Virus record (IMG/VR): IMGVR_UViG_3300035670_000496
Coordinates: 1-41,708 of that record
Direction: 5' to 3' (one strand)
From: a virus
DNA length: 41,708 nucleotides
The translations under genes and the position numbers were made by a program. A model generated the notes under the pieces. That model ran no database searches, was not told the origin of the DNA, and saw nothing but the letters and a program-made list of their open reading frames with translations. Shown piece after piece: positions 1 to 41,708 of the stretch. The first letter of the stretch is position 1; each line of letters opens with the position of its first letter.

Positions 1-127
1 GGTCAGAGCTTCGCAGCGGCCTTCAGCCGCGCGAGGAGCGAGGGCGCCCGCCCCGAAGCGCGCGGCAGCGACGCGGTACGCTTCGGCCTGCGGGACGTCG
101 GCGGTGGCGAGCCCGAGGGAGAGTCGT
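1..127. repeat. Terminal direct repeat, copy 1 (circular overlap)
   Basis: Bases 1-127 are identical to 41582-41708. The repeat lies inside the integrase/excisionase coding region and keeps the integrase frame open across the join. A length of 127 is a common largest assembly k-mer, so the simplest reading is that a circular or circularly permuted genome was cut open here, not that the virion has physical terminal repeats. Confidence 0.95.
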
Positions 128-228
128 TCGCGGCCTCGCCCGCGTTCAGGGACGTAGACCCACCAGGTGCCGCCGCGGTCGTAGACGCGCAGGGTGTGTG
201 CGGGTGCGCGTCGGCGTTTCGTAGCCAC
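1..228 (-). CDS. int: Tyrosine integrase, N-terminal part (continues at 41581)
   Basis: This is the start of the integrase gene whose remainder is 40595-41581. I place the start at the GTG at 228-226, preceded by GGAGG about 10 bases upstream. The encoded N-terminus begins MATKRRRAPAH and continues with RGGTWWVYVPERG, which looks like the basic AP2-like arm-binding domain common in phage integrases. This segment overlaps the excisionase-like reading frame (392-3) by 226 bases in another frame. The joined protein is 404 residues, a normal length for the family. Confidence 0.85.
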   Translation of the reverse strand, partial: MATKRRRAPAHTLRVYDRGGTWWVYVPERGRGRERLSLGLATADVPQAEAYRVAAARFGAGALAPRAAEGRCEALT

Positions 229-392
229 GTTTCCAATGCCTCCGGGTGGACCCGCCACTGGCGCCCGATGCGCCGCGCGGGGATCGCGCCCTCGTCGAGC
301 AGACGGTACACCACGTCGAGGGACACCCCGCAGCGCGCGGCCACGTCGGCGGCGGTGAGGAGCGCCGGGAGCGCTAGGGCGGGGTCAGCCAC
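3..392 (-). CDS. Excisionase-like MerR-type HTH protein
   Basis: A GTG start at 392 follows a strong GGAGGAGG ribosome site. Residues about 10-57 form a helix-turn-helix of the excisionase/MerR class: LLTAADVAARCGVS, then a recognition segment ending IGRQWRVHPEALETWL. Such proteins usually bend attachment-site DNA and steer the integrase towards excision, and the position immediately before int fits that role. The remaining 70 residues are low-complexity Pro/Ser/Arg and overlap the integrase start region out of frame, so this tail may be a by-product of the overlap. The HTH is clear. The excisionase role is inferred from family and position. Confidence 0.75.
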   Translation of the reverse strand: MADPALALPALLTAADVAARCGVSLDVVYRLLDEGAIPARRIGRQWRVHPEALETWLRNADAHPHTPCASTTAAAPGGSTSLNAGEAANDSPSGSPPPTSRRPKRTASLPRASGRAPSLLARLKAAAKL

Positions 393-867
393 GCCACACC
401 TCCTCCCGCACCGTCAGCCCCGCGGCGCGTGCGAGGCCCACGGTGTGCTCCGTGCCGCGGGTGGCGCGCTTGCCGGGCACGTCGACCTTGAGCCCATCGA
501 GGAGCGCGAGCACGGAGATGTCGTCACGTCGCTGCCCCATCTCCTTCGCGTCGTGCACCATGACGCGGTTGCGCTCCAGCGGGTGCGTGTAGCGCGACTC
601 GGTCCACTCAGACACGCCGCGCCCCGACTCGTCGATGATCCACCCGGCAAGGTCACCACGCACGGCGTACACGGCCTGCGCGCAGCGCGTCACGCGGCCA
701 CGGTCCCGAGCGATCTCACGCGCCCACGCATCCGGCCCCGGCGCGTCCCCCACGATGAGCAGGTCCACGCCCCGCAGCGCCTCCGCGATGTGCCCGCGCG
801 CCCACGTCTCTGCTCCGGGGCGCGTCGCGAGGGAGCGGGCGCCGGTGATGAGGAGCACGCGGGTCAC
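385..867 (-). CDS. SLOG-superfamily (DUF2493-like) protein
   Basis: This 160-residue protein has a Rossmann-like start, VTRVLLITGARSLATRP, followed by a second strand and loop LLIVGDAPGPDAWAREIA. The glycine-rich GAR and GDAPGPD loops are typical of the DUF2493/YspA branch of the SLOG (SMF/DprA-LOG) superfamily, which binds nucleotides or nucleotide-derived ligands. The GTG start at 867 overlaps the upstream stop as GTGA. It is the third-last gene of the leftward early operon, just before the excisionase-like gene. No phage function is established for this family, and a role in nucleotide signalling or host defence interaction is only a possibility. Confidence 0.65.
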   Translation of the reverse strand: MTRVLLITGARSLATRPGAETWARGHIAEALRGVDLLIVGDAPGPDAWAREIARDRGRVTRCAQAVYAVRGDLAGWIIDESGRGVSEWTESRYTHPLERNRVMVHDAKEMGQRRDDISVLALLDGLKVDVPGKRATRGTEHTVGLARAAGLTVREEVWRG

Positions 868-1118
868 GACTCGGCTCCGGGCAGCGTTCGCTGCTGCGGG
901 ATGGCCTCGGGCACCGCGAGCCCACGGGCGACGTAGACCTCGCGCACCAACGCGCGCAGCGCCGTCGCCTCGGTGGATCGCCACAGGCTCTTGCCGCCCC
1001 ACTCGACGTGCACGGCTATCACGCGGTGCGGACGCAGGGCTCCGCGCTGGGCCGTGACGTTCACCACGACGCCCGGCGCGACGGCGTCGAGAAGCTGCTG
1101 TGCGTCGGCGCGGGTCAC
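864..1118 (-). CDS. Small hypothetical early protein
   Basis: An 84-residue product beginning VTRADAQQLLDAVAPG and rich in short beta-strand-like segments. I chose the GTG at 1118 because it forms the GTGA overlap used throughout this operon and has a GGGAGA ribosome site. A GTG at 1133 would add five residues. I do not recognise a domain. Confidence 0.55.
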   Translation of the reverse strand: MTRADAQQLLDAVAPGVVVNVTAQRGALRPHRVIAVHVEWGGKSLWRSTEATALRALVREVYVARGLAVPEAIPQQRTLPGAES

Positions 1119-1357
1119 GACACGATCTCCCACGCCGAGAGCCCACCCGACGGCGGCGCGACGAGACGCACCTGCGTGGCCCCGACCTCACGGGCCACGA
1201 AGGTCCCTTCGCGCGCGGTCCATGCCTTGCCGCGAGGCGAGCGCAGCCACGCGAGGAGCCGTCGCCCCTGATACGCGCCCCACGCCTCCGCAGCGATCCC
1301 CTCGTGATGCGCCCTGCGGCGTGCGTGGCGCCCGGCCTTCGTGTGCTTGCTGGTCAT
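1115..1357 (-). CDS. Small basic hypothetical protein
   Basis: An 80-residue protein starting MTSKHTKAGRHARRRAHHEG, with a strongly basic His/Arg-rich N-terminus and a more ordinary C-terminal half. The ATG overlaps the upstream stop as ATGA and is preceded by GGAGG. The basic head suggests nucleic-acid contact, but no family is recognisable. Confidence 0.55.
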   Translation of the reverse strand: MTSKHTKAGRHARRRAHHEGIAAEAWGAYQGRRLLAWLRSPRGKAWTAREGTFVAREVGATQVRLVAPPSGGLSAWEIVS

Positions 1358-1596
1358 CGCGTTGCCTCCACCATGCGGAGGTACTCCTCCACCGTGTCGT
1401 TGTTCAGACACCCGACACACACGTCGGGCTGATCAGGGTCTTCAGGCACGCGCCACCCCGCCTTGACCGCGCTGTCGCAGCACTGCGCCACGACCCCGCA
1501 GGGCCGCGCCGGGTTCAGCCGCGTGGTGCGCGACCGGGTGCAGCCGGGGCGGTCACACCGGATCGTCGCGCGCGTTTCGCTGTGCTCTTGGATCAT
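1354..1596 (-). CDS. Cys-rich zinc-ribbon-like small protein
   Basis: An 80-residue protein with CDRPGC near the N-terminus, a central CGVVAQCC, and CVGC near the C-terminus. The paired cysteines suggest one or two zinc sites. It sits in the leftward operon with ATGA overlaps on both sides and is one of several tiny Cys-rich proteins in this genome. Function unknown. Confidence 0.6.
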   Translation of the reverse strand: MIQEHSETRATIRCDRPGCTRSRTTRLNPARPCGVVAQCCDSAVKAGWRVPEDPDQPDVCVGCLNNDTVEEYLRMVEATR

Positions 1597-1910
1597 CGCT
1601 TCGCCTTCCCCGTGCGCCGCTTCGGCTTCGTGAGCTTCACGCCCGCCGCCTTCGCCGCGCGCTTGAGCGCGCGCAGTTCCTTGAGCGCCGCGTCGCGCTC
1701 CTCGTCCACCTTGTCGAAGGTGTCGTTCGCTTCGATGAGGTCGCGCACCTTCGCAGAAAGCTCCTCATTCTGTGCTTGCTGCTCTTGCAGCGCCGTCACC
1801 GCGCGGTCGTACTTCTCGCGCCACAGGGCGCGGTGGTTGGACTGCACCCACGCGACGCCCGCCGACACGCCACCGACCACGGCAAACGCGATCTCCAGCG
1901 CGAGGCTCAT
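1593..1910 (-). CDS. Membrane-anchored coiled-coil protein
   Basis: In this 105-residue protein, residues 3-22 form a hydrophobic segment (LALEIAFAVVGGVSAGVAWV), followed by a long charged helix with heptad-like spacing and a Lys/Arg-rich C-terminus. The layout suggests a single-pass inner-membrane protein with a cytoplasmic coiled coil. Its place in the early operon makes lysis unlikely. Superinfection exclusion or host takeover are possibilities, but nothing in the sequence decides this. Confidence 0.6.
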   Translation of the reverse strand: MSLALEIAFAVVGGVSAGVAWVQSNHRALWREKYDRAVTALQEQQAQNEELSAKVRDLIEANDTFDKVDEERDAALKELRALKRAAKAAGVKLTKPKRRTGKAKR

Positions 1911-2113
1911 CGCACACCCCTCCCCTCACACTCGCGGCACGTCGCCCCCGTGCTCAAGCTCACGCCCTCGCGGCAGTACGGGCACCGCTCCCGCACGCGG
2001 GGCACGCACACGGGGCACGGGATCGGGCCGCTCATCTTCGCGACCGCACGCCGACCGCCGCACCGCTCGCACGCGGAGGGCTCGCGCAGGGGCGCGGTGA
2101 TGGGGGCGGTCAC
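1907..2113 (-). CDS. DnaJ-type zinc-finger small protein
   Basis: A 68-residue protein with CERCGG, CPVC, CPYCREG and CRECEGRG motifs: four CxxC knuckles, the last in the CxxCxGxG form of the DnaJ central domain. It overlaps both neighbours by ATGA/GTGA. No J-domain is present, so it is a stand-alone zinc finger, probably for protein or RNA contact. Confidence 0.65.
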   Translation of the reverse strand: MTAPITAPLREPSACERCGGRRAVAKMSGPIPCPVCVPRVRERCPYCREGVSLSTGATCRECEGRGVR

Positions 2114-2316
2114 GACTCACCCCCGTCGGTCAGGATGTCCTCTGCCGCAGCGACGGGGCAACCGATGTCGTGCGCCTCGCCTCGCGGCTGGTCGCAGACC
2201 GCGCACAGGTGATCAGCGAACCACCGACGGTCAGCCCGCGACCACTGATGCGGCGTCGTGCGGTAGCAGACGCTCGCGATGATGGCGCGAGCGCACACGA
2301 TGACCGCGCGCCTCAC
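2110..2316 (-). CDS. Small Cys-containing hypothetical protein
   Basis: A 68-residue protein with a CAVCD motif and a further Cys in DIGCPVAAAEDIL. The GTG start at 2316 overlaps the upstream gene as GTGA. There may be a partial zinc site. No family recognised. Confidence 0.5.
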   Translation of the reverse strand: MRRAVIVCARAIIASVCYRTTPHQWSRADRRWFADHLCAVCDQPRGEAHDIGCPVAAAEDILTDGGES

Positions 2317-2777
2317 GACTCACCCCCGGGCGCGTCGAGGGGGAGGGCGGCGAGCACGGCAACGGCCTCCATCGTGTCCGTGCTGGCGTGCTTCCCGCTC
2401 CTGCCCGCGAGCACCCAATTCCTGAGCGCGAGCGCCGCCCGCTCCCGCATCGCCTCCGCGCCCTCCCTGCGGGCGATCTCCAGCGCGGCGGTGAGGTCGA
2501 GCCCCAGCACCGCGAGCCCCGCGGGCAGGAACGGCGGACCTTGGACGATGTACGACACGCGCTGCGTCGTCGCGCGGCCGGTGTACGCGCCGCACGCCGG
2601 GTCCCACTCGCGCAGCCGCAGCACGTCGCCCACCGCGAAGTGGCGATCGTCGGTGCGGCGCACCTCGAACGTCTTGCGACCGTCGAGAACGGCCGCAAAG
2701 TACTCGGGCCACGTCTTGAGGTCGTGCTCCCGCGCCTCGATCTCCGCGAGGCGCTCTGCGGTGATGGGCGCGGTCAC
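2313..2777 (-). CDS. ASCH-like / DUF3850 protein
   Basis: A 154-residue protein. The segment EHDLKTWPEYFAAVLDGRKT is followed by FEVRRTDDRHFAVGDVLRLREWD and later VSYIVQGPPFLPAGLAVLGL. This matches DUF3850, an ASCH/PUA-like beta-barrel (HxLKxxPxYFxxVxxGxKxFExRxxDR...FxVGDxLxLxEW). ASCH folds are linked to RNA or modified-nucleotide binding. The C-terminal 55 residues are helical and not part of the domain. I use the GTG at 2777, which overlaps the upstream stop as GTGA. The domain call is strong and the function in the phage is open. Confidence 0.75.
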   Translation of the reverse strand: MTAPITAERLAEIEAREHDLKTWPEYFAAVLDGRKTFEVRRTDDRHFAVGDVLRLREWDPACGAYTGRATTQRVSYIVQGPPFLPAGLAVLGLDLTAALEIARREGAEAMRERAALALRNWVLAGRSGKHASTDTMEAVAVLAALPLDAPGGES

Positions 2778-3214
2778 GGCGTCACCGTGGGCCACGCGCA
2801 GGGGCGACCGTCGCGCAGGGGTAGCCACGACACCGCGGCCCACGACGTCTGGTTGCGGTACGCCTGCGCCGCCGCGACGGAGCGCAGCACGACAACTCCC
2901 TCAGCGACCCAGACGCCGCCTGCGCGCCAGTGCGCCTCGATCTCCTCGTCGGTGGGCGGCGTGGTGCGCCCCTCGATGATCTCCCTCAGCATCGCCGCCT
3001 CCGCGCGCAGCGTCTCGACCTCGGCGCGGGCGTCGTCGCGCTCACGCTCCGTGGCGTCCAGCCGCGCGCGCCACACGTCCGCGTCCTCGTGGCGCAGCCC
3101 GTCGGCGCACGGCCCGCACAGCGGGTAGCAGTCGCCCTCGCATGACTCGACCGCGCTCTGCTCCTCGCCACACCGCGCGCAGCGGTGCAGGCGCGTCTTC
3201 TCCGTCGTGTCCAT
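2774..3214 (-). CDS. Zinc-ribbon plus coiled-coil protein
   Basis: A 146-residue protein. The N-terminus has CARCGEE, then CEGDCYPLCGPC, enough ligands for a zinc ribbon. Residues about 48-82 are a charged helix (RLDATERERDDARAEVETLR) likely to form a coiled coil. The C-terminal third contains HWRAGGVWVAEG and is more globular. The ATG at 3214 forms a TGATG overlap with the upstream stop. No named family. Confidence 0.55.
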   Translation of the reverse strand: MDTTEKTRLHRCARCGEEQSAVESCEGDCYPLCGPCADGLRHEDADVWRARLDATERERDDARAEVETLRAEAAMLREIIEGRTTPPTDEEIEAHWRAGGVWVAEGVVVLRSVAAAQAYRNQTSWAAVSWLPLRDGRPCAWPTVTP

Positions 3215-4275
3215 CACTCGTCTCCCTCTTCGGCGCGCGGCCGCGGCGTGTCCCGCGTGTCGCCTGCGCAGTGCCCTCCGCGGTCGTACCGCCGCGCCCG
3301 ATGCGCCTGCTCCTCGACCGACCGCCACGCCACGTCGTGCGTCATCTGCCCGGGCATCTCGTCGCACCACACCAGCTCCCACGGGCCGCCCGCGTGCAGC
3401 ATCGCGACGACGCACCGCTGTCCGTGCCGCGTGAGCGCGTCGGCCTCGGGCTCCGGCGTGAGCCGCGCGGGCTTCGCCTTCGGGGCCTTCGCCGCGCGCT
3501 TCGGCTTCGCGGCTTTCTCCCGCTTCGCCTTCTGCGACGGCGTCTCCGTCTCGACGGGTAGGATGCGCCAGCGGTTGCCGCCCAGGTGCTCCACCTCGCG
3601 CCACAGCACGCGCTCCACCGGGCCGGTGAGGTAGCCCTTCGCGTTCGTCTCGCACCACGCGAAGCCCTCGTGGTCGACGCCACCCACCGTCGCGCGGGCG
3701 CCGTCCACCTCGATGAGGTCCCCGGGCCCGAGGCCGTTGACCCGCACCGGCTCGGGCCGCGGAGGTGGCGGCATCGTGGCGCTCTCGTGCAGCGTCACTC
3801 CGACGCGCGTGCAGACCTTGCGGAGCTCGTCGAGCACTGGCCCGGTGGACACCTCCACCCGCACCCAGACGCCGACGTTCTCCCAATCCAGCACGGTCCC
3901 GGCCACGGGCTCCATGAGCCATCGCTCGTTCTCGGCGTCGCACTTGTGCGCCTCGTCCCACTGCGCCGCCGTGATCCAGCAGCGCACCGTCGTCGGCGCG
4001 GCCACCTCCCCCGCAGGCATCGCCACGGGTGCGGGCGGGACCTCGGCGGGCACGGGCACCGGCGCCACCGCGGGCAGGGTGAGCTGCCGCGGGTCGTGAC
4101 CGCGCACGGGCAGTCGCACCACCGCGCGGAGCAGCTCGGTGCCGTCGGGCGCGGTGCTCGTGGCGAGCGTGGACCCGTCGGCCTGGTCGGCGAGGTCCAC
4201 ACGACCGCCGCGCAGGGCAGCGAGCACGGCGAGCGAGACCCCGCGGGCGGCGGGGGTGAGGGCGCGGCGGCTCAT
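3214..4275 (-). CDS. Large early hypothetical protein with basic linker
   Basis: This 353-residue protein starts MSRRALTPAARGVSLAVLA. A Pro/Ala/Val-rich segment follows the N-terminal region, then a central part with GPGDLIEVDGARATVGGV that resembles a small beta-barrel, then a Lys/Ala/Pro-rich basic stretch (KAKREKAAKPKRAAKAPKAK) and a C-terminal region with ELVWCDEMPGQMTHDVAWR. The basic linker suggests nucleic-acid association. ATGA overlap with the upstream gene supports the start. I do not recognise the family. Confidence 0.5.
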   Translation of the reverse strand: MSRRALTPAARGVSLAVLAALRGGRVDLADQADGSTLATSTAPDGTELLRAVVRLPVRGHDPRQLTLPAVAPVPVPAEVPPAPVAMPAGEVAAPTTVRCWITAAQWDEAHKCDAENERWLMEPVAGTVLDWENVGVWVRVEVSTGPVLDELRKVCTRVGVTLHESATMPPPPRPEPVRVNGLGPGDLIEVDGARATVGGVDHEGFAWCETNAKGYLTGPVERVLWREVEHLGGNRWRILPVETETPSQKAKREKAAKPKRAAKAPKAKPARLTPEPEADALTRHGQRCVVAMLHAGGPWELVWCDEMPGQMTHDVAWRSVEEQAHRARRYDRGGHCAGDTRDTPRPRAEEGDE

Positions 4276-4817
4276 TGCAGGCCCCACGCCGTGGCGATCT
4301 TGACGTCGAGTCGCACGGCCGGGCCGAGGTAGCGCCACAGGCGATGCCGCGGGCGGTCGCAGCTCGCGACGAGCTTGGCGATCTGCCAGACGCCCGTGTC
4401 GGCGAGGAGCGCCTCCGCTTCGGCGTCGTCGCGTCGCGTCTCCACGTGGATCACCGGCTGCGCGTTGCACCCCTCGACGCGCACGCTGTAGCGGGGCAGG
4501 CCCGCGGCGTCGAGGTGCGGCGCGAGGCGCAGGATTCCCCGAAGCACCTCCGACGGGATCAGCGGGAGCACCATGTCCCGCTCCCACTCGCGGGCGGCCG
4601 CGAGGCAGGCGAACCCGTGGCAGAGGTCGCAGGCGTAGCGACCCTCGCCGCTGCACGCGTCACAGTCGCGCTCGTGCACGTCGTGGCACTCGCTGCACTC
4701 GCAGTCGCGGGTGCCATCGCCCTGGCAGTCTTCGCACTTGACGGACCCGAGGCCCTTGCAGCCGTGGCACTCCTCGACCGGGTCCAGCACCGGGCGGATC
4801 TTCAGCGGGGCGCTCAC
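4272..4817 (-). CDS. DnaJ-type zinc-finger protein (paralog A)
   Basis: A 181-residue protein. Residues about 18-65 hold a run of CxxC knuckles: CHGCKGLG, CEDCQGDG, CECSEC, CDACSGEG and CDLCHG, the DnaJ cysteine-rich pattern without a J-domain. The C-terminal two-thirds has VLPLIPSEVLRGILRLAP and a beta-rich end. Its partner at 4814-5446 shares the zinc-finger-then-beta-rich design, so the two look like diverged copies. The GTG start at 4817 overlaps as GTGA. Function unknown; zinc-dependent protein or nucleic-acid binding is likely. Confidence 0.65.
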   Translation of the reverse strand: MSAPLKIRPVLDPVEECHGCKGLGSVKCEDCQGDGTRDCECSECHDVHERDCDACSGEGRYACDLCHGFACLAAAREWERDMVLPLIPSEVLRGILRLAPHLDAAGLPRYSVRVEGCNAQPVIHVETRRDDAEAEALLADTGVWQIAKLVASCDRPRHRLWRYLGPAVRLDVKIATAWGLQ

Positions 4818-5446
4818 AGGGTCACCTCGTCGTCCCACGCGCTGTCGTCGTCGGGCTGGGCGGCGCCGGTCGTTGAGACCGCGAAGCGCCACGTCGCCAC
4901 ATCCACAAAGAGCACGCGCTCGTCGACCTTGCGATCATCGGTCCGCGGCACCGCCGCAACCCACATCACGCAAGGGGCATCGCCAGCGACGTGCAGCAGC
5001 CCGCGCAGGGGCGACACCTGGGCGGCCACGAAACGCGCCCGGCTGACCACGATGGACCCGCGCCACTGCGGAAAGCAGTCGCACGTCTCGTGACCGGATC
5101 CGCTGCAGGAGCCACAGTCGTGCATGCGCCCGCAGACGGGGTTGCTGCACTCGAACTCGCCCTTGCCGCCGCAGCACTCGCACGCGATGTCTCCGGCGTC
5201 GTTGCAGGCGGTGCAGTGTTCGCCGATGGCGGGCGCCAGCAGCGCGAGCAGCTCCTGCGCCGTCCCGCGCCACGCGTCGGCGGGCGGCTGCGGATCGGTG
5301 AGCGGCGCACACGTCGCGCCCTCGAAGGGCTTGAGCTCTGCGGTGGCGCTGCCCTCGGGGCCGATCACAGCCCACACGGCGCCGTGCACCATCGCCCGCG
5401 CGCCAGCGGCGCGGTGCAGCCCGCCCCATCCGTGCGCGGGGATCAC
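4814..5446 (-). CDS. DnaJ-type zinc-finger protein (paralog B)
   Basis: A 210-residue protein. The central residues (about 78-125) carry CTACNDAG, CECCGGKG, CSNPVCG, CGSCSGSG and CDCF, a DnaJ-like zinc-finger array. The C-terminal part resembles paralog A in strand-rich composition and contains RARFVAAQVSPLRGLLHVAG, an active-site-free globular segment. The N-terminus (about 75 residues) is extra relative to paralog A. GTGA overlap at the start. Likely arisen by duplication with the adjacent gene. No established function. Confidence 0.6.
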   Translation of the reverse strand: MIPAHGWGGLHRAAGARAMVHGAVWAVIGPEGSATAELKPFEGATCAPLTDPQPPADAWRGTAQELLALLAPAIGEHCTACNDAGDIACECCGGKGEFECSNPVCGRMHDCGSCSGSGHETCDCFPQWRGSIVVSRARFVAAQVSPLRGLLHVAGDAPCVMWVAAVPRTDDRKVDERVLFVDVATWRFAVSTTGAAQPDDDSAWDDEVTL

Positions 5447-5721
5447 CGCCCCACCCCCGACTCCCCGCGCTCCTCCAGGAGGTGCAGCGCGTACGCGATC
5501 TTCGCCCGCTGCGCGCGCTTCGCGTCGTTGTACCCGCGCGAGAGGTCCTTCACGATCTCGCGGGCGCCCGAGAGCTTCTCGTCGGCGCCCTGCTCCCGCT
5601 CGACCTCGCGCACGAGCTCTTCGGCGCGCACGATGGTCGCCTTGAGCGCGGCGCCGTCCATGCCCGCGGCTTCTTCGACGAAGCCGACCGGGAGCTTAGC
5701 GATGATCTTCTTGATGTCCAC
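5443..5721 (-). CDS. Helical protein next to the annealing protein
   Basis: A 92-residue, almost wholly helical product beginning VDIKKIIAKLPVGFVEEAAG and containing a charged helix REVEREQGADEKLSGAREI. The GTG at 5721 follows AGGAGG, one of the best ribosome sites in the operon, needed because this gene is separated from the upstream annealing-protein gene by 109 bases. It could be an accessory recombination factor by position. No family recognised. Confidence 0.55.
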   Translation of the reverse strand: MDIKKIIAKLPVGFVEEAAGMDGAALKATIVRAEELVREVEREQGADEKLSGAREIVKDLSRGYNDAKRAQRAKIAYALHLLEERGESGVGR

Positions 5722-5830
5722 GGTGATCCTCCTGCGGCCGGGTGAGGCGCCGCGGTGACGGCTGGGGAGCGGATGGGTCGTCCCGCGTCCAGCAGCCACC
5801 GCGAGGCCCCGCGGGTGCGGGGCGTGCGGG
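5722..5830 (-). other. Intergenic gap with strong hairpin
   Basis: This is the only sizeable gap in the leftward operon. It contains the inverted repeat GCCCCGC-GGGT-GCGGGGC at 5806-5823 (7-bp stem, 4-base loop). There is no T-run after it on the minus strand, so it is not a typical intrinsic terminator. It could be an RNA-processing or mRNA-stabilising hairpin behind the annealing-protein gene. Confidence 0.4.
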
Positions 5831-7198
5831 TCAGGCAGCGCGCTTCCTCGGCGGCGCGGGCGTCGAGTAGAGCAGCGTGCGCGGGGCCGTCTCGCCGAGG
5901 GCCGTGAGGCGCTCCAGCGTCGCGGTCTCGCGCGCGGTGTGCACACCCTCGGCGGCGAACGCGCTCGCGCGCTTGTGGAACGCCCCGCGCACGTGCCACT
6001 TGCTGTGCAGCGTCGCGAGGTGCTCGCGCCACGCGGCGGCGCTGGTGACGCACGGGTCGGCGCTCTCGTCGCGCACCACCCGGAGCTCGGTGACCTGCGC
6101 GCGCTCGCCCTGCGCGGCGCGGTGGGCCTCGTAGGCCGCGGCGCTGCCGTCGTCGCCGTCGTCGCTCCCGGGCTCGCGCGCGGGGCCGTCGGTGCCCGTG
6201 GGGGGCGGCTCCTCGGGGCGCTCGCACGCCTCCTTGAGCGCTGCGGCGGCGTCGCGCAGGCTGGCCTTCGTGGCGACGCCGTAGCTCCGCGCGAGGATCG
6301 TCCACGCCGTGAGGGTGGAGTGCTGGTCCGCGGTCGTGGCCCTCACCCGGCGCGCGGCGGTCACGAGGTCGAGCTCGGTGGGCGTGGGCTCCGGGTTGTC
6401 GGTGGGCTCCAGTGCAGCGAGGTCGAGGGCGTCGCAGAGCGCGACGGGCATCGTCGAGAGCACCGCTGTCACCTCAGCCTCGATGGCGAGGAGCCCGCGG
6501 GCACGCAGCCACGCACGCACGTCGGCGCGGCCGTCGAGGCCCCGCACCCGCAGCGCGTTGGTGTGCGCGTTGTAGGCCCCGCGCAAGTCGCGCACGGTCG
6601 CCACGGTGGCGAGGGCCGCGAGCCACGGCGCGGTGGGGTCGTCGTTCTGCCGCGTGGCGTCGGACGCCTGTGCGGCCTCGGCGTCTTCTTCGGTGAGCAG
6701 CCCAAGGCCCACGAGGGAGAGCACCGCGCGGCGCTTCGCCTTGGTTTCGACCTTCATCAGGTCGTTGGCCGGGTCCTTGAGCGGAATCGTCGCCGTCGCG
6801 ACGTCGCTGCGGCCATCGGGCGAGCTCGCGCGCACCTGGCAGAACACCATCTTGACCCCGGCGATGTCGCGGATCTCCGGCCCCACGATGGTCTCGCGGT
6901 TGATGCGCAGGCGTGCCGCGATCTGGTCGGTGCCCTGGCGCGTCACGTAGAGGGCCTCGCCGCCCTGGAGCGCGATGAACCTCACGGCGTTGGTGAGGGG
7001 GTTGAGCCCCAGGGCGCGCGAGAGCCCCGCGAGGGCGGCCTCGCGCTCGCCCTGCGACAGGCTCTTGGTGTCCTTGTTGGCGGCGCCCGCGCGGTGCATC
7101 GCGAGGGTCGCCTCTTCGAGCGCGGCGTCGAGGTCGAACACGGGCGCGGCGGTCGTGGTGGTCTGCGCGGCGGCGGGGGCGTTGCGGGGGGCGTTCAT
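5831..7198 (-). CDS. Putative single-strand annealing protein (RecT/Redbeta-like)
   Basis: A 455-residue protein. Residues about 50-170 contain LGLNPLTNAVRFIALQGGEA, VTRQGTDQIAARLRIN and DLMKVETKAKRRAVLSLVGL. The pattern of a substrate-reading beta region followed by an ETKAKRR helix and GLG turn is shared by phage RecT/Redbeta-type recombinases. These anneal complementary single strands during recombination-dependent replication. The C-terminal 280 residues are Ala-rich and acidic in the middle and I cannot assign them. A lambda-type exonuclease partner is not apparent nearby. Start: ATG at 7198 with TGATG overlap. The SSAP call is by pattern memory and is moderately secure. Confidence 0.55.
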   Translation of the reverse strand: MNAPRNAPAAAQTTTTAAPVFDLDAALEEATLAMHRAGAANKDTKSLSQGEREAALAGLSRALGLNPLTNAVRFIALQGGEALYVTRQGTDQIAARLRINRETIVGPEIRDIAGVKMVFCQVRASSPDGRSDVATATIPLKDPANDLMKVETKAKRRAVLSLVGLGLLTEEDAEAAQASDATRQNDDPTAPWLAALATVATVRDLRGAYNAHTNALRVRGLDGRADVRAWLRARGLLAIEAEVTAVLSTMPVALCDALDLAALEPTDNPEPTPTELDLVTAARRVRATTADQHSTLTAWTILARSYGVATKASLRDAAAALKEACERPEEPPPTGTDGPAREPGSDDGDDGSAAAYEAHRAAQGERAQVTELRVVRDESADPCVTSAAAWREHLATLHSKWHVRGAFHKRASAFAAEGVHTARETATLERLTALGETAPRTLLYSTPAPPRKRAA

Positions 7199-7506
7199 CA
7201 GACGGTCTCCTGCGTGGTGGCGGCGGGCGGGATCGTGTCGGCGGTCTGGAGCGCGGCGCGCTCGCGGGTGATCTGGTCGGCGATGTCGCGGTGTCCGAGG
7301 CGGTGCGCGACGCAGCTCGCAGCGGTGGCGAGGTCCCCCGCGCCGTAGCCCCACGGCTCCCCGGTGGTGCTCAGCGGGAGGCGCACGCGCACCTCGCTCG
7401 CCTCGCCGCGCAGGCCCACGGTGGCGGTGAGAATCACGCCGCGCTCGCAGAGGGACGCGCAGGCGCGCAGCCCGATGGCGTCGAGAGAAGCCATCGTCGC
7501 GCTCAC
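7198..7506 (-). CDS. Small hypothetical early protein
   Basis: A 102-residue protein with the segment CERGVILTATVGLRGEASEV, then VRLPLSTTGEPWGYGAGDLA, suggesting a compact alpha/beta fold. GTGA overlap at its start and TGATG coupling into the annealing protein suggest it is co-translated with recombination functions. No family recognised. Confidence 0.5.
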   Translation of the reverse strand: MSATMASLDAIGLRACASLCERGVILTATVGLRGEASEVRVRLPLSTTGEPWGYGAGDLATAASCVAHRLGHRDIADQITRERAALQTADTIPPAATTQETV

Positions 7507-7688
7507 GACCGCACCGCCTTGCCCGCGAGCACGGCCTCAGCCCACGCCATCTGCACCGCGATGCGGTGCTCGTGCGACCCCGCGTGACCCTGCCGCGCGC
7601 GCCAGCGGTCACCGAGGCGCGTGGCCTCCATCTCCGCGGCAAGCTCCGCGGTGCGCTGCTGCTCCAGCCAGACGCTCCGCGCGCTCAC
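7503..7688 (-). CDS. Small helical hypothetical protein
   Basis: A 61-residue, mostly helical and charged protein (VWLEQQRTAELAAEMEATRL). It is embedded in the early operon with GTGA overlaps at both ends, which is the main reason to accept it. No domain recognised. Confidence 0.45.
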   Translation of the reverse strand: MSARSVWLEQQRTAELAAEMEATRLGDRWRARQGHAGSHEHRIAVQMAWAEAVLAGKAVRS

Positions 7689-7927
7689 GCCGCCCTCCCG
7701 GTGGTCTCAGTGTCGAGGGTGGCGCAGTCGAGCGCGTCGGCGTCGGCGCTGAGGCCCTCGCGGCACGCGGCGCAGCACAGGTCACCGCCGCGCAGGTGGC
7801 GCGTGGTGTGCGCCTGCCGCGCGGAGATGGGCTCCAGCGGGCGGCGCGAGGCGGGCACGCCGCAGTTCTCGCAGGCGTGGTCGCCGCAGCCGTAGACGGA
7901 GCGCAGGGACAGGGAGTGGTCGAGCAT
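7685..7927 (-). CDS. Zinc-finger protein, first gene of leftward operon
   Basis: An 80-residue protein with CGDHACENCG, then CCAACREG. The latter resembles an HNH-associated or ribbon knuckle, but no catalytic histidines follow. The ATG at 7927 has a strong GGAGGTG site about 6 bases upstream, and the predicted leftward promoter would start transcription about 36 bases upstream. As the first gene under repressor control it is a candidate immediate-early factor, though no function can be assigned. Confidence 0.6.
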   Translation of the reverse strand: MLDHSLSLRSVYGCGDHACENCGVPASRRPLEPISARQAHTTRHLRGGDLCCAACREGLSADADALDCATLDTETTGRAA

Positions 7928-7969
7928 CGGGCACCTCCGCGGCGCCCGTGGGTGGCGCCGTCGAGAGGA

Positions 7970-7998
7970 ACCCTAGGTGCTAATCAGCACCGTGTCAA
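7970..7998 (-). promoter_or_regulatory. Leftward early promoter (PL-like)
   Basis: Read on the minus strand, TTGACA (7998-7993) is followed by a 17-base spacer and TAGGGT (7975-7970). The spacer is filled by operator O1. A start near 7963 would give a leader of about 36 bases before the ATG at 7927. Confidence 0.7.
7976..7991. promoter_or_regulatory. Operator O1
   Basis: The inverted repeat GGTGCT-AATC-AGCACC occupies the spacer of the leftward promoter, so a bound repressor would block polymerase directly. The same half-sites recur at O2 and O3. Confidence 0.8.
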
Positions 7999-8006
7999 CG
8001 TCTTTG

Positions 8007-8022
8007 GGTGCTAAAAAGCACC
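8007..8022. promoter_or_regulatory. Operator O2
   Basis: The inverted repeat GGTGCT-AAAA-AGCACC has its centre 31 bp (about three helical turns) from that of O1, allowing side-by-side cooperative binding on one DNA face. It is followed by a further half-site, making GCACCGTGCT at 8018-8027. Confidence 0.8.
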
Positions 8023-8042
8023 GTGCTCGCAAGTGCCCGGAA

Positions 8043-8675
8043 TCAGCCGCGGTCGGCGCGCTCCGAAGCCTCGCGGGCCTCGTCTTGCCACGTTCGGGCG
8101 CGGTCCGTGTCGGGGTCACCCGACGACACCATCACCAGCAGCGCGGCGGCGGTGACGGGCTCCCCGCGGCGTCGAAGGGCGGCGGCGGCGTCGAGCCATC
8201 GGCGCACCGCCTCGACCCCGGGCACGTCGGCGGCGTGCTTGAAGCGCAGCGGGCGCATGGCCTCCTGCACCGCCCGCGCGTCGCGCAACAGGTGCCCGTG
8301 CGCAGGGTCCAGCGCCTGGGTGATGGTGGCCTCCAGGGCGTCTTCGTCGTCGTAGACCACCCGCGTCTCGGCGCGCGGGGCGGCCACGGCGGCGGTGATC
8401 GGCACCACGGGCGCGAGCTCGCCACGCGCGCGACGCACGGCGGCATCGGCGTCGATGCGCCCCTCGAGCACGGAGGCGACGTCGTCGAGGGTCAGCCCGA
8501 ACGCGCGCGCGAGGCCCGAGCGGATCGCGGCGCTCCCGGCCTGGTTGGCGCCGCTCTCGACCTTCACCACCGCGTCGCGACGGATGCCTGCGCGCGCGGC
8601 AACGTCTTCTTGGGTCAGTCCGAGGGCCTTGCGGATCGCGCGAATCCTGTCCCCGGGGGTCTCGTCTGCACTCAT
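8043..8675 (-). CDS. XRE-family lysogeny repressor
   Basis: This 210-residue protein has an XRE/Cro-CI type helix-turn-helix in residues about 8-42: RIRAIRKALGLTQEDVAARA then GIRRDAVVKVESG. The C-terminal two-thirds is helical and shows no Ser/Lys LexA-type peptidase motif, so induction by RecA-stimulated self-cleavage is not indicated. The gene lies between operators O1/O2 and O3, facing away from the Cro-like gene, as expected for an immunity repressor. The ATG at 8675 lies 6 bases after a TGCAAT box, suggesting a leaderless message. Longer in-frame extensions to 8765 would run over O3 and are rejected. Confidence 0.8.
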   Translation of the reverse strand: MSADETPGDRIRAIRKALGLTQEDVAARAGIRRDAVVKVESGANQAGSAAIRSGLARAFGLTLDDVASVLEGRIDADAAVRRARGELAPVVPITAAVAAPRAETRVVYDDEDALEATITQALDPAHGHLLRDARAVQEAMRPLRFKHAADVPGVEAVRRWLDAAAALRRRGEPVTAAALLVMVSSGDPDTDRARTWQDEAREASERADRG

Positions 8676-8681
8676 GGTGCG

Positions 8682-8710
8682 ATTGCACACCGTGGGAATC
8701 ATCGCCGCAA
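8682..8710 (-). promoter_or_regulatory. Repressor promoter (PRM-like), leaderless
   Basis: On the minus strand, TTGCGG (8710-8705), a 17-base spacer, then TGCAAT (8687-8682). Six bases later is the ATG at 8675, so the message would begin at or next to the A of the start codon. A small palindrome, GTGC-GATT-GCAC (8677-8688), covers the -10 region and could mediate autoregulation. Confidence 0.5.
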
Positions 8711-8743
8711 CGTGCATGATCGACTCTCCGCGCACCGTGCTAC

Positions 8744-8772
8744 TTGACGACGTGCTAAAAAGCACCTACCGT
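8744..8772 (+). promoter_or_regulatory. Rightward early promoter (PR-like)
   Basis: TTGACG (8744-8749), 17-base spacer, TACCGT (8767-8772). Operator O3 fills the spacer. Transcription should start near 8779, one or two bases before the ATG at 8781, so the Cro-like message would be leaderless. No Shine-Dalgarno sequence precedes that ATG. Confidence 0.65.
8751..8766. promoter_or_regulatory. Operator O3
   Basis: CGTGCT-AAAA-AGCACC has the same half-sites and spacing as O1/O2 (one outer base differs) and is placed inside the spacer of the rightward promoter. The GCACCGTGCT element seen beside O2 recurs at 8732-8741. Confidence 0.8.
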
Positions 8773-8780
8773 CCCCGACC

Positions 8781-9071
8781 ATGGCACGCACCGAACCGTC
8801 TCCGACCGCGCCGCCGGGCTCTGTGCTCCTGCGGCAACACATCGACAGCGCCGGGACCTCCATCCCGGCCTTCGCCCTCGCCGCGGGCATCGACCGCACG
8901 CAGCTCCAGCGGCTCATCGAGGGCAGCGGAGCGAAGCGCGTCTCCGTGCAGACCGCGACGCGCATCGAGCGCGCGTCCAACGGCGCCGTGCCCGTCAGCG
9001 CGTGGGCCACCGACGACGCCGTCGCCCTGGAGCACGACGCGACGTCGGCCCCTGACGCGGCGGTGGCGTGA
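8781..9071 (+). CDS. Cro-like HTH regulator
   Basis: A 96-residue protein. Residues 15-75 form a Cro/YdaS-type helix-turn-helix: SIPAFALAAGIDRTQLQRLI followed by RVSVQTATRIERASNGAVPV. The latter segment (variants of SxxTAxxIExATxGxVP) is characteristic of Cro/YdaS-like antitoxin-repressor proteins. It is divergent from the repressor and is first in the rightward operon, the classical Cro position, and would compete for the same GGTGCT operators. Its message is predicted to be leaderless. Confidence 0.75.
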   Translation: MARTEPSPTAPPGSVLLRQHIDSAGTSIPAFALAAGIDRTQLQRLIEGSGAKRVSVQTATRIERASNGAVPVSAWATDDAVALEHDATSAPDAAVA

Positions 9072-9265
9072 TGGAGCGCCCCGTGACCTCGCACGTCGCC
9101 AGCGTGCCCGAGCGCCCCGGCTTCGTGGCCTTCGAGCCGCGCGCAGTCCTCGCGCTCTGCCACTGCGCCCAGCGCGTGAGCGGCGTCTGGTACGCGCGGA
9201 GCGGGTGCATCGTGTGCAACGGCGGCGGTCACCGCGCCGTGTCCGCGGAGGTGCGCGGTGGCTAA
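9071..9265 (+). CDS. Small zinc-ribbon protein
   Basis: A 64-residue protein with CHCAQR and CIVCNGGG motifs, giving a probable C4 zinc site. The ATG at 9071 overlaps the upstream stop; an adjacent GTG at 9068 would add one residue. No family recognised. Confidence 0.5.
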   Translation: MERPVTSHVASVPERPGFVAFEPRAVLALCHCAQRVSGVWYARSGCIVCNGGGHRAVSAEVRGG

Positions 9266-9455
9266 CGCGCTGTCTGCCACGGGCTTCGCGCTCGTGCTCC
9301 TCGGCGTGACGCTCTCGGTTGCGTTCCCCGTCGGCGGCGTCGCGGTCGCCGCCATCGTGCTGATGGCCTGCGGGCTCCTGCTCTTCGTCGTCGCCTGGTG
9401 GGAGCCGCCCACCGCCCGGCTGCTCTCGCGGCTGGTCCGTCGGTGGGTGGCGTGA
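9258..9455 (+). CDS. Small two-helix membrane protein
   Basis: A 65-residue protein with two hydrophobic segments, about residues 7-23 (TGFALVLLGVTLSVAFP) and 27-48, joined by a short turn and ending in a basic tail LSRLVRRWVA. As an early-expressed membrane protein it is a candidate for superinfection exclusion, but this is inference from topology alone. Start is a GTG overlapping the previous gene by 8 bases. Confidence 0.55.
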   Translation: MANALSATGFALVLLGVTLSVAFPVGGVAVAAIVLMACGLLLFVVAWWEPPTARLLSRLVRRWVA

Positions 9456-9988
9456 TGGACCATGCGCACTCTACGCCGTCGCACGGCGATTCTGCCAAGC
9501 CGCTGACGCGCGTCAGCCGCACGACGCGAGAGCGCGGAGAGGTGCTCTGCGACCACTGCGGGCGCACGGCCCCGCGCGACACGATGGCGCTCGACCCCGA
9601 CGTCGAGTCGGAGAGCGGGTACATCTGCGCCGAGGGCCACGGCTGCGCAGCGCCGCGGACCGAGCGGGTGACCGTCGCGGGGCGCAGGCTCCCGGCCGAT
9701 GCGCTGCAGCTGCCCGACGCGGCCGCGAAGGTCCGCGCCCAGGTGGAGGCGGACCTGATCGCCGCCGGCGGCCCGGTGATCCTCTCGCGCCTCGGGCGCC
9801 GGGAGCGGGAGGCCGTGCTCGCAGAGCTGCGGTCGCGGTTCGAGCGGGCGTCGGTGCGCCTGGTCGACGCGGTCGCCGGGCAGAACGGTCCCGCGATCCG
9901 GGCGCGCCTCGAAGACGCCCAGCGCGCGGCCGCGTGTGTCGCGCGGTACCTCGAGACGGCGAAGGGCCGCCCGCGGAGGGTTTCGTGA
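9455..9988 (+). CDS. Zinc-finger early protein with helical C-terminus
   Basis: A 177-residue protein. CDHCGR near residue 32, with CAEGHGC about 25 residues later, makes a likely zinc-binding N-terminal module. The C-terminal 90 residues are helical and charged (LGRREREAVLAELRSRFERA). The ATG at 9455 overlaps the upstream stop. No family identified. Confidence 0.55.
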   Translation: MDHAHSTPSHGDSAKPLTRVSRTTRERGEVLCDHCGRTAPRDTMALDPDVESESGYICAEGHGCAAPRTERVTVAGRRLPADALQLPDAAAKVRAQVEADLIAAGGPVILSRLGRREREAVLAELRSRFERASVRLVDAVAGQNGPAIRARLEDAQRAAACVARYLETAKGRPRRVS

Positions 9989-10281
9989 TGCCGGGCACCA
10001 TCGCCGAATCCATCGAGCGGTTCCGCAAGGCGTTCGCGCTCGCGAAGATCCCTGAGCGCGACGTGAAGGTCACCTGGGACGGCGGGGCGCGCTGGTGTCG
10101 CCTGCGCTGCCGCCTCCCCAGCGGTCGCATCGTCGAGCGGGTCAAGCGCCTCGACGATGAGCAGGGCGCGCCTGCGGAGCGGCTCATGCACGAAATGAGC
10201 GTGTGGACGCGGCACGCCGCGCTGCGCCACAAGGCGGGCGAGTCGTTCTGGGATGACTCCTGCGTGGGAGGTGCCTCGTGA
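9988..10281 (+). CDS. Small hypothetical early protein
   Basis: A 97-residue protein. It contains KVTWDGGARWCRLRCRLPSG then RIVERVKRLDDEQGAPAERL, suggesting a small alpha/beta fold with a helical end. TGATG overlap at the start, GTGA overlap at the end. Unrecognised. Confidence 0.5.
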   Translation: MPGTIAESIERFRKAFALAKIPERDVKVTWDGGARWCRLRCRLPSGRIVERVKRLDDEQGAPAERLMHEMSVWTRHAALRHKAGESFWDDSCVGGAS

Positions 10282-10691
10282 GCGCCGCCGCAGACCTCTC
10301 CCTCCCGCCGCAGGCCCCGGCGACCTCGGAGCAGCTCGCGGCCGTGCTGCGCGCTGTGCGGGTGCTTGCCCCGGGCGCGCACATCGAAGAGCGCGACGAG
10401 GTGTCGGCCGCGTGGGAGATGCTGGCCTCGCAGCTCCAGGCGTTCCGCCTCGTGGCGCACATCCCCGCGGACTCGGCGCTCTCGGGCGTGCCGCGGGACC
10501 TGCGCGCGGCGCACGCGCTCTGGAGTGAGGTGCGCGAGGCGACGGCGCTGCGGCTCACGCAAGAGGCCGCGGGCCACGCGCGCGGGGGATCGCCCCTCGC
10601 GGAGCACGTGCTCGCGGCGCGCAAGGCCGCGGCCGGGGTGGCCGTGTCGGTGGATCGGCTCTTTGAGGACCTGACGGAGGATCGACTGTGA
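10278..10691 (+). CDS. Hypothetical helical early protein
   Basis: A 137-residue protein that is almost entirely helical. Ala/Leu-rich with regularly spaced charges (EVREATALRLTQEAAGHARG). No motif recognised. GTG start coupled to the upstream gene. Confidence 0.5.
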   Translation: MSAAADLSLPPQAPATSEQLAAVLRAVRVLAPGAHIEERDEVSAAWEMLASQLQAFRLVAHIPADSALSGVPRDLRAAHALWSEVREATALRLTQEAAGHARGGSPLAEHVLAARKAAAGVAVSVDRLFEDLTEDRL

Positions 10692-10876
10692 CGCAGACCT
10701 TCTCGCCCGACGTCGCGCGCCGTGCCGTGCAGACGATTGCCGCCGACCACGCCGTGGCACGCGTGCTCTACCCCTGCCATTGCTCCCGCTGCGGCGGGGA
10801 GTGGCGCCCGCTGTTCGCGGCCGATCCCTGGGGGCCGCGGCTCCTGCCCTTCGTCGTGCGGGTGGGTCATGCGTGA
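10688..10876 (+). CDS. Small zinc-ribbon protein
   Basis: A 62-residue protein. YPCHCSRCGGEWRPL contains a CxCxxC zinc knuckle of rubredoxin-like form. The rest is short and hydrophobic. GTGA coupling upstream. Function unknown. Confidence 0.5.
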   Translation: MTQTFSPDVARRAVQTIAADHAVARVLYPCHCSRCGGEWRPLFAADPWGPRLLPFVVRVGHA

Positions 10877-10985
10877 CGCCACGACGCGACGTCGGCGCGA
10901 CCGGCAGAACATCCGGCGGCGCATCGAGCGCGCCTGCGCCCGCCTCGCGCGGGGCATCGCGGCATGGCGCAGGGGGCGTCGGTGA
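10869..10985 (+). CDS. Tiny Arg-rich protein
   Basis: A 38-residue protein, about half Arg (MRDATTRRRRDRQNIRRRIE). The ATG at 10869 lies just inside the end of the previous gene, and the stop overlaps the next start as GTGA. The extreme basicity fits nucleic-acid binding, or could be a chance product of high GC. Kept because of the overlaps. Confidence 0.4.
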   Translation: MRDATTRRRRDRQNIRRRIERACARLARGIAAWRRGRR

Positions 10986-11197
10986 TCGGCCCCGAGGTGT
11001 CGGCGCTCCTGCGCTACCGCGGGGGCGAGGTCTACGCGACGGGCCAGCACACGGGCAAGGGCTGGCTCCTGTCGGTGTGCGGCGTCGAGGCGGCGTACGT
11101 GATCCCGGCGCGCGCCACCCGGCTCGTGGCGGTGTGGCACGGCACCCTCGCCGAGCTCGTGCGACCGCCGACGGTGGCGAAGGCGGGCACCCGGTGA
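10982..11197 (+). CDS. Small hypothetical protein
   Basis: A 71-residue, beta-rich product (VIGPEVSALLRYRGGEVYAT, then GKGWLLSVCGVEAAYVIP). I chose the GTG at 10982 for its GTGA overlap; an in-frame ATG at 10964 would add six residues. No family. Confidence 0.5.
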   Translation: MIGPEVSALLRYRGGEVYATGQHTGKGWLLSVCGVEAAYVIPARATRLVAVWHGTLAELVRPPTVAKAGTR

Positions 11198-11421
11198 GCC
11201 GAGGTACCGAGCGCGACCACGTCACCGTGGACCTGCCCATCGGCGGTAGCCTCCTCGTGCCCGTGGCCGTCGCGTGGGCGCAGTGCGCGTGCGGGGAGCA
11301 CCTCGCCTGGGTCGGCGACGCCGAGGACAACGCCGTCGCGGGGCTCGCGGGCGTCGAGGCTGAGGACGGCTGGCAGGGCGACGTGTGCGGCGACTGCGTC
11401 CGCAAGGCGGCCGGAGCATGA
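11194..11421 (+). CDS. Small zinc-site protein
   Basis: A 75-residue protein. CACGEHLAWVGD in the middle and CGDCVRKA at the C-terminus give a probable CxC/CxxC zinc site. GTGA and ATGA overlaps at the two ends. Unrecognised. Confidence 0.5.
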   Translation: MSRGTERDHVTVDLPIGGSLLVPVAVAWAQCACGEHLAWVGDAEDNAVAGLAGVEAEDGWQGDVCGDCVRKAAGA

Positions 11422-11663
11422 GCGCGCAGCCCGCCCCGACCTTCGCCACCGCGATCACCCTCGCCCGTGCGACCTGGGGAAAGACCGCCCTCGTGCGCCT
11501 GACGTGGGTGCGCGACTCCTGGGTCGCCTCCGCGGGCCACACGACGACCGAGGGCAGCGGCGTGGACCTCCCCGCGACGGGCCTCGGGGAGACGGCGCCC
11601 GAGGCCATCGCGGCGCTGTGTGAGCGGCTTGCCAGCCCGAGCGTCGAGGGAGCCCCGGCATGA
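11418..11663 (+). CDS. Small hypothetical protein
   Basis: An 81-residue protein with TFATAITLARATWGKTALVR and a repeated strand/turn pattern, LTWVRDSWVASAGHTTTEGS. ATG at 11418 coupled to the previous stop. It immediately precedes the replication initiator gene. No function assigned. Confidence 0.5.
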   Translation: MSAQPAPTFATAITLARATWGKTALVRLTWVRDSWVASAGHTTTEGSGVDLPATGLGETAPEAIAALCERLASPSVEGAPA

Positions 11664-12754
11664 CCTGGGTGCGCCTCGACGACGGTGCGCCGCTGCACCC
11701 CAAGCTCCTCGCGGTGGGCCCCGAGGCCGCGTGGCTGTGGGTCGCGGGGCTCGCCTACGCCAACCGCCACACCACGAACGGGGCGATCCCCCCGCAGGCG
11801 CTCCCGGCGCTCTACCCGTCAGATCAGTGGCCCCGCGCCCGCCTCGCGAAGCTCGCGGCGGCCCTCGTCGAGGCGGGGCTCTGGACCGCCCGCGAGGGTG
11901 GCGGCTGGGAGGTGCACGACTACGCGCAGTACCAGGCCGAGGCCATGCGCGACGCCGTCGAGGAGCGCCGGGCGTGGGAGCGCGAGCGCAAGGCCAAGCA
12001 GCGCGCGGCCCAGAAGCCCCGTGAACACGGAGCACCTACCCCGATTGATTCCAAGGGCTTACCGCCGATGTCCCACCGGGACAGGGGTGGGACTGTCCCA
12101 TGGGACAGGGGTGGGACAGAGGGTGGGACACCTGCACGGGACACGGGTGGGACAACCGTGGGGGACACGCACGCCGCCGGAGGGGGGTTGTCCCAGGTGG
12201 TGTCCCAGGCTCCCGACCCGTCCCGACCCGTCCCGGAAGACGTCTCTCTCCCTCACGCGGGCGCGAGCGCGCGTACGCACGAGCACACCGGGCTCCGGGT
12301 GGAGGAGCTCGTGGCGGCCCTGCGCGAGCGCAGCAAGGGCGCGATCCTGGTCCTCGGCGGGGGCGACGCCCTGGTGAGCGTGGCCTTGCAGCGCGCCCTT
12401 ACCGACCTCGCCGTGTCGGGCGGCGTCACCCGCGCGGACCTCGACACCCTGGCGGACTGGTACGGCGCCGGGTCGCAGGCGTGGCGAGCCTCCCGCCTCG
12501 GACTGCGCGAGCTCGCGACCAAGGGCGGCACCCTCGCCGAGCACATCGAGGCCGCGCGCGCCTGGGACCGCGCTGGGCGCCCTGATCCCCGCGCCACGCC
12601 CTCCGCGCCGTCGCGCACCCCGGGAGCCCCCGGGCGGCCCGGTTCCGCCCCGGCGCGGCCCACGAAGCTCCGCCCCGCACCCTGCTCCCCCGCGAGCGCG
12701 TTCGCCGACGACAACAACCCGGCCACGGACCCCCTCCTCGGAATGCTGGAATGA
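11660..12754 (+). CDS. Replication initiator / replisome organiser
   Basis: A 364-residue protein. The N-terminus, WVRLDDGAPLHPKLLAVGPE followed by AAWLWVAGLAYANRHTTNG and IPPQALPALYP, is a winged-helix module typical of phage replisome organisers (lambda O and DnaD-like proteins), which bind the phage origin and recruit a helicase loader. A basic linker (ERERKAKQRAAQKPR) precedes a Gly/Thr-rich repetitive middle encoded by iteron-like GGGAC repeats, then a helical domain (residues about 200-300) and a Pro-rich tail. The next gene is a DnaC-like loader, matching the lambda O/P arrangement. Confidence 0.7.
   Translation: MTWVRLDDGAPLHPKLLAVGPEAAWLWVAGLAYANRHTTNGAIPPQALPALYPSDQWPRARLAKLAAALVEAGLWTAREGGGWEVHDYAQYQAEAMRDAVEERRAWERERKAKQRAAQKPREHGAPTPIDSKGLPPMSHRDRGGTVPWDRGGTEGGTPARDTGGTTVGDTHAAGGGLSQVVSQAPDPSRPVPEDVSLPHAGASARTHEHTGLRVEELVAALRERSKGAILVLGGGDALVSVALQRALTDLAVSGGVTRADLDTLADWYGAGSQAWRASRLGLRELATKGGTLAEHIEAARAWDRAGRPDPRATPSAPSRTPGAPGRPGSAPARPTKLRPAPCSPASAFADDNNPATDPLLGMLE
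12078..12206. repeat. Iteron-like GGGAC repeats, candidate replication origin
   Basis: Within the initiator gene there are at least eight GGGAC pentamers, often as GGGGTGGGAC or GGGACAGGGGTGGGAC, starting at 12078, 12089, 12102, 12113, 12125, 12138, 12149 and 12162. Inverted GTCCC copies start at 12095, 12190 and 12202. The perfect palindrome GTCCCATGGGAC lies at 12095-12106. An origin inside the initiator gene is the lambda arrangement. Confidence 0.6.
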
Positions 12755-13599
12755 CCACCGACGACACCGACCTCGAGACCGACGCCCTCCCCCTCGACGC
12801 CGACCTCGACGTCGCGTCCGAGCCCGAGAGCCCCCGCGCGCCCGGCCCTGACCCCGCGGCCCTCGGAGACCTCCTCGCCCGGGTGCAGCTCGCCGCCGCC
12901 CGACCGGAGCGCGAGGAGGAGCTGCGCCAGCGCCTGGCCCTCGCCGACCGGCGCCGCCGGACCGCCCTGCGCACGACGGCGAACCTCCTCGGCGTGCCCG
13001 AAGACGAGGACCTCCGCGCGGTGGCCCTGGACGACAGCGCCCCCGAGACGCCCGCCCTCGTCGCCGTCCGCCGTGCCCTCGCGTGGCGGGGCACCGCCCG
13101 ACGCGGCCTCGTCTGCGTCGTCGGCGGGGAGCGGGGCACGGGCAAGTCCGCCGCCCTCGCGCATGCGGTGATCCGCTGCGAGGCCTCGGCGCTCTTCGTC
13201 GCGGCCACCACCGTCGGCGCCACCCCGCGCAACGGGTACAGCGAGAACGCGCACGCCTGGGACCGCTGGCTCTCGGTCAGCGTGCTGGCGCTGGACGACG
13301 TCGGGACCGAGGGCGGCGACCCCGAGGCGCTCGCGGCCCTCTTGTGGCAGCGGTACGACGCGGGCCGCGCCACGCTGGTGTCCACCAACCTCGCCCGCGA
13401 AGTGTTCGTGGAGCGCTACCTCGGCGGGGAGATCGGCAAGCGCGTCGCAGATCGCCTCATCAATGCGCAGGGGCGTGCGATCAACGGCCCCGACGGGCGG
13501 CGTCAGATCGGCCCCGGGGGACTCGGGTGGTTCACCGCGGTCCCGGGCGGGTCGCTGCGGCGCGTCGAGGCGCGTGTGGCGCTGCGGGGTGGGGCGTGA
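12751..13599 (+). CDS. DnaC-like helicase loader (AAA+ ATPase)
   Basis: A 282-residue protein. Walker A GERGTGKS at residues 126-133, Walker B LALDDVG near 179-185, sensor STN at 211-213, and a basic helix GKRVADRLINAQG near 230-242. This is the layout of DnaC/IstB-type AAA+ loaders that place replicative helicase at the origin. An acidic Asp/Glu/Pro-rich N-terminal 45 residues may contact the initiator or helicase. ATGA overlap with the initiator gene supports joint function. Confidence 0.8.
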   Translation: MTTDDTDLETDALPLDADLDVASEPESPRAPGPDPAALGDLLARVQLAAARPEREEELRQRLALADRRRRTALRTTANLLGVPEDEDLRAVALDDSAPETPALVAVRRALAWRGTARRGLVCVVGGERGTGKSAALAHAVIRCEASALFVAATTVGATPRNGYSENAHAWDRWLSVSVLALDDVGTEGGDPEALAALLWQRYDAGRATLVSTNLAREVFVERYLGGEIGKRVADRLINAQGRAINGPDGRRQIGPGGLGWFTAVPGGSLRRVEARVALRGGA

Positions 13600-13895
13600 G
13601 CGACGAGGCGAAGCTGGCAGCGAGGCTGGCAGAGATCGACGCGATGGAGGCGCGGGTCAAGGCCGCGCCCGACAAGAACAAAGCGCTCATCGCGGAGATG
13701 CACCGCCTGCTCAATGAGCGTGACGAGGCCCGAGATGCGGGCGCGCAGGCGATGCGGGAGTGGTGCGTTGCGCTCTGCCAGGGACGGGCGCTGTACCTCA
13801 GTGACCTAGCCTCCGACGAGGTCACCCGCGCCCGTGCCCGCGAGGCGATGGAGCTCGCTGAAGCAATGGAGCTCGCGGACGGCGGTGCGTCGTGA
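13596..13895 (+). CDS. Coiled-coil hypothetical protein
   Basis: A 99-residue, highly helical and charged protein (AARLAEIDAMEARVKAAPDK). It contains a single WCVALCQG and ends AMELAEAMELADGGAS. GTGA overlaps on both sides put it in the replication operon. No family recognised. Confidence 0.5.
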   Translation: MSDEAKLAARLAEIDAMEARVKAAPDKNKALIAEMHRLLNERDEARDAGAQAMREWCVALCQGRALYLSDLASDEVTRARAREAMELAEAMELADGGAS

Positions 13896-14083
13896 CCCCC
13901 TCGTCGCCCCGCGTCACGTCGCGTCTCCTGGCCGAACCGCCGGACGGAGACCCGCGCGAGAGCACCTCGCGGCGCGTCCGCGTGTCAAGAGACGGGGATC
14001 ATGCGCGCAGAGATTGCGCGGACCGGGCCGCGGAGCGGGGCGTCGTGTCCCGGGTGGTCACGCACGGGTGGGGGCTGTGGTGA
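13892..14083 (+). CDS. Small hypothetical protein (weak)
   Basis: A 63-residue product, Arg/Asp/Ser-rich, with no recognisable domain. It is accepted mainly because its GTG overlaps the upstream stop as GTGA and its stop abuts the next gene start, the pattern of the whole operon. Without it there would be a 184-base gap. Confidence 0.35.
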   Translation: MTPSSPRVTSRLLAEPPDGDPRESTSRRVRVSRDGDHARRDCADRAAERGVVSRVVTHGWGLW

Positions 14084-14577
14084 GGGAGCGCCTGACGCCG
14101 CACGCCGTCATGGACGCGCTGGACCCCGCGCGGAGGGAGCGGCTGCTGGCGATCAACCCGCACCTGCGCCCCGGGGCTGCGCTGAGCACCACCCGCGGCC
14201 GGGTGGTGGACGCCTCGGCGCAGTGGAGCGGGAGCCGCGTCGACCTCGTCGCGAAGGGGCTGCGGCTGGACCTCACCCCCAACGCGCGGCTGCACCCTCA
14301 GGAGGTGGCCCGTCGGCGCCGGCGCGAGCACCAGGTGGTGACCGCCGCCCTGCGGGGGATCGTGCCGCCCGCGGGACCGTGGCGGGTGTGCATCACGCGC
14401 GTCGGGCCGCGGGCGATGGACGACGACAACCGCACCGCGTCGGCGAAGGGCGTGCGGGACGCCGTCGCGGCGTGGCTGGGCGTGGACGACGGGAGCGAGA
14501 GCGTGCGGTGGGAGGTCCGTGGCGAGGTCGCCCGGGGCTACGCCGTGCGGGTGCAGATCGAGGGGAGCGTGGCGTGA
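14080..14577 (+). CDS. RusA-like Holliday-junction resolvase
   Basis: A 165-residue protein. Residues 113-137 read MDDDNRTASAKGVRDAVAAW followed by LGVDDGS, matching the RusA catalytic signature of an Asp-rich DxDN, a Lys on the following helix, and a second Asp cluster. RusA enzymes cut four-way junctions made during recombination-dependent replication, which fits the annealing protein in the leftward operon. The N-terminal part (PHAVMDALDPARRERLLAIN) is extra to minimal RusA. Start: GTG at 14080. Confidence 0.75.
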   Translation: MRERLTPHAVMDALDPARRERLLAINPHLRPGAALSTTRGRVVDASAQWSGSRVDLVAKGLRLDLTPNARLHPQEVARRRRREHQVVTAALRGIVPPAGPWRVCITRVGPRAMDDDNRTASAKGVRDAVAAWLGVDDGSESVRWEVRGEVARGYAVRVQIEGSVA

Positions 14578-15071
14578 CAATGACCGAGACGACGACGGAG
14601 GCCCCCGAGCTGGTGCGCCTGCGGGTGCTTTGGTACGCGCTGCGGCGCCAGGGGCACGACGCGCCGGGTGCGCCGGGGATCGCCTACGACCGCCCGGTGG
14701 TGCAGAGCAGCCCGCAGCAGCCGACGACGCCGCACGGCTTCGGCCTCGGCCACGCGCGGGACGTCGTCGGGGAACGGCTCGCGGCGATGCCCGCGGGCGA
14801 GGTCCGCGCCACGCTGTGCTGGTACCGCAGCCACGATGCCTCGGGGGCGTGGGCCTCGGGCAGCGCGGAGGCGATCCTCGACGCCTGCGTGCGCGCGCTC
14901 GCCACGTCGGCGCAGCTCGCGGCCTGGGCGGCGTCGTCGCAGGAGGGCACGCCCCGGCAGCGGCAGGCGCACGTCACCGCGGCGGGGCGCACCTGGGCGC
15001 GGGCGAGGCTGGCGCGAGCGTGGACGGCTTGGATGGGTGCGGCGCCTGCTCCTGCTACCGTTGCGCCGTGA
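14574..15071 (+). CDS. Hypothetical protein before late genes
   Basis: A 165-residue protein. Starts VTMTETTTEAPELVRLRVLW and contains GHARDVVGERLAAMPAGEVR with an Ala-rich helical C-terminus. It lies where lambdoid phages carry late regulators (Q-like antiterminators), between resolvase and terminase. The sequence does not show a recognisable antiterminator motif, so the role is open. Confidence 0.5.
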   Translation: MTMTETTTEAPELVRLRVLWYALRRQGHDAPGAPGIAYDRPVVQSSPQQPTTPHGFGLGHARDVVGERLAAMPAGEVRATLCWYRSHDASGAWASGSAEAILDACVRALATSAQLAAWAASSQEGTPRQRQAHVTAAGRTWARARLARAWTAWMGAAPAPATVAP

Positions 15072-15301
15072 CCCGCGTCTACGCCTTCGCTGTGCCCCCC
15101 TCAGCCGCCCTGCGCGCAGCCCTCACCGAGCGATGGGGCGGCCACGGCAACGGGTGGGGATGGTGGGCGCCCGAAGGCGCGGAGGTGCCGCACGACACGG
15201 CCTCGTGGCTCGCTGCGACGGGCCTCTCGCCGGTGCCGGGGCGCAGGGCGGACCCGTCGCGCCCCGCCGACGCCGACGAGGCTGGATGGGAGCCCCCTTG
15301 A
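15068..15301 (+). CDS. Small hypothetical protein
   Basis: A 77-residue protein. VTRVYAFAVPPSAALRAALT then RWGGHGNGWGWWAPEGAEVP, a Trp/Gly-rich segment. GTGA-coupled to the upstream gene and last of the replication operon before a 91-base gap. No family recognised. Confidence 0.45.
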   Translation: MTRVYAFAVPPSAALRAALTERWGGHGNGWGWWAPEGAEVPHDTASWLAATGLSPVPGRRADPSRPADADEAGWEPP

Positions 15302-15392
15302 CAGCCTCCCTGCCCTCGTGCGAGGCTTTCGGCAGCCGCACCCCATTTCGCCAACGGCACACGTGTGTCCGGCGCCTGGGCGGCTCCCCCGC

Positions 15393-15605
15393 ATGACGGT
15401 CGACACGGACACCGCCGCGCGTGCCCTCGGGCTTGCGCCTCGCACCGCGCGCGGCGTGCTGGCGCTCGTCGCCGCGCGCACGGGCCGCGCCGGGGCCGCC
15501 TCGACGGGTGGCCGACCTGGGCGCACCGTCGCCGTCGATGACCTCGCGCGGCACTACGGCCTCGACCCCGCCGACGTGATCGACGCGGCCTCCCTGAGCA
15601 CCTGA
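15393..15605 (+). CDS. Small DNA-binding-like protein
   Basis: A 70-residue protein. TDTAARALGLAPRTARGVLA looks like a helix-turn-helix, with a second helical unit DDLARHYGLDPADVIDAAS after a Gly-rich hinge. It sits directly before the terminase genes and could be a terminase accessory or a regulator. The ATG at 15393 is preferred over a longer form starting at 15318, which has atypical composition. Confidence 0.5.
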   Translation: MTVDTDTAARALGLAPRTARGVLALVAARTGRAGAASTGGRPGRTVAVDDLARHYGLDPADVIDAASLST

Positions 15606-15689
15606 CCGACTCTCCTGCGCTGGGCCTGGGCGTCCCCTCCGTCCCCGGGCGCAGCGCAGGGCAGTCGAGGCCCAACGACCAGCCCACCC
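15606..15689. repeat. Inverted repeat before terminase
   Basis: CCTGCGCTG (15614-15622) and CAGCGCAGG (15652-15660) form a perfect 9-bp inverted repeat with a 29-base, C/G-rich loop. It lies just upstream of the small-terminase candidate. It could be an RNA hairpin or a packaging-recognition site; nothing else is seen in this gap. Confidence 0.45.
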
Positions 15690-16241
15690 ATGCCCCCCAT
15701 CGGCGGACCCCCGAAGATCCCGCCCGCGCTGCTCCCCGAGCTCTTCGACCTGTCGCAGAGCCTGCACCCGGGCACCAAGCGCGTGTGGAGCGATCACCAG
15801 ATCGCGGCGCATCTCAAGAGCGCGCACGGCATCGAGGTGTCGCACGACGCGGTGACGCGGGCGCTGAACCCGCTGCGCGCCGTTGCGCGGGCGGCCACAG
15901 CGGATGCGATCCGCTCCAAGATCGTCGACCGCATCCCCGACCAGATCGAAGCCCTCGACGACCTCATGGCCAAGGTGCGCGCCATCGCGTCGCCGAAGCC
16001 TGGGAAGAAGCCGCCGACGCCGTCGCAGGTGATGGCCGCCCTCGACGAGTTCCGCAAGGGGCTGGAGACCAAGCTCCGGTTCAGCGGGGTCGGCGAGAAG
16101 GTGGAGATGACGGCCGACGTAGCCGTCGAAGAGGTTCCGCGTGGAGATGCCCGCGACGAGCTCGCCACGGTTCTTGCGCGCGAAGCTGCTGCAGCTACCC
16201 GACCCGGAGCGAAGGGCGGCGCTGGCGGCGCTTCGCCCTGA
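15690..16241 (+). CDS. Terminase small subunit (probable)
   Basis: A 183-residue protein with an N-terminal helix-turn-helix-like region (WSDHQIAAHLKSAHGIEVSH), a central helical region with DRIPDQIEALDDLMAKVRAI, and a basic Pro/Lys segment. Its place directly before, and overlapping by 101 bases, the large terminase supports a DNA-recognition subunit that selects the packaging site. Sequence similarity to a named small-terminase family is not obvious to me. Confidence 0.6.
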   Translation: MPPIGGPPKIPPALLPELFDLSQSLHPGTKRVWSDHQIAAHLKSAHGIEVSHDAVTRALNPLRAVARAATADAIRSKIVDRIPDQIEALDDLMAKVRAIASPKPGKKPPTPSQVMAALDEFRKGLETKLRFSGVGEKVEMTADVAVEEVPRGDARDELATVLAREAAAATRPGAKGGAGGASP

Positions 16242-17598
16242 GACCGCCCTCGCGCTCCTGCACGACTGGCGCTTTCGAGCGCGCGACGCCCAGCTTGCCC
16301 CCGAGGGCCCCTGGCGCATCTGGATGGTGATGGCGGGGCGCGGCTTCGGGAAGACCCGGTGCGGCGCTGAATGGATCCTTGAGCGCGTTGAGGCCGGCGC
16401 GCGGCGCATCCACCTGGTGGGCGCCACCGCCGCCGACGTGCGCGACACGATGATCGAGGGGGAGAGCGGCATCCTCAACGTTGCCCCGCCTCGCCTCCGA
16501 CCCGTCTACATCCACTCGAAGCGCCTCCTGCGCTGGCCTCAGACCGGCGCGCGGGCGCTGTGCTTTTCCAGCGAGAAGCCCCGGCAGCTTCGCGGGCCGC
16601 AGTGCGACACCGCCTGGGCCGACGAGACCGCAGCGTGGGAGAAGCCCGACACCTGGGACCAGCTGCTCTTCGGGCTGCGCCTCGGGAACGACCCGCGGGT
16701 GTGCGTCACGACGACGCCGCGGCCGACGAAGCTCATCAAGAAGATCCTGCGGGAGCCCACCACGGCGGTCACCCGGGGCAGCACGTACGAGAACGCGGCG
16801 AACCTCGCCACGGGGTTCCTCGACGACATCCTCCGGCAGTTCGAGGGCACGCGCCTCGGGCGGCAGGAGCTCGAGGCGGAACTCCTCGAAGACACCCCGG
16901 GCGCTCTCTGGCGGCTCGGGCAGATCGAAGCGGACCGCGTCGACGAGGCCCCCGAGCTCGCGCGCATCGCGGTTGCGGTCGACCCCTCGGCGACCAACAC
17001 CGAGACCAGCGCCGAGACCGGCATCGTGGCCGGTGGGGTCGACGCCCGCGGGCACGGCTACATCCTCCGCGACGCCAGCGGGAAGTACACCCCGGGCGAG
17101 TGGGGCGCCGCCGCGGTGCTCCTGCATGACGCCCTCGATGCGGACTGCGTCGTCGTCGAGACGAACCAGGGCGGCGACATGGCGGTGCACGTGCTCACCA
17201 CGGCCGCCGAGAAGCTCTACCGCGAGAAGAAGCGGAAGACCCCGCACATCACCGTGCGCCGGGTCCATGCCTCCCGCGGGAAGCGGGCACGCGCCGAGGC
17301 CCCCGCGGCTCTCTCCGAGCAGCACCGGGTGCATCACGTCGGGTGCCACGCGAAGCTCGAAGATCAGCTTTGCACCTGGGATGCGAGCGACGGGTCACCC
17401 TCGCCGGATCGCCTCGACGCCTTCGTGTGGCTGGTGACGTGGCTCCTGCTCGAAGGTTCCGCGACGCCCGGCTACGGCGACGCCGCGAAGGGGCTCAAGG
17501 GCGCGCCACCGGGCCCTGCTGACGACGCCGACGAGACTCCGTCGACGCGGCGCGAGTCGCGCCGCGAACGCTCCCGAGACCGCTCCGACCGATGGTGA
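16141..17598 (+). CDS. Terminase large subunit
   Basis: A 485-residue protein. Walker A AGRGFGKT at residues 65-72, Walker B with WADE at about 159-162, and a coupling motif in VCVTTTPRP. The C-terminal nuclease has acidic residues at D281 (VAVDPSATN), E340 (VVVETNQGG) and D423/D426 (SPDRLDAFVW), typical of the RNase H-like nuclease of Terminase_6-type packaging motors. It cuts and pumps DNA into proheads. The GTG start at 16141 (ATG at 16147 in frame) overlaps the upstream gene by 101 bases. The N-terminal adenine-binding region is then complete. Ends in an Arg/Ser-rich tail. Confidence 0.92.
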   Translation: MEMPATSSPRFLRAKLLQLPDPERRAALAALRPETALALLHDWRFRARDAQLAPEGPWRIWMVMAGRGFGKTRCGAEWILERVEAGARRIHLVGATAADVRDTMIEGESGILNVAPPRLRPVYIHSKRLLRWPQTGARALCFSSEKPRQLRGPQCDTAWADETAAWEKPDTWDQLLFGLRLGNDPRVCVTTTPRPTKLIKKILREPTTAVTRGSTYENAANLATGFLDDILRQFEGTRLGRQELEAELLEDTPGALWRLGQIEADRVDEAPELARIAVAVDPSATNTETSAETGIVAGGVDARGHGYILRDASGKYTPGEWGAAAVLLHDALDADCVVVETNQGGDMAVHVLTTAAEKLYREKKRKTPHITVRRVHASRGKRARAEAPAALSEQHRVHHVGCHAKLEDQLCTWDASDGSPSPDRLDAFVWLVTWLLLEGSATPGYGDAAKGLKGAPPGPADDADETPSTRRESRRERSRDRSDRW

Positions 17599-18884
17599 CC
17601 GACCCCACGACGATCCAGCGCAGCCGCGTCCGTGACGAGGACATCCCGCGACGCCCGCGGGTGCTCTCGGGCCGTGCGCTGTCCGACGTGCAGGTCACGC
17701 AGTGGACCGTCGGGCAGGTGCGCAGCGCGCTGCGCCTCCACGTCGACGGCGACTTCCACCGCTCCGCGCTGCTGGCCGACGCCGCGCGCGGTGACGACCG
17801 CATCAAGAGCGACCTCCGCACGCGCGTCTACGCCGTGACGGGGCTCCCCTTCCGGCTCGACCCCTCGCCCCGCGGTGACCAGCGCCGCGCGAAGGCCGTG
17901 CGCGACGAGCTGGCCGAGCGCTGGCCGTCGCTCTTCCCGCAGTCCCTGGTGCGCGACCTCCTGCGTTGGGGCACGATGCAGGGCGTCGGCTACGGCGCGG
18001 TGGGCTGGGAAGCATCGGGCGGCCGGTGGTGGCCCTCGGTGGAGGTCTGGCACCCGCAGCACCTGCGCTACCACGAGGCGCGGCGCGTCTACGAGGCCAG
18101 CAGCACCGCGGGCAACCTCGACGTGATCCCGGGCGACGGCGCCTGGCTCTGCTACCTGCCCGAGGGTGCGCGCGGCTGGATGGACGCCAGCATCCGCGGC
18201 CTCGCGATCCCCTACCTCCTGCGCGGCCTCTCGCGGCGGGATTGGGCGCGCTTCGGCGAGAAGCACGGCCTCCCGATCACCGGCGCCATCGTGCCCGAAG
18301 AGGCCGACACCGACGACAAGGACAACTTCTTCGACGACCTGCGGCAGCTCGCGGGCGAGGGCATCGTGATGCTGCCCCGCGACCGCGACGGCAAGGGCTT
18401 CGGCATCGAGATGATCGAGCCCAAGAACGTCGCCGCGTGGCAGGGCTTCGAGCATGTGCTTTTGCACTGCGACGTGAGCATCGCGGTGGAGCTGCTCGGG
18501 CAGGCGTCCAACGCCCAGGAGGGCGGGAGCTACGCCAAGGCCGTCGCCCTCGGGACGATCCGCCAGGACCTCCTCGAAGCCGACGCGCTGGGCATCGCCG
18601 AGACGATCCGCGCCGACGTGCTCAAGCCGTGGGCTCGCTTCAACTTCGGCGACCCCGAACTCGCGCCGATCCCGGTCTGGGACGCAACGCCGCCCGAGGA
18701 CACCTCGAAGCTCGCCACGACGTGGCAGACCGCCGGGGACGCCCTCACGAAGCTTTCGCAGAGCGCCGGGGCGCAGGGGATGGAGGTCGACCTCGACGCC
18801 TTCGCCGCGCGCTTCGGCATCCCGCTGCGCCGCGCCGCGCGCCCTGCCCCGCCCGCTCCGACCGCGCCGCCGGCGCAGGACTGA
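17592..18884 (+). CDS. Portal protein (DUF935, Mu gp29-like)
   Basis: A 430-residue protein. Features of the DUF935 portal family include the early DDRIKSDLRTRVYAVTGLPF, a central YLLRGLSRRDWARFGEKHGL, the PITGAIVPE segment, and SIAVELLGQASNAQEGGSYA. The portal is the dodecameric ring at the capsid vertex that couples the terminase and later the tail. It overlaps the terminase gene by 7 bases. No Mu gp30-type (MuF) head protein follows, unlike in Mu. The C-terminal 25 residues are Ala/Pro-rich. Confidence 0.85.
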   Translation: MVTDPTTIQRSRVRDEDIPRRPRVLSGRALSDVQVTQWTVGQVRSALRLHVDGDFHRSALLADAARGDDRIKSDLRTRVYAVTGLPFRLDPSPRGDQRRAKAVRDELAERWPSLFPQSLVRDLLRWGTMQGVGYGAVGWEASGGRWWPSVEVWHPQHLRYHEARRVYEASSTAGNLDVIPGDGAWLCYLPEGARGWMDASIRGLAIPYLLRGLSRRDWARFGEKHGLPITGAIVPEEADTDDKDNFFDDLRQLAGEGIVMLPRDRDGKGFGIEMIEPKNVAAWQGFEHVLLHCDVSIAVELLGQASNAQEGGSYAKAVALGTIRQDLLEADALGIAETIRADVLKPWARFNFGDPELAPIPVWDATPPEDTSKLATTWQTAGDALTKLSQSAGAQGMEVDLDAFAARFGIPLRRAARPAPPAPTAPPAQD

Positions 18885-18890
18885 CCCACG

Positions 18891-20327
18891 ATGCCCGACG
18901 ACGCCACCACGACCCCGCCGCGGCCTTCCTCGGCCGACGTGCTCGCCCTGCTCGGCGCGGAGCCCCTGGCGCTCGCCCCATCGGCGGTGCGCTCGCTCTC
19001 CGCGCCCGCGGCGATGTACGGCTGGGACGACGAGAACGACGAGCCCGGCTACGAGCTCGTGGGCGACCTCGCGGTCATCTCCGTGCGCGGCACCCTGATG
19101 CAGCGCGGGTGCTGGTGGTGGCACGGCTACGACACGCTCGCCGCCGCCTTCGGCCGGGCGTTGCTCGACGGCCGCGCCCGTGCCGTTGTGCTCGACCTCG
19201 ACTCCCCCGGCGGGTACGTCGCCGGGTGCTTCGACGCCGCGCGGCGGATGCGCGCTGCGGCCGACGCCGCGGGCAAGCCCGTGGTCGCGGTGTCGAACGA
19301 GCGTTGCTACTCCGCGGCCTACGCCCTGGCCTGCGTCGCCGATGCCATCGTGGTGCCCGAGACCGCTGGCGTCGGGTCGGTCGGCATCATCGGGACCATG
19401 GTGTCGTGGTCCGCTGCGCTCGAAGCCGCAGGCGTTGACGTGCGCGTCATCGTGTCCGGGGCCGAGAAGGCCGACGGGCACCCGGCGCAGCCCCTCTCCG
19501 ACGGCGCCGTCGCCCGCGAGCAAGCCCGCGTCGACCAGCTCGCCGACGTGTTCTTCGCGTGGGTGGCCGAGCGCCGCCCGCTGACCGTCGCCCAGGTGAC
19601 CGCGCTGCAGGCCGGTATCCGACTCGGCCCCGAGGCCGTCACCGCGAAGCTCGCCGACCGCGTCGGCACCCTCGCCGCGATCCTCGGCGGGGAGCTCTCC
19701 ATCGAGGAGTGCTGCCACGTCGAGGCCGAGGGCACCGAGGTCAACGAAGTCCCTGTCCCTGCGCCCGGCGAGGGCGCCTCCCGCGGCGAAGGCCGCCCGA
19801 TCCCCCCGAGGCACACCATGACGATCCAGCTTTCCACCATCCTCGCGGCCCTCGGCGTGTCCGACCCCGAGAAGGCCCTCCAGACCGCCAACGACCTGCG
19901 CGCCGTGCGCGACCAGGTCTGCGCCGTCACCGGCGAGTCCGACACGGCGAAGGCCCTCGGCGCGCTGCACGCGATGAAGCGCGACGCCGCCGCGGCGAAC
20001 GAGCTCCGCGCGCAGATCGAGGCCGACAAGAAGGCCGCTGCCGCCAAGGAGCGCGCGTCGATCCTCGACGGCGCCGTCACCGCGATGAAGCTCAGCCCCG
20101 CCGAGCGCGCCCAGGACGGCACCGCCGAGGGCTGGACCACCGCGCTGACCAACGACGCCCTGAAGGCGTTCGTGCAGCGCGCCGGCGCCGTCGCACCGCA
20201 GTCCCGCCCGACGCAGCCCACGAAGGGCGCGGCCGCGGTGGGCGGGCTCACCGACGAGCAGAAGGCCATCGCCGATCAGGTCGGCATCTCCCACGACGAC
20301 TACGCCAAGGCCCTCGCGCAGGGCTGA
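18891..20327 (+). CDS. Prohead protease fused to scaffold (S49-type)
   Basis: A 478-residue protein. Residues about 60-260 are an S49/SppA-like peptidase: DLDSPGG at 102-108, the catalytic Ser in CYSAAY (S141), GVGSVGIIG at 160-168 and a dyad Lys in GAEKADG (K193). The C-terminal third (from residue 310) is a helical scaffold-like region. This protease-plus-scaffold organisation matches lambda C and Mu I. The protease trims proheads and removes the scaffold. An in-frame ATG at 19818 could yield the scaffold alone. Confidence 0.88.
   Translation: MPDDATTTPPRPSSADVLALLGAEPLALAPSAVRSLSAPAAMYGWDDENDEPGYELVGDLAVISVRGTLMQRGCWWWHGYDTLAAAFGRALLDGRARAVVLDLDSPGGYVAGCFDAARRMRAAADAAGKPVVAVSNERCYSAAYALACVADAIVVPETAGVGSVGIIGTMVSWSAALEAAGVDVRVIVSGAEKADGHPAQPLSDGAVAREQARVDQLADVFFAWVAERRPLTVAQVTALQAGIRLGPEAVTAKLADRVGTLAAILGGELSIEECCHVEAEGTEVNEVPVPAPGEGASRGEGRPIPPRHTMTIQLSTILAALGVSDPEKALQTANDLRAVRDQVCAVTGESDTAKALGALHAMKRDAAAANELRAQIEADKKAAAAKERASILDGAVTAMKLSPAERAQDGTAEGWTTALTNDALKAFVQRAGAVAPQSRPTQPTKGAAAVGGLTDEQKAIADQVGISHDDYAKALAQG
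19818..20327 (+). CDS. Nested in-frame scaffold protein (candidate)
   Basis: An internal ATG at residue 310 of the protease gene begins MTIQLSTILAALGVSDPEKA and gives a 169-residue helical, Ala/Lys/Glu-rich scaffold. GAGG lies about 6 bases upstream as a modest ribosome site. The domain starts exactly where the Gly/Pro-rich linker ends. Lambda C/Nu3 and Mu I/Z are known examples of this nested arrangement. Separate translation is inferred, not shown. Confidence 0.6.
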   Translation: MTIQLSTILAALGVSDPEKALQTANDLRAVRDQVCAVTGESDTAKALGALHAMKRDAAAANELRAQIEADKKAAAAKERASILDGAVTAMKLSPAERAQDGTAEGWTTALTNDALKAFVQRAGAVAPQSRPTQPTKGAAAVGGLTDEQKAIADQVGISHDDYAKALAQG

Positions 20328-20362
20328 TCCCTCGCGCCACACCCTGCACGGAGCACTGAGCC

Positions 20363-21229
20363 ATGACCGCCACCACCGAGAACCGCCTCACCGACGAGAA
20401 GGGCGACAGCCCCATCGCGCGCCTCTTCCCGGCGCTCCCCGTCGCCGCCGCCACCACGATCCGCCACGGCGTGATGGTGGGCATCAACCTGTCCGGCTTC
20501 CTCGTCGAGGTCTCCGCGGACCCGACGATCCGCGTGCTGGGCCGCAGCGAAGAGTACGTCGACAACTCCGCGGGCGCCGCGGGCGCCAAGACCTGCAAGG
20601 TCAAGCGCGGGATCTTCGGCTGGACCAACAGCGCGACCACGCTGGCCGTCGCCGACACGCACGTCGGGCGCCTCTGCTACGCGGTCGACAACCAGACCGT
20701 GTCGCTGCGCAACCCTCTCGGGTCCTACCCGGTGGCGGGCCGCGTCTACGACGTCGACGCCGACGGGCAGGTGTTCGTCGAGCACGGCGTGGAGAACGAC
20801 CAGGCGCAGGGCGTCTGTGACCTCTTCCTGCTCGCGGGTGCGGACCTCTCGACCACGGGCCAGCAGCGGTTCGTTTCGCTCGACTCCGCGGGAGACGTGG
20901 TGCTGGCGTCGACCGCCGGCATGGTCGCCTTGGGCGTGCTGCTCAACGCCCCGGCCTCGGGCGCGGTCGCCATCGTGCGCCGCCGGGGCCCGGTGCGGAT
21001 GCTCTTCTCCGCGGCCGTGACCGAGGGGAAGTGCATCGCCGTCGAGGCGACCAACGGCCGCGCCAAGGAAGCCGTCAACACCACCTGCGACGCTTCGGGC
21101 GCGTCGGCCACGGCCGCGCTGACCGGGAGCTTCATCATGGGCCAGACGCTCGAGGAGTCCTCGGGCACGGGCGACGTGGCCCTCGTCGACATCCACCCCA
21201 TGGGCTGTCGCCCCGGGACGCTGGCGTGA
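20363..21229 (+). CDS. Capsid decoration protein (DUF2190-like C-terminus)
   Basis: A 288-residue, beta-rich protein. The N-terminal region includes IRHGVMVGINLSGFLVEVSA and a Cys-containing GYRC-like strand set. The C-terminal half, with VALGVLLNAPASGAVAIVRR then VTEGKCIAVEATNGRAKEA and GQTLEESSGTGDVALVDIHP, resembles DUF2190 small capsid or decoration proteins. Located between the scaffold and major capsid genes, where head-decoration proteins sit. The two halves may be two fused modules. ATG after a GGAG site. Confidence 0.65.
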   Translation: MTATTENRLTDEKGDSPIARLFPALPVAAATTIRHGVMVGINLSGFLVEVSADPTIRVLGRSEEYVDNSAGAAGAKTCKVKRGIFGWTNSATTLAVADTHVGRLCYAVDNQTVSLRNPLGSYPVAGRVYDVDADGQVFVEHGVENDQAQGVCDLFLLAGADLSTTGQQRFVSLDSAGDVVLASTAGMVALGVLLNAPASGAVAIVRRRGPVRMLFSAAVTEGKCIAVEATNGRAKEAVNTTCDASGASATAALTGSFIMGQTLEESSGTGDVALVDIHPMGCRPGTLA

Positions 21230-21261
21230 CCCGCCGCACCAACCGCTGAAGGACCACCGCC

Positions 21262-22188
21262 ATGCAGATCACCCCGCAGTCCCTGCGCGACCTCCGGGTC
21301 GCCATCAACATGCTCTTCTCGGGCGCCCGCGCGAAGACGCCGAGCGTCTACTCGGACTTCGCCTCGCGCGTCACCGCGTCGACGAAGACGATGTCCTTCC
21401 CCTCGCACGCCAGCACCCGGAAGCTCCGGCGCTGGGAGGGCGAGCGCAAGGTCATCAACGGCAGGGCCTACGACTACCAGGTCACGGCCGAGAAGTTCGA
21501 GCTCACTATGGGGATCCCCGTGGAGGAGATCGAGGACGACAACATCGGCGCGTTCAACCACCTCGTGATGGACATGGGCGAGCAGACCGCGCTCTGGCCC
21601 GATGACCTCGTCTTCGAGGCGCTCCTCGCGGGCGAGACCGGCCTCGCCTTCGACGGCAAGGCCTTCTTCGCGAACGACCACGCCCTCAAGAGCGGCAGCA
21701 CCATCGACAACCTCCAGACGTCGACGGCGCTCACGAAGGCGAACCTCGCGGGCCTCATCGAGCTGATGCTCGGCTGGGTGGGTGAGGACGGCCGCTCCCT
21801 GCGCGTGCGCCCCAACCTCCTCGTGGTGCCCCCGGCGCTGCAGGAGGAGGCCCTCGCGATCATCAACAGCGACATCCTCGCGCAGGTGTTCGGGTCGAAC
21901 ACGGCCGCCGCGGGCGAGACCAACACCATGAAGGGCCGCCTCCAGGTGAAGGTGTACCCCGAGCTCGGCGCCAGCGCGGGCGGGTCGGACACGTCCTACT
22001 ACCTGATGGACACGACCCGCAGCATCAAGCCGCTGATCTTCATGGAGCGCAGCGCCCCGAAGATGACCTTCAAGAACGCCGAGGACGACGACAACGTCTT
22101 CTGGGACGACGAGGTCGTGTTCGGCGTGCGCGCCCGCGGCGCCGCGGGCTACGGCCCGTTCCACCTCGCGCTCAAGGCCTCGGCCTGA
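21262..22188 (+). CDS. Major capsid protein (Mu gpT-like)
   Basis: A 308-residue protein. MQITPQSLRDLRVAINMLF, the KLRRWEGERKVINGRAYDYQ region, VTAEKFELTMGIPVEEIEDD, and LVVPPALQEEALAIIN are hallmarks of the Mu gpT-like major head subunit, an HK97-fold protein. Length agrees with Mu gpT (about 305). No N-terminal delta-domain is evident, consistent with a separate or protease-fused scaffold. AAGGA ribosome site before the ATG. Confidence 0.93.
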   Translation: MQITPQSLRDLRVAINMLFSGARAKTPSVYSDFASRVTASTKTMSFPSHASTRKLRRWEGERKVINGRAYDYQVTAEKFELTMGIPVEEIEDDNIGAFNHLVMDMGEQTALWPDDLVFEALLAGETGLAFDGKAFFANDHALKSGSTIDNLQTSTALTKANLAGLIELMLGWVGEDGRSLRVRPNLLVVPPALQEEALAIINSDILAQVFGSNTAAAGETNTMKGRLQVKVYPELGASAGGSDTSYYLMDTTRSIKPLIFMERSAPKMTFKNAEDDDNVFWDDEVVFGVRARGAAGYGPFHLALKASA

Positions 22189-22202
22189 TCCTCCCCTGAC
22201 CG

Positions 22203-22607
22203 ATGGCCTACGCCACCACCACAGACCTCGCGCGCCTCGGGATCGCCACCGCCGCCCTCTCGGGGGTGTCGTCGACGATCCAGGAGGCCGCGCTCGAGGC
22301 CGCGTCAGTCCTCGCCGACGGGTACCTGCGCGGGCGCTACACGCTCCCGCTCTCGGCCTGGGGCGAGGATCTGACGCGGGCGGTGTGCGCCATCGCCGCG
22401 TGGGACCTGCTCTGCGCGCGCGGCTTCGACCCGAACAAGGGCGGGGACGCCGCCATCGAGGCCCGCGCCGCCACCGCCACGAGCTGGCTCAAGGACGTGG
22501 CCGCGGGTCGCGTGCGACTCTCGGGCGGCAACACCACTCCGACCGCGACGCGCCACGCACGCGCCAGCGGGCCGCGGGTGAGCTCCGACCGGACCCGCGG
22601 CTGGTGA
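22203..22607 (+). CDS. Head-tail connector (DUF1320, Mu gp36-like)
   Basis: A 134-residue protein. MAYATTTDLARLGIATAALS then ASVLADGYLRGRYTLPLSAW and CAIAAWDLLCARGFDP match DUF1320, a Mu gp36-like head completion protein that plugs the portal. The tail carries Thr/Arg-rich residues. GTGA overlap with the next gene. Confidence 0.85.
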   Translation: MAYATTTDLARLGIATAALSGVSSTIQEAALEAASVLADGYLRGRYTLPLSAWGEDLTRAVCAIAAWDLLCARGFDPNKGGDAAIEARAATATSWLKDVAAGRVRLSGGNTTPTATRHARASGPRVSSDRTRGW

Positions 22608-23029
22608 GCCTGCGAGAGTCCGGCGATCCGCTGGACGGCCTGGTCCGCGAGCTCGAACGCTTCGAGCGCACGGGCCCTGCGCGCGTGCTCGGGGCGCTGC
22701 GCACCACGGGCGACGCGCTCATCCGCGAGACCTTCGACCGCTCGCGCGAGCCCTCGGGCCAGGCGTGGAAGCCGCTGAAGCGCGGCCCGTCGCGGAGTCG
22801 CCCCGGGCGCCGGCCGTTGGTGAAGACCGGCGCGCTGCGGTCGTGGGCCTCGCACGGCGTCATCGTCGGCACCACCTCGGTGTGGAAGACCTCGCGCATC
22901 GGCGAGTTTCACCAGCTCGGGACCTCGCGCATCCCCGCCCGCCCCTTCCTGCCTCCGGGCCGCCTCCCGCTGACGTGGGGGCTGCGCCTCTCGCACGCCG
23001 CTGAAAGCACCCTCCCGCAATGGCGCTGA
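22604..23029 (+). CDS. Virion morphogenesis / tail completion protein (gpG-like)
   Basis: A 141-residue protein. The C-terminal signature VKTGALRSWASHGVIVGTTS then IGEFHQLGTSRIPARPFLPP is typical of Mu gpG / P2 gpS-like phage virion morphogenesis proteins (PF05069), which help join heads and tails. Start: GTG overlapping the DUF1320 stop. Confidence 0.8.
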   Translation: MSLRESGDPLDGLVRELERFERTGPARVLGALRTTGDALIRETFDRSREPSGQAWKPLKRGPSRSRPGRRPLVKTGALRSWASHGVIVGTTSVWKTSRIGEFHQLGTSRIPARPFLPPGRLPLTWGLRLSHAAESTLPQWR

Positions 23030-23508
23030 CCGCTACCTACGAGCTCATCCGTGCGGCGATGGTCGAGGCCTTCCCGACGCTCCAGACGGGGCTCGGACAG
23101 CGCGAGCTCGATGCGCAGGGCAGCTACCCGCGCATGGTTTGGGTGCCGGTGCGCGATGCCTACACCGCGCCGACCCGTGACCGCGCGCAGCAGCGGTCCC
23201 TGCGCACCTGCGACACGGTCTGCGAGGTCCACCTCTGGGGCGAGGAAATCGCCGACGTGGAGGGGATGCGCGAGCGACTCCTGACCGTGCTGCAGGCCCT
23301 CGCCCCGGGCGCGTGGGACACCACCGCGGGCGAGTGGACGCAGCCCGGCACCACGACTGCGGGCGAGAAGCTCGTGATGCTCGTCTCCCTCAAGTTCTCG
23401 CAGCACGAGCTGCCTGCCCCCACCACCGTGACTATCGCCACCGTCGCCCCGGACACCACGGGCGCGACAGACCCAGACGGACAACTCCAGGTCGGAGAAA
23501 CCTCATGA
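23020..23508 (+). CDS. Tail terminator-like protein
   Basis: A 162-residue protein that begins MALTATYELIRAAMVEAFPT and has PRMVWVPVRDAYTAPTRDRA and CEVHLWGEEIADVEGMRERL. A small alpha/beta protein located between the gpG-like protein and the sheath is the usual place of a tail terminator or neck protein. The last 35 residues are Thr/Pro/Asp-rich. Function is by position and general shape. Confidence 0.6.
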   Translation: MALTATYELIRAAMVEAFPTLQTGLGQRELDAQGSYPRMVWVPVRDAYTAPTRDRAQQRSLRTCDTVCEVHLWGEEIADVEGMRERLLTVLQALAPGAWDTTAGEWTQPGTTTAGEKLVMLVSLKFSQHELPAPTTVTIATVAPDTTGATDPDGQLQVGETS

Positions 23509-25268
23509 CGCTCGCCTCTGCCAACCTCGAAATCATCGACGGGGGGATCGGTTCCTCCCGCGTGCTCTCGCGCCCGCCCGCCGTGGTCGGGTGCTCCTCG
23601 TCGGGGACCGAAGACGAGCCCGTGCTGATCTCCAGCTCGGAGGATGCCGTCACGGAGTTCGGCCATGGGCGCCTGGTGGAGCTCATCGCGCTCTACCTGA
23701 AGATCGCCGGCGGCCCGGTGCTCGCCTGCAAGGCCGCCACGGTGACCGCGGGCGCGCGCGCTGGGGGCTGCGCCACGGAGGGCGCCGGGACCGCTGCGGC
23801 GGGCACCCTGAGCGCGGCCGGGGGCAACACCTCCACCGCGGTTCCGGTGCTGTCGGGCACCCCGCTGGCGCCGCACGCGGTGCTCGTCGAGGTGATCACT
23901 GCGGGCGCCAACATCGCCGACAACCCCGCGGTGCGCATCAGCATCGACGGCGGCCTGCACTGGTTCGCCGACGACGCCACCAACGTGAGCGCGACGGCCA
24001 CGGCGATCGGCGACACAGGGCTGCTCCTCGCGTGGACCGACGGGTCCTTTGTCGACGGCGACACCTGGACGGCCTACGGCGCCAACGGCGCGTCGCACGC
24101 CGAGGCCACGGGCGCGAGCGTTCCGACGTTCTCCGGCACGCCCGTGGACGCCTACGACGTGCGGGTGAAGGTCACCCGCGCGGCGGCCACCGCGGGCGAC
24201 GGCACCGGCGCCGTGCGCTACAGCCTCGACGGCGGCGTGACCTACCAGCCCGAGCAGCCCGTGCCGACCTCGCGCGCGGTGGTGCTGGGCAACAGCGGGC
24301 TGACCGCGACCTTCTCCGCCGCCTCGATGGTCGCGGGCGACATCTACCACTTCTGGACCGCGGCCCCCGAGTGGGACGCGACGACGCTCGACGCCGCGCT
24401 CGACGCGCTGGCCGCCGGCTCCATCGATCACGAGTTCCCGCACATCGCGGAGCCGGTCACCGCCACCACGGCGGCCACGCTGAAGACCAGCATCGAGGGC
24501 CTCGCCTCGTCGGGGATCTACCGCTGGGGCCTCGCCTCGGCGCGTGACCAGGGTGCGACGCTGCAGGGCGAGACCTCGAGCGCGTGGCAGACGGCCCTGC
24601 TCGGTGCGTCGCCCGGGTTCAACGCGTTCGACTCGAAGCTCGTGGCGATCACGGCGGGCGCGGCGATGCTCGTGGCCCTCGACGGCTCGAAGATCCGTCG
24701 GCCCGTGGCGTGGGTCATCGGCCCGCGGCTCGCGAAGCTCCGCGAGACCAGCGCCGGGAGCGGCCTCGCGGAGCACCCCGGGCGCGTGGACAGCGGCGCG
24801 CTGGAGGGCATCGAGCAGGGGGACCTGATCCACGACCTCCGCGTGCTCACGGCGCTCCCGACGGGCCGCTTCATGGGCGCACAGTCTTTCAACGGCCGCG
24901 CGGGCTACTTCGCCACGTCGACCACGATGGCGCAGGCCGGGAGCGATTACCGCCTCGTGATGAACGTGCGCGTGATCGTCGAGGGCTCGCGGGTCGGGAT
25001 CAACCGGCTGCAGAACCTCGTCAACCGGGACTTCCGCACGGCGGCGGGCGGCGTGATCGACCGCCGCGACGCGAGCGCCGTCGACGCCTACCTCACGGGC
25101 GAGATGCGCAACGCGATGGTGGAGACCAACCTTGCCAGCGCCGCCACCGCGCAGGTGAACCGCACCGACAACCTGCTCTCGACGGAAAACCTGCGCGCGA
25201 AGCTGCGCATCCGGCCGAAGGGCTACGCCACCACCATCACGGCCACGATCGGCCTGACCTCGGAGTGA
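23505..25268 (+). CDS. Contractile tail sheath protein
   Basis: A 587-residue protein. The N-terminus (LEIIDGGIGSSRVLSRPPAV) and C-terminus (AQAGSDYRLVMNVRVIVEGS, then AYLTGEMRNAMVETNLASAA and LRIRPKGYATTITATIGL) fit contractile sheath subunits, whose C-terminal strand interlocks neighbours. Two tandem beta-sandwich-like repeats are inserted at about residues 116-200 and 209-290, each with GTP, an RxSxDGG turn, an IG(D/N)(T/S)GL motif and a VxGD ending. They probably project from the sheath surface. Makes the virus a myovirus. Confidence 0.85.
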   Translation: MTLASANLEIIDGGIGSSRVLSRPPAVVGCSSSGTEDEPVLISSSEDAVTEFGHGRLVELIALYLKIAGGPVLACKAATVTAGARAGGCATEGAGTAAAGTLSAAGGNTSTAVPVLSGTPLAPHAVLVEVITAGANIADNPAVRISIDGGLHWFADDATNVSATATAIGDTGLLLAWTDGSFVDGDTWTAYGANGASHAEATGASVPTFSGTPVDAYDVRVKVTRAAATAGDGTGAVRYSLDGGVTYQPEQPVPTSRAVVLGNSGLTATFSAASMVAGDIYHFWTAAPEWDATTLDAALDALAAGSIDHEFPHIAEPVTATTAATLKTSIEGLASSGIYRWGLASARDQGATLQGETSSAWQTALLGASPGFNAFDSKLVAITAGAAMLVALDGSKIRRPVAWVIGPRLAKLRETSAGSGLAEHPGRVDSGALEGIEQGDLIHDLRVLTALPTGRFMGAQSFNGRAGYFATSTTMAQAGSDYRLVMNVRVIVEGSRVGINRLQNLVNRDFRTAAGGVIDRRDASAVDAYLTGEMRNAMVETNLASAATAQVNRTDNLLSTENLRAKLRIRPKGYATTITATIGLTSE

Positions 25269-25272
25269 TCAC

Positions 25273-25701
25273 ATGGGCGCGCTGATCAACGGGAAGTTCT
25301 ACAGCTACGCCTCGATGGAGATCCGCCAGAACGGCGGCGCCGTCATCGAGGCGAAGGGCATCCAGTACGGGTACAAGCTCGAAGAGGGCAAGGTCATGGG
25401 CCGCCGCGGTCCGCGCGGCCGCACCCGCGGCCGACTCACCCTCGAAGACGGGACGCTGACGGTCTACGAGGCCGACTACCGCGAGCTCGCCACCGCGGGC
25501 TGGCTTGACGCCACGCACACCATCACGGTCACGTACTCCGAGGGCGACGACCAGCCGGTGCACACCGACACGCTGCAGGGCGTGCGCTTCCTGGGCGACG
25601 GCAACAGCGGCGCCGAGGAAGGCGTCGACGCCATCGAGCACGCGATCCCGTTCAGCTTCCTCGGCATCCTCATCAACGGCGTCTCGCCGATCACGGTGTG
25701 A
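25273..25701 (+). CDS. Tail tube protein
   Basis: A 142-residue protein. NGKFYSYASMEIRQNGGAVI, YGYKLEEGKVMGRRGPRGRT and a long beta-rich middle, ending FSFLGILINGVSPITV, fit a tube subunit. It directly follows the sheath gene and precedes the tail chaperone, the conserved order in contractile tails. Confidence 0.85.
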   Translation: MGALINGKFYSYASMEIRQNGGAVIEAKGIQYGYKLEEGKVMGRRGPRGRTRGRLTLEDGTLTVYEADYRELATAGWLDATHTITVTYSEGDDQPVHTDTLQGVRFLGDGNSGAEEGVDAIEHAIPFSFLGILINGVSPITV

Positions 25702-26102
25702 CCATGGACGACATCGAGAACACCGAGAACGAGCAGCTCACCGAGACGGAGCAGAACGACGAGGCCCGGGCCGCGCTCGACAAGCTCCTCGCCGACCTGC
25801 AGCCCAAGCACGGCGCCCTGCGCGGCTTCTTCGTTGAGGGCCACGGGGCCTTCGTCTTCAAGAAGGGCGCGCACGCCGACTGGAAGCGGAGCAAGGCCGC
25901 GCGCTTGCAGGTGCTCACCAAGCCCGAGGTGGTGGCGATGGCCAACATCAACCTCGCGCGCTCGCTGCTCGTGCACCCCAGCGCCGCGGCGTTCGACGCC
26001 TTCGCCGCGGAGGAGCCCGGCGCGGCCGACGAGCTCGGCGCTGAGCTCTTCAACGGCATCGACGGCAAGGCCCGGGTGATCCTGGGAAAAGCCACGAGCT
26101 AG
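25698..26102 (+). CDS. Tail assembly chaperone, short form
   Basis: A 134-residue protein with an acidic, Glu/Asn/Thr-rich N-terminus (MDDIENTENEQLTETEQNDE) and a core with ADWKRSKAARLQVLTKPEVV and EELGAELFNGIDGKARVILG-like helices. Position between tube and tape-measure genes marks it as the tail chaperone (lambda gpG analogue). A GGGAAAA slippery heptamer four codons before its stop allows a -1 frameshift that extends it. GTG start at 25698 with an ATG two codons later. Confidence 0.75.
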   Translation: MTMDDIENTENEQLTETEQNDEARAALDKLLADLQPKHGALRGFFVEGHGAFVFKKGAHADWKRSKAARLQVLTKPEVVAMANINLARSLLVHPSAAAFDAFAAEEPGAADELGAELFNGIDGKARVILGKATS

Positions 26103-26275
26103 CGCAGGAGGCCGCGCGGGACGAATCCGTCGCGGCCGACTGCCTGCTGTCCCTCCTGCACCACGACCCCAGCACCGCGTCCCCTGAGACGCGCGCGGGG
26201 GCAACCCTCATTGCCCGGATGGCGCTCGGCATCGACGCGCTCATCCAGGGACTCGCCAAGGCCGCACCGAAGTGA
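25698..26275 (+). CDS. Tail assembly chaperone, -1 frameshift form
   Basis: G_GGA_AAA at 26084-26090 is read in frame with the short form. A -1 slip continues SHELAQEAARDESVAADCLL and on to ALIQGLAKAAPK, stopping at 26273-26275 after 61 extra codons (192 residues in all). The stop overlaps the tape-measure GTG as GTGA. This is the lambda G/GT arrangement, in which both products chaperone the tape measure. Confidence 0.75.
26084..26090 (+). promoter_or_regulatory. -1 ribosomal frameshift site
   Basis: GGGAAAA fits the X_XXY_YYZ rule in the zero frame (codons CTG GGA AAA). GC-rich sequence follows that could fold, though a specific stimulatory structure was not established by eye. Confidence 0.75.
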
Positions 26276-28470
26276 AGACGACGTGGACGCTGGAGCTGAA
26301 GGGGGACCGTGCGCAGCGTGCTGCCCAGCGCCTGCGCCGCGACCTGCAGTCGCTCCAGGCCGCCCTGGAGAACGTCGACGGCGCCAGCTCGCGGCTCAAC
26401 GCCACGCTCGGGCGCTTCTCGTCCGCGTCGGGCGTGCAGCGGCGTGTGGCCGGCGAGCGCCAGGTGGCCCGCGCCGCCGCGCGCACCGTCGAGACCCAGC
26501 GCGTGGGGCACCGTCGCCTCTCGACCGACGAGGCGACCCAGCGCCGCGTGCGGGTGGCCGCGGAGCGCGCGCAGGCCTCGACCCGCCGCGCCGCGGACCG
26601 TGACGCACGCAAGGCCCAGCGCGACGCCGACCGCGCGCAGCGGAACGCTGACCGCGAGAAGGCCAGTAGCGAGCGCGGCTGGCGGCGGCACATGCGCGAC
26701 GTGGGCCGCAACACCATGCACCAGTGGCGCCTCGAACAGGGGCAGGCCCGCGACGCGGAGCGAAACCGTCGCAGCGCAGTGCGCGACATGCGGGAGCAGA
26801 ACCGCACGCAGGCCGGGCTGATGCGCGGCACCTTTGGCGTGCTGAGCACCATTGCCTCCACCGCAGCCGCGATCACGGCGACGGCCGCGGCGATGGTCGG
26901 CGGCTTCGCGATGGTTGGCGTCGAGATCGGCCGCTGGATCCTCCAGATGGCGGTGTTTCGCGAGAGCGCGGTCACCACCCTCGGCGCGGTGCTCGGTGGC
27001 CGAGGCACCCGCGGCGCCGGGTCCATCCAGCAGGTGGGCGCCGCCGCGTACCGCCGGGCGCAGGCCGTGGCGCGGCAGACGCCCGCCGACGAGGCCGCGG
27101 CCATTCAGGCGTCGACGCAGATCGCCGCCGCGGGCTACTCGGGGCGTCAGGGGGAGCGCGTCAACGCCGCCTCCCTCGACGTGCAGGCGCTGCAGGCGAA
27201 CGACCCGACGGCGCAGTCGCGCTTCGTGCTGGGGCTCTCGCAGCTTCACGGGAGCGCGCGGGCGCGCGACGAGGACATCCGGCAGACGGCTGGCGCCGCG
27301 GGGCTCAACCGCACCGCGGTGACCCTGCGCGCCGCTCGTCTCGCGGGCATCAACCGCAACGCGGGCGAAACCGACCTCGCCTACCAGAACCGCGTCGACG
27401 CCGCGCGCCGCGAGGGGCGCATCACGGGTGCGCACGCGGAAGAAGCGATCCTCCAGGAGCTGCAGGGGCTGACGGGGCAGCGTCTCGGCGGGTTCGCCGC
27501 GGAGCGCGGCAACAGCCTCGGCGGCGCCCTCTCGAACCTCGAAAGTGCGCCCCTGGGGATGATCACCAGCATCGGGCTGGAGAACCTCTCGGGGCTCAGC
27601 GCGATGCGCGACAGCCTCTTTGCCATCGGCAACGCGCTCAACGGCTCGTCGGAGGCGGGGCAGGCGCTGCGGCGTGCCCTTGCGGGCATCCTGAACGCGG
27701 GCGGGCAGACCTTCGCGACGATCTTCTCGCGCGACAACGTCGAGTTGTTCACCCGGGAGCTCGCGCGCATCCTCCCGCTCGTCGTGCGCTTCGTGAGCGC
27801 GCTCGCGGGTCCCGCGCTCGAAGGCTTCATGGAGGGCATCGCCCCCATGCTGCAGTCGTTCCGCGACGGCAACACCGACATGGATTCCATCACCGCCACG
27901 GCGATGCTCTTCGCGCAGAGCCTCGGCTACATCGTGGGGCTCTCGGTGCGGCTGACCGTCGCGTTCGGGGAGTTCTTCGTGGTGCTCACGATCCTCGGTG
28001 CGGGCTTCGCGCAGTTCGTCGAGGCCATCACGAGCATCCCCGCGCGCATCGGTGACCTCGCCATCGCCATCGGCACCGCGCTGGTGAACGGCATCCGCCA
28101 GGGCATCACGGCGGGGATCGCTTCGGCGCGCGAGACGGTGACCGGCTTCGCGGGCGGGATCGTCGGCGCGGCGAGGGACGCCCTCGGGATCCGCTCTCCG
28201 TCGCGCGTCTTCGCGGAGCTCGGCGCGTACAGCGCCGAGGGCTTCACCGTGGGGCTCAACCGCGGCGCACCCGACGTCTCGTCGGCGGTGTCGGGGATGC
28301 TCTCGGGCGGCGCAGGTGCGGCCGGTGGCCTCGGGCGCGGCCCGGTGTCCATCACCATCAACATCGACGGCCGCGGGCAGTCGGACGACGACCTCGCCGA
28401 CACCCTCGTCGACCGGCTCTCGGACTTCTTCGCCGGGCGCCTCGACGCGGCCGCGCTGACGGTGGGCTGA
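26272..28470 (+). CDS. Tail tape measure protein
   Basis: This 732-residue protein is the longest tail protein. The N-terminus is strongly helical and charged (ELKGDRAQRAAQRLRRDLQS), with hydrophobic segments near residues 190-225 (TIASTAAAITATAAAMVGGF) and 550-585 (VRLTVAFGEFFVVLTILGAG). The C-terminus has GIRSPSRVFAELGAYSAEGF, a turn motif common near the end of tape measures. It sets tail length and probably helps DNA cross the inner membrane. GTG start coupled to the chaperone extension. Confidence 0.88.
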   Translation: MKTTWTLELKGDRAQRAAQRLRRDLQSLQAALENVDGASSRLNATLGRFSSASGVQRRVAGERQVARAAARTVETQRVGHRRLSTDEATQRRVRVAAERAQASTRRAADRDARKAQRDADRAQRNADREKASSERGWRRHMRDVGRNTMHQWRLEQGQARDAERNRRSAVRDMREQNRTQAGLMRGTFGVLSTIASTAAAITATAAAMVGGFAMVGVEIGRWILQMAVFRESAVTTLGAVLGGRGTRGAGSIQQVGAAAYRRAQAVARQTPADEAAAIQASTQIAAAGYSGRQGERVNAASLDVQALQANDPTAQSRFVLGLSQLHGSARARDEDIRQTAGAAGLNRTAVTLRAARLAGINRNAGETDLAYQNRVDAARREGRITGAHAEEAILQELQGLTGQRLGGFAAERGNSLGGALSNLESAPLGMITSIGLENLSGLSAMRDSLFAIGNALNGSSEAGQALRRALAGILNAGGQTFATIFSRDNVELFTRELARILPLVVRFVSALAGPALEGFMEGIAPMLQSFRDGNTDMDSITATAMLFAQSLGYIVGLSVRLTVAFGEFFVVLTILGAGFAQFVEAITSIPARIGDLAIAIGTALVNGIRQGITAGIASARETVTGFAGGIVGAARDALGIRSPSRVFAELGAYSAEGFTVGLNRGAPDVSSAVSGMLSGGAGAAGGLGRGPVSITINIDGRGQSDDDLADTLVDRLSDFFAGRLDAAALTVG

Positions 28471-28472
28471 CC

Positions 28473-29039
28473 GTGGCGCTCCCCTTCCCCGGAGCACCCG
28501 GCGGCGACGCCTGGGACGAGCTCACCATCGCGGGCGTGCGCTTCCTCGGCGTCGTCGAGGTCACGGGCGCCAAGCGCAGCGTGCGCGTCGACGAGCGGAA
28601 CCGTCGAGGGGCGAACGGCGCCACCGTGTCGATCCACGGCCGCGAGCTCGCGAAGCCGAAGCTCACGCTCAAGGCGTGGGACGAGGCCGGTGTCGCGCAG
28701 CTCGAGGCCATCGCGGAGCGGGTGTTCCCCGTCGCCCGCACCGCCCGGCACAACGCCGTCGCGGTGGAGCACCCGGCGCTCGCGTTCCACGGCATCACGC
28801 AGGTGCTGGTGACGGAGGTCGACGGCCCCGAGGTCGACGACACCAACCTCACGACGCTGTCCCTGTCCTGCCACGAATACCGCCCGCCGCCGGCGCGCGC
28901 CGCCAGCGCGACCCGCACCCCGGCCGCGGCCGACGCGGCGACCCCGGACGACATCGACTCGCGCATTGCGGCCGTGAACGCGCGCAACCCGATCCCGACG
29001 CCGCCCTCGCAGGGCGCCGCGACGCGCCCCCCGACCTGA
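28473..29039 (+). CDS. Baseplate/tail assembly protein
   Basis: A 188-residue protein. ELTIAGVRFLGVVEVTGAKR, then VSIHGRELAKPKLTLKAWDE, suggest a compact beta-rich domain. The C-terminal third is Ala/Pro/Thr-rich and probably flexible. Between the tape measure and the spike/hub gene it occupies the position of P2 gpU/X-like or XkdP-like proteins. The assignment is by position and fold impression. Confidence 0.55.
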   Translation: MALPFPGAPGGDAWDELTIAGVRFLGVVEVTGAKRSVRVDERNRRGANGATVSIHGRELAKPKLTLKAWDEAGVAQLEAIAERVFPVARTARHNAVAVEHPALAFHGITQVLVTEVDGPEVDDTNLTTLSLSCHEYRPPPARAASATRTPAAADAATPDDIDSRIAAVNARNPIPTPPSQGAATRPPT

Positions 29040-29042
29040 CCG

Positions 29043-30179
29043 ATGGACCTCACCCTCAACGGCCTCCCGGTGCTGCGCGCGACCGTGCTGCTCCCGCGCC
29101 TCGGCGTGTGGGTGGCCGACGTCGTGGTCGACACCGCGGAGGATCTCGTCGGCGCGCAAGACCTGGTGCTCGACGGCGTGACCCTGCGCGGCGCGGTGCA
29201 CCGGGGCGGCGTGGCCTACGGCCGGTGGAGCGGGCGCCTCGTCGGCGGGTCTGCGGGTCTGCCCGAGGCCATCCCGCCCGTGGCGCAGTACACCACCACC
29301 CTCGCGGTGGCCCTCGCCGATGCCCTGCGCGAGGCCGGGGAGACGCTTTCGGCGACCTCGGCGGACCTCTCGCAGTCGGTCACGCGCTGGCACCGCGCGG
29401 CGGGCACGGCGGCGCAGGCCGTGGGCGACGTCGCACGGGCCGCGGGGCTCTCGTGGCGCGTGCTGCTCGACGGCACGGTCTGGGTGGGCGCCGAGACCTG
29501 GGCCGAGGTCACTCCCTCGGTGGAGGTCGTAGGCCAGCACCCCGAGGTCGGGCGCTACGAGCTCGCGGGCGCTCCCGCGGCGCTGCTCGCGGTGCTCCCC
29601 GGGCTGACGCTCTCGGTGCCCGGCGAGGGCGTGACCGCGCGCGTTGGGTGCCTGGAGCTGCGCCTCGACGCCGACGCCGCCCGCGCCGTCGTGCTCGCGG
29701 AGCCCTCGGAGAAGACCTCCGGGCGGCTCCTCGATGCTCTCTCACGGCTCGTGGCAGCGCTCACCCGGCGCACGGACTATCACGCGCTCTACCCCGCCCG
29801 CGTGGTCGCGCAGCGCGGTGACGGCACCCTCGATCTCGTGCCCGACGACTCCGCGCGTGTTGCGCCCTGCACCGGCGTGCCGATCCGCACGGGCCTCCCG
29901 GGCGTGACGCTGACGGTCCCGACCGGCGCGCGGGTGCTCCTGGGCTTCGAGGCGGGCGACCCGGCGCGCCCCGTGGCAACGCTCTGGGAGGCCTCCACGG
30001 TCACCACCGTGAAGGTCAACGGGAGCACCACGAAGGCCGCGCGCGACGGCGAGGCCGTGAACGCCAGCGCGGCCCTCTCCGCGTGGTTCAACGCCGTGCA
30101 GCTCGCGACGGGCGTGCCCCCACCCTCGGGCGCCATCGGCGCGGTGTCGGGCGGCTCGGACGCGCTGAGGATCCCGTGA
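29043..30179 (+). CDS. Baseplate hub/spike protein
   Basis: A 378-residue protein. The N-terminal two-thirds is beta-rich with RWHRAAGTAAQAVGDVARAA, resembling a hub (gpD-like) module. Residues about 250-335 contain YPARVVAQRGDGTLDLVPDD, then TVPTGARVLLGFEAGDPARP, an OB-fold typical of gp5/VgrG/gpV spikes. The combination suggests a fused hub and spike or a spike with a long base. The last 35 residues end GAIGAVSGGSDALRIP. Confidence 0.65.
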   Translation: MDLTLNGLPVLRATVLLPRLGVWVADVVVDTAEDLVGAQDLVLDGVTLRGAVHRGGVAYGRWSGRLVGGSAGLPEAIPPVAQYTTTLAVALADALREAGETLSATSADLSQSVTRWHRAAGTAAQAVGDVARAAGLSWRVLLDGTVWVGAETWAEVTPSVEVVGQHPEVGRYELAGAPAALLAVLPGLTLSVPGEGVTARVGCLELRLDADAARAVVLAEPSEKTSGRLLDALSRLVAALTRRTDYHALYPARVVAQRGDGTLDLVPDDSARVAPCTGVPIRTGLPGVTLTVPTGARVLLGFEAGDPARPVATLWEASTVTTVKVNGSTTKAARDGEAVNASAALSAWFNAVQLATGVPPPSGAIGAVSGGSDALRIP

Positions 30180-30583
30180 GAACCGCGGACATCAACACCC
30201 CCATCGACAGCGCCACGGGCCTGCCGGACCTCGACCCATACTTCCGGGTGGTTACGGGCCGCACGGCCGTCGCGCAGGCGCTGCTGCGTCGCCTCGTCAC
30301 GCCCCGCGGCGGGCTCCTGGGCGAGCCGCTCTACGGCCTCGATGTTCGCGCGTGGACCAACGACACCATCGACGCGCGGGCCCTGCGCGCGCTGGAGACG
30401 GCCGCCGCGACGCAGCTCCGACGCGACGAGCGCGTCGACGACGTCTCCCTCGTCGCGACCTTCGCAGACGACGTGCTGCGCCTCGTGGGGCGCGTGCGCC
30501 TCGTGGGCGACACCACACCGCTGCGCCTCACCCTCGCCATTGCCGCGGTGACCGCCGAGGTCATCGCCGCGGAGCTCGCATGA
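30176..30583 (+). CDS. gp25-like baseplate wedge protein
   Basis: A 135-residue protein. The segment GRTAVAQALLRRLVTPRGGL then GEPLYGLDVRAWTNDTIDAR matches the gp25/W family (LxTxxGExxxxPxYG followed by a helix), with RDERVDDVSL near the C-terminus. gp25 nucleates sheath assembly at the baseplate. GTGA overlaps both sides. Confidence 0.8.
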   Translation: MRTADINTPIDSATGLPDLDPYFRVVTGRTAVAQALLRRLVTPRGGLLGEPLYGLDVRAWTNDTIDARALRALETAAATQLRRDERVDDVSLVATFADDVLRLVGRVRLVGDTTPLRLTLAIAAVTAEVIAAELA

Positions 30584-31209
30584 GCGACACCTTCGAGAGC
30601 TACCAGCGCGACACCCATTCCCCGGGACACCGCGGGACGTGGGGCAAGAAGTGGGGCGCGGCCCTCGGCCGGCAGAAGGACACCACGGTGACCCGCGCCC
30701 GCGATGCGGTGCTCGCGGGGTTCCCGGGGCGCGCGCCCGCCGATGCCCTCGACCGGCACCTCGCCGACGCCGCGCTCGAGCGCCTCCCGGGCGAGACCGA
30801 CGCCTCCATTCGCGCGCGGGTGCGGCAGGCGTGGCGGTTCTGGCCGCAGGCAGGGCGCCTCGACGGGCTCACCGTGGCCCTGGGGCTGCTGGGCTTCCCC
30901 ACCATCGAGGTGCGCACCGCGACACAGCTCGGGCGCACGCCTTGGGCGCAGTGGTTCGCCTTCACCTTCGGGTACGGCTTCGCCTCGCGGTCGTGGGGCG
31001 CACCCGACACATGGGGCACCGGCACGTGGGGCTCGGACGCCTCGCGCGACGACGCGCGCCGGATGCGGCGCTTCCTGCGGAGCGTGAGCAACGCCCGCGA
31101 CATCGGCTGGCTCGTGCTCGGCTCGACGGACCCTTCGGTCTGGGGCGCGGGCGGCACCTGGGGATCACCCGCCGTCTGGGGCGGCGCAACGACTCGCTGG
31201 AGAATCTGA
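30580..31209 (+). CDS. gpI-like baseplate protein
   Basis: A 209-residue protein. LPGETDASIRARVRQAWRFW then GRLDGLTVALGLLGFPTIEV resemble the region in P2 gpI-like tail proteins that follows the J protein, and the C-terminus is Trp/Gly/Thr-rich (WGAPDTWGTGTWGSD). In most phages gpI follows gpJ; here it precedes it. Assignment is moderate. Confidence 0.6.
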   Translation: MSDTFESYQRDTHSPGHRGTWGKKWGAALGRQKDTTVTRARDAVLAGFPGRAPADALDRHLADAALERLPGETDASIRARVRQAWRFWPQAGRLDGLTVALGLLGFPTIEVRTATQLGRTPWAQWFAFTFGYGFASRSWGAPDTWGTGTWGSDASRDDARRMRRFLRSVSNARDIGWLVLGSTDPSVWGAGGTWGSPAVWGGATTRWRI

Positions 31210-32109
31210 ATGGGCACGACGATCACGACCACGGCGCAGTACACCTCGGGCGCGGCAACGGTCCCGGAGGACGGCGACGACCTCGACGCAGGCGTCGTCG
31301 AGGCCGCGTTCCAGGTGGCCCTCGACCGCGCGCACTACGCCCGCGGCGGGCTCTGGGGACAGCACCTCGCGGCGGAGCGGTTCGGCGTCTCGCCGGGCGG
31401 CACCAGCACGGTGTTCGCCGTCACCATCGGCGCCATCAGCTCGCTGTGCGTGCGCGACTCCTCGGGGACGTGGCGGCCGTACACCGTCGCCGCCGAGACC
31501 ACACTGGACCTGGGCGACGTCGAAGGCGCGCCCGCGTCGCTGAGCAACAGCACCTGGTACTACGTCTACGCGTACAGCGACGGCACCACGACGCTGAAGT
31601 TCCTGATCAACACCACCGCGCCGGACGCCACGGGCCTCTGGCAGAGTGCGGGCGGCGACGCCCTGCGGCGCTACATCGGGTGCTTCCGCACCACCTCGGG
31701 CGGCGCACCCATCGCGGTGACGGCGTACCGCGGGCGCTACTCCTACCGGGTCTCGGACCTCGGCGCGACGGCCCTACGCGCGCTCTCGGCGGGCGGCGCG
31801 ACGAGCTACACCGACGTCGACCTCTCGTCGCTGGTGCCCCCGCACTCGCGCCTTGCGGAGCTCGGGATCTACCTCGCTCCCAACACAGCGGTGTCGACGG
31901 CCATCGGCGGCGCCACGCTGCGGCGCAAGGGCGGCACCGTGGGCGGCGTCGTCGGCGCGAACTGCGGCACGGGGACGCAGTGGCCCGCCGTCGAGCGCGT
32001 GGTGTGGCTGGAGACCGACACCAACCAGGACGTGCAGTATCAGGTGAGCACGTCGTCAGGCACCGACTACCCGGCGCTCACCCTCGACGTGCTCGGCTTC
32101 CAGGAGTGA
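31210..32109 (+). CDS. Tail fibre-like protein
   Basis: A 299-residue protein that is Ser/Thr/Gly-rich and beta-strand-rich, with TWYYVYAYSDGTTTLKFLIN and YRGRYSYRVSDLGATALRAL. Such segments are common in tail fibre or receptor-binding proteins. It is inserted between the gpI-like and gpJ-like genes. Receptor binding or baseplate decoration is inferred. Confidence 0.5.
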   Translation: MGTTITTTAQYTSGAATVPEDGDDLDAGVVEAAFQVALDRAHYARGGLWGQHLAAERFGVSPGGTSTVFAVTIGAISSLCVRDSSGTWRPYTVAAETTLDLGDVEGAPASLSNSTWYYVYAYSDGTTTLKFLINTTAPDATGLWQSAGGDALRRYIGCFRTTSGGAPIAVTAYRGRYSYRVSDLGATALRALSAGGATSYTDVDLSSLVPPHSRLAELGIYLAPNTAVSTAIGGATLRRKGGTVGGVVGANCGTGTQWPAVERVVWLETDTNQDVQYQVSTSSGTDYPALTLDVLGFQE

Positions 32110-32112
32110 TCC

Positions 32113-33294
32113 GTGCCGACTGACCTCGCAGACCTCGTCACCGCGCGCACGGAGAACGCGCTCCAGACGGAGCTTCTCGCGGAGCTCACCGCCGAGAGCT
32201 TCCCTGTGGCCGACTGGCAGGAGGGGAGCGTCCCGCGCTCGCTCGTGAAGGGCGACGCGTCGGCGCTCGCGGACCTCGACACCACCGTGGCGAGCCTCGC
32301 CAACGGCGCGTTCCTCTCGACCGCGGAGGGGCTCGACGAGGCCGATGAGGAAGAGACCGCGTCGTGGCTCGACATCCTCGCGGAGCAGCGCTTCGACGAG
32401 TCGCGCATCCCGGCGACCTTCGCGGAGTGGACCTTCACGCTCGAAGCGGCTTCGGGCATCGGGCCGTACACCATCGGCGCGGGCGCCCTCGTGGTCGCGT
32501 CGTCGGGCGGCGTGCGGTTCCAGAGCACCAACACCGGCAACGTCGTCGTGCCCCTCGGCTCGACTGCGTCCATCACCGTGAAGGCGCAGCGCAAGGGCAC
32601 GAGCGGCAACACCGCAACGCCCAGCGTGATCGTGTCGCCCGCGCTCCCCGGCGTGACCATCACGGGTGCGGCTCTGAGCAACACCGCTCGCGACCGCGAG
32701 AGCGACGACTCCCTGCGCCAGCGGTGCATGGACAAATGGTCGATCTTGGCCGTTGGCCAGGGCACACAGGCGGCCTACCGATACTGGTGCCTGAACGCCA
32801 CGGAGGACGGCACACCGGTCGAAGACGGCGGCGTGTCGTGCGCCATCACCAAGGTGGCGTTCGACACCATCCCCGGGACGGGCGCGGTGCCCATCTGGGT
32901 GAGCGGTGCCGACGAGAACATCACCGCGCCGCAGCTCGCCGCCGCGCAGGCGTACGTGGACGCGCGCAAGCCGCTGACGGACACGCCGACGCTGAGCAAC
33001 GCGACGGAGGTGGAGTTCACCATCACCGGCACGGTCTATTTCAAGACCGGACAGAACACGGCGGACAACCTCACCGCGGCAAAGAGCGCCATCACCGCGT
33101 ACTTCGCGGCGCTCTCCATCAGCAGCGCGAGCGACCCGGTGACGGTCGACGAGGCAGGCATCAAGGCCGCGGTCTACGGCGCGTTGCAGGGAAAGATCCG
33201 CGACCTCGACCTCGCGACCTCTCCGTCGACCGATGCGACCCTCTCGTCGGGGCAGGTTGCGACGGTCGACCCCGACGCGCTTGCGCGGGCGTAG
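32113..33294 (+). CDS. gpJ-like baseplate protein
   Basis: A 393-residue protein. Characteristic segments are VADWQEGSVPRSLVKGDASA, TASWLDILAEQRFDESRIPA, RDRESDDSLRQRCMDKW and GTQAAYRYWCLNATEDGTPV, all typical of the P2 gpJ/Mu gp47 family that forms the baseplate periphery. Length agrees with the family. The GTG start lies 3 bases after the upstream stop, and the stop lies 3 bases from the convergent lipoprotein gene. Confidence 0.8.
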   Translation: MPTDLADLVTARTENALQTELLAELTAESFPVADWQEGSVPRSLVKGDASALADLDTTVASLANGAFLSTAEGLDEADEEETASWLDILAEQRFDESRIPATFAEWTFTLEAASGIGPYTIGAGALVVASSGGVRFQSTNTGNVVVPLGSTASITVKAQRKGTSGNTATPSVIVSPALPGVTITGAALSNTARDRESDDSLRQRCMDKWSILAVGQGTQAAYRYWCLNATEDGTPVEDGGVSCAITKVAFDTIPGTGAVPIWVSGADENITAPQLAAAQAYVDARKPLTDTPTLSNATEVEFTITGTVYFKTGQNTADNLTAAKSAITAYFAALSISSASDPVTVDEAGIKAAVYGALQGKIRDLDLATSPSTDATLSSGQVATVDPDALARA

Positions 33295-33297
33295 CCG

Positions 33298-34044
33298 TCA
33301 GGGATCGGTCTCTGGGATGCAGATGCTAGACGCGGGCTCTCCGGGGTTCAGCACAACGGGTCCGCATCGAGTAGACGGGAGACACCGACTCGAACCAGAG
33401 CACCTCCGAAGGCACTGACCGGGCTGGTTCACTCGAACTGCGCAGGCCTGTCCAACACCCGCATCTGTGACCTCGACGCACGGCGGCGGCAACGGAAGCC
33501 CGGTGCATCTGTACGCGCAGATGCCGCGCGGCGAGTCTTCCCGGTCCCAACCGAGCGCTGGCAGGCACTCGGAGCCGTCCGCACACGGCGTGCCGACCAC
33601 GCGGCACGCCTGATGGAGCGTCCCGCGGTTCGGCCCCACGTCCGCCACCGCGGCATCCACGACATCCGCCGCGGGCCCCGCGTCGAACGGCGTGCCGCAC
33701 CTGCACCCGCCCCACCGCGCCGACGCCTCGCACGCACGCATCCCCAGCGCGCCGCTGCCGCAGGTGCACTGCTCTGACGCGCCGGGCTGACACTGCACCA
33801 CGTCCGTCGTGACCACGTCTCCCGACGTCGCGTCGGCACCTGGTGTGACCGACGTGTCGCCGCCGGCGTCGACCCCGCACGCGCACGCTCCGTAGCTCGA
33901 CCCGTCCGCCGCGCAGACCTGAGCGCCGGTCCCGATCCCGGGGCAGACGCACGCCACCGAGGCGCCGGGGGTGCAGCGGGTGGGCGCGGGCGCGCTCGAG
34001 CACGCGACGACGAAGAGCAGGGCGAGGGCGAGGGCGTGACGCAT
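33298..34044 (-). CDS. Cys-rich surface lipoprotein (moron)
   Basis: A 248-residue protein. A basic start, hydrophobic run and lipobox (MRHALALALLFVVAC, Cys15) mark a lipoprotein. The mature part has two related Cys motifs, CTPGASVACVCPGIG with GAQVCAADGSSYGACAC, and CQPGASEQCTCGSG with MRACEASARWGGCRC, then a third Cys-rich region to the C-terminus. This style of CxPG/CxC repeats is common in myxobacterial surface lipoproteins. It is the only gene on the minus strand in the late region and is convergent with gpJ, so it has its own transcription: a moron, perhaps expressed in the lysogen. The initiation codon is uncertain (ATG at 34044; another at 34056). Confidence 0.8.
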   Translation of the reverse strand: MRHALALALLFVVACSSAPAPTRCTPGASVACVCPGIGTGAQVCAADGSSYGACACGVDAGGDTSVTPGADATSGDVVTTDVVQCQPGASEQCTCGSGALGMRACEASARWGGCRCGTPFDAGPAADVVDAAVADVGPNRGTLHQACRVVGTPCADGSECLPALGWDREDSPRGICAYRCTGLPLPPPCVEVTDAGVGQACAVRVNQPGQCLRRCSGSSRCLPSTRCGPVVLNPGEPASSICIPETDP

Positions 34045-34138
34045 CGCCGTGACCATACGTCGGCGCCCCGCCCTCTTCGCAAGACCCGCACACGACCTCC
34101 CCCACCGCGGTGACCCACCGCGAGGAGCGCACACCCCC

Positions 34139-34597
34139 ATGCTCTACGACAAGAGGGCCGTCGTCGGCCTCGCCGATGAAGTCACGCCCACCGGGACCGC
34201 TGCCGAGTCCGCCGAGCTCGACATCGCGAACGAAAGCCTCGTCGCCCTGCACGTCTTCTACGAGGCGGACGGCAGCGGCAAGACGCTGCGCCTCTACCCC
34301 GAGGTGCGCCTCCCGCTCCCGGGCGTGGCCGCCGAGGATCTGCCGTGGGTCCCGGCGCTGAGCGCCTCTCTCGACGTGAGCGGCGCCACCGTCGACGCCG
34401 CGGGCTACCTCCCGCTCCCGGGTGCGTCGCCCGTGCTGGAGGTCGCGGGCATCAGCGGCGTGGAGGTGCTCACCACGCTCCACCTCCCGGTGCCCACCGG
34501 GGATCGCTTCCGGGTGCGCCACCTCGAAGACGGCTACGACGTCGCAGAGCCCGCCGCGCTGTCGCTCTACGCCGCCGCGGTGCGAGGTGCGCCGTGA
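34139..34597 (+). CDS. Tail-associated hypothetical protein
   Basis: A 152-residue, beta-strand-rich protein with DGSGKTLRLYPEVRLPLPG and VAGISGVEVLTTLHLPVPTG. GAGGAG lies about 11 bases before the ATG. It resumes the late operon after the lipoprotein gene and is coupled to the following fibre-like gene, so a fibre accessory or assembly role is possible. No family recognised. Confidence 0.5.
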   Translation: MLYDKRAVVGLADEVTPTGTAAESAELDIANESLVALHVFYEADGSGKTLRLYPEVRLPLPGVAAEDLPWVPALSASLDVSGATVDAAGYLPLPGASPVLEVAGISGVEVLTTLHLPVPTGDRFRVRHLEDGYDVAEPAALSLYAAAVRGAP

Positions 34598-35541
34598 GCC
34601 AGTGGACCTCGCCCGGCCGGATCGTGACCGGCCTCGTCTCCGTCGCGCTCCTCGTGGCCCTCGGCGCCTCGATGTCGGGCTCGCAGCGCGCGCAGAGCCT
34701 GGGGCTCACCCAGCACGGCGCGCTCATCACCGCGCAGGACGCCGGCGCCGCCGACGCGGTGGCCACCGTCGCCGTGAGCCCCGGCACCGCGGGCCAGGTC
34801 CTGACGGTCTCCGACGCGGGCCTCCCGCATTGGGCCGCGGCGGCGACGAGCAGCGTCACCACCACGACCTACTACGCCGACGACGGGACCGCGGCGAACG
34901 GCGCGGGCGTCGACGCGACCGCGAGCGTCAGCGGTGTCGACGACGAGAGCCGGCTCACCCTCGGCGTGAGCTCGACGTCGCGGCTTCAGAATTCGAGCGG
35001 CTTCGCAGCGGGGCGCTGGACCTCGCCCACGATCCCTCGGAGCGCGCGTCGCGTGGTGCTCTACGTGCGCTCGACGGCGTTGATCGCGTTCACGACCGGA
35101 GGCTTTCGCTACCTCCAGATGTCGCTCGCGCGGGCGGCTCAGTCGCCGCCGACGGATCTGCTCTTCGGCGCGGTGGTGACCGACAACAACAGCGTCTGCA
35201 CGTGCGGCAACATGCGCTCGAACAGCAACGCCGCGTCGTACACGGGTCTCGCGACCACGAACGGCTCGCCGCTCCTCGGGACCGACCGCTGGGTCCGCGT
35301 CACCTGGGAGATCGAGAACGGCGGCCCGCGCGTGCGCTTCGAACACGGCGCGACCACGGGCACCACGCGCCCCACTGCGTGGACGGCAATCAACGTGGAC
35401 ACGCAGACGCAGGCCACCACGACGACGCTCGTGGGCTCGATGGGTACGAGCGATCTCGTGGTGCACGTCGCGCTGGAAAGCTACGGGCAGAGCGCCGTTT
35501 CCAGCGCCACGCTGGCGCTCACGATGGAGGTCGAGACGTGA
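34594..35541 (+). CDS. Tail fibre-like protein with hydrophobic N-terminus
   Basis: A 315-residue protein. The middle contains SPGTAGQVLTVSDAGLPHWA, a repeat-like motif common in phage tail fibres, and the C-terminus is a Ser/Thr/Gly-rich beta sandwich that looks lectin-like. Residues about 8-28 (GRIVTGLVSVALLVALGASM) form a membrane or signal-anchor segment, unusual for a structural fibre. It may be a secreted or membrane-anchored depolymerase-like protein instead. GTGA overlap at the start. Confidence 0.5.
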   Translation: MSQWTSPGRIVTGLVSVALLVALGASMSGSQRAQSLGLTQHGALITAQDAGAADAVATVAVSPGTAGQVLTVSDAGLPHWAAAATSSVTTTTYYADDGTAANGAGVDATASVSGVDDESRLTLGVSSTSRLQNSSGFAAGRWTSPTIPRSARRVVLYVRSTALIAFTTGGFRYLQMSLARAAQSPPTDLLFGAVVTDNNSVCTCGNMRSNSNAASYTGLATTNGSPLLGTDRWVRVTWEIENGGPRVRFEHGATTGTTRPTAWTAINVDTQTQATTTTLVGSMGTSDLVVHVALESYGQSAVSSATLALTMEVET

Positions 35542-35657
35542 CCGCCGCCGCGCTCTGGCTCTGCCTGCGCGTGCTCGTGCGCGACCACCGCACGCCCCTC
35601 GTGCCCCCGCGCGTCGACGTGCGCGCCGATGGGCCGCGCCTCGCGCGGGGGCTGTGA
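35538..35657 (+). CDS. Tiny hypothetical protein
   Basis: A 39-residue product (VTAAALWLCLRVLVRDHRTP and a Pro/Arg/Val-rich end) with a short hydrophobic N-terminus. Accepted for its GTGA and TGATG couplings to both neighbours. Confidence 0.4.
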   Translation: MTAAALWLCLRVLVRDHRTPLVPPRVDVRADGPRLARGL

Positions 35658-36124
35658 TGCCGCCCTGGCTGCAGGCCGTGCTCGCCTCCGCAGCGGTCCT
35701 CGCGACCTATTCGGCGATCGTCGCGCGGTGGGGCGGCCGCGCGCAGCGACAGGACACCGACGGGCGCGTGCTGGAGCGCACGGCCGATGCGGCGCAGCGC
35801 CACGACGTGACCGACGCGACGATGAGCACCACGCTGCGCACGCTCATCGACACGGTCTCGAAGATGAGCACCACCCTCGACGCGGTGGCGGCGAAGATCG
35901 GCGCGCACGACGTGGCCGCCGCCGAGGCGCGTGCGAAGGCCGATGCGGAGCGCGACCGGGTGACGCGCGTCGAGGCCCAGGTCAACGACCTCGCCTCTCG
36001 TGTCCTCGACGTGGACCACCGACAGACCGAGGCGCGGCACACGCTGCGCGCGGAGATGCACACAGCGATGGCGGCGCTCCGCGCCGAGGTGACCAATGCT
36101 CCACGCCCTCGTGGTGGAAGATGA
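35657..36124 (+). CDS. Membrane-anchored coiled-coil protein (lysis cassette)
   Basis: A 155-residue protein. Residues 4-22 form a membrane segment (WLQAVLASAAVLATYSAIV), followed by a long charged helix and repeated coiled-coil-like stretches (VSKMSTTLDAVAAKIGAHDV). The topology resembles an Rz-type inner-membrane spanin or a class III holin partner. It is the first substantial gene of the lysis/accessory cassette. Its last 29 bases overlap the start of the CheY-like gene. Confidence 0.55.
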   Translation: MPPWLQAVLASAAVLATYSAIVARWGGRAQRQDTDGRVLERTADAAQRHDVTDATMSTTLRTLIDTVSKMSTTLDAVAAKIGAHDVAAAEARAKADAERDRVTRVEAQVNDLASRVLDVDHRQTEARHTLRAEMHTAMAALRAEVTNAPRPRGGR

Positions 36125-36485
36125 CGACGGCCACGCCGACCTCGCCGTCGACGCCCTGCGCGGCATCGCGATGGTCCAGCGCGCTGCGCACGCCGACGAA
36201 GCCCTCGCGGTGCTCGCGTGGGTCGTGCCCGACGTCGTGCTCTGCGACCTGCGCGGCACGTCGGACGCGGCGCCGATGCTCGCGGCCACGTCCCTGCGGA
36301 TCGCGATGGACCGCGCCGGGGACCGCGTGCGCGCGCGGATCCCGCTGGTGCTTGCCTCGGGCCTCGACCCGCACGTGCTGCGCGAGATCGCCGCGTCGCT
36401 CGTGCACACCCACGCGCTCCCAAAGCCCTTCTCCCGCAACGACCTCCGCGCCCTCGTGGCGCGCGTCACTGGAGTGACCCCATGA
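36096..36485 (+). CDS. Stand-alone CheY-like receiver domain
   Basis: This 129-residue protein is a complete receiver domain with all key positions visible: the acidic pocket E8-D9-D10 (LVVEDDD), phospho-acceptor D51 (VVLCDLRG), the conserved Ser/Thr at S88 (VLASG) and switch Lys at K110 (LPKPFS). Spacing agrees with CheY. No output domain is attached. Such proteins accept phosphate from a histidine kinase and bind partners. It lies between a membrane coiled-coil gene and a membrane/lipobox gene. Phage-encoded receivers are uncommon. Recruitment from a host two-component system is inferred. Confidence 0.85.
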   Translation: MLHALVVEDDDGHADLAVDALRGIAMVQRAAHADEALAVLAWVVPDVVLCDLRGTSDAAPMLAATSLRIAMDRAGDRVRARIPLVLASGLDPHVLREIAASLVHTHALPKPFSRNDLRALVARVTGVTP

Positions 36486-37078
36486 CCTCGTCTCAGCTCC
36501 TGCAATGGCTCTCGGACCACGCGGCGTCGCTGTGGCCCATCGTCTCCGCGCTCCTCGTGATCGTGCTGCGCTCGCGCACGCCCGAGGCGTGGGTCGCGCT
36601 CGGTGAGACCTCCCCGCGGTGGCAGGGCGTGATCCGCCTGCTGCGCGCGGTGGGCCTCGACCCGGCCAAGGCGCTCAGCGCCCTCGGGCAGATCGTCACC
36701 GGCCGCGCCCCCGCGCGTGCGCTGCAGATCGCGGACACCGTCCAGCGCGCGACGCAGGCCCCGCCGCCCCCGAGCGACCCCCAGCGCGGCGCCGTGCGCG
36801 TGGGCGCGCTGCTGGCGATCTGCGTCGCGGTGCTCTGCGCCACCGCGGTGGGCGCGGTGCTCACCGGGTGCCCTCGCCCGCGCGACTGCACCCCTGCGTC
36901 GCAGCGGTGCGAGGGCGACACGCCTGTGGTCTGCGACGGCGAGGGCCGATCGTGGCGCGCGTCGGGTGATCCCGTCGTGACCTGCGCTCAGGTCGGCGGC
37001 GTGTGCCTCGTGCGCGAGGGCCGCGCCTACTGCGGGCGCGCTGACGCTGGCGTCGCCTCGGATGGAGGTGCGCTGTGA
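36482..37078 (+). CDS. Two-helix membrane protein with lipobox and Cys-rich tail
   Basis: A 198-residue protein. A holin-like N-terminal membrane segment (residues about 17-29, LWPIVSALLVIVL) is followed by a soluble helical part and a second hydrophobic stretch (about 107-128) ending in a lipobox-like AVLTGC with Cys130. The remaining 68 residues are Cys-rich in the style of myxobacterial surface proteins (CTPASQRCEGDTPVVC). An in-frame GTG near codon 105 could produce a separate lipoprotein, an outer-membrane spanin analogue. The joint protein may act as holin plus spanin. Confidence 0.6.
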   Translation: MTSSQLLQWLSDHAASLWPIVSALLVIVLRSRTPEAWVALGETSPRWQGVIRLLRAVGLDPAKALSALGQIVTGRAPARALQIADTVQRATQAPPPPSDPQRGAVRVGALLAICVAVLCATAVGAVLTGCPRPRDCTPASQRCEGDTPVVCDGEGRSWRASGDPVVTCAQVGGVCLVREGRAYCGRADAGVASDGGAL

Positions 37079-37788
37079 CCGCCGTGATCCTCCCCTCGCA
37101 CGCTCACGCCCTGCGCCGCGCCATCGAGGCCACGGGCGTCAACGTCGTCACCCCCGACAGCCCCGACCGCGCCCTCGTGCTCGACGTGCTCTCGCTCGCG
37201 CAGCTCGCGGGCAAGGGCTGGCCGCGCGAGCACGCCGCGCGCTTCGTGAGCGTGGCCTTCCCGGCGCTGCCCTCGCCGCTCCCCGAGCTGCTCACCCTCG
37301 GCGGCGTCGCGCTCGCGCCCTTCACCTCCCTCGGCGGGGAAGCCCTCGCGGCCCTCGCGAAGCTCACCTCGCGCCCGCTGATCTCGCTCTCCCCCGCGGC
37401 GCTGGAGTCGCCCGAGGAGACCGTCAAGACCCTCGCGCACGAGTGGACCCACATCCTGCAGGGCGACGCGGGCGGGATCATGCACCCGCTGGTCTACCTG
37501 ATTCGCGCCGACGAGCGTTGCCTCGGGGCCGAGGCGCCGGCCTACGCCTGCAACCTCGCCTTCGGGCTGTGGTGCCGCGGGGTCGACCCGGTGGCGCACG
37601 CCGCCGAGCTTGCCGAGGGGCTGCGCGCCTACGGCGCCGACGATCGCCTGGTGGTCGACGCGCGGGCGATCCTGCACTCGCACGCCCTCACCTTGCTCGA
37701 CGGGCTCTGCCCGCCCGTGGAGGGGCTGCGGCGCGCAGTGCGGGTGCTCACCGAGGCGGGGGTCCAGGGCCTCCCGGTGCTGCCGTGA
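37075..37788 (+). CDS. HExxH metalloprotease-like protein
   Basis: A 237-residue protein. LAHEWTHILQG at residues 120-130 is a zinc-protease HExxH motif (H122, E123, H126). A Glu in GAEAPAYACN about 30 residues later could be the third zinc ligand in a gluzincin-type arrangement. No signal peptide is evident. It lies between the lipobox protein and the endolysin. Degradation of the host envelope or a processing role during lysis is possible. Start: GTG overlapping the upstream stop, after GGAGG. Confidence 0.65.
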   Translation: MTAVILPSHAHALRRAIEATGVNVVTPDSPDRALVLDVLSLAQLAGKGWPREHAARFVSVAFPALPSPLPELLTLGGVALAPFTSLGGEALAALAKLTSRPLISLSPAALESPEETVKTLAHEWTHILQGDAGGIMHPLVYLIRADERCLGAEAPAYACNLAFGLWCRGVDPVAHAAELAEGLRAYGADDRLVVDARAILHSHALTLLDGLCPPVEGLRRAVRVLTEAGVQGLPVLP

Positions 37789-38735
37789 GCGGGCCCCTCG
37801 CACCTGCGGTGGTGGTGACGGTGTGGCCCGGCGGTGGCGTGCGCGCCTCCCTCGGCCCCGTGCGGCACATGCTGGAGCGCCTCGCCCGCCGCGCGGCCCC
37901 GGGCGACCTCGTCGCGTGCATCCACGACCCTGTGAACGGCGACGAGCGCCCGCTCTACGACCTCGCGCGCTCCCTCGGGCTGCGCGTGTGGAGCGCGTGG
38001 GGGGCCAATCCCCTCGTGCGCGTCGCGCGAACGCAGGGCGTGCTCGCGGCCACGCAGATCGCGGAGCGGTGGGCCAAGGGCGCGGCGGACCTCGGCGCCG
38101 AGGTCGTGGAGATCAACGGCGAGCGCAGCGGACAGGCCAACCTGAACGACTGGGTGATCGACGCTCCCGGCGACGCGGAGCTGCTGCCCCAGCTCGCCAC
38201 GGGCATCATCGCCGCCGTGCGCCGCGGGGCTCCGCGGGCGCTGGTGAGCCTCACCTCGCACGACCACGCGCGGTTCCACCGGCTCCCCTGGCGGGCCTTC
38301 CTCGGCACGGGGGGCGTGGACCTCCATGCGCCGCAGGTCTACGCCGTCGACCCCTCCGACGCCGCGCCCGAGACGCACACCGATGCGCGGGCGCGCCTGC
38401 GGGCGCACACCGCCGACGCCCTGCGCCTCGTGGCCGCAGGCGACTGCCGCCCCGAACTCGCGCCCGGCGGCGCGGGGTGGACGCCTTACGGGCAGGTCCA
38501 CTCGCTCACCACCGCGGGCGCGGCCATCGTGCTCGACGCGGCCGACACCGTCCGCGCGTGGGCGCTCCCCACCCGGTGCGACGAGGCGGGGCTGCGCGCG
38601 CTCGAGGTCGTGCTCACGGCGCGGCGGGAATGCGGTCGCAGCGCCGGGGCCATCGCCCGCTGGCAGGCCGCACACGGGCTCGACGCGGACGGCGTCGCGG
38701 GGCCGATGACCTGCGCCGCGATGGGGTTGACGTGA
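37785..38735 (+). CDS. Endolysin (glycosidase-like with PG-binding domain)
   Basis: A 316-residue protein. The N-terminal 240 residues look like a TIM-barrel hydrolase: a beta-strand VVVTVWPGGGVRASL, a central VVEINGERSG that could hold an acid/base Glu, and GGVDLHAPQVYAVD. Residues about 287-316 read GAIARWQAAHGLDADGVAGP then MTCAAMGL, the peptidoglycan-binding (PG_binding_1) signature. The combination is typical of phage lysins that cut cell-wall glycan. No signal sequence is seen, so release would depend on a holin. Confidence 0.72.
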   Translation: MSGPLAPAVVVTVWPGGGVRASLGPVRHMLERLARRAAPGDLVACIHDPVNGDERPLYDLARSLGLRVWSAWGANPLVRVARTQGVLAATQIAERWAKGAADLGAEVVEINGERSGQANLNDWVIDAPGDAELLPQLATGIIAAVRRGAPRALVSLTSHDHARFHRLPWRAFLGTGGVDLHAPQVYAVDPSDAAPETHTDARARLRAHTADALRLVAAGDCRPELAPGGAGWTPYGQVHSLTTAGAAIVLDAADTVRAWALPTRCDEAGLRALEVVLTARRECGRSAGAIARWQAAHGLDADGVAGPMTCAAMGLT

Positions 38736-38899
38736 CCCGCGACCCGCTTACCCAGGCCGTCGCCGGGCTGCTCCTCGCCCTCGCCGCGGTGATCGCCGTG
38801 ACGCGGGCGTGCGAGCCGCTGGTGCCCGATCCGCTGCGGGGACCGGCGCCGCAGGTCCACCCGAGCATCAGGGCGTGGGACGCGGGGGTGAGGGACTGA
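38732..38899 (+). CDS. Tiny membrane protein (lysis)
   Basis: A 55-residue protein. VTRDPLTQAVAGLLLALAAV then IAVTRACEPLVP: one hydrophobic segment followed by a Cys and a Pro-rich tail. The design resembles small outer- or inner-membrane spanin partners, although TRAC is not a good lipobox. GTGA overlap with the endolysin. Confidence 0.5.
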   Translation: MTRDPLTQAVAGLLLALAAVIAVTRACEPLVPDPLRGPAPQVHPSIRAWDAGVRD

Positions 38900-39132
38900 T
38901 GATCGGCCGCCCCGCCTCGACCTTCGCCGAATTCGCGGGCCTCGGCGCCGCCGTCGTGCACCACGCTGCCCCGGAGCGCCACCGCCCGCGCGTCTCCCGC
39001 GCGCTGCACCGCCTCGGGGACCACGCCGTCACGCGCTGGCCTGCGGCCTTCGCCCTCGCCGCCGTCGGTGCGGGCTGGGCTGCGGCATGCTGGCGGCGCG
39101 ACCGGCGCGGGGCACGCTGCGGGCGGTGGTGA
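38899..39132 (+). CDS. Small membrane protein (last lysis gene)
   Basis: A 77-residue protein. The hydrophobic segment is near the C-terminus (WPAAFALAAVGAGWAAACW) followed by a basic tail RRDRRGARCGRW. TGATG overlap with the previous gene. Candidate holin, spanin or accessory. Last gene before the late terminator region. Confidence 0.45.
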   Translation: MIGRPASTFAEFAGLGAAVVHHAAPERHRPRVSRALHRLGDHAVTRWPAAFALAAVGAGWAAACWRRDRRGARCGRW

Positions 39133-39134
39133 AC

Positions 39135-39153
39135 GTGTAAGCGGGCCTTACAC
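39135..39153. repeat. Inverted repeat just after the lysis operon
   Basis: GTGTAAG (39135-39141), 5-base spacer, CTTACAC (39147-39153): a perfect 7-bp inverted repeat immediately after the stop at 39132. It is not followed by a T-run, so a protein-binding site or processing hairpin is more likely than an intrinsic terminator. Confidence 0.45.
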
Positions 39154-39402
39154 CTTCGCGCTGCGCAACCCTTCGAAGATGTCGAATGGTTCGCGTCGCG
39201 AGAACGCCTCAGACGATCGCCCAAAAAGCGAACCGCGCTCCATCTCGCTGCGCTGCAACGTCTTGGGACTCGCGGCCACCCCGCGAACGCTTCGCTTCCC
39301 CGCCCGCGCCACCCCGCCGCGTCGCCCCGCATTCCGCGGCGGCGACACCCCCCCACGACCCGCACCCGTCGCGCGGAGCTCCCGCCGACACCTCGCCCCG
39401 TC

Positions 39403-39429
39403 GCCCCTCACCGGGTGGCGGGGCTTTCG
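39403..39429 (+). terminator. Intrinsic terminator of the late operon
   Basis: GCCCC (39403-39407) and GGGGC (39420-39424) form the outer stem, CAC and GTG the inner stem around a 3-base loop, with TTT at 39425-39427. It lies 271 bases after the last lysis gene and just before the next promoter, a sensible end for the late transcript. Confidence 0.55.
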
Positions 39430-39510
39430 TGCGTCAGATCCGCCGCCCCGCGCGCGTCCCGTGATCGGGGCGGAATCGACGCGGCCGGGAAAGAATCGTC
39501 GCGAAGGGGC

Positions 39511-39539
39511 TTGCGCGTCCTAATATTAGGACGTATTGA
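39511..39539 (+). promoter_or_regulatory. Promoter with operator in spacer
   Basis: TTGCGC (39511-39516), 17-base spacer, TATTGA (39534-39539). The spacer is filled by an 18-bp palindrome. The same design (operator in the spacer) is found at both immunity promoters. Transcription would start near 39546, about 42 bases before the ATG at 39588. Confidence 0.5.
39516..39533. promoter_or_regulatory. 18-bp perfect palindrome (operator candidate)
   Basis: CGTCCTAATATTAGGACG is a perfect palindrome with an AT-rich core in an otherwise very GC-rich genome. Its half-sites differ from the GGTGCT operators, implying a different regulator, possibly host-encoded or one of the small HTH proteins nearby. 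Confidence 0.75.
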
Positions 39540-39587
39540 ATGGGTGTCGGCGGCGCAGTGAGCGCCCCGCGAACAGGAGCACCCGCC

Positions 39588-39905
39588 ATGCACAGCACCA
39601 GCGCCATCCTCGCCGCCATCACCACCGTCACCGTCTCGCTCGACCCGCACTCGGCGGACCTCATCGACACCGCGCGCTTCGCCGCGGAGCTGGTCAAGGT
39701 GTTCCCGGGCGCCGAGGTCGAGGTCAGCCGCGCCACGTCGCACGAGACCCGCCTCGACGCCCGCGGGGAGCTCGACGGCGAGGCCGTGCGCATCGTCGCC
39801 CGCGGCCGGAGCTACGACGTGCTCGGTGAGGTCGACGCGCCCTCGGATGCGCCCGAGACCATCGACGCGCTGGTCGAGGCGGCCTGGGACCGCGCCTGCG
39901 GCTGA
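39588..39905 (+). CDS. Small hypothetical protein of the third operon
   Basis: A 105-residue protein that begins MHSTSAILAAITTVTVSLDP and has acidic helical ends (DAPETIDALVEAAWDRACG). I prefer the ATG at 39588, which has AGGAG upstream, over an ATG at 39540 that lies only a base after the predicted -10 box. No family recognised. Possibly lysogeny-expressed because it has its own promoter. Confidence 0.6.
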   Translation: MHSTSAILAAITTVTVSLDPHSADLIDTARFAAELVKVFPGAEVEVSRATSHETRLDARGELDGEAVRIVARGRSYDVLGEVDAPSDAPETIDALVEAAWDRACG

Positions 39906-40138
39906 TGTCCCGCCCCTCCCCGACCCTCGCGGGCGCCCTCGCGGTGCTCGCCAGCGCCCAGGAGCCCGACGGCTCCCCCCTCTCCGCGCGCACCCGACGC
40001 GACGTCGCGGCAGCGGTCGCCCGCGCCCGCGCGGAGGTGCTCGCGGCCATCACGGAGCACGGCCCCGCGGAGACCGCCCGCCGCCTCGGGGTGAGCCGGT
40101 CGACGCTCGCCCTCTGGCGCGCGGGCTGGCTCGCCTGA
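39905..40138 (+). CDS. Small HTH protein
   Basis: A 77-residue protein. The C-terminal half reads ITEHGPAETARRLGVSRSTL then ALWRAGWLA, a helix-turn-helix of the Fis/HTH_8-like type. It overlaps the previous stop as TGATG, so both are co-translated. It is a candidate regulator of the operon, perhaps acting at the 39516-39533 palindrome, or an integration/excision regulator next to attP. Confidence 0.65.
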   Translation: MSRPSPTLAGALAVLASAQEPDGSPLSARTRRDVAAAVARARAEVLAAITEHGPAETARRLGVSRSTLALWRAGWLA

Positions 40139-40224
40139 TTCGCCCCACGCTCACCCAACACCGCACGCAAGGCCCTGGGGCGATACCCCGCCGGGGTCCG
40201 CCGGGATCTGCGACACTCCCCGCC

Positions 40225-40410
40225 GTGGATCCCCTCGCCCGCCTCGCCGCTGCCCTCGACCCCGTGATGCGCGCGTGCCACACCCAGGGCGAGCGCGTGG
40301 CGGTGATGCGGGCGGCGTGGGCGGCGGCGCGGGTGGTGCTCGACGCGGACGCATCGCGTCAAAGCCCCGTTGTGTACACGGATGCGGACACGACCCGCGC
40401 AAAACGCTAG
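40225..40410 (+). CDS. Small hypothetical protein near attP
   Basis: A 61-residue protein. It begins VDPLARLAAALDPVMRACHT and is helical at first, then polar. Its last codons cover the first arm-type repeat (40371-40381). An 86-base gap separates it from the HTH gene, and no strong ribosome site is seen. May be real but is weakly supported. Confidence 0.35.
   Translation: MDPLARLAAALDPVMRACHTQGERVAVMRAAWAAARVVLDADASRQSPVVYTDADTTRAKR
40371..40381. repeat. Arm-type repeat P1 of attP
   Basis: TGTGTACACGG, identical to the element at 40572-40582, on the left side of the tRNA-like core. Probable integrase arm site. Confidence 0.55.
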
Positions 40411-40438
40411 CCCACAAGCTGTTTCCGCGCGTGTCGCA

Positions 40439-40487
40439 GCGGCTTCCTAAGCCGAAGGTCGCGCGTTCGATCCGCGCCGAGGGTACC
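40439..40487 (+). other. attP: attP core: 3' half of tRNA-Arg(CCT)
   Basis: The sequence folds as the 3' half of a tRNA. The anticodon arm is GCGGC-TTCCTAA-GCCGA (anticodon CCT at 40446-40448), followed by a variable segment. The T-arm GCGCG-TTCGATC-CGCGC (40461-40477) has the canonical GTTCGATCC loop. Then come seven acceptor bases CGAGGGT, A and CC. The matching 5' half is absent, so this is not a tRNA gene. Such partial tRNA copies next to an integrase gene are typical attP cores: on integration the phage copy restores the host tRNA gene. Confidence 0.82.
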
Positions 40488-40523
40488 GAGAAAAGAGCCT
40501 CCGCACGCAGGTCAAGGCTCTCC

Positions 40524-40594
40524 GGTGTACGCAGCGCGAACCCGCGGAAATCCGCGCAGTCTCGATCCCGCTGTGTACACGGTTGCGTACACGG
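40524..40594. repeat. Arm-type repeats P2-P4 of attP
   Basis: Three further copies related to the left arm: GGTGTACGC (40524-40532, inverted), TGTGTACACGG (40572-40582) and GCGTACACGG (40585-40594). They lie between the tRNA-like core and the integrase stop, giving arm sites on both sides of the core. Confidence 0.55.
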
Positions 40595-41708
40595 TCAGCC
40601 CCGCCGCCGCAGGGGGAGCACCGGGGCCGCGCCGCTGCCCGAGAGCACCGAGGCCAGGCCCATGTCGACCGCGGGCCTCTCGGCGTCGCTCCTGTACCGC
40701 CCGAGGTAGCGCTGCGTCGTGGCGATGTCGCTGTGCCCGAGCAGGCGCTGCACGTCGCGCAGGGACACGCCGGGGCGCCGCGACATCTCCGTGGCGAAGG
40801 TCCGCCGCGCGTCGTGCATCCCCGGCGCATCACCGGGCAGGCCTGCGCGCTCCCAGGCCGGGGTGATGCGCGCCTCGATCCAGTGGCCGCCCAGGGCGAG
40901 CTTCTCCCCGTTGAGCCCCACGGCCCTTGTGCGCCACGCCGCGAGCTCGCGCGCGAGGTCTGCCACCGCGGGCGGCACGGGGACGGATCGCTCCTCGCGG
41001 TTCTTCGGGCGCCACTCGCCCCACGCGCGCACGCTCACCACGTCGGCGCCGATGTCCTCGGCGCGCAGGTGCCGCAGCTCGTCCACGCGCAAGCCGGTCT
41101 GCACTGCCACGGCCACGAGCACGGCCACGCCGCGGGCGTTCGCCGCAGTTCGGGCGCGGCCCTCGGCGGTGTCGCGCGGGGACGGCTCTCGCTCGAGCTC
41201 TCGCACCACCTGCGCCCACTCGGCGGGGGACGGGATCAGCGGGTCGCGGTTGCGGGCGATCTCGGGGAGGTTCCGCCACGCGCCGAGGGCGCCGGCGTCG
41301 CAGAGGGGCGGGCGCCTCGACGCGGCCCACCGGGCCATCGCGCGCGCCACCTGGATCGTGCGGTTGATGGTCGCGGCGGTGATGGGCTCGCCACCGCGTG
41401 CGGGGCGGGCGCGCTCTTCGCGGACCCACCGCGTGAGCACGTCGTCGGTGATCGCGGTGATGGACCGCACGCCCTGGGTGTCGAGGTCGCGCAGGAAGGC
41501 GCTCAGGCGGTAGGCGGCGTTTTCGCGCTGGCGCTTCGCCCACCGGTCGACGTGGGCTGCGATGAAGAGGTCAGCGAGGTCGGTCAGAGCTTCGCAGCGG
41601 CCTTCAGCCGCGCGAGGAGCGAGGGCGCCCGCCCCGAAGCGCGCGGCAGCGACGCGGTACGCTTCGGCCTGCGGGACGTCGGCGGTGGCGAGCCCGAGGG
41701 AGAGTCGT
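40595..41708 (-). CDS. int: Tyrosine integrase, main part (continues at base 1)
   Basis: Joined with 228-1 this is a 404-residue phage integrase; the frame is continuous through 41581/1. Catalytic residues in the joined protein: R241 (TGLRVDELR), K269 (RPKNREE), H332 and R335 (MHDARRTF), H359 (LLGHSDI) and nucleophile Y368 (TTQRYLG). A core-binding SAM-like domain (about residues 80-180) contains INRTIQVARAMARWA. The gene ends against attP. It catalyses recombination between the tRNA-Arg-like attP and a host attB. It is the last gene of the leftward early operon. Confidence 0.93.
   Translation of the reverse strand, partial: RLSLGLATADVPQAEAYRVAAARFGAGALAPRAAEGRCEALTDLADLFIAAHVDRWAKRQRENAAYRLSAFLRDLDTQGVRSITAITDDVLTRWVREERARPARGGEPITAATINRTIQVARAMARWAASRRPPLCDAGALGAWRNLPEIARNRDPLIPSPAEWAQVVRELEREPSPRDTAEGRARTAANARGVAVLVAVAVQTGLRVDELRHLRAEDIGADVVSVRAWGEWRPKNREERSVPVPPAVADLARELAAWRTRAVGLNGEKLALGGHWIEARITPAWERAGLPGDAPGMHDARRTFATEMSRRPGVSLRDVQRLLGHSDIATTQRYLGRYRSDAERPAVDMGLASVLSGSGAAPVLPLRRRG
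41582..41708. repeat. Terminal direct repeat, copy 2 (circular overlap)
   Basis: Identical to bases 1-127. It carries the same integrase and excisionase-like coding sequence and should be counted once. Confidence 0.95.

Follow-up and report, generated by a model that had tools for sequence, protein, structure and literature searches.

A divergent stand-alone receiver domain conserved beside the lysis genes of uncultivated phages

Analysis of a 41,708-base IMG/VR virus record with 73.8% GC (the window) identified a gene between the tail genes and the cell-bursting (lysis) genes whose 129-residue product is, as judged from its sequence and predicted structure, a divergent receiver domain and nothing else. 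Homologues are encoded by four other uncultivated phages, here L002, L003, L004 and L009 (71%, 70%, 67% and 50% identity, respectively), which represent at least four phage lineages with the window, L003 and L004 being near-identical. Stand-alone receivers as such are a known kind of protein, and jumbo phages are known to carry a divergent receiver-like family, cRec; a conserved, stand-alone receiver in a lysis cassette is undescribed in the open-licence literature searched. The features discussed below are listed in Table 1.

Table 1. Positions of the receiver gene, its key codons and associated features in the window.
Feature	Coordinates	Strand	Remarks
Membrane-anchored coiled-coil protein, upstream	35654-36124	+	Start GTG 35654 or ATG 35657
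Stand-alone divergent receiver, 129 aa	36096-36485	+	ATG to TGA
Receiver codons E8/D9	36117-36122
Receiver codon D51	36246-36248
Receiver codon S88	36357-36359
Receiver codon K110	36423-36425
Translational junction	36471-36485	+	GGAG ribosome-binding-like site in last codons of receiver gene; ATGA stop/start overlap
Membrane protein, downstream, holin-like by layout	36482-37078	+	In-frame into second hydrophobic stretch
Cassette gene with HEWTH motif	37075-37788	+	Metallopeptidase-like by eye; no Pfam match
Candidate endolysin	37785-38735	+	C-terminal PG_binding_1, E 1.2e-4, just under cut-off
Tyrosine integrase	40595-41470	-

The receiver frame is the true coding frame of this region, since its GC content by codon position (0.82/0.47/0.93) fits a gene in a record of such high GC, whereas that of the rival long ORF on the same strand (0.72/0.83/0.67) does not. 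The gene shares 29 bp with the coiled-coil gene and an ATGA stop/start with the gene that follows, and between the closer homologue pairs synonymous change exceeds amino-acid change (dN 0.24 and dS 0.69 for the window and L003, NG86). The 129-residue ORF proposed in an earlier note on this DNA was recovered at its exact coordinates, with codon composition, dN<dS and the overlaps with both neighbours all in its favour.

The Pfam Response_reg profile matches residues 5-53 of the window protein (E 2.1e-4), and the most diverged homologue, from L009, is matched over its whole length (E 9.2e-5). The scores (21.9 bits for the window and at most 23.0 bits for the relatives) lie below the PF00072 gathering cut-off of 30.2 bits, and we do not claim the protein as a curated member of that family. 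A profile built from the five phage sequences aligned with cellular receivers over residues 2-125 with an hhalign probability of 99.2%, a test that is not unbiased because those receivers had been fetched by similarity. AlphaFold modelling from the five phage sequences alone gave a pLDDT of only 60.5, and the best PDB matches of that model were nonetheless receivers. With four cellular receivers added (nine sequences), the model reached a pLDDT of 95.9 and a pTM of 0.90 with the receiver order of elements, although this confidence depends partly on the cellular rows in the alignment; its best 50 PDB matches were all receivers or receiver-containing regulators, with TM scores of about 0.75-0.79. 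The alternating (beta/alpha)5 fold expected by the earlier note is predicted, with confidence once cellular receivers are included, and its reading of a protein that lacks an output domain also holds, as the receiver spans residues 2-125 of 129. Separately, the PADLOC SduA profile (Shedu, PDLC00405) matches receiver residues 4-60 (E 1.2e-5); the match runs through the N-terminal part of the profile, where some members may themselves possess a receiver-like domain.

Alignment of the five proteins, at identities down to 50%, showed that E8, D9, D51, S88 and K110 are invariant. With 45 of 130 columns invariant, all five named positions would be invariant by chance in approximately 0.4% of cases (hypergeometric). 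Asp51, the proposed phosphorylation site, is thus conserved in every relative, and neither outcome that the earlier note named as refuting its reading, a model lacking the receiver fold or a lost Asp51, occurred; D10, which had been counted among the key residues, is N, H or S in the relatives and is not one of them. The further claim that these residues stand at CheY spacing proved inexact. Thirty residues separate D57 from T87 in Escherichia coli CheY, versus 37 between D51 and S88 here, the extra length lying in an extended beta3-alpha3 loop and an extended alpha3 (residues 60-76 of the model). The classical switch features of CheY/OmpR-type receivers are absent: the MPxxDG turn after D51 is replaced by RGT/VS/TD (RGTSD in the window), and the position of the CheY switch residue Tyr106 is occupied by an invariant Ala107. 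The classical switch path may therefore differ, or not operate, in the phage receiver, though the phosphorylation site is kept.

Constraint is unevenly distributed along the protein. Between the window and L009, only 2 of 12 residues are kept in alpha1 and 5 of 22 in beta2-alpha2, versus 23 of 25 in beta5-alpha5. Codons within beta5-alpha5 do differ synonymously (such as 10 of 21 in the L002-L003 pair), which points to selection on the protein, with the qualification that the ribosome-binding site of the next gene also constrains the final residues. We accordingly discounted the C-terminal TGVT as protein evidence, as the same bases encode that site, and part of the C-terminal identity with L009 may reflect recombination, because the L009 cassette looks mosaic. 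Receivers in known complexes present alpha1 to the kinase and usually use alpha4-beta5-alpha5 for output. The combination of variable alpha1/alpha2 and constant beta5-alpha5 would suggest an input that changes and an output partner that stays the same.

The neighbourhood described in the earlier note, with a coiled-coil membrane protein upstream and a membrane/lipobox protein downstream, was borne out, and endolysin genes come next. The coiled-coil protein has a single N-terminal hydrophobic stretch followed by a charged helical region, and its gene lies directly upstream of the receiver gene in all five phages. The ATGA overlap and GGAG site at the junction with the next gene are likewise kept in 5/5. 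The downstream membrane protein carries a lipobox (LTGC) in its second hydrophobic stretch, followed by a Cys-rich tail; the copies in L002, L003 and L004 are 89-96% identical to that of the window, and L009 encodes a protein of a different family with a similar layout. Because the coiled-coil gene remains with the receiver even where the membrane protein changes family, its product appears to be the better candidate partner of the receiver.

Several details of the cassette vary between records. The membrane and lipobox/Cys-rich proteins form one open frame in the window and in L002 and are separate genes in L004, an arrangement that may reflect either a fusion or an inner start. At the endolysin region of L004 (L004:9567-10634) an Amidase_2 protein is encoded instead of PG_binding, with the coiled-coil/receiver pair still kept. 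The L009 cassette (L009:1-5395) appears mosaic in that its coiled-coil start is near-identical to that of L002, its lipobox protein is 82% identical to that of the window and the following 42 residues are 100% identical, diverged stretches separating these parts.

Searches for further family members using the C-terminal DNA motif, the coiled-coil protein, the membrane protein and the alignment always returned the same four records, and queries with the coiled-coil or membrane protein, which reach close relatives only, yielded no copy lacking the receiver. No relatives of the receiver were found in 50,697 phage records or in plasmids; full response regulators in the 'phages' collection were left out, as many of these records resemble host DNA or prophage predictions lacking annotation. 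The matches fetched from GTDB contigs were ordinary cellular receivers that carry output domains or lie next to kinases, and 379 Myxococcota genomes contained no close match, the best being weak, mostly confined to the first 70 residues and in two cases within much longer frames. To the question raised in the earlier note, whether the nearest relatives belong to hosts or to phages, the answer is therefore other phage receivers. Recent capture from a host was rejected, given that no close cellular relative was found in the GTDB contigs or the Myxococcota genomes.

The window encodes Mu-like head proteins (portal, I-type protease and gpT capsid), tail sheath, tape measure and baseplate J proteins, and a tyrosine integrase, a gene content that indicates a temperate contractile-tailed phage. 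Portal, capsid and sheath proteins identical to those of the window are encoded in a further record (IMGVR_UViG_3300036770_007247, L010:1-9052), which by these matches stems from the window phage itself or from a very close relative. The named capsid nearest to that of the window is from Myxococcus phage Mx4 (36%), and capsids of Myxococcota prophages are 39-41% identical. These values lend weak support to the myxobacterial host suggested earlier, which is only probable because Pseudomonas phages follow closely at 34%. Mx4 and the fetched Myxococcota prophage stretches share structural genes with the window; the former has no match to the receiver and the latter none to the cassette. An opposite-strand ORF with an inner ATG start lies within the late tail region (33298-34140, minus strand; MRHALALALLFVVACSS...). 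Its product, Cys-rich and bearing a lipobox, looks like a lipoprotein and resembles a host-type accessory (moron) gene product, with no match in Pfam or in plasmids.

HATPase_c, HisKA and Hpt profiles gave no match in the five phage records, some of which are fragments, while controls were positive. A phage-borne two-component system was consequently set aside, as no cognate histidine kinase or HPt protein was recognised in these records; the phosphoryl donor would then have to be the host or a small molecule. The coiled-coil protein does feature an invariant H129 within an H-x-L-R-x-x-M/L stretch that resembles a histidine kinase H-box. This pattern arises with a probability of 0.36% under column shuffling, but it was chosen after it had been seen, and neither profiles nor the PDB support an H-box here; for both reasons we treat it only as a lead. 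A two-protein phage module, in which H129 would exchange phosphoryl groups with D51 of the receiver and host signalling would set lysis timing from the membrane, is very unlikely.

Our tentative preference is for a phosphorylatable adaptor that is fed by host kinases and acts during lysis on a membrane partner encoded by the phage. D51 would most likely take its phosphoryl group from a host histidine kinase, an HPt protein or acetyl phosphate, as no kinase is recognisable in the phage itself. The receiver would probably be translated late, together with the lysis cassette, and serve as a phosphorylation-dependent adaptor for a conserved partner from the phage. The upstream coiled-coil protein is the likeliest such partner, and the signalling state of the host could in this way influence the last steps of infection. 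Such an adaptor is consistent with the Response_reg match, full-length profile alignment, predicted receiver fold and five invariant residues, and with a gene order and ATGA overlap kept in all five phages, endolysin genes next in line and no phage kinase or HPt found. The contrast of variable alpha1/alpha2 with conserved beta5-alpha5, and the persistence of the coiled-coil gene beside the receiver in L009, also fit it. Against it stand the sub-cut-off Pfam score, the missing MPxxDG turn and switch aromatic, the low pLDDT of the phage-only model, the constraint of the ribosome-binding site on the C-terminal end and the mosaic cassette of L009.

The same kept phosphoacceptor site, without an output domain or a phage kinase, could also describe a decoy or phosphate sink: a free receiver that drains or occupies host kinases or HPt proteins, silencing a host two-component pathway with no role in lysis. 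Small phage proteins that target host kinases are known, an example being PIT4 of phage LSL4, to which several histidine kinases bind (PMC10714779). We nevertheless consider this rather unlikely, because the receiver is kept beside lysis genes and accompanied in every case by the coiled-coil gene, a late tail/lysis position is odd for a takeover gene, and conserved beta5-alpha5 argues against a pure decoy; alpha1, the expected kinase-facing surface, is also the least conserved part, although this could also mean adaptation to different hosts. Loss of the switch aromatic and the MPxxDG turn would instead suit a receiver fold whose binding to a host kinase or phage protein needs no phosphorylation. 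The precedent is Osp of Rhodobacter sphaeroides, the product of a cellular gene under CtrA, which inhibits CckA directly without being phosphorylated (PMC9430884). Osp is likewise a single receiver-fold protein with Asp at position 51, but it lacks the acidic pair and the lysine, whereas the phage family keeps all five residues in 5/5, and binding of this kind, though like the decoy a real rival, is unlikely.

An enzyme-like role, with cyclic phosphates as substrates in place of phosphotransfer, would parallel cRec, a divergent receiver-like domain with kept catalytic aspartates that was proposed for jumbo phages and likewise lies outside two-component operons (PMC7824862). However, cRec is defined by its linkage to NAD/ADP-ribose and RNA-ligase (RNA-repair) enzymes, and none of these was recognised among the neighbours of the phage receiver, which adjoins lysis genes; the two are set apart here by genomic linkage, and we regard the enzymatic reading as exceedingly improbable. 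Receivers are very common in bacterial genomes, including those of myxobacteria, and the gene could conceivably be a functionless passenger acquired by chance. This is scarcely credible and largely refuted by its conservation across phages, with neighbours and junctions kept in at least four lineages, constraint at the protein level and no close cellular relative.

Among characterised proteins, the phage receiver is most readily compared with single-domain response regulators of the CheY, Spo0F and CpdR type (PF00072), with which it shares the predicted fold, the acidic pair, the Asp, Ser/Thr and Lys residues and the lack of an output domain; CpdR itself was a weak full-length match to the L009 receiver. 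It differs from them in its lysis-cassette location, the absence of a nearby kinase, a score under the Pfam cut-off, an Asp-Ser distance seven residues longer, the lack of the MPxxDG turn and an Ala at the switch aromatic. Its tail and lysis genes also distinguish it from CheY, which belongs with chemotaxis genes. The best cellular matches are receivers beside hybrid kinases, which we take to be of the Rcp1 type, such as L005 from a Kofleriaceae MAG (49% identity over the first 52 residues, including VEDDDxHA). These differ in their adjacent histidine kinases, normal DLRLP turn and aromatic switch, and overall alignment identity is 33%.

Bacterial signalling relies on receiver domains as its standard input device. 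A conserved copy of this switch between tail and lysis genes suggests a virus that may monitor, or interfere with, the signalling of its host, in a small system that one substitution, D51N, would put to the test. If phosphorylation matters, the receiver would offer a direct route for host two-component signalling to reach the end of infection, or for the phage to jam that signalling.
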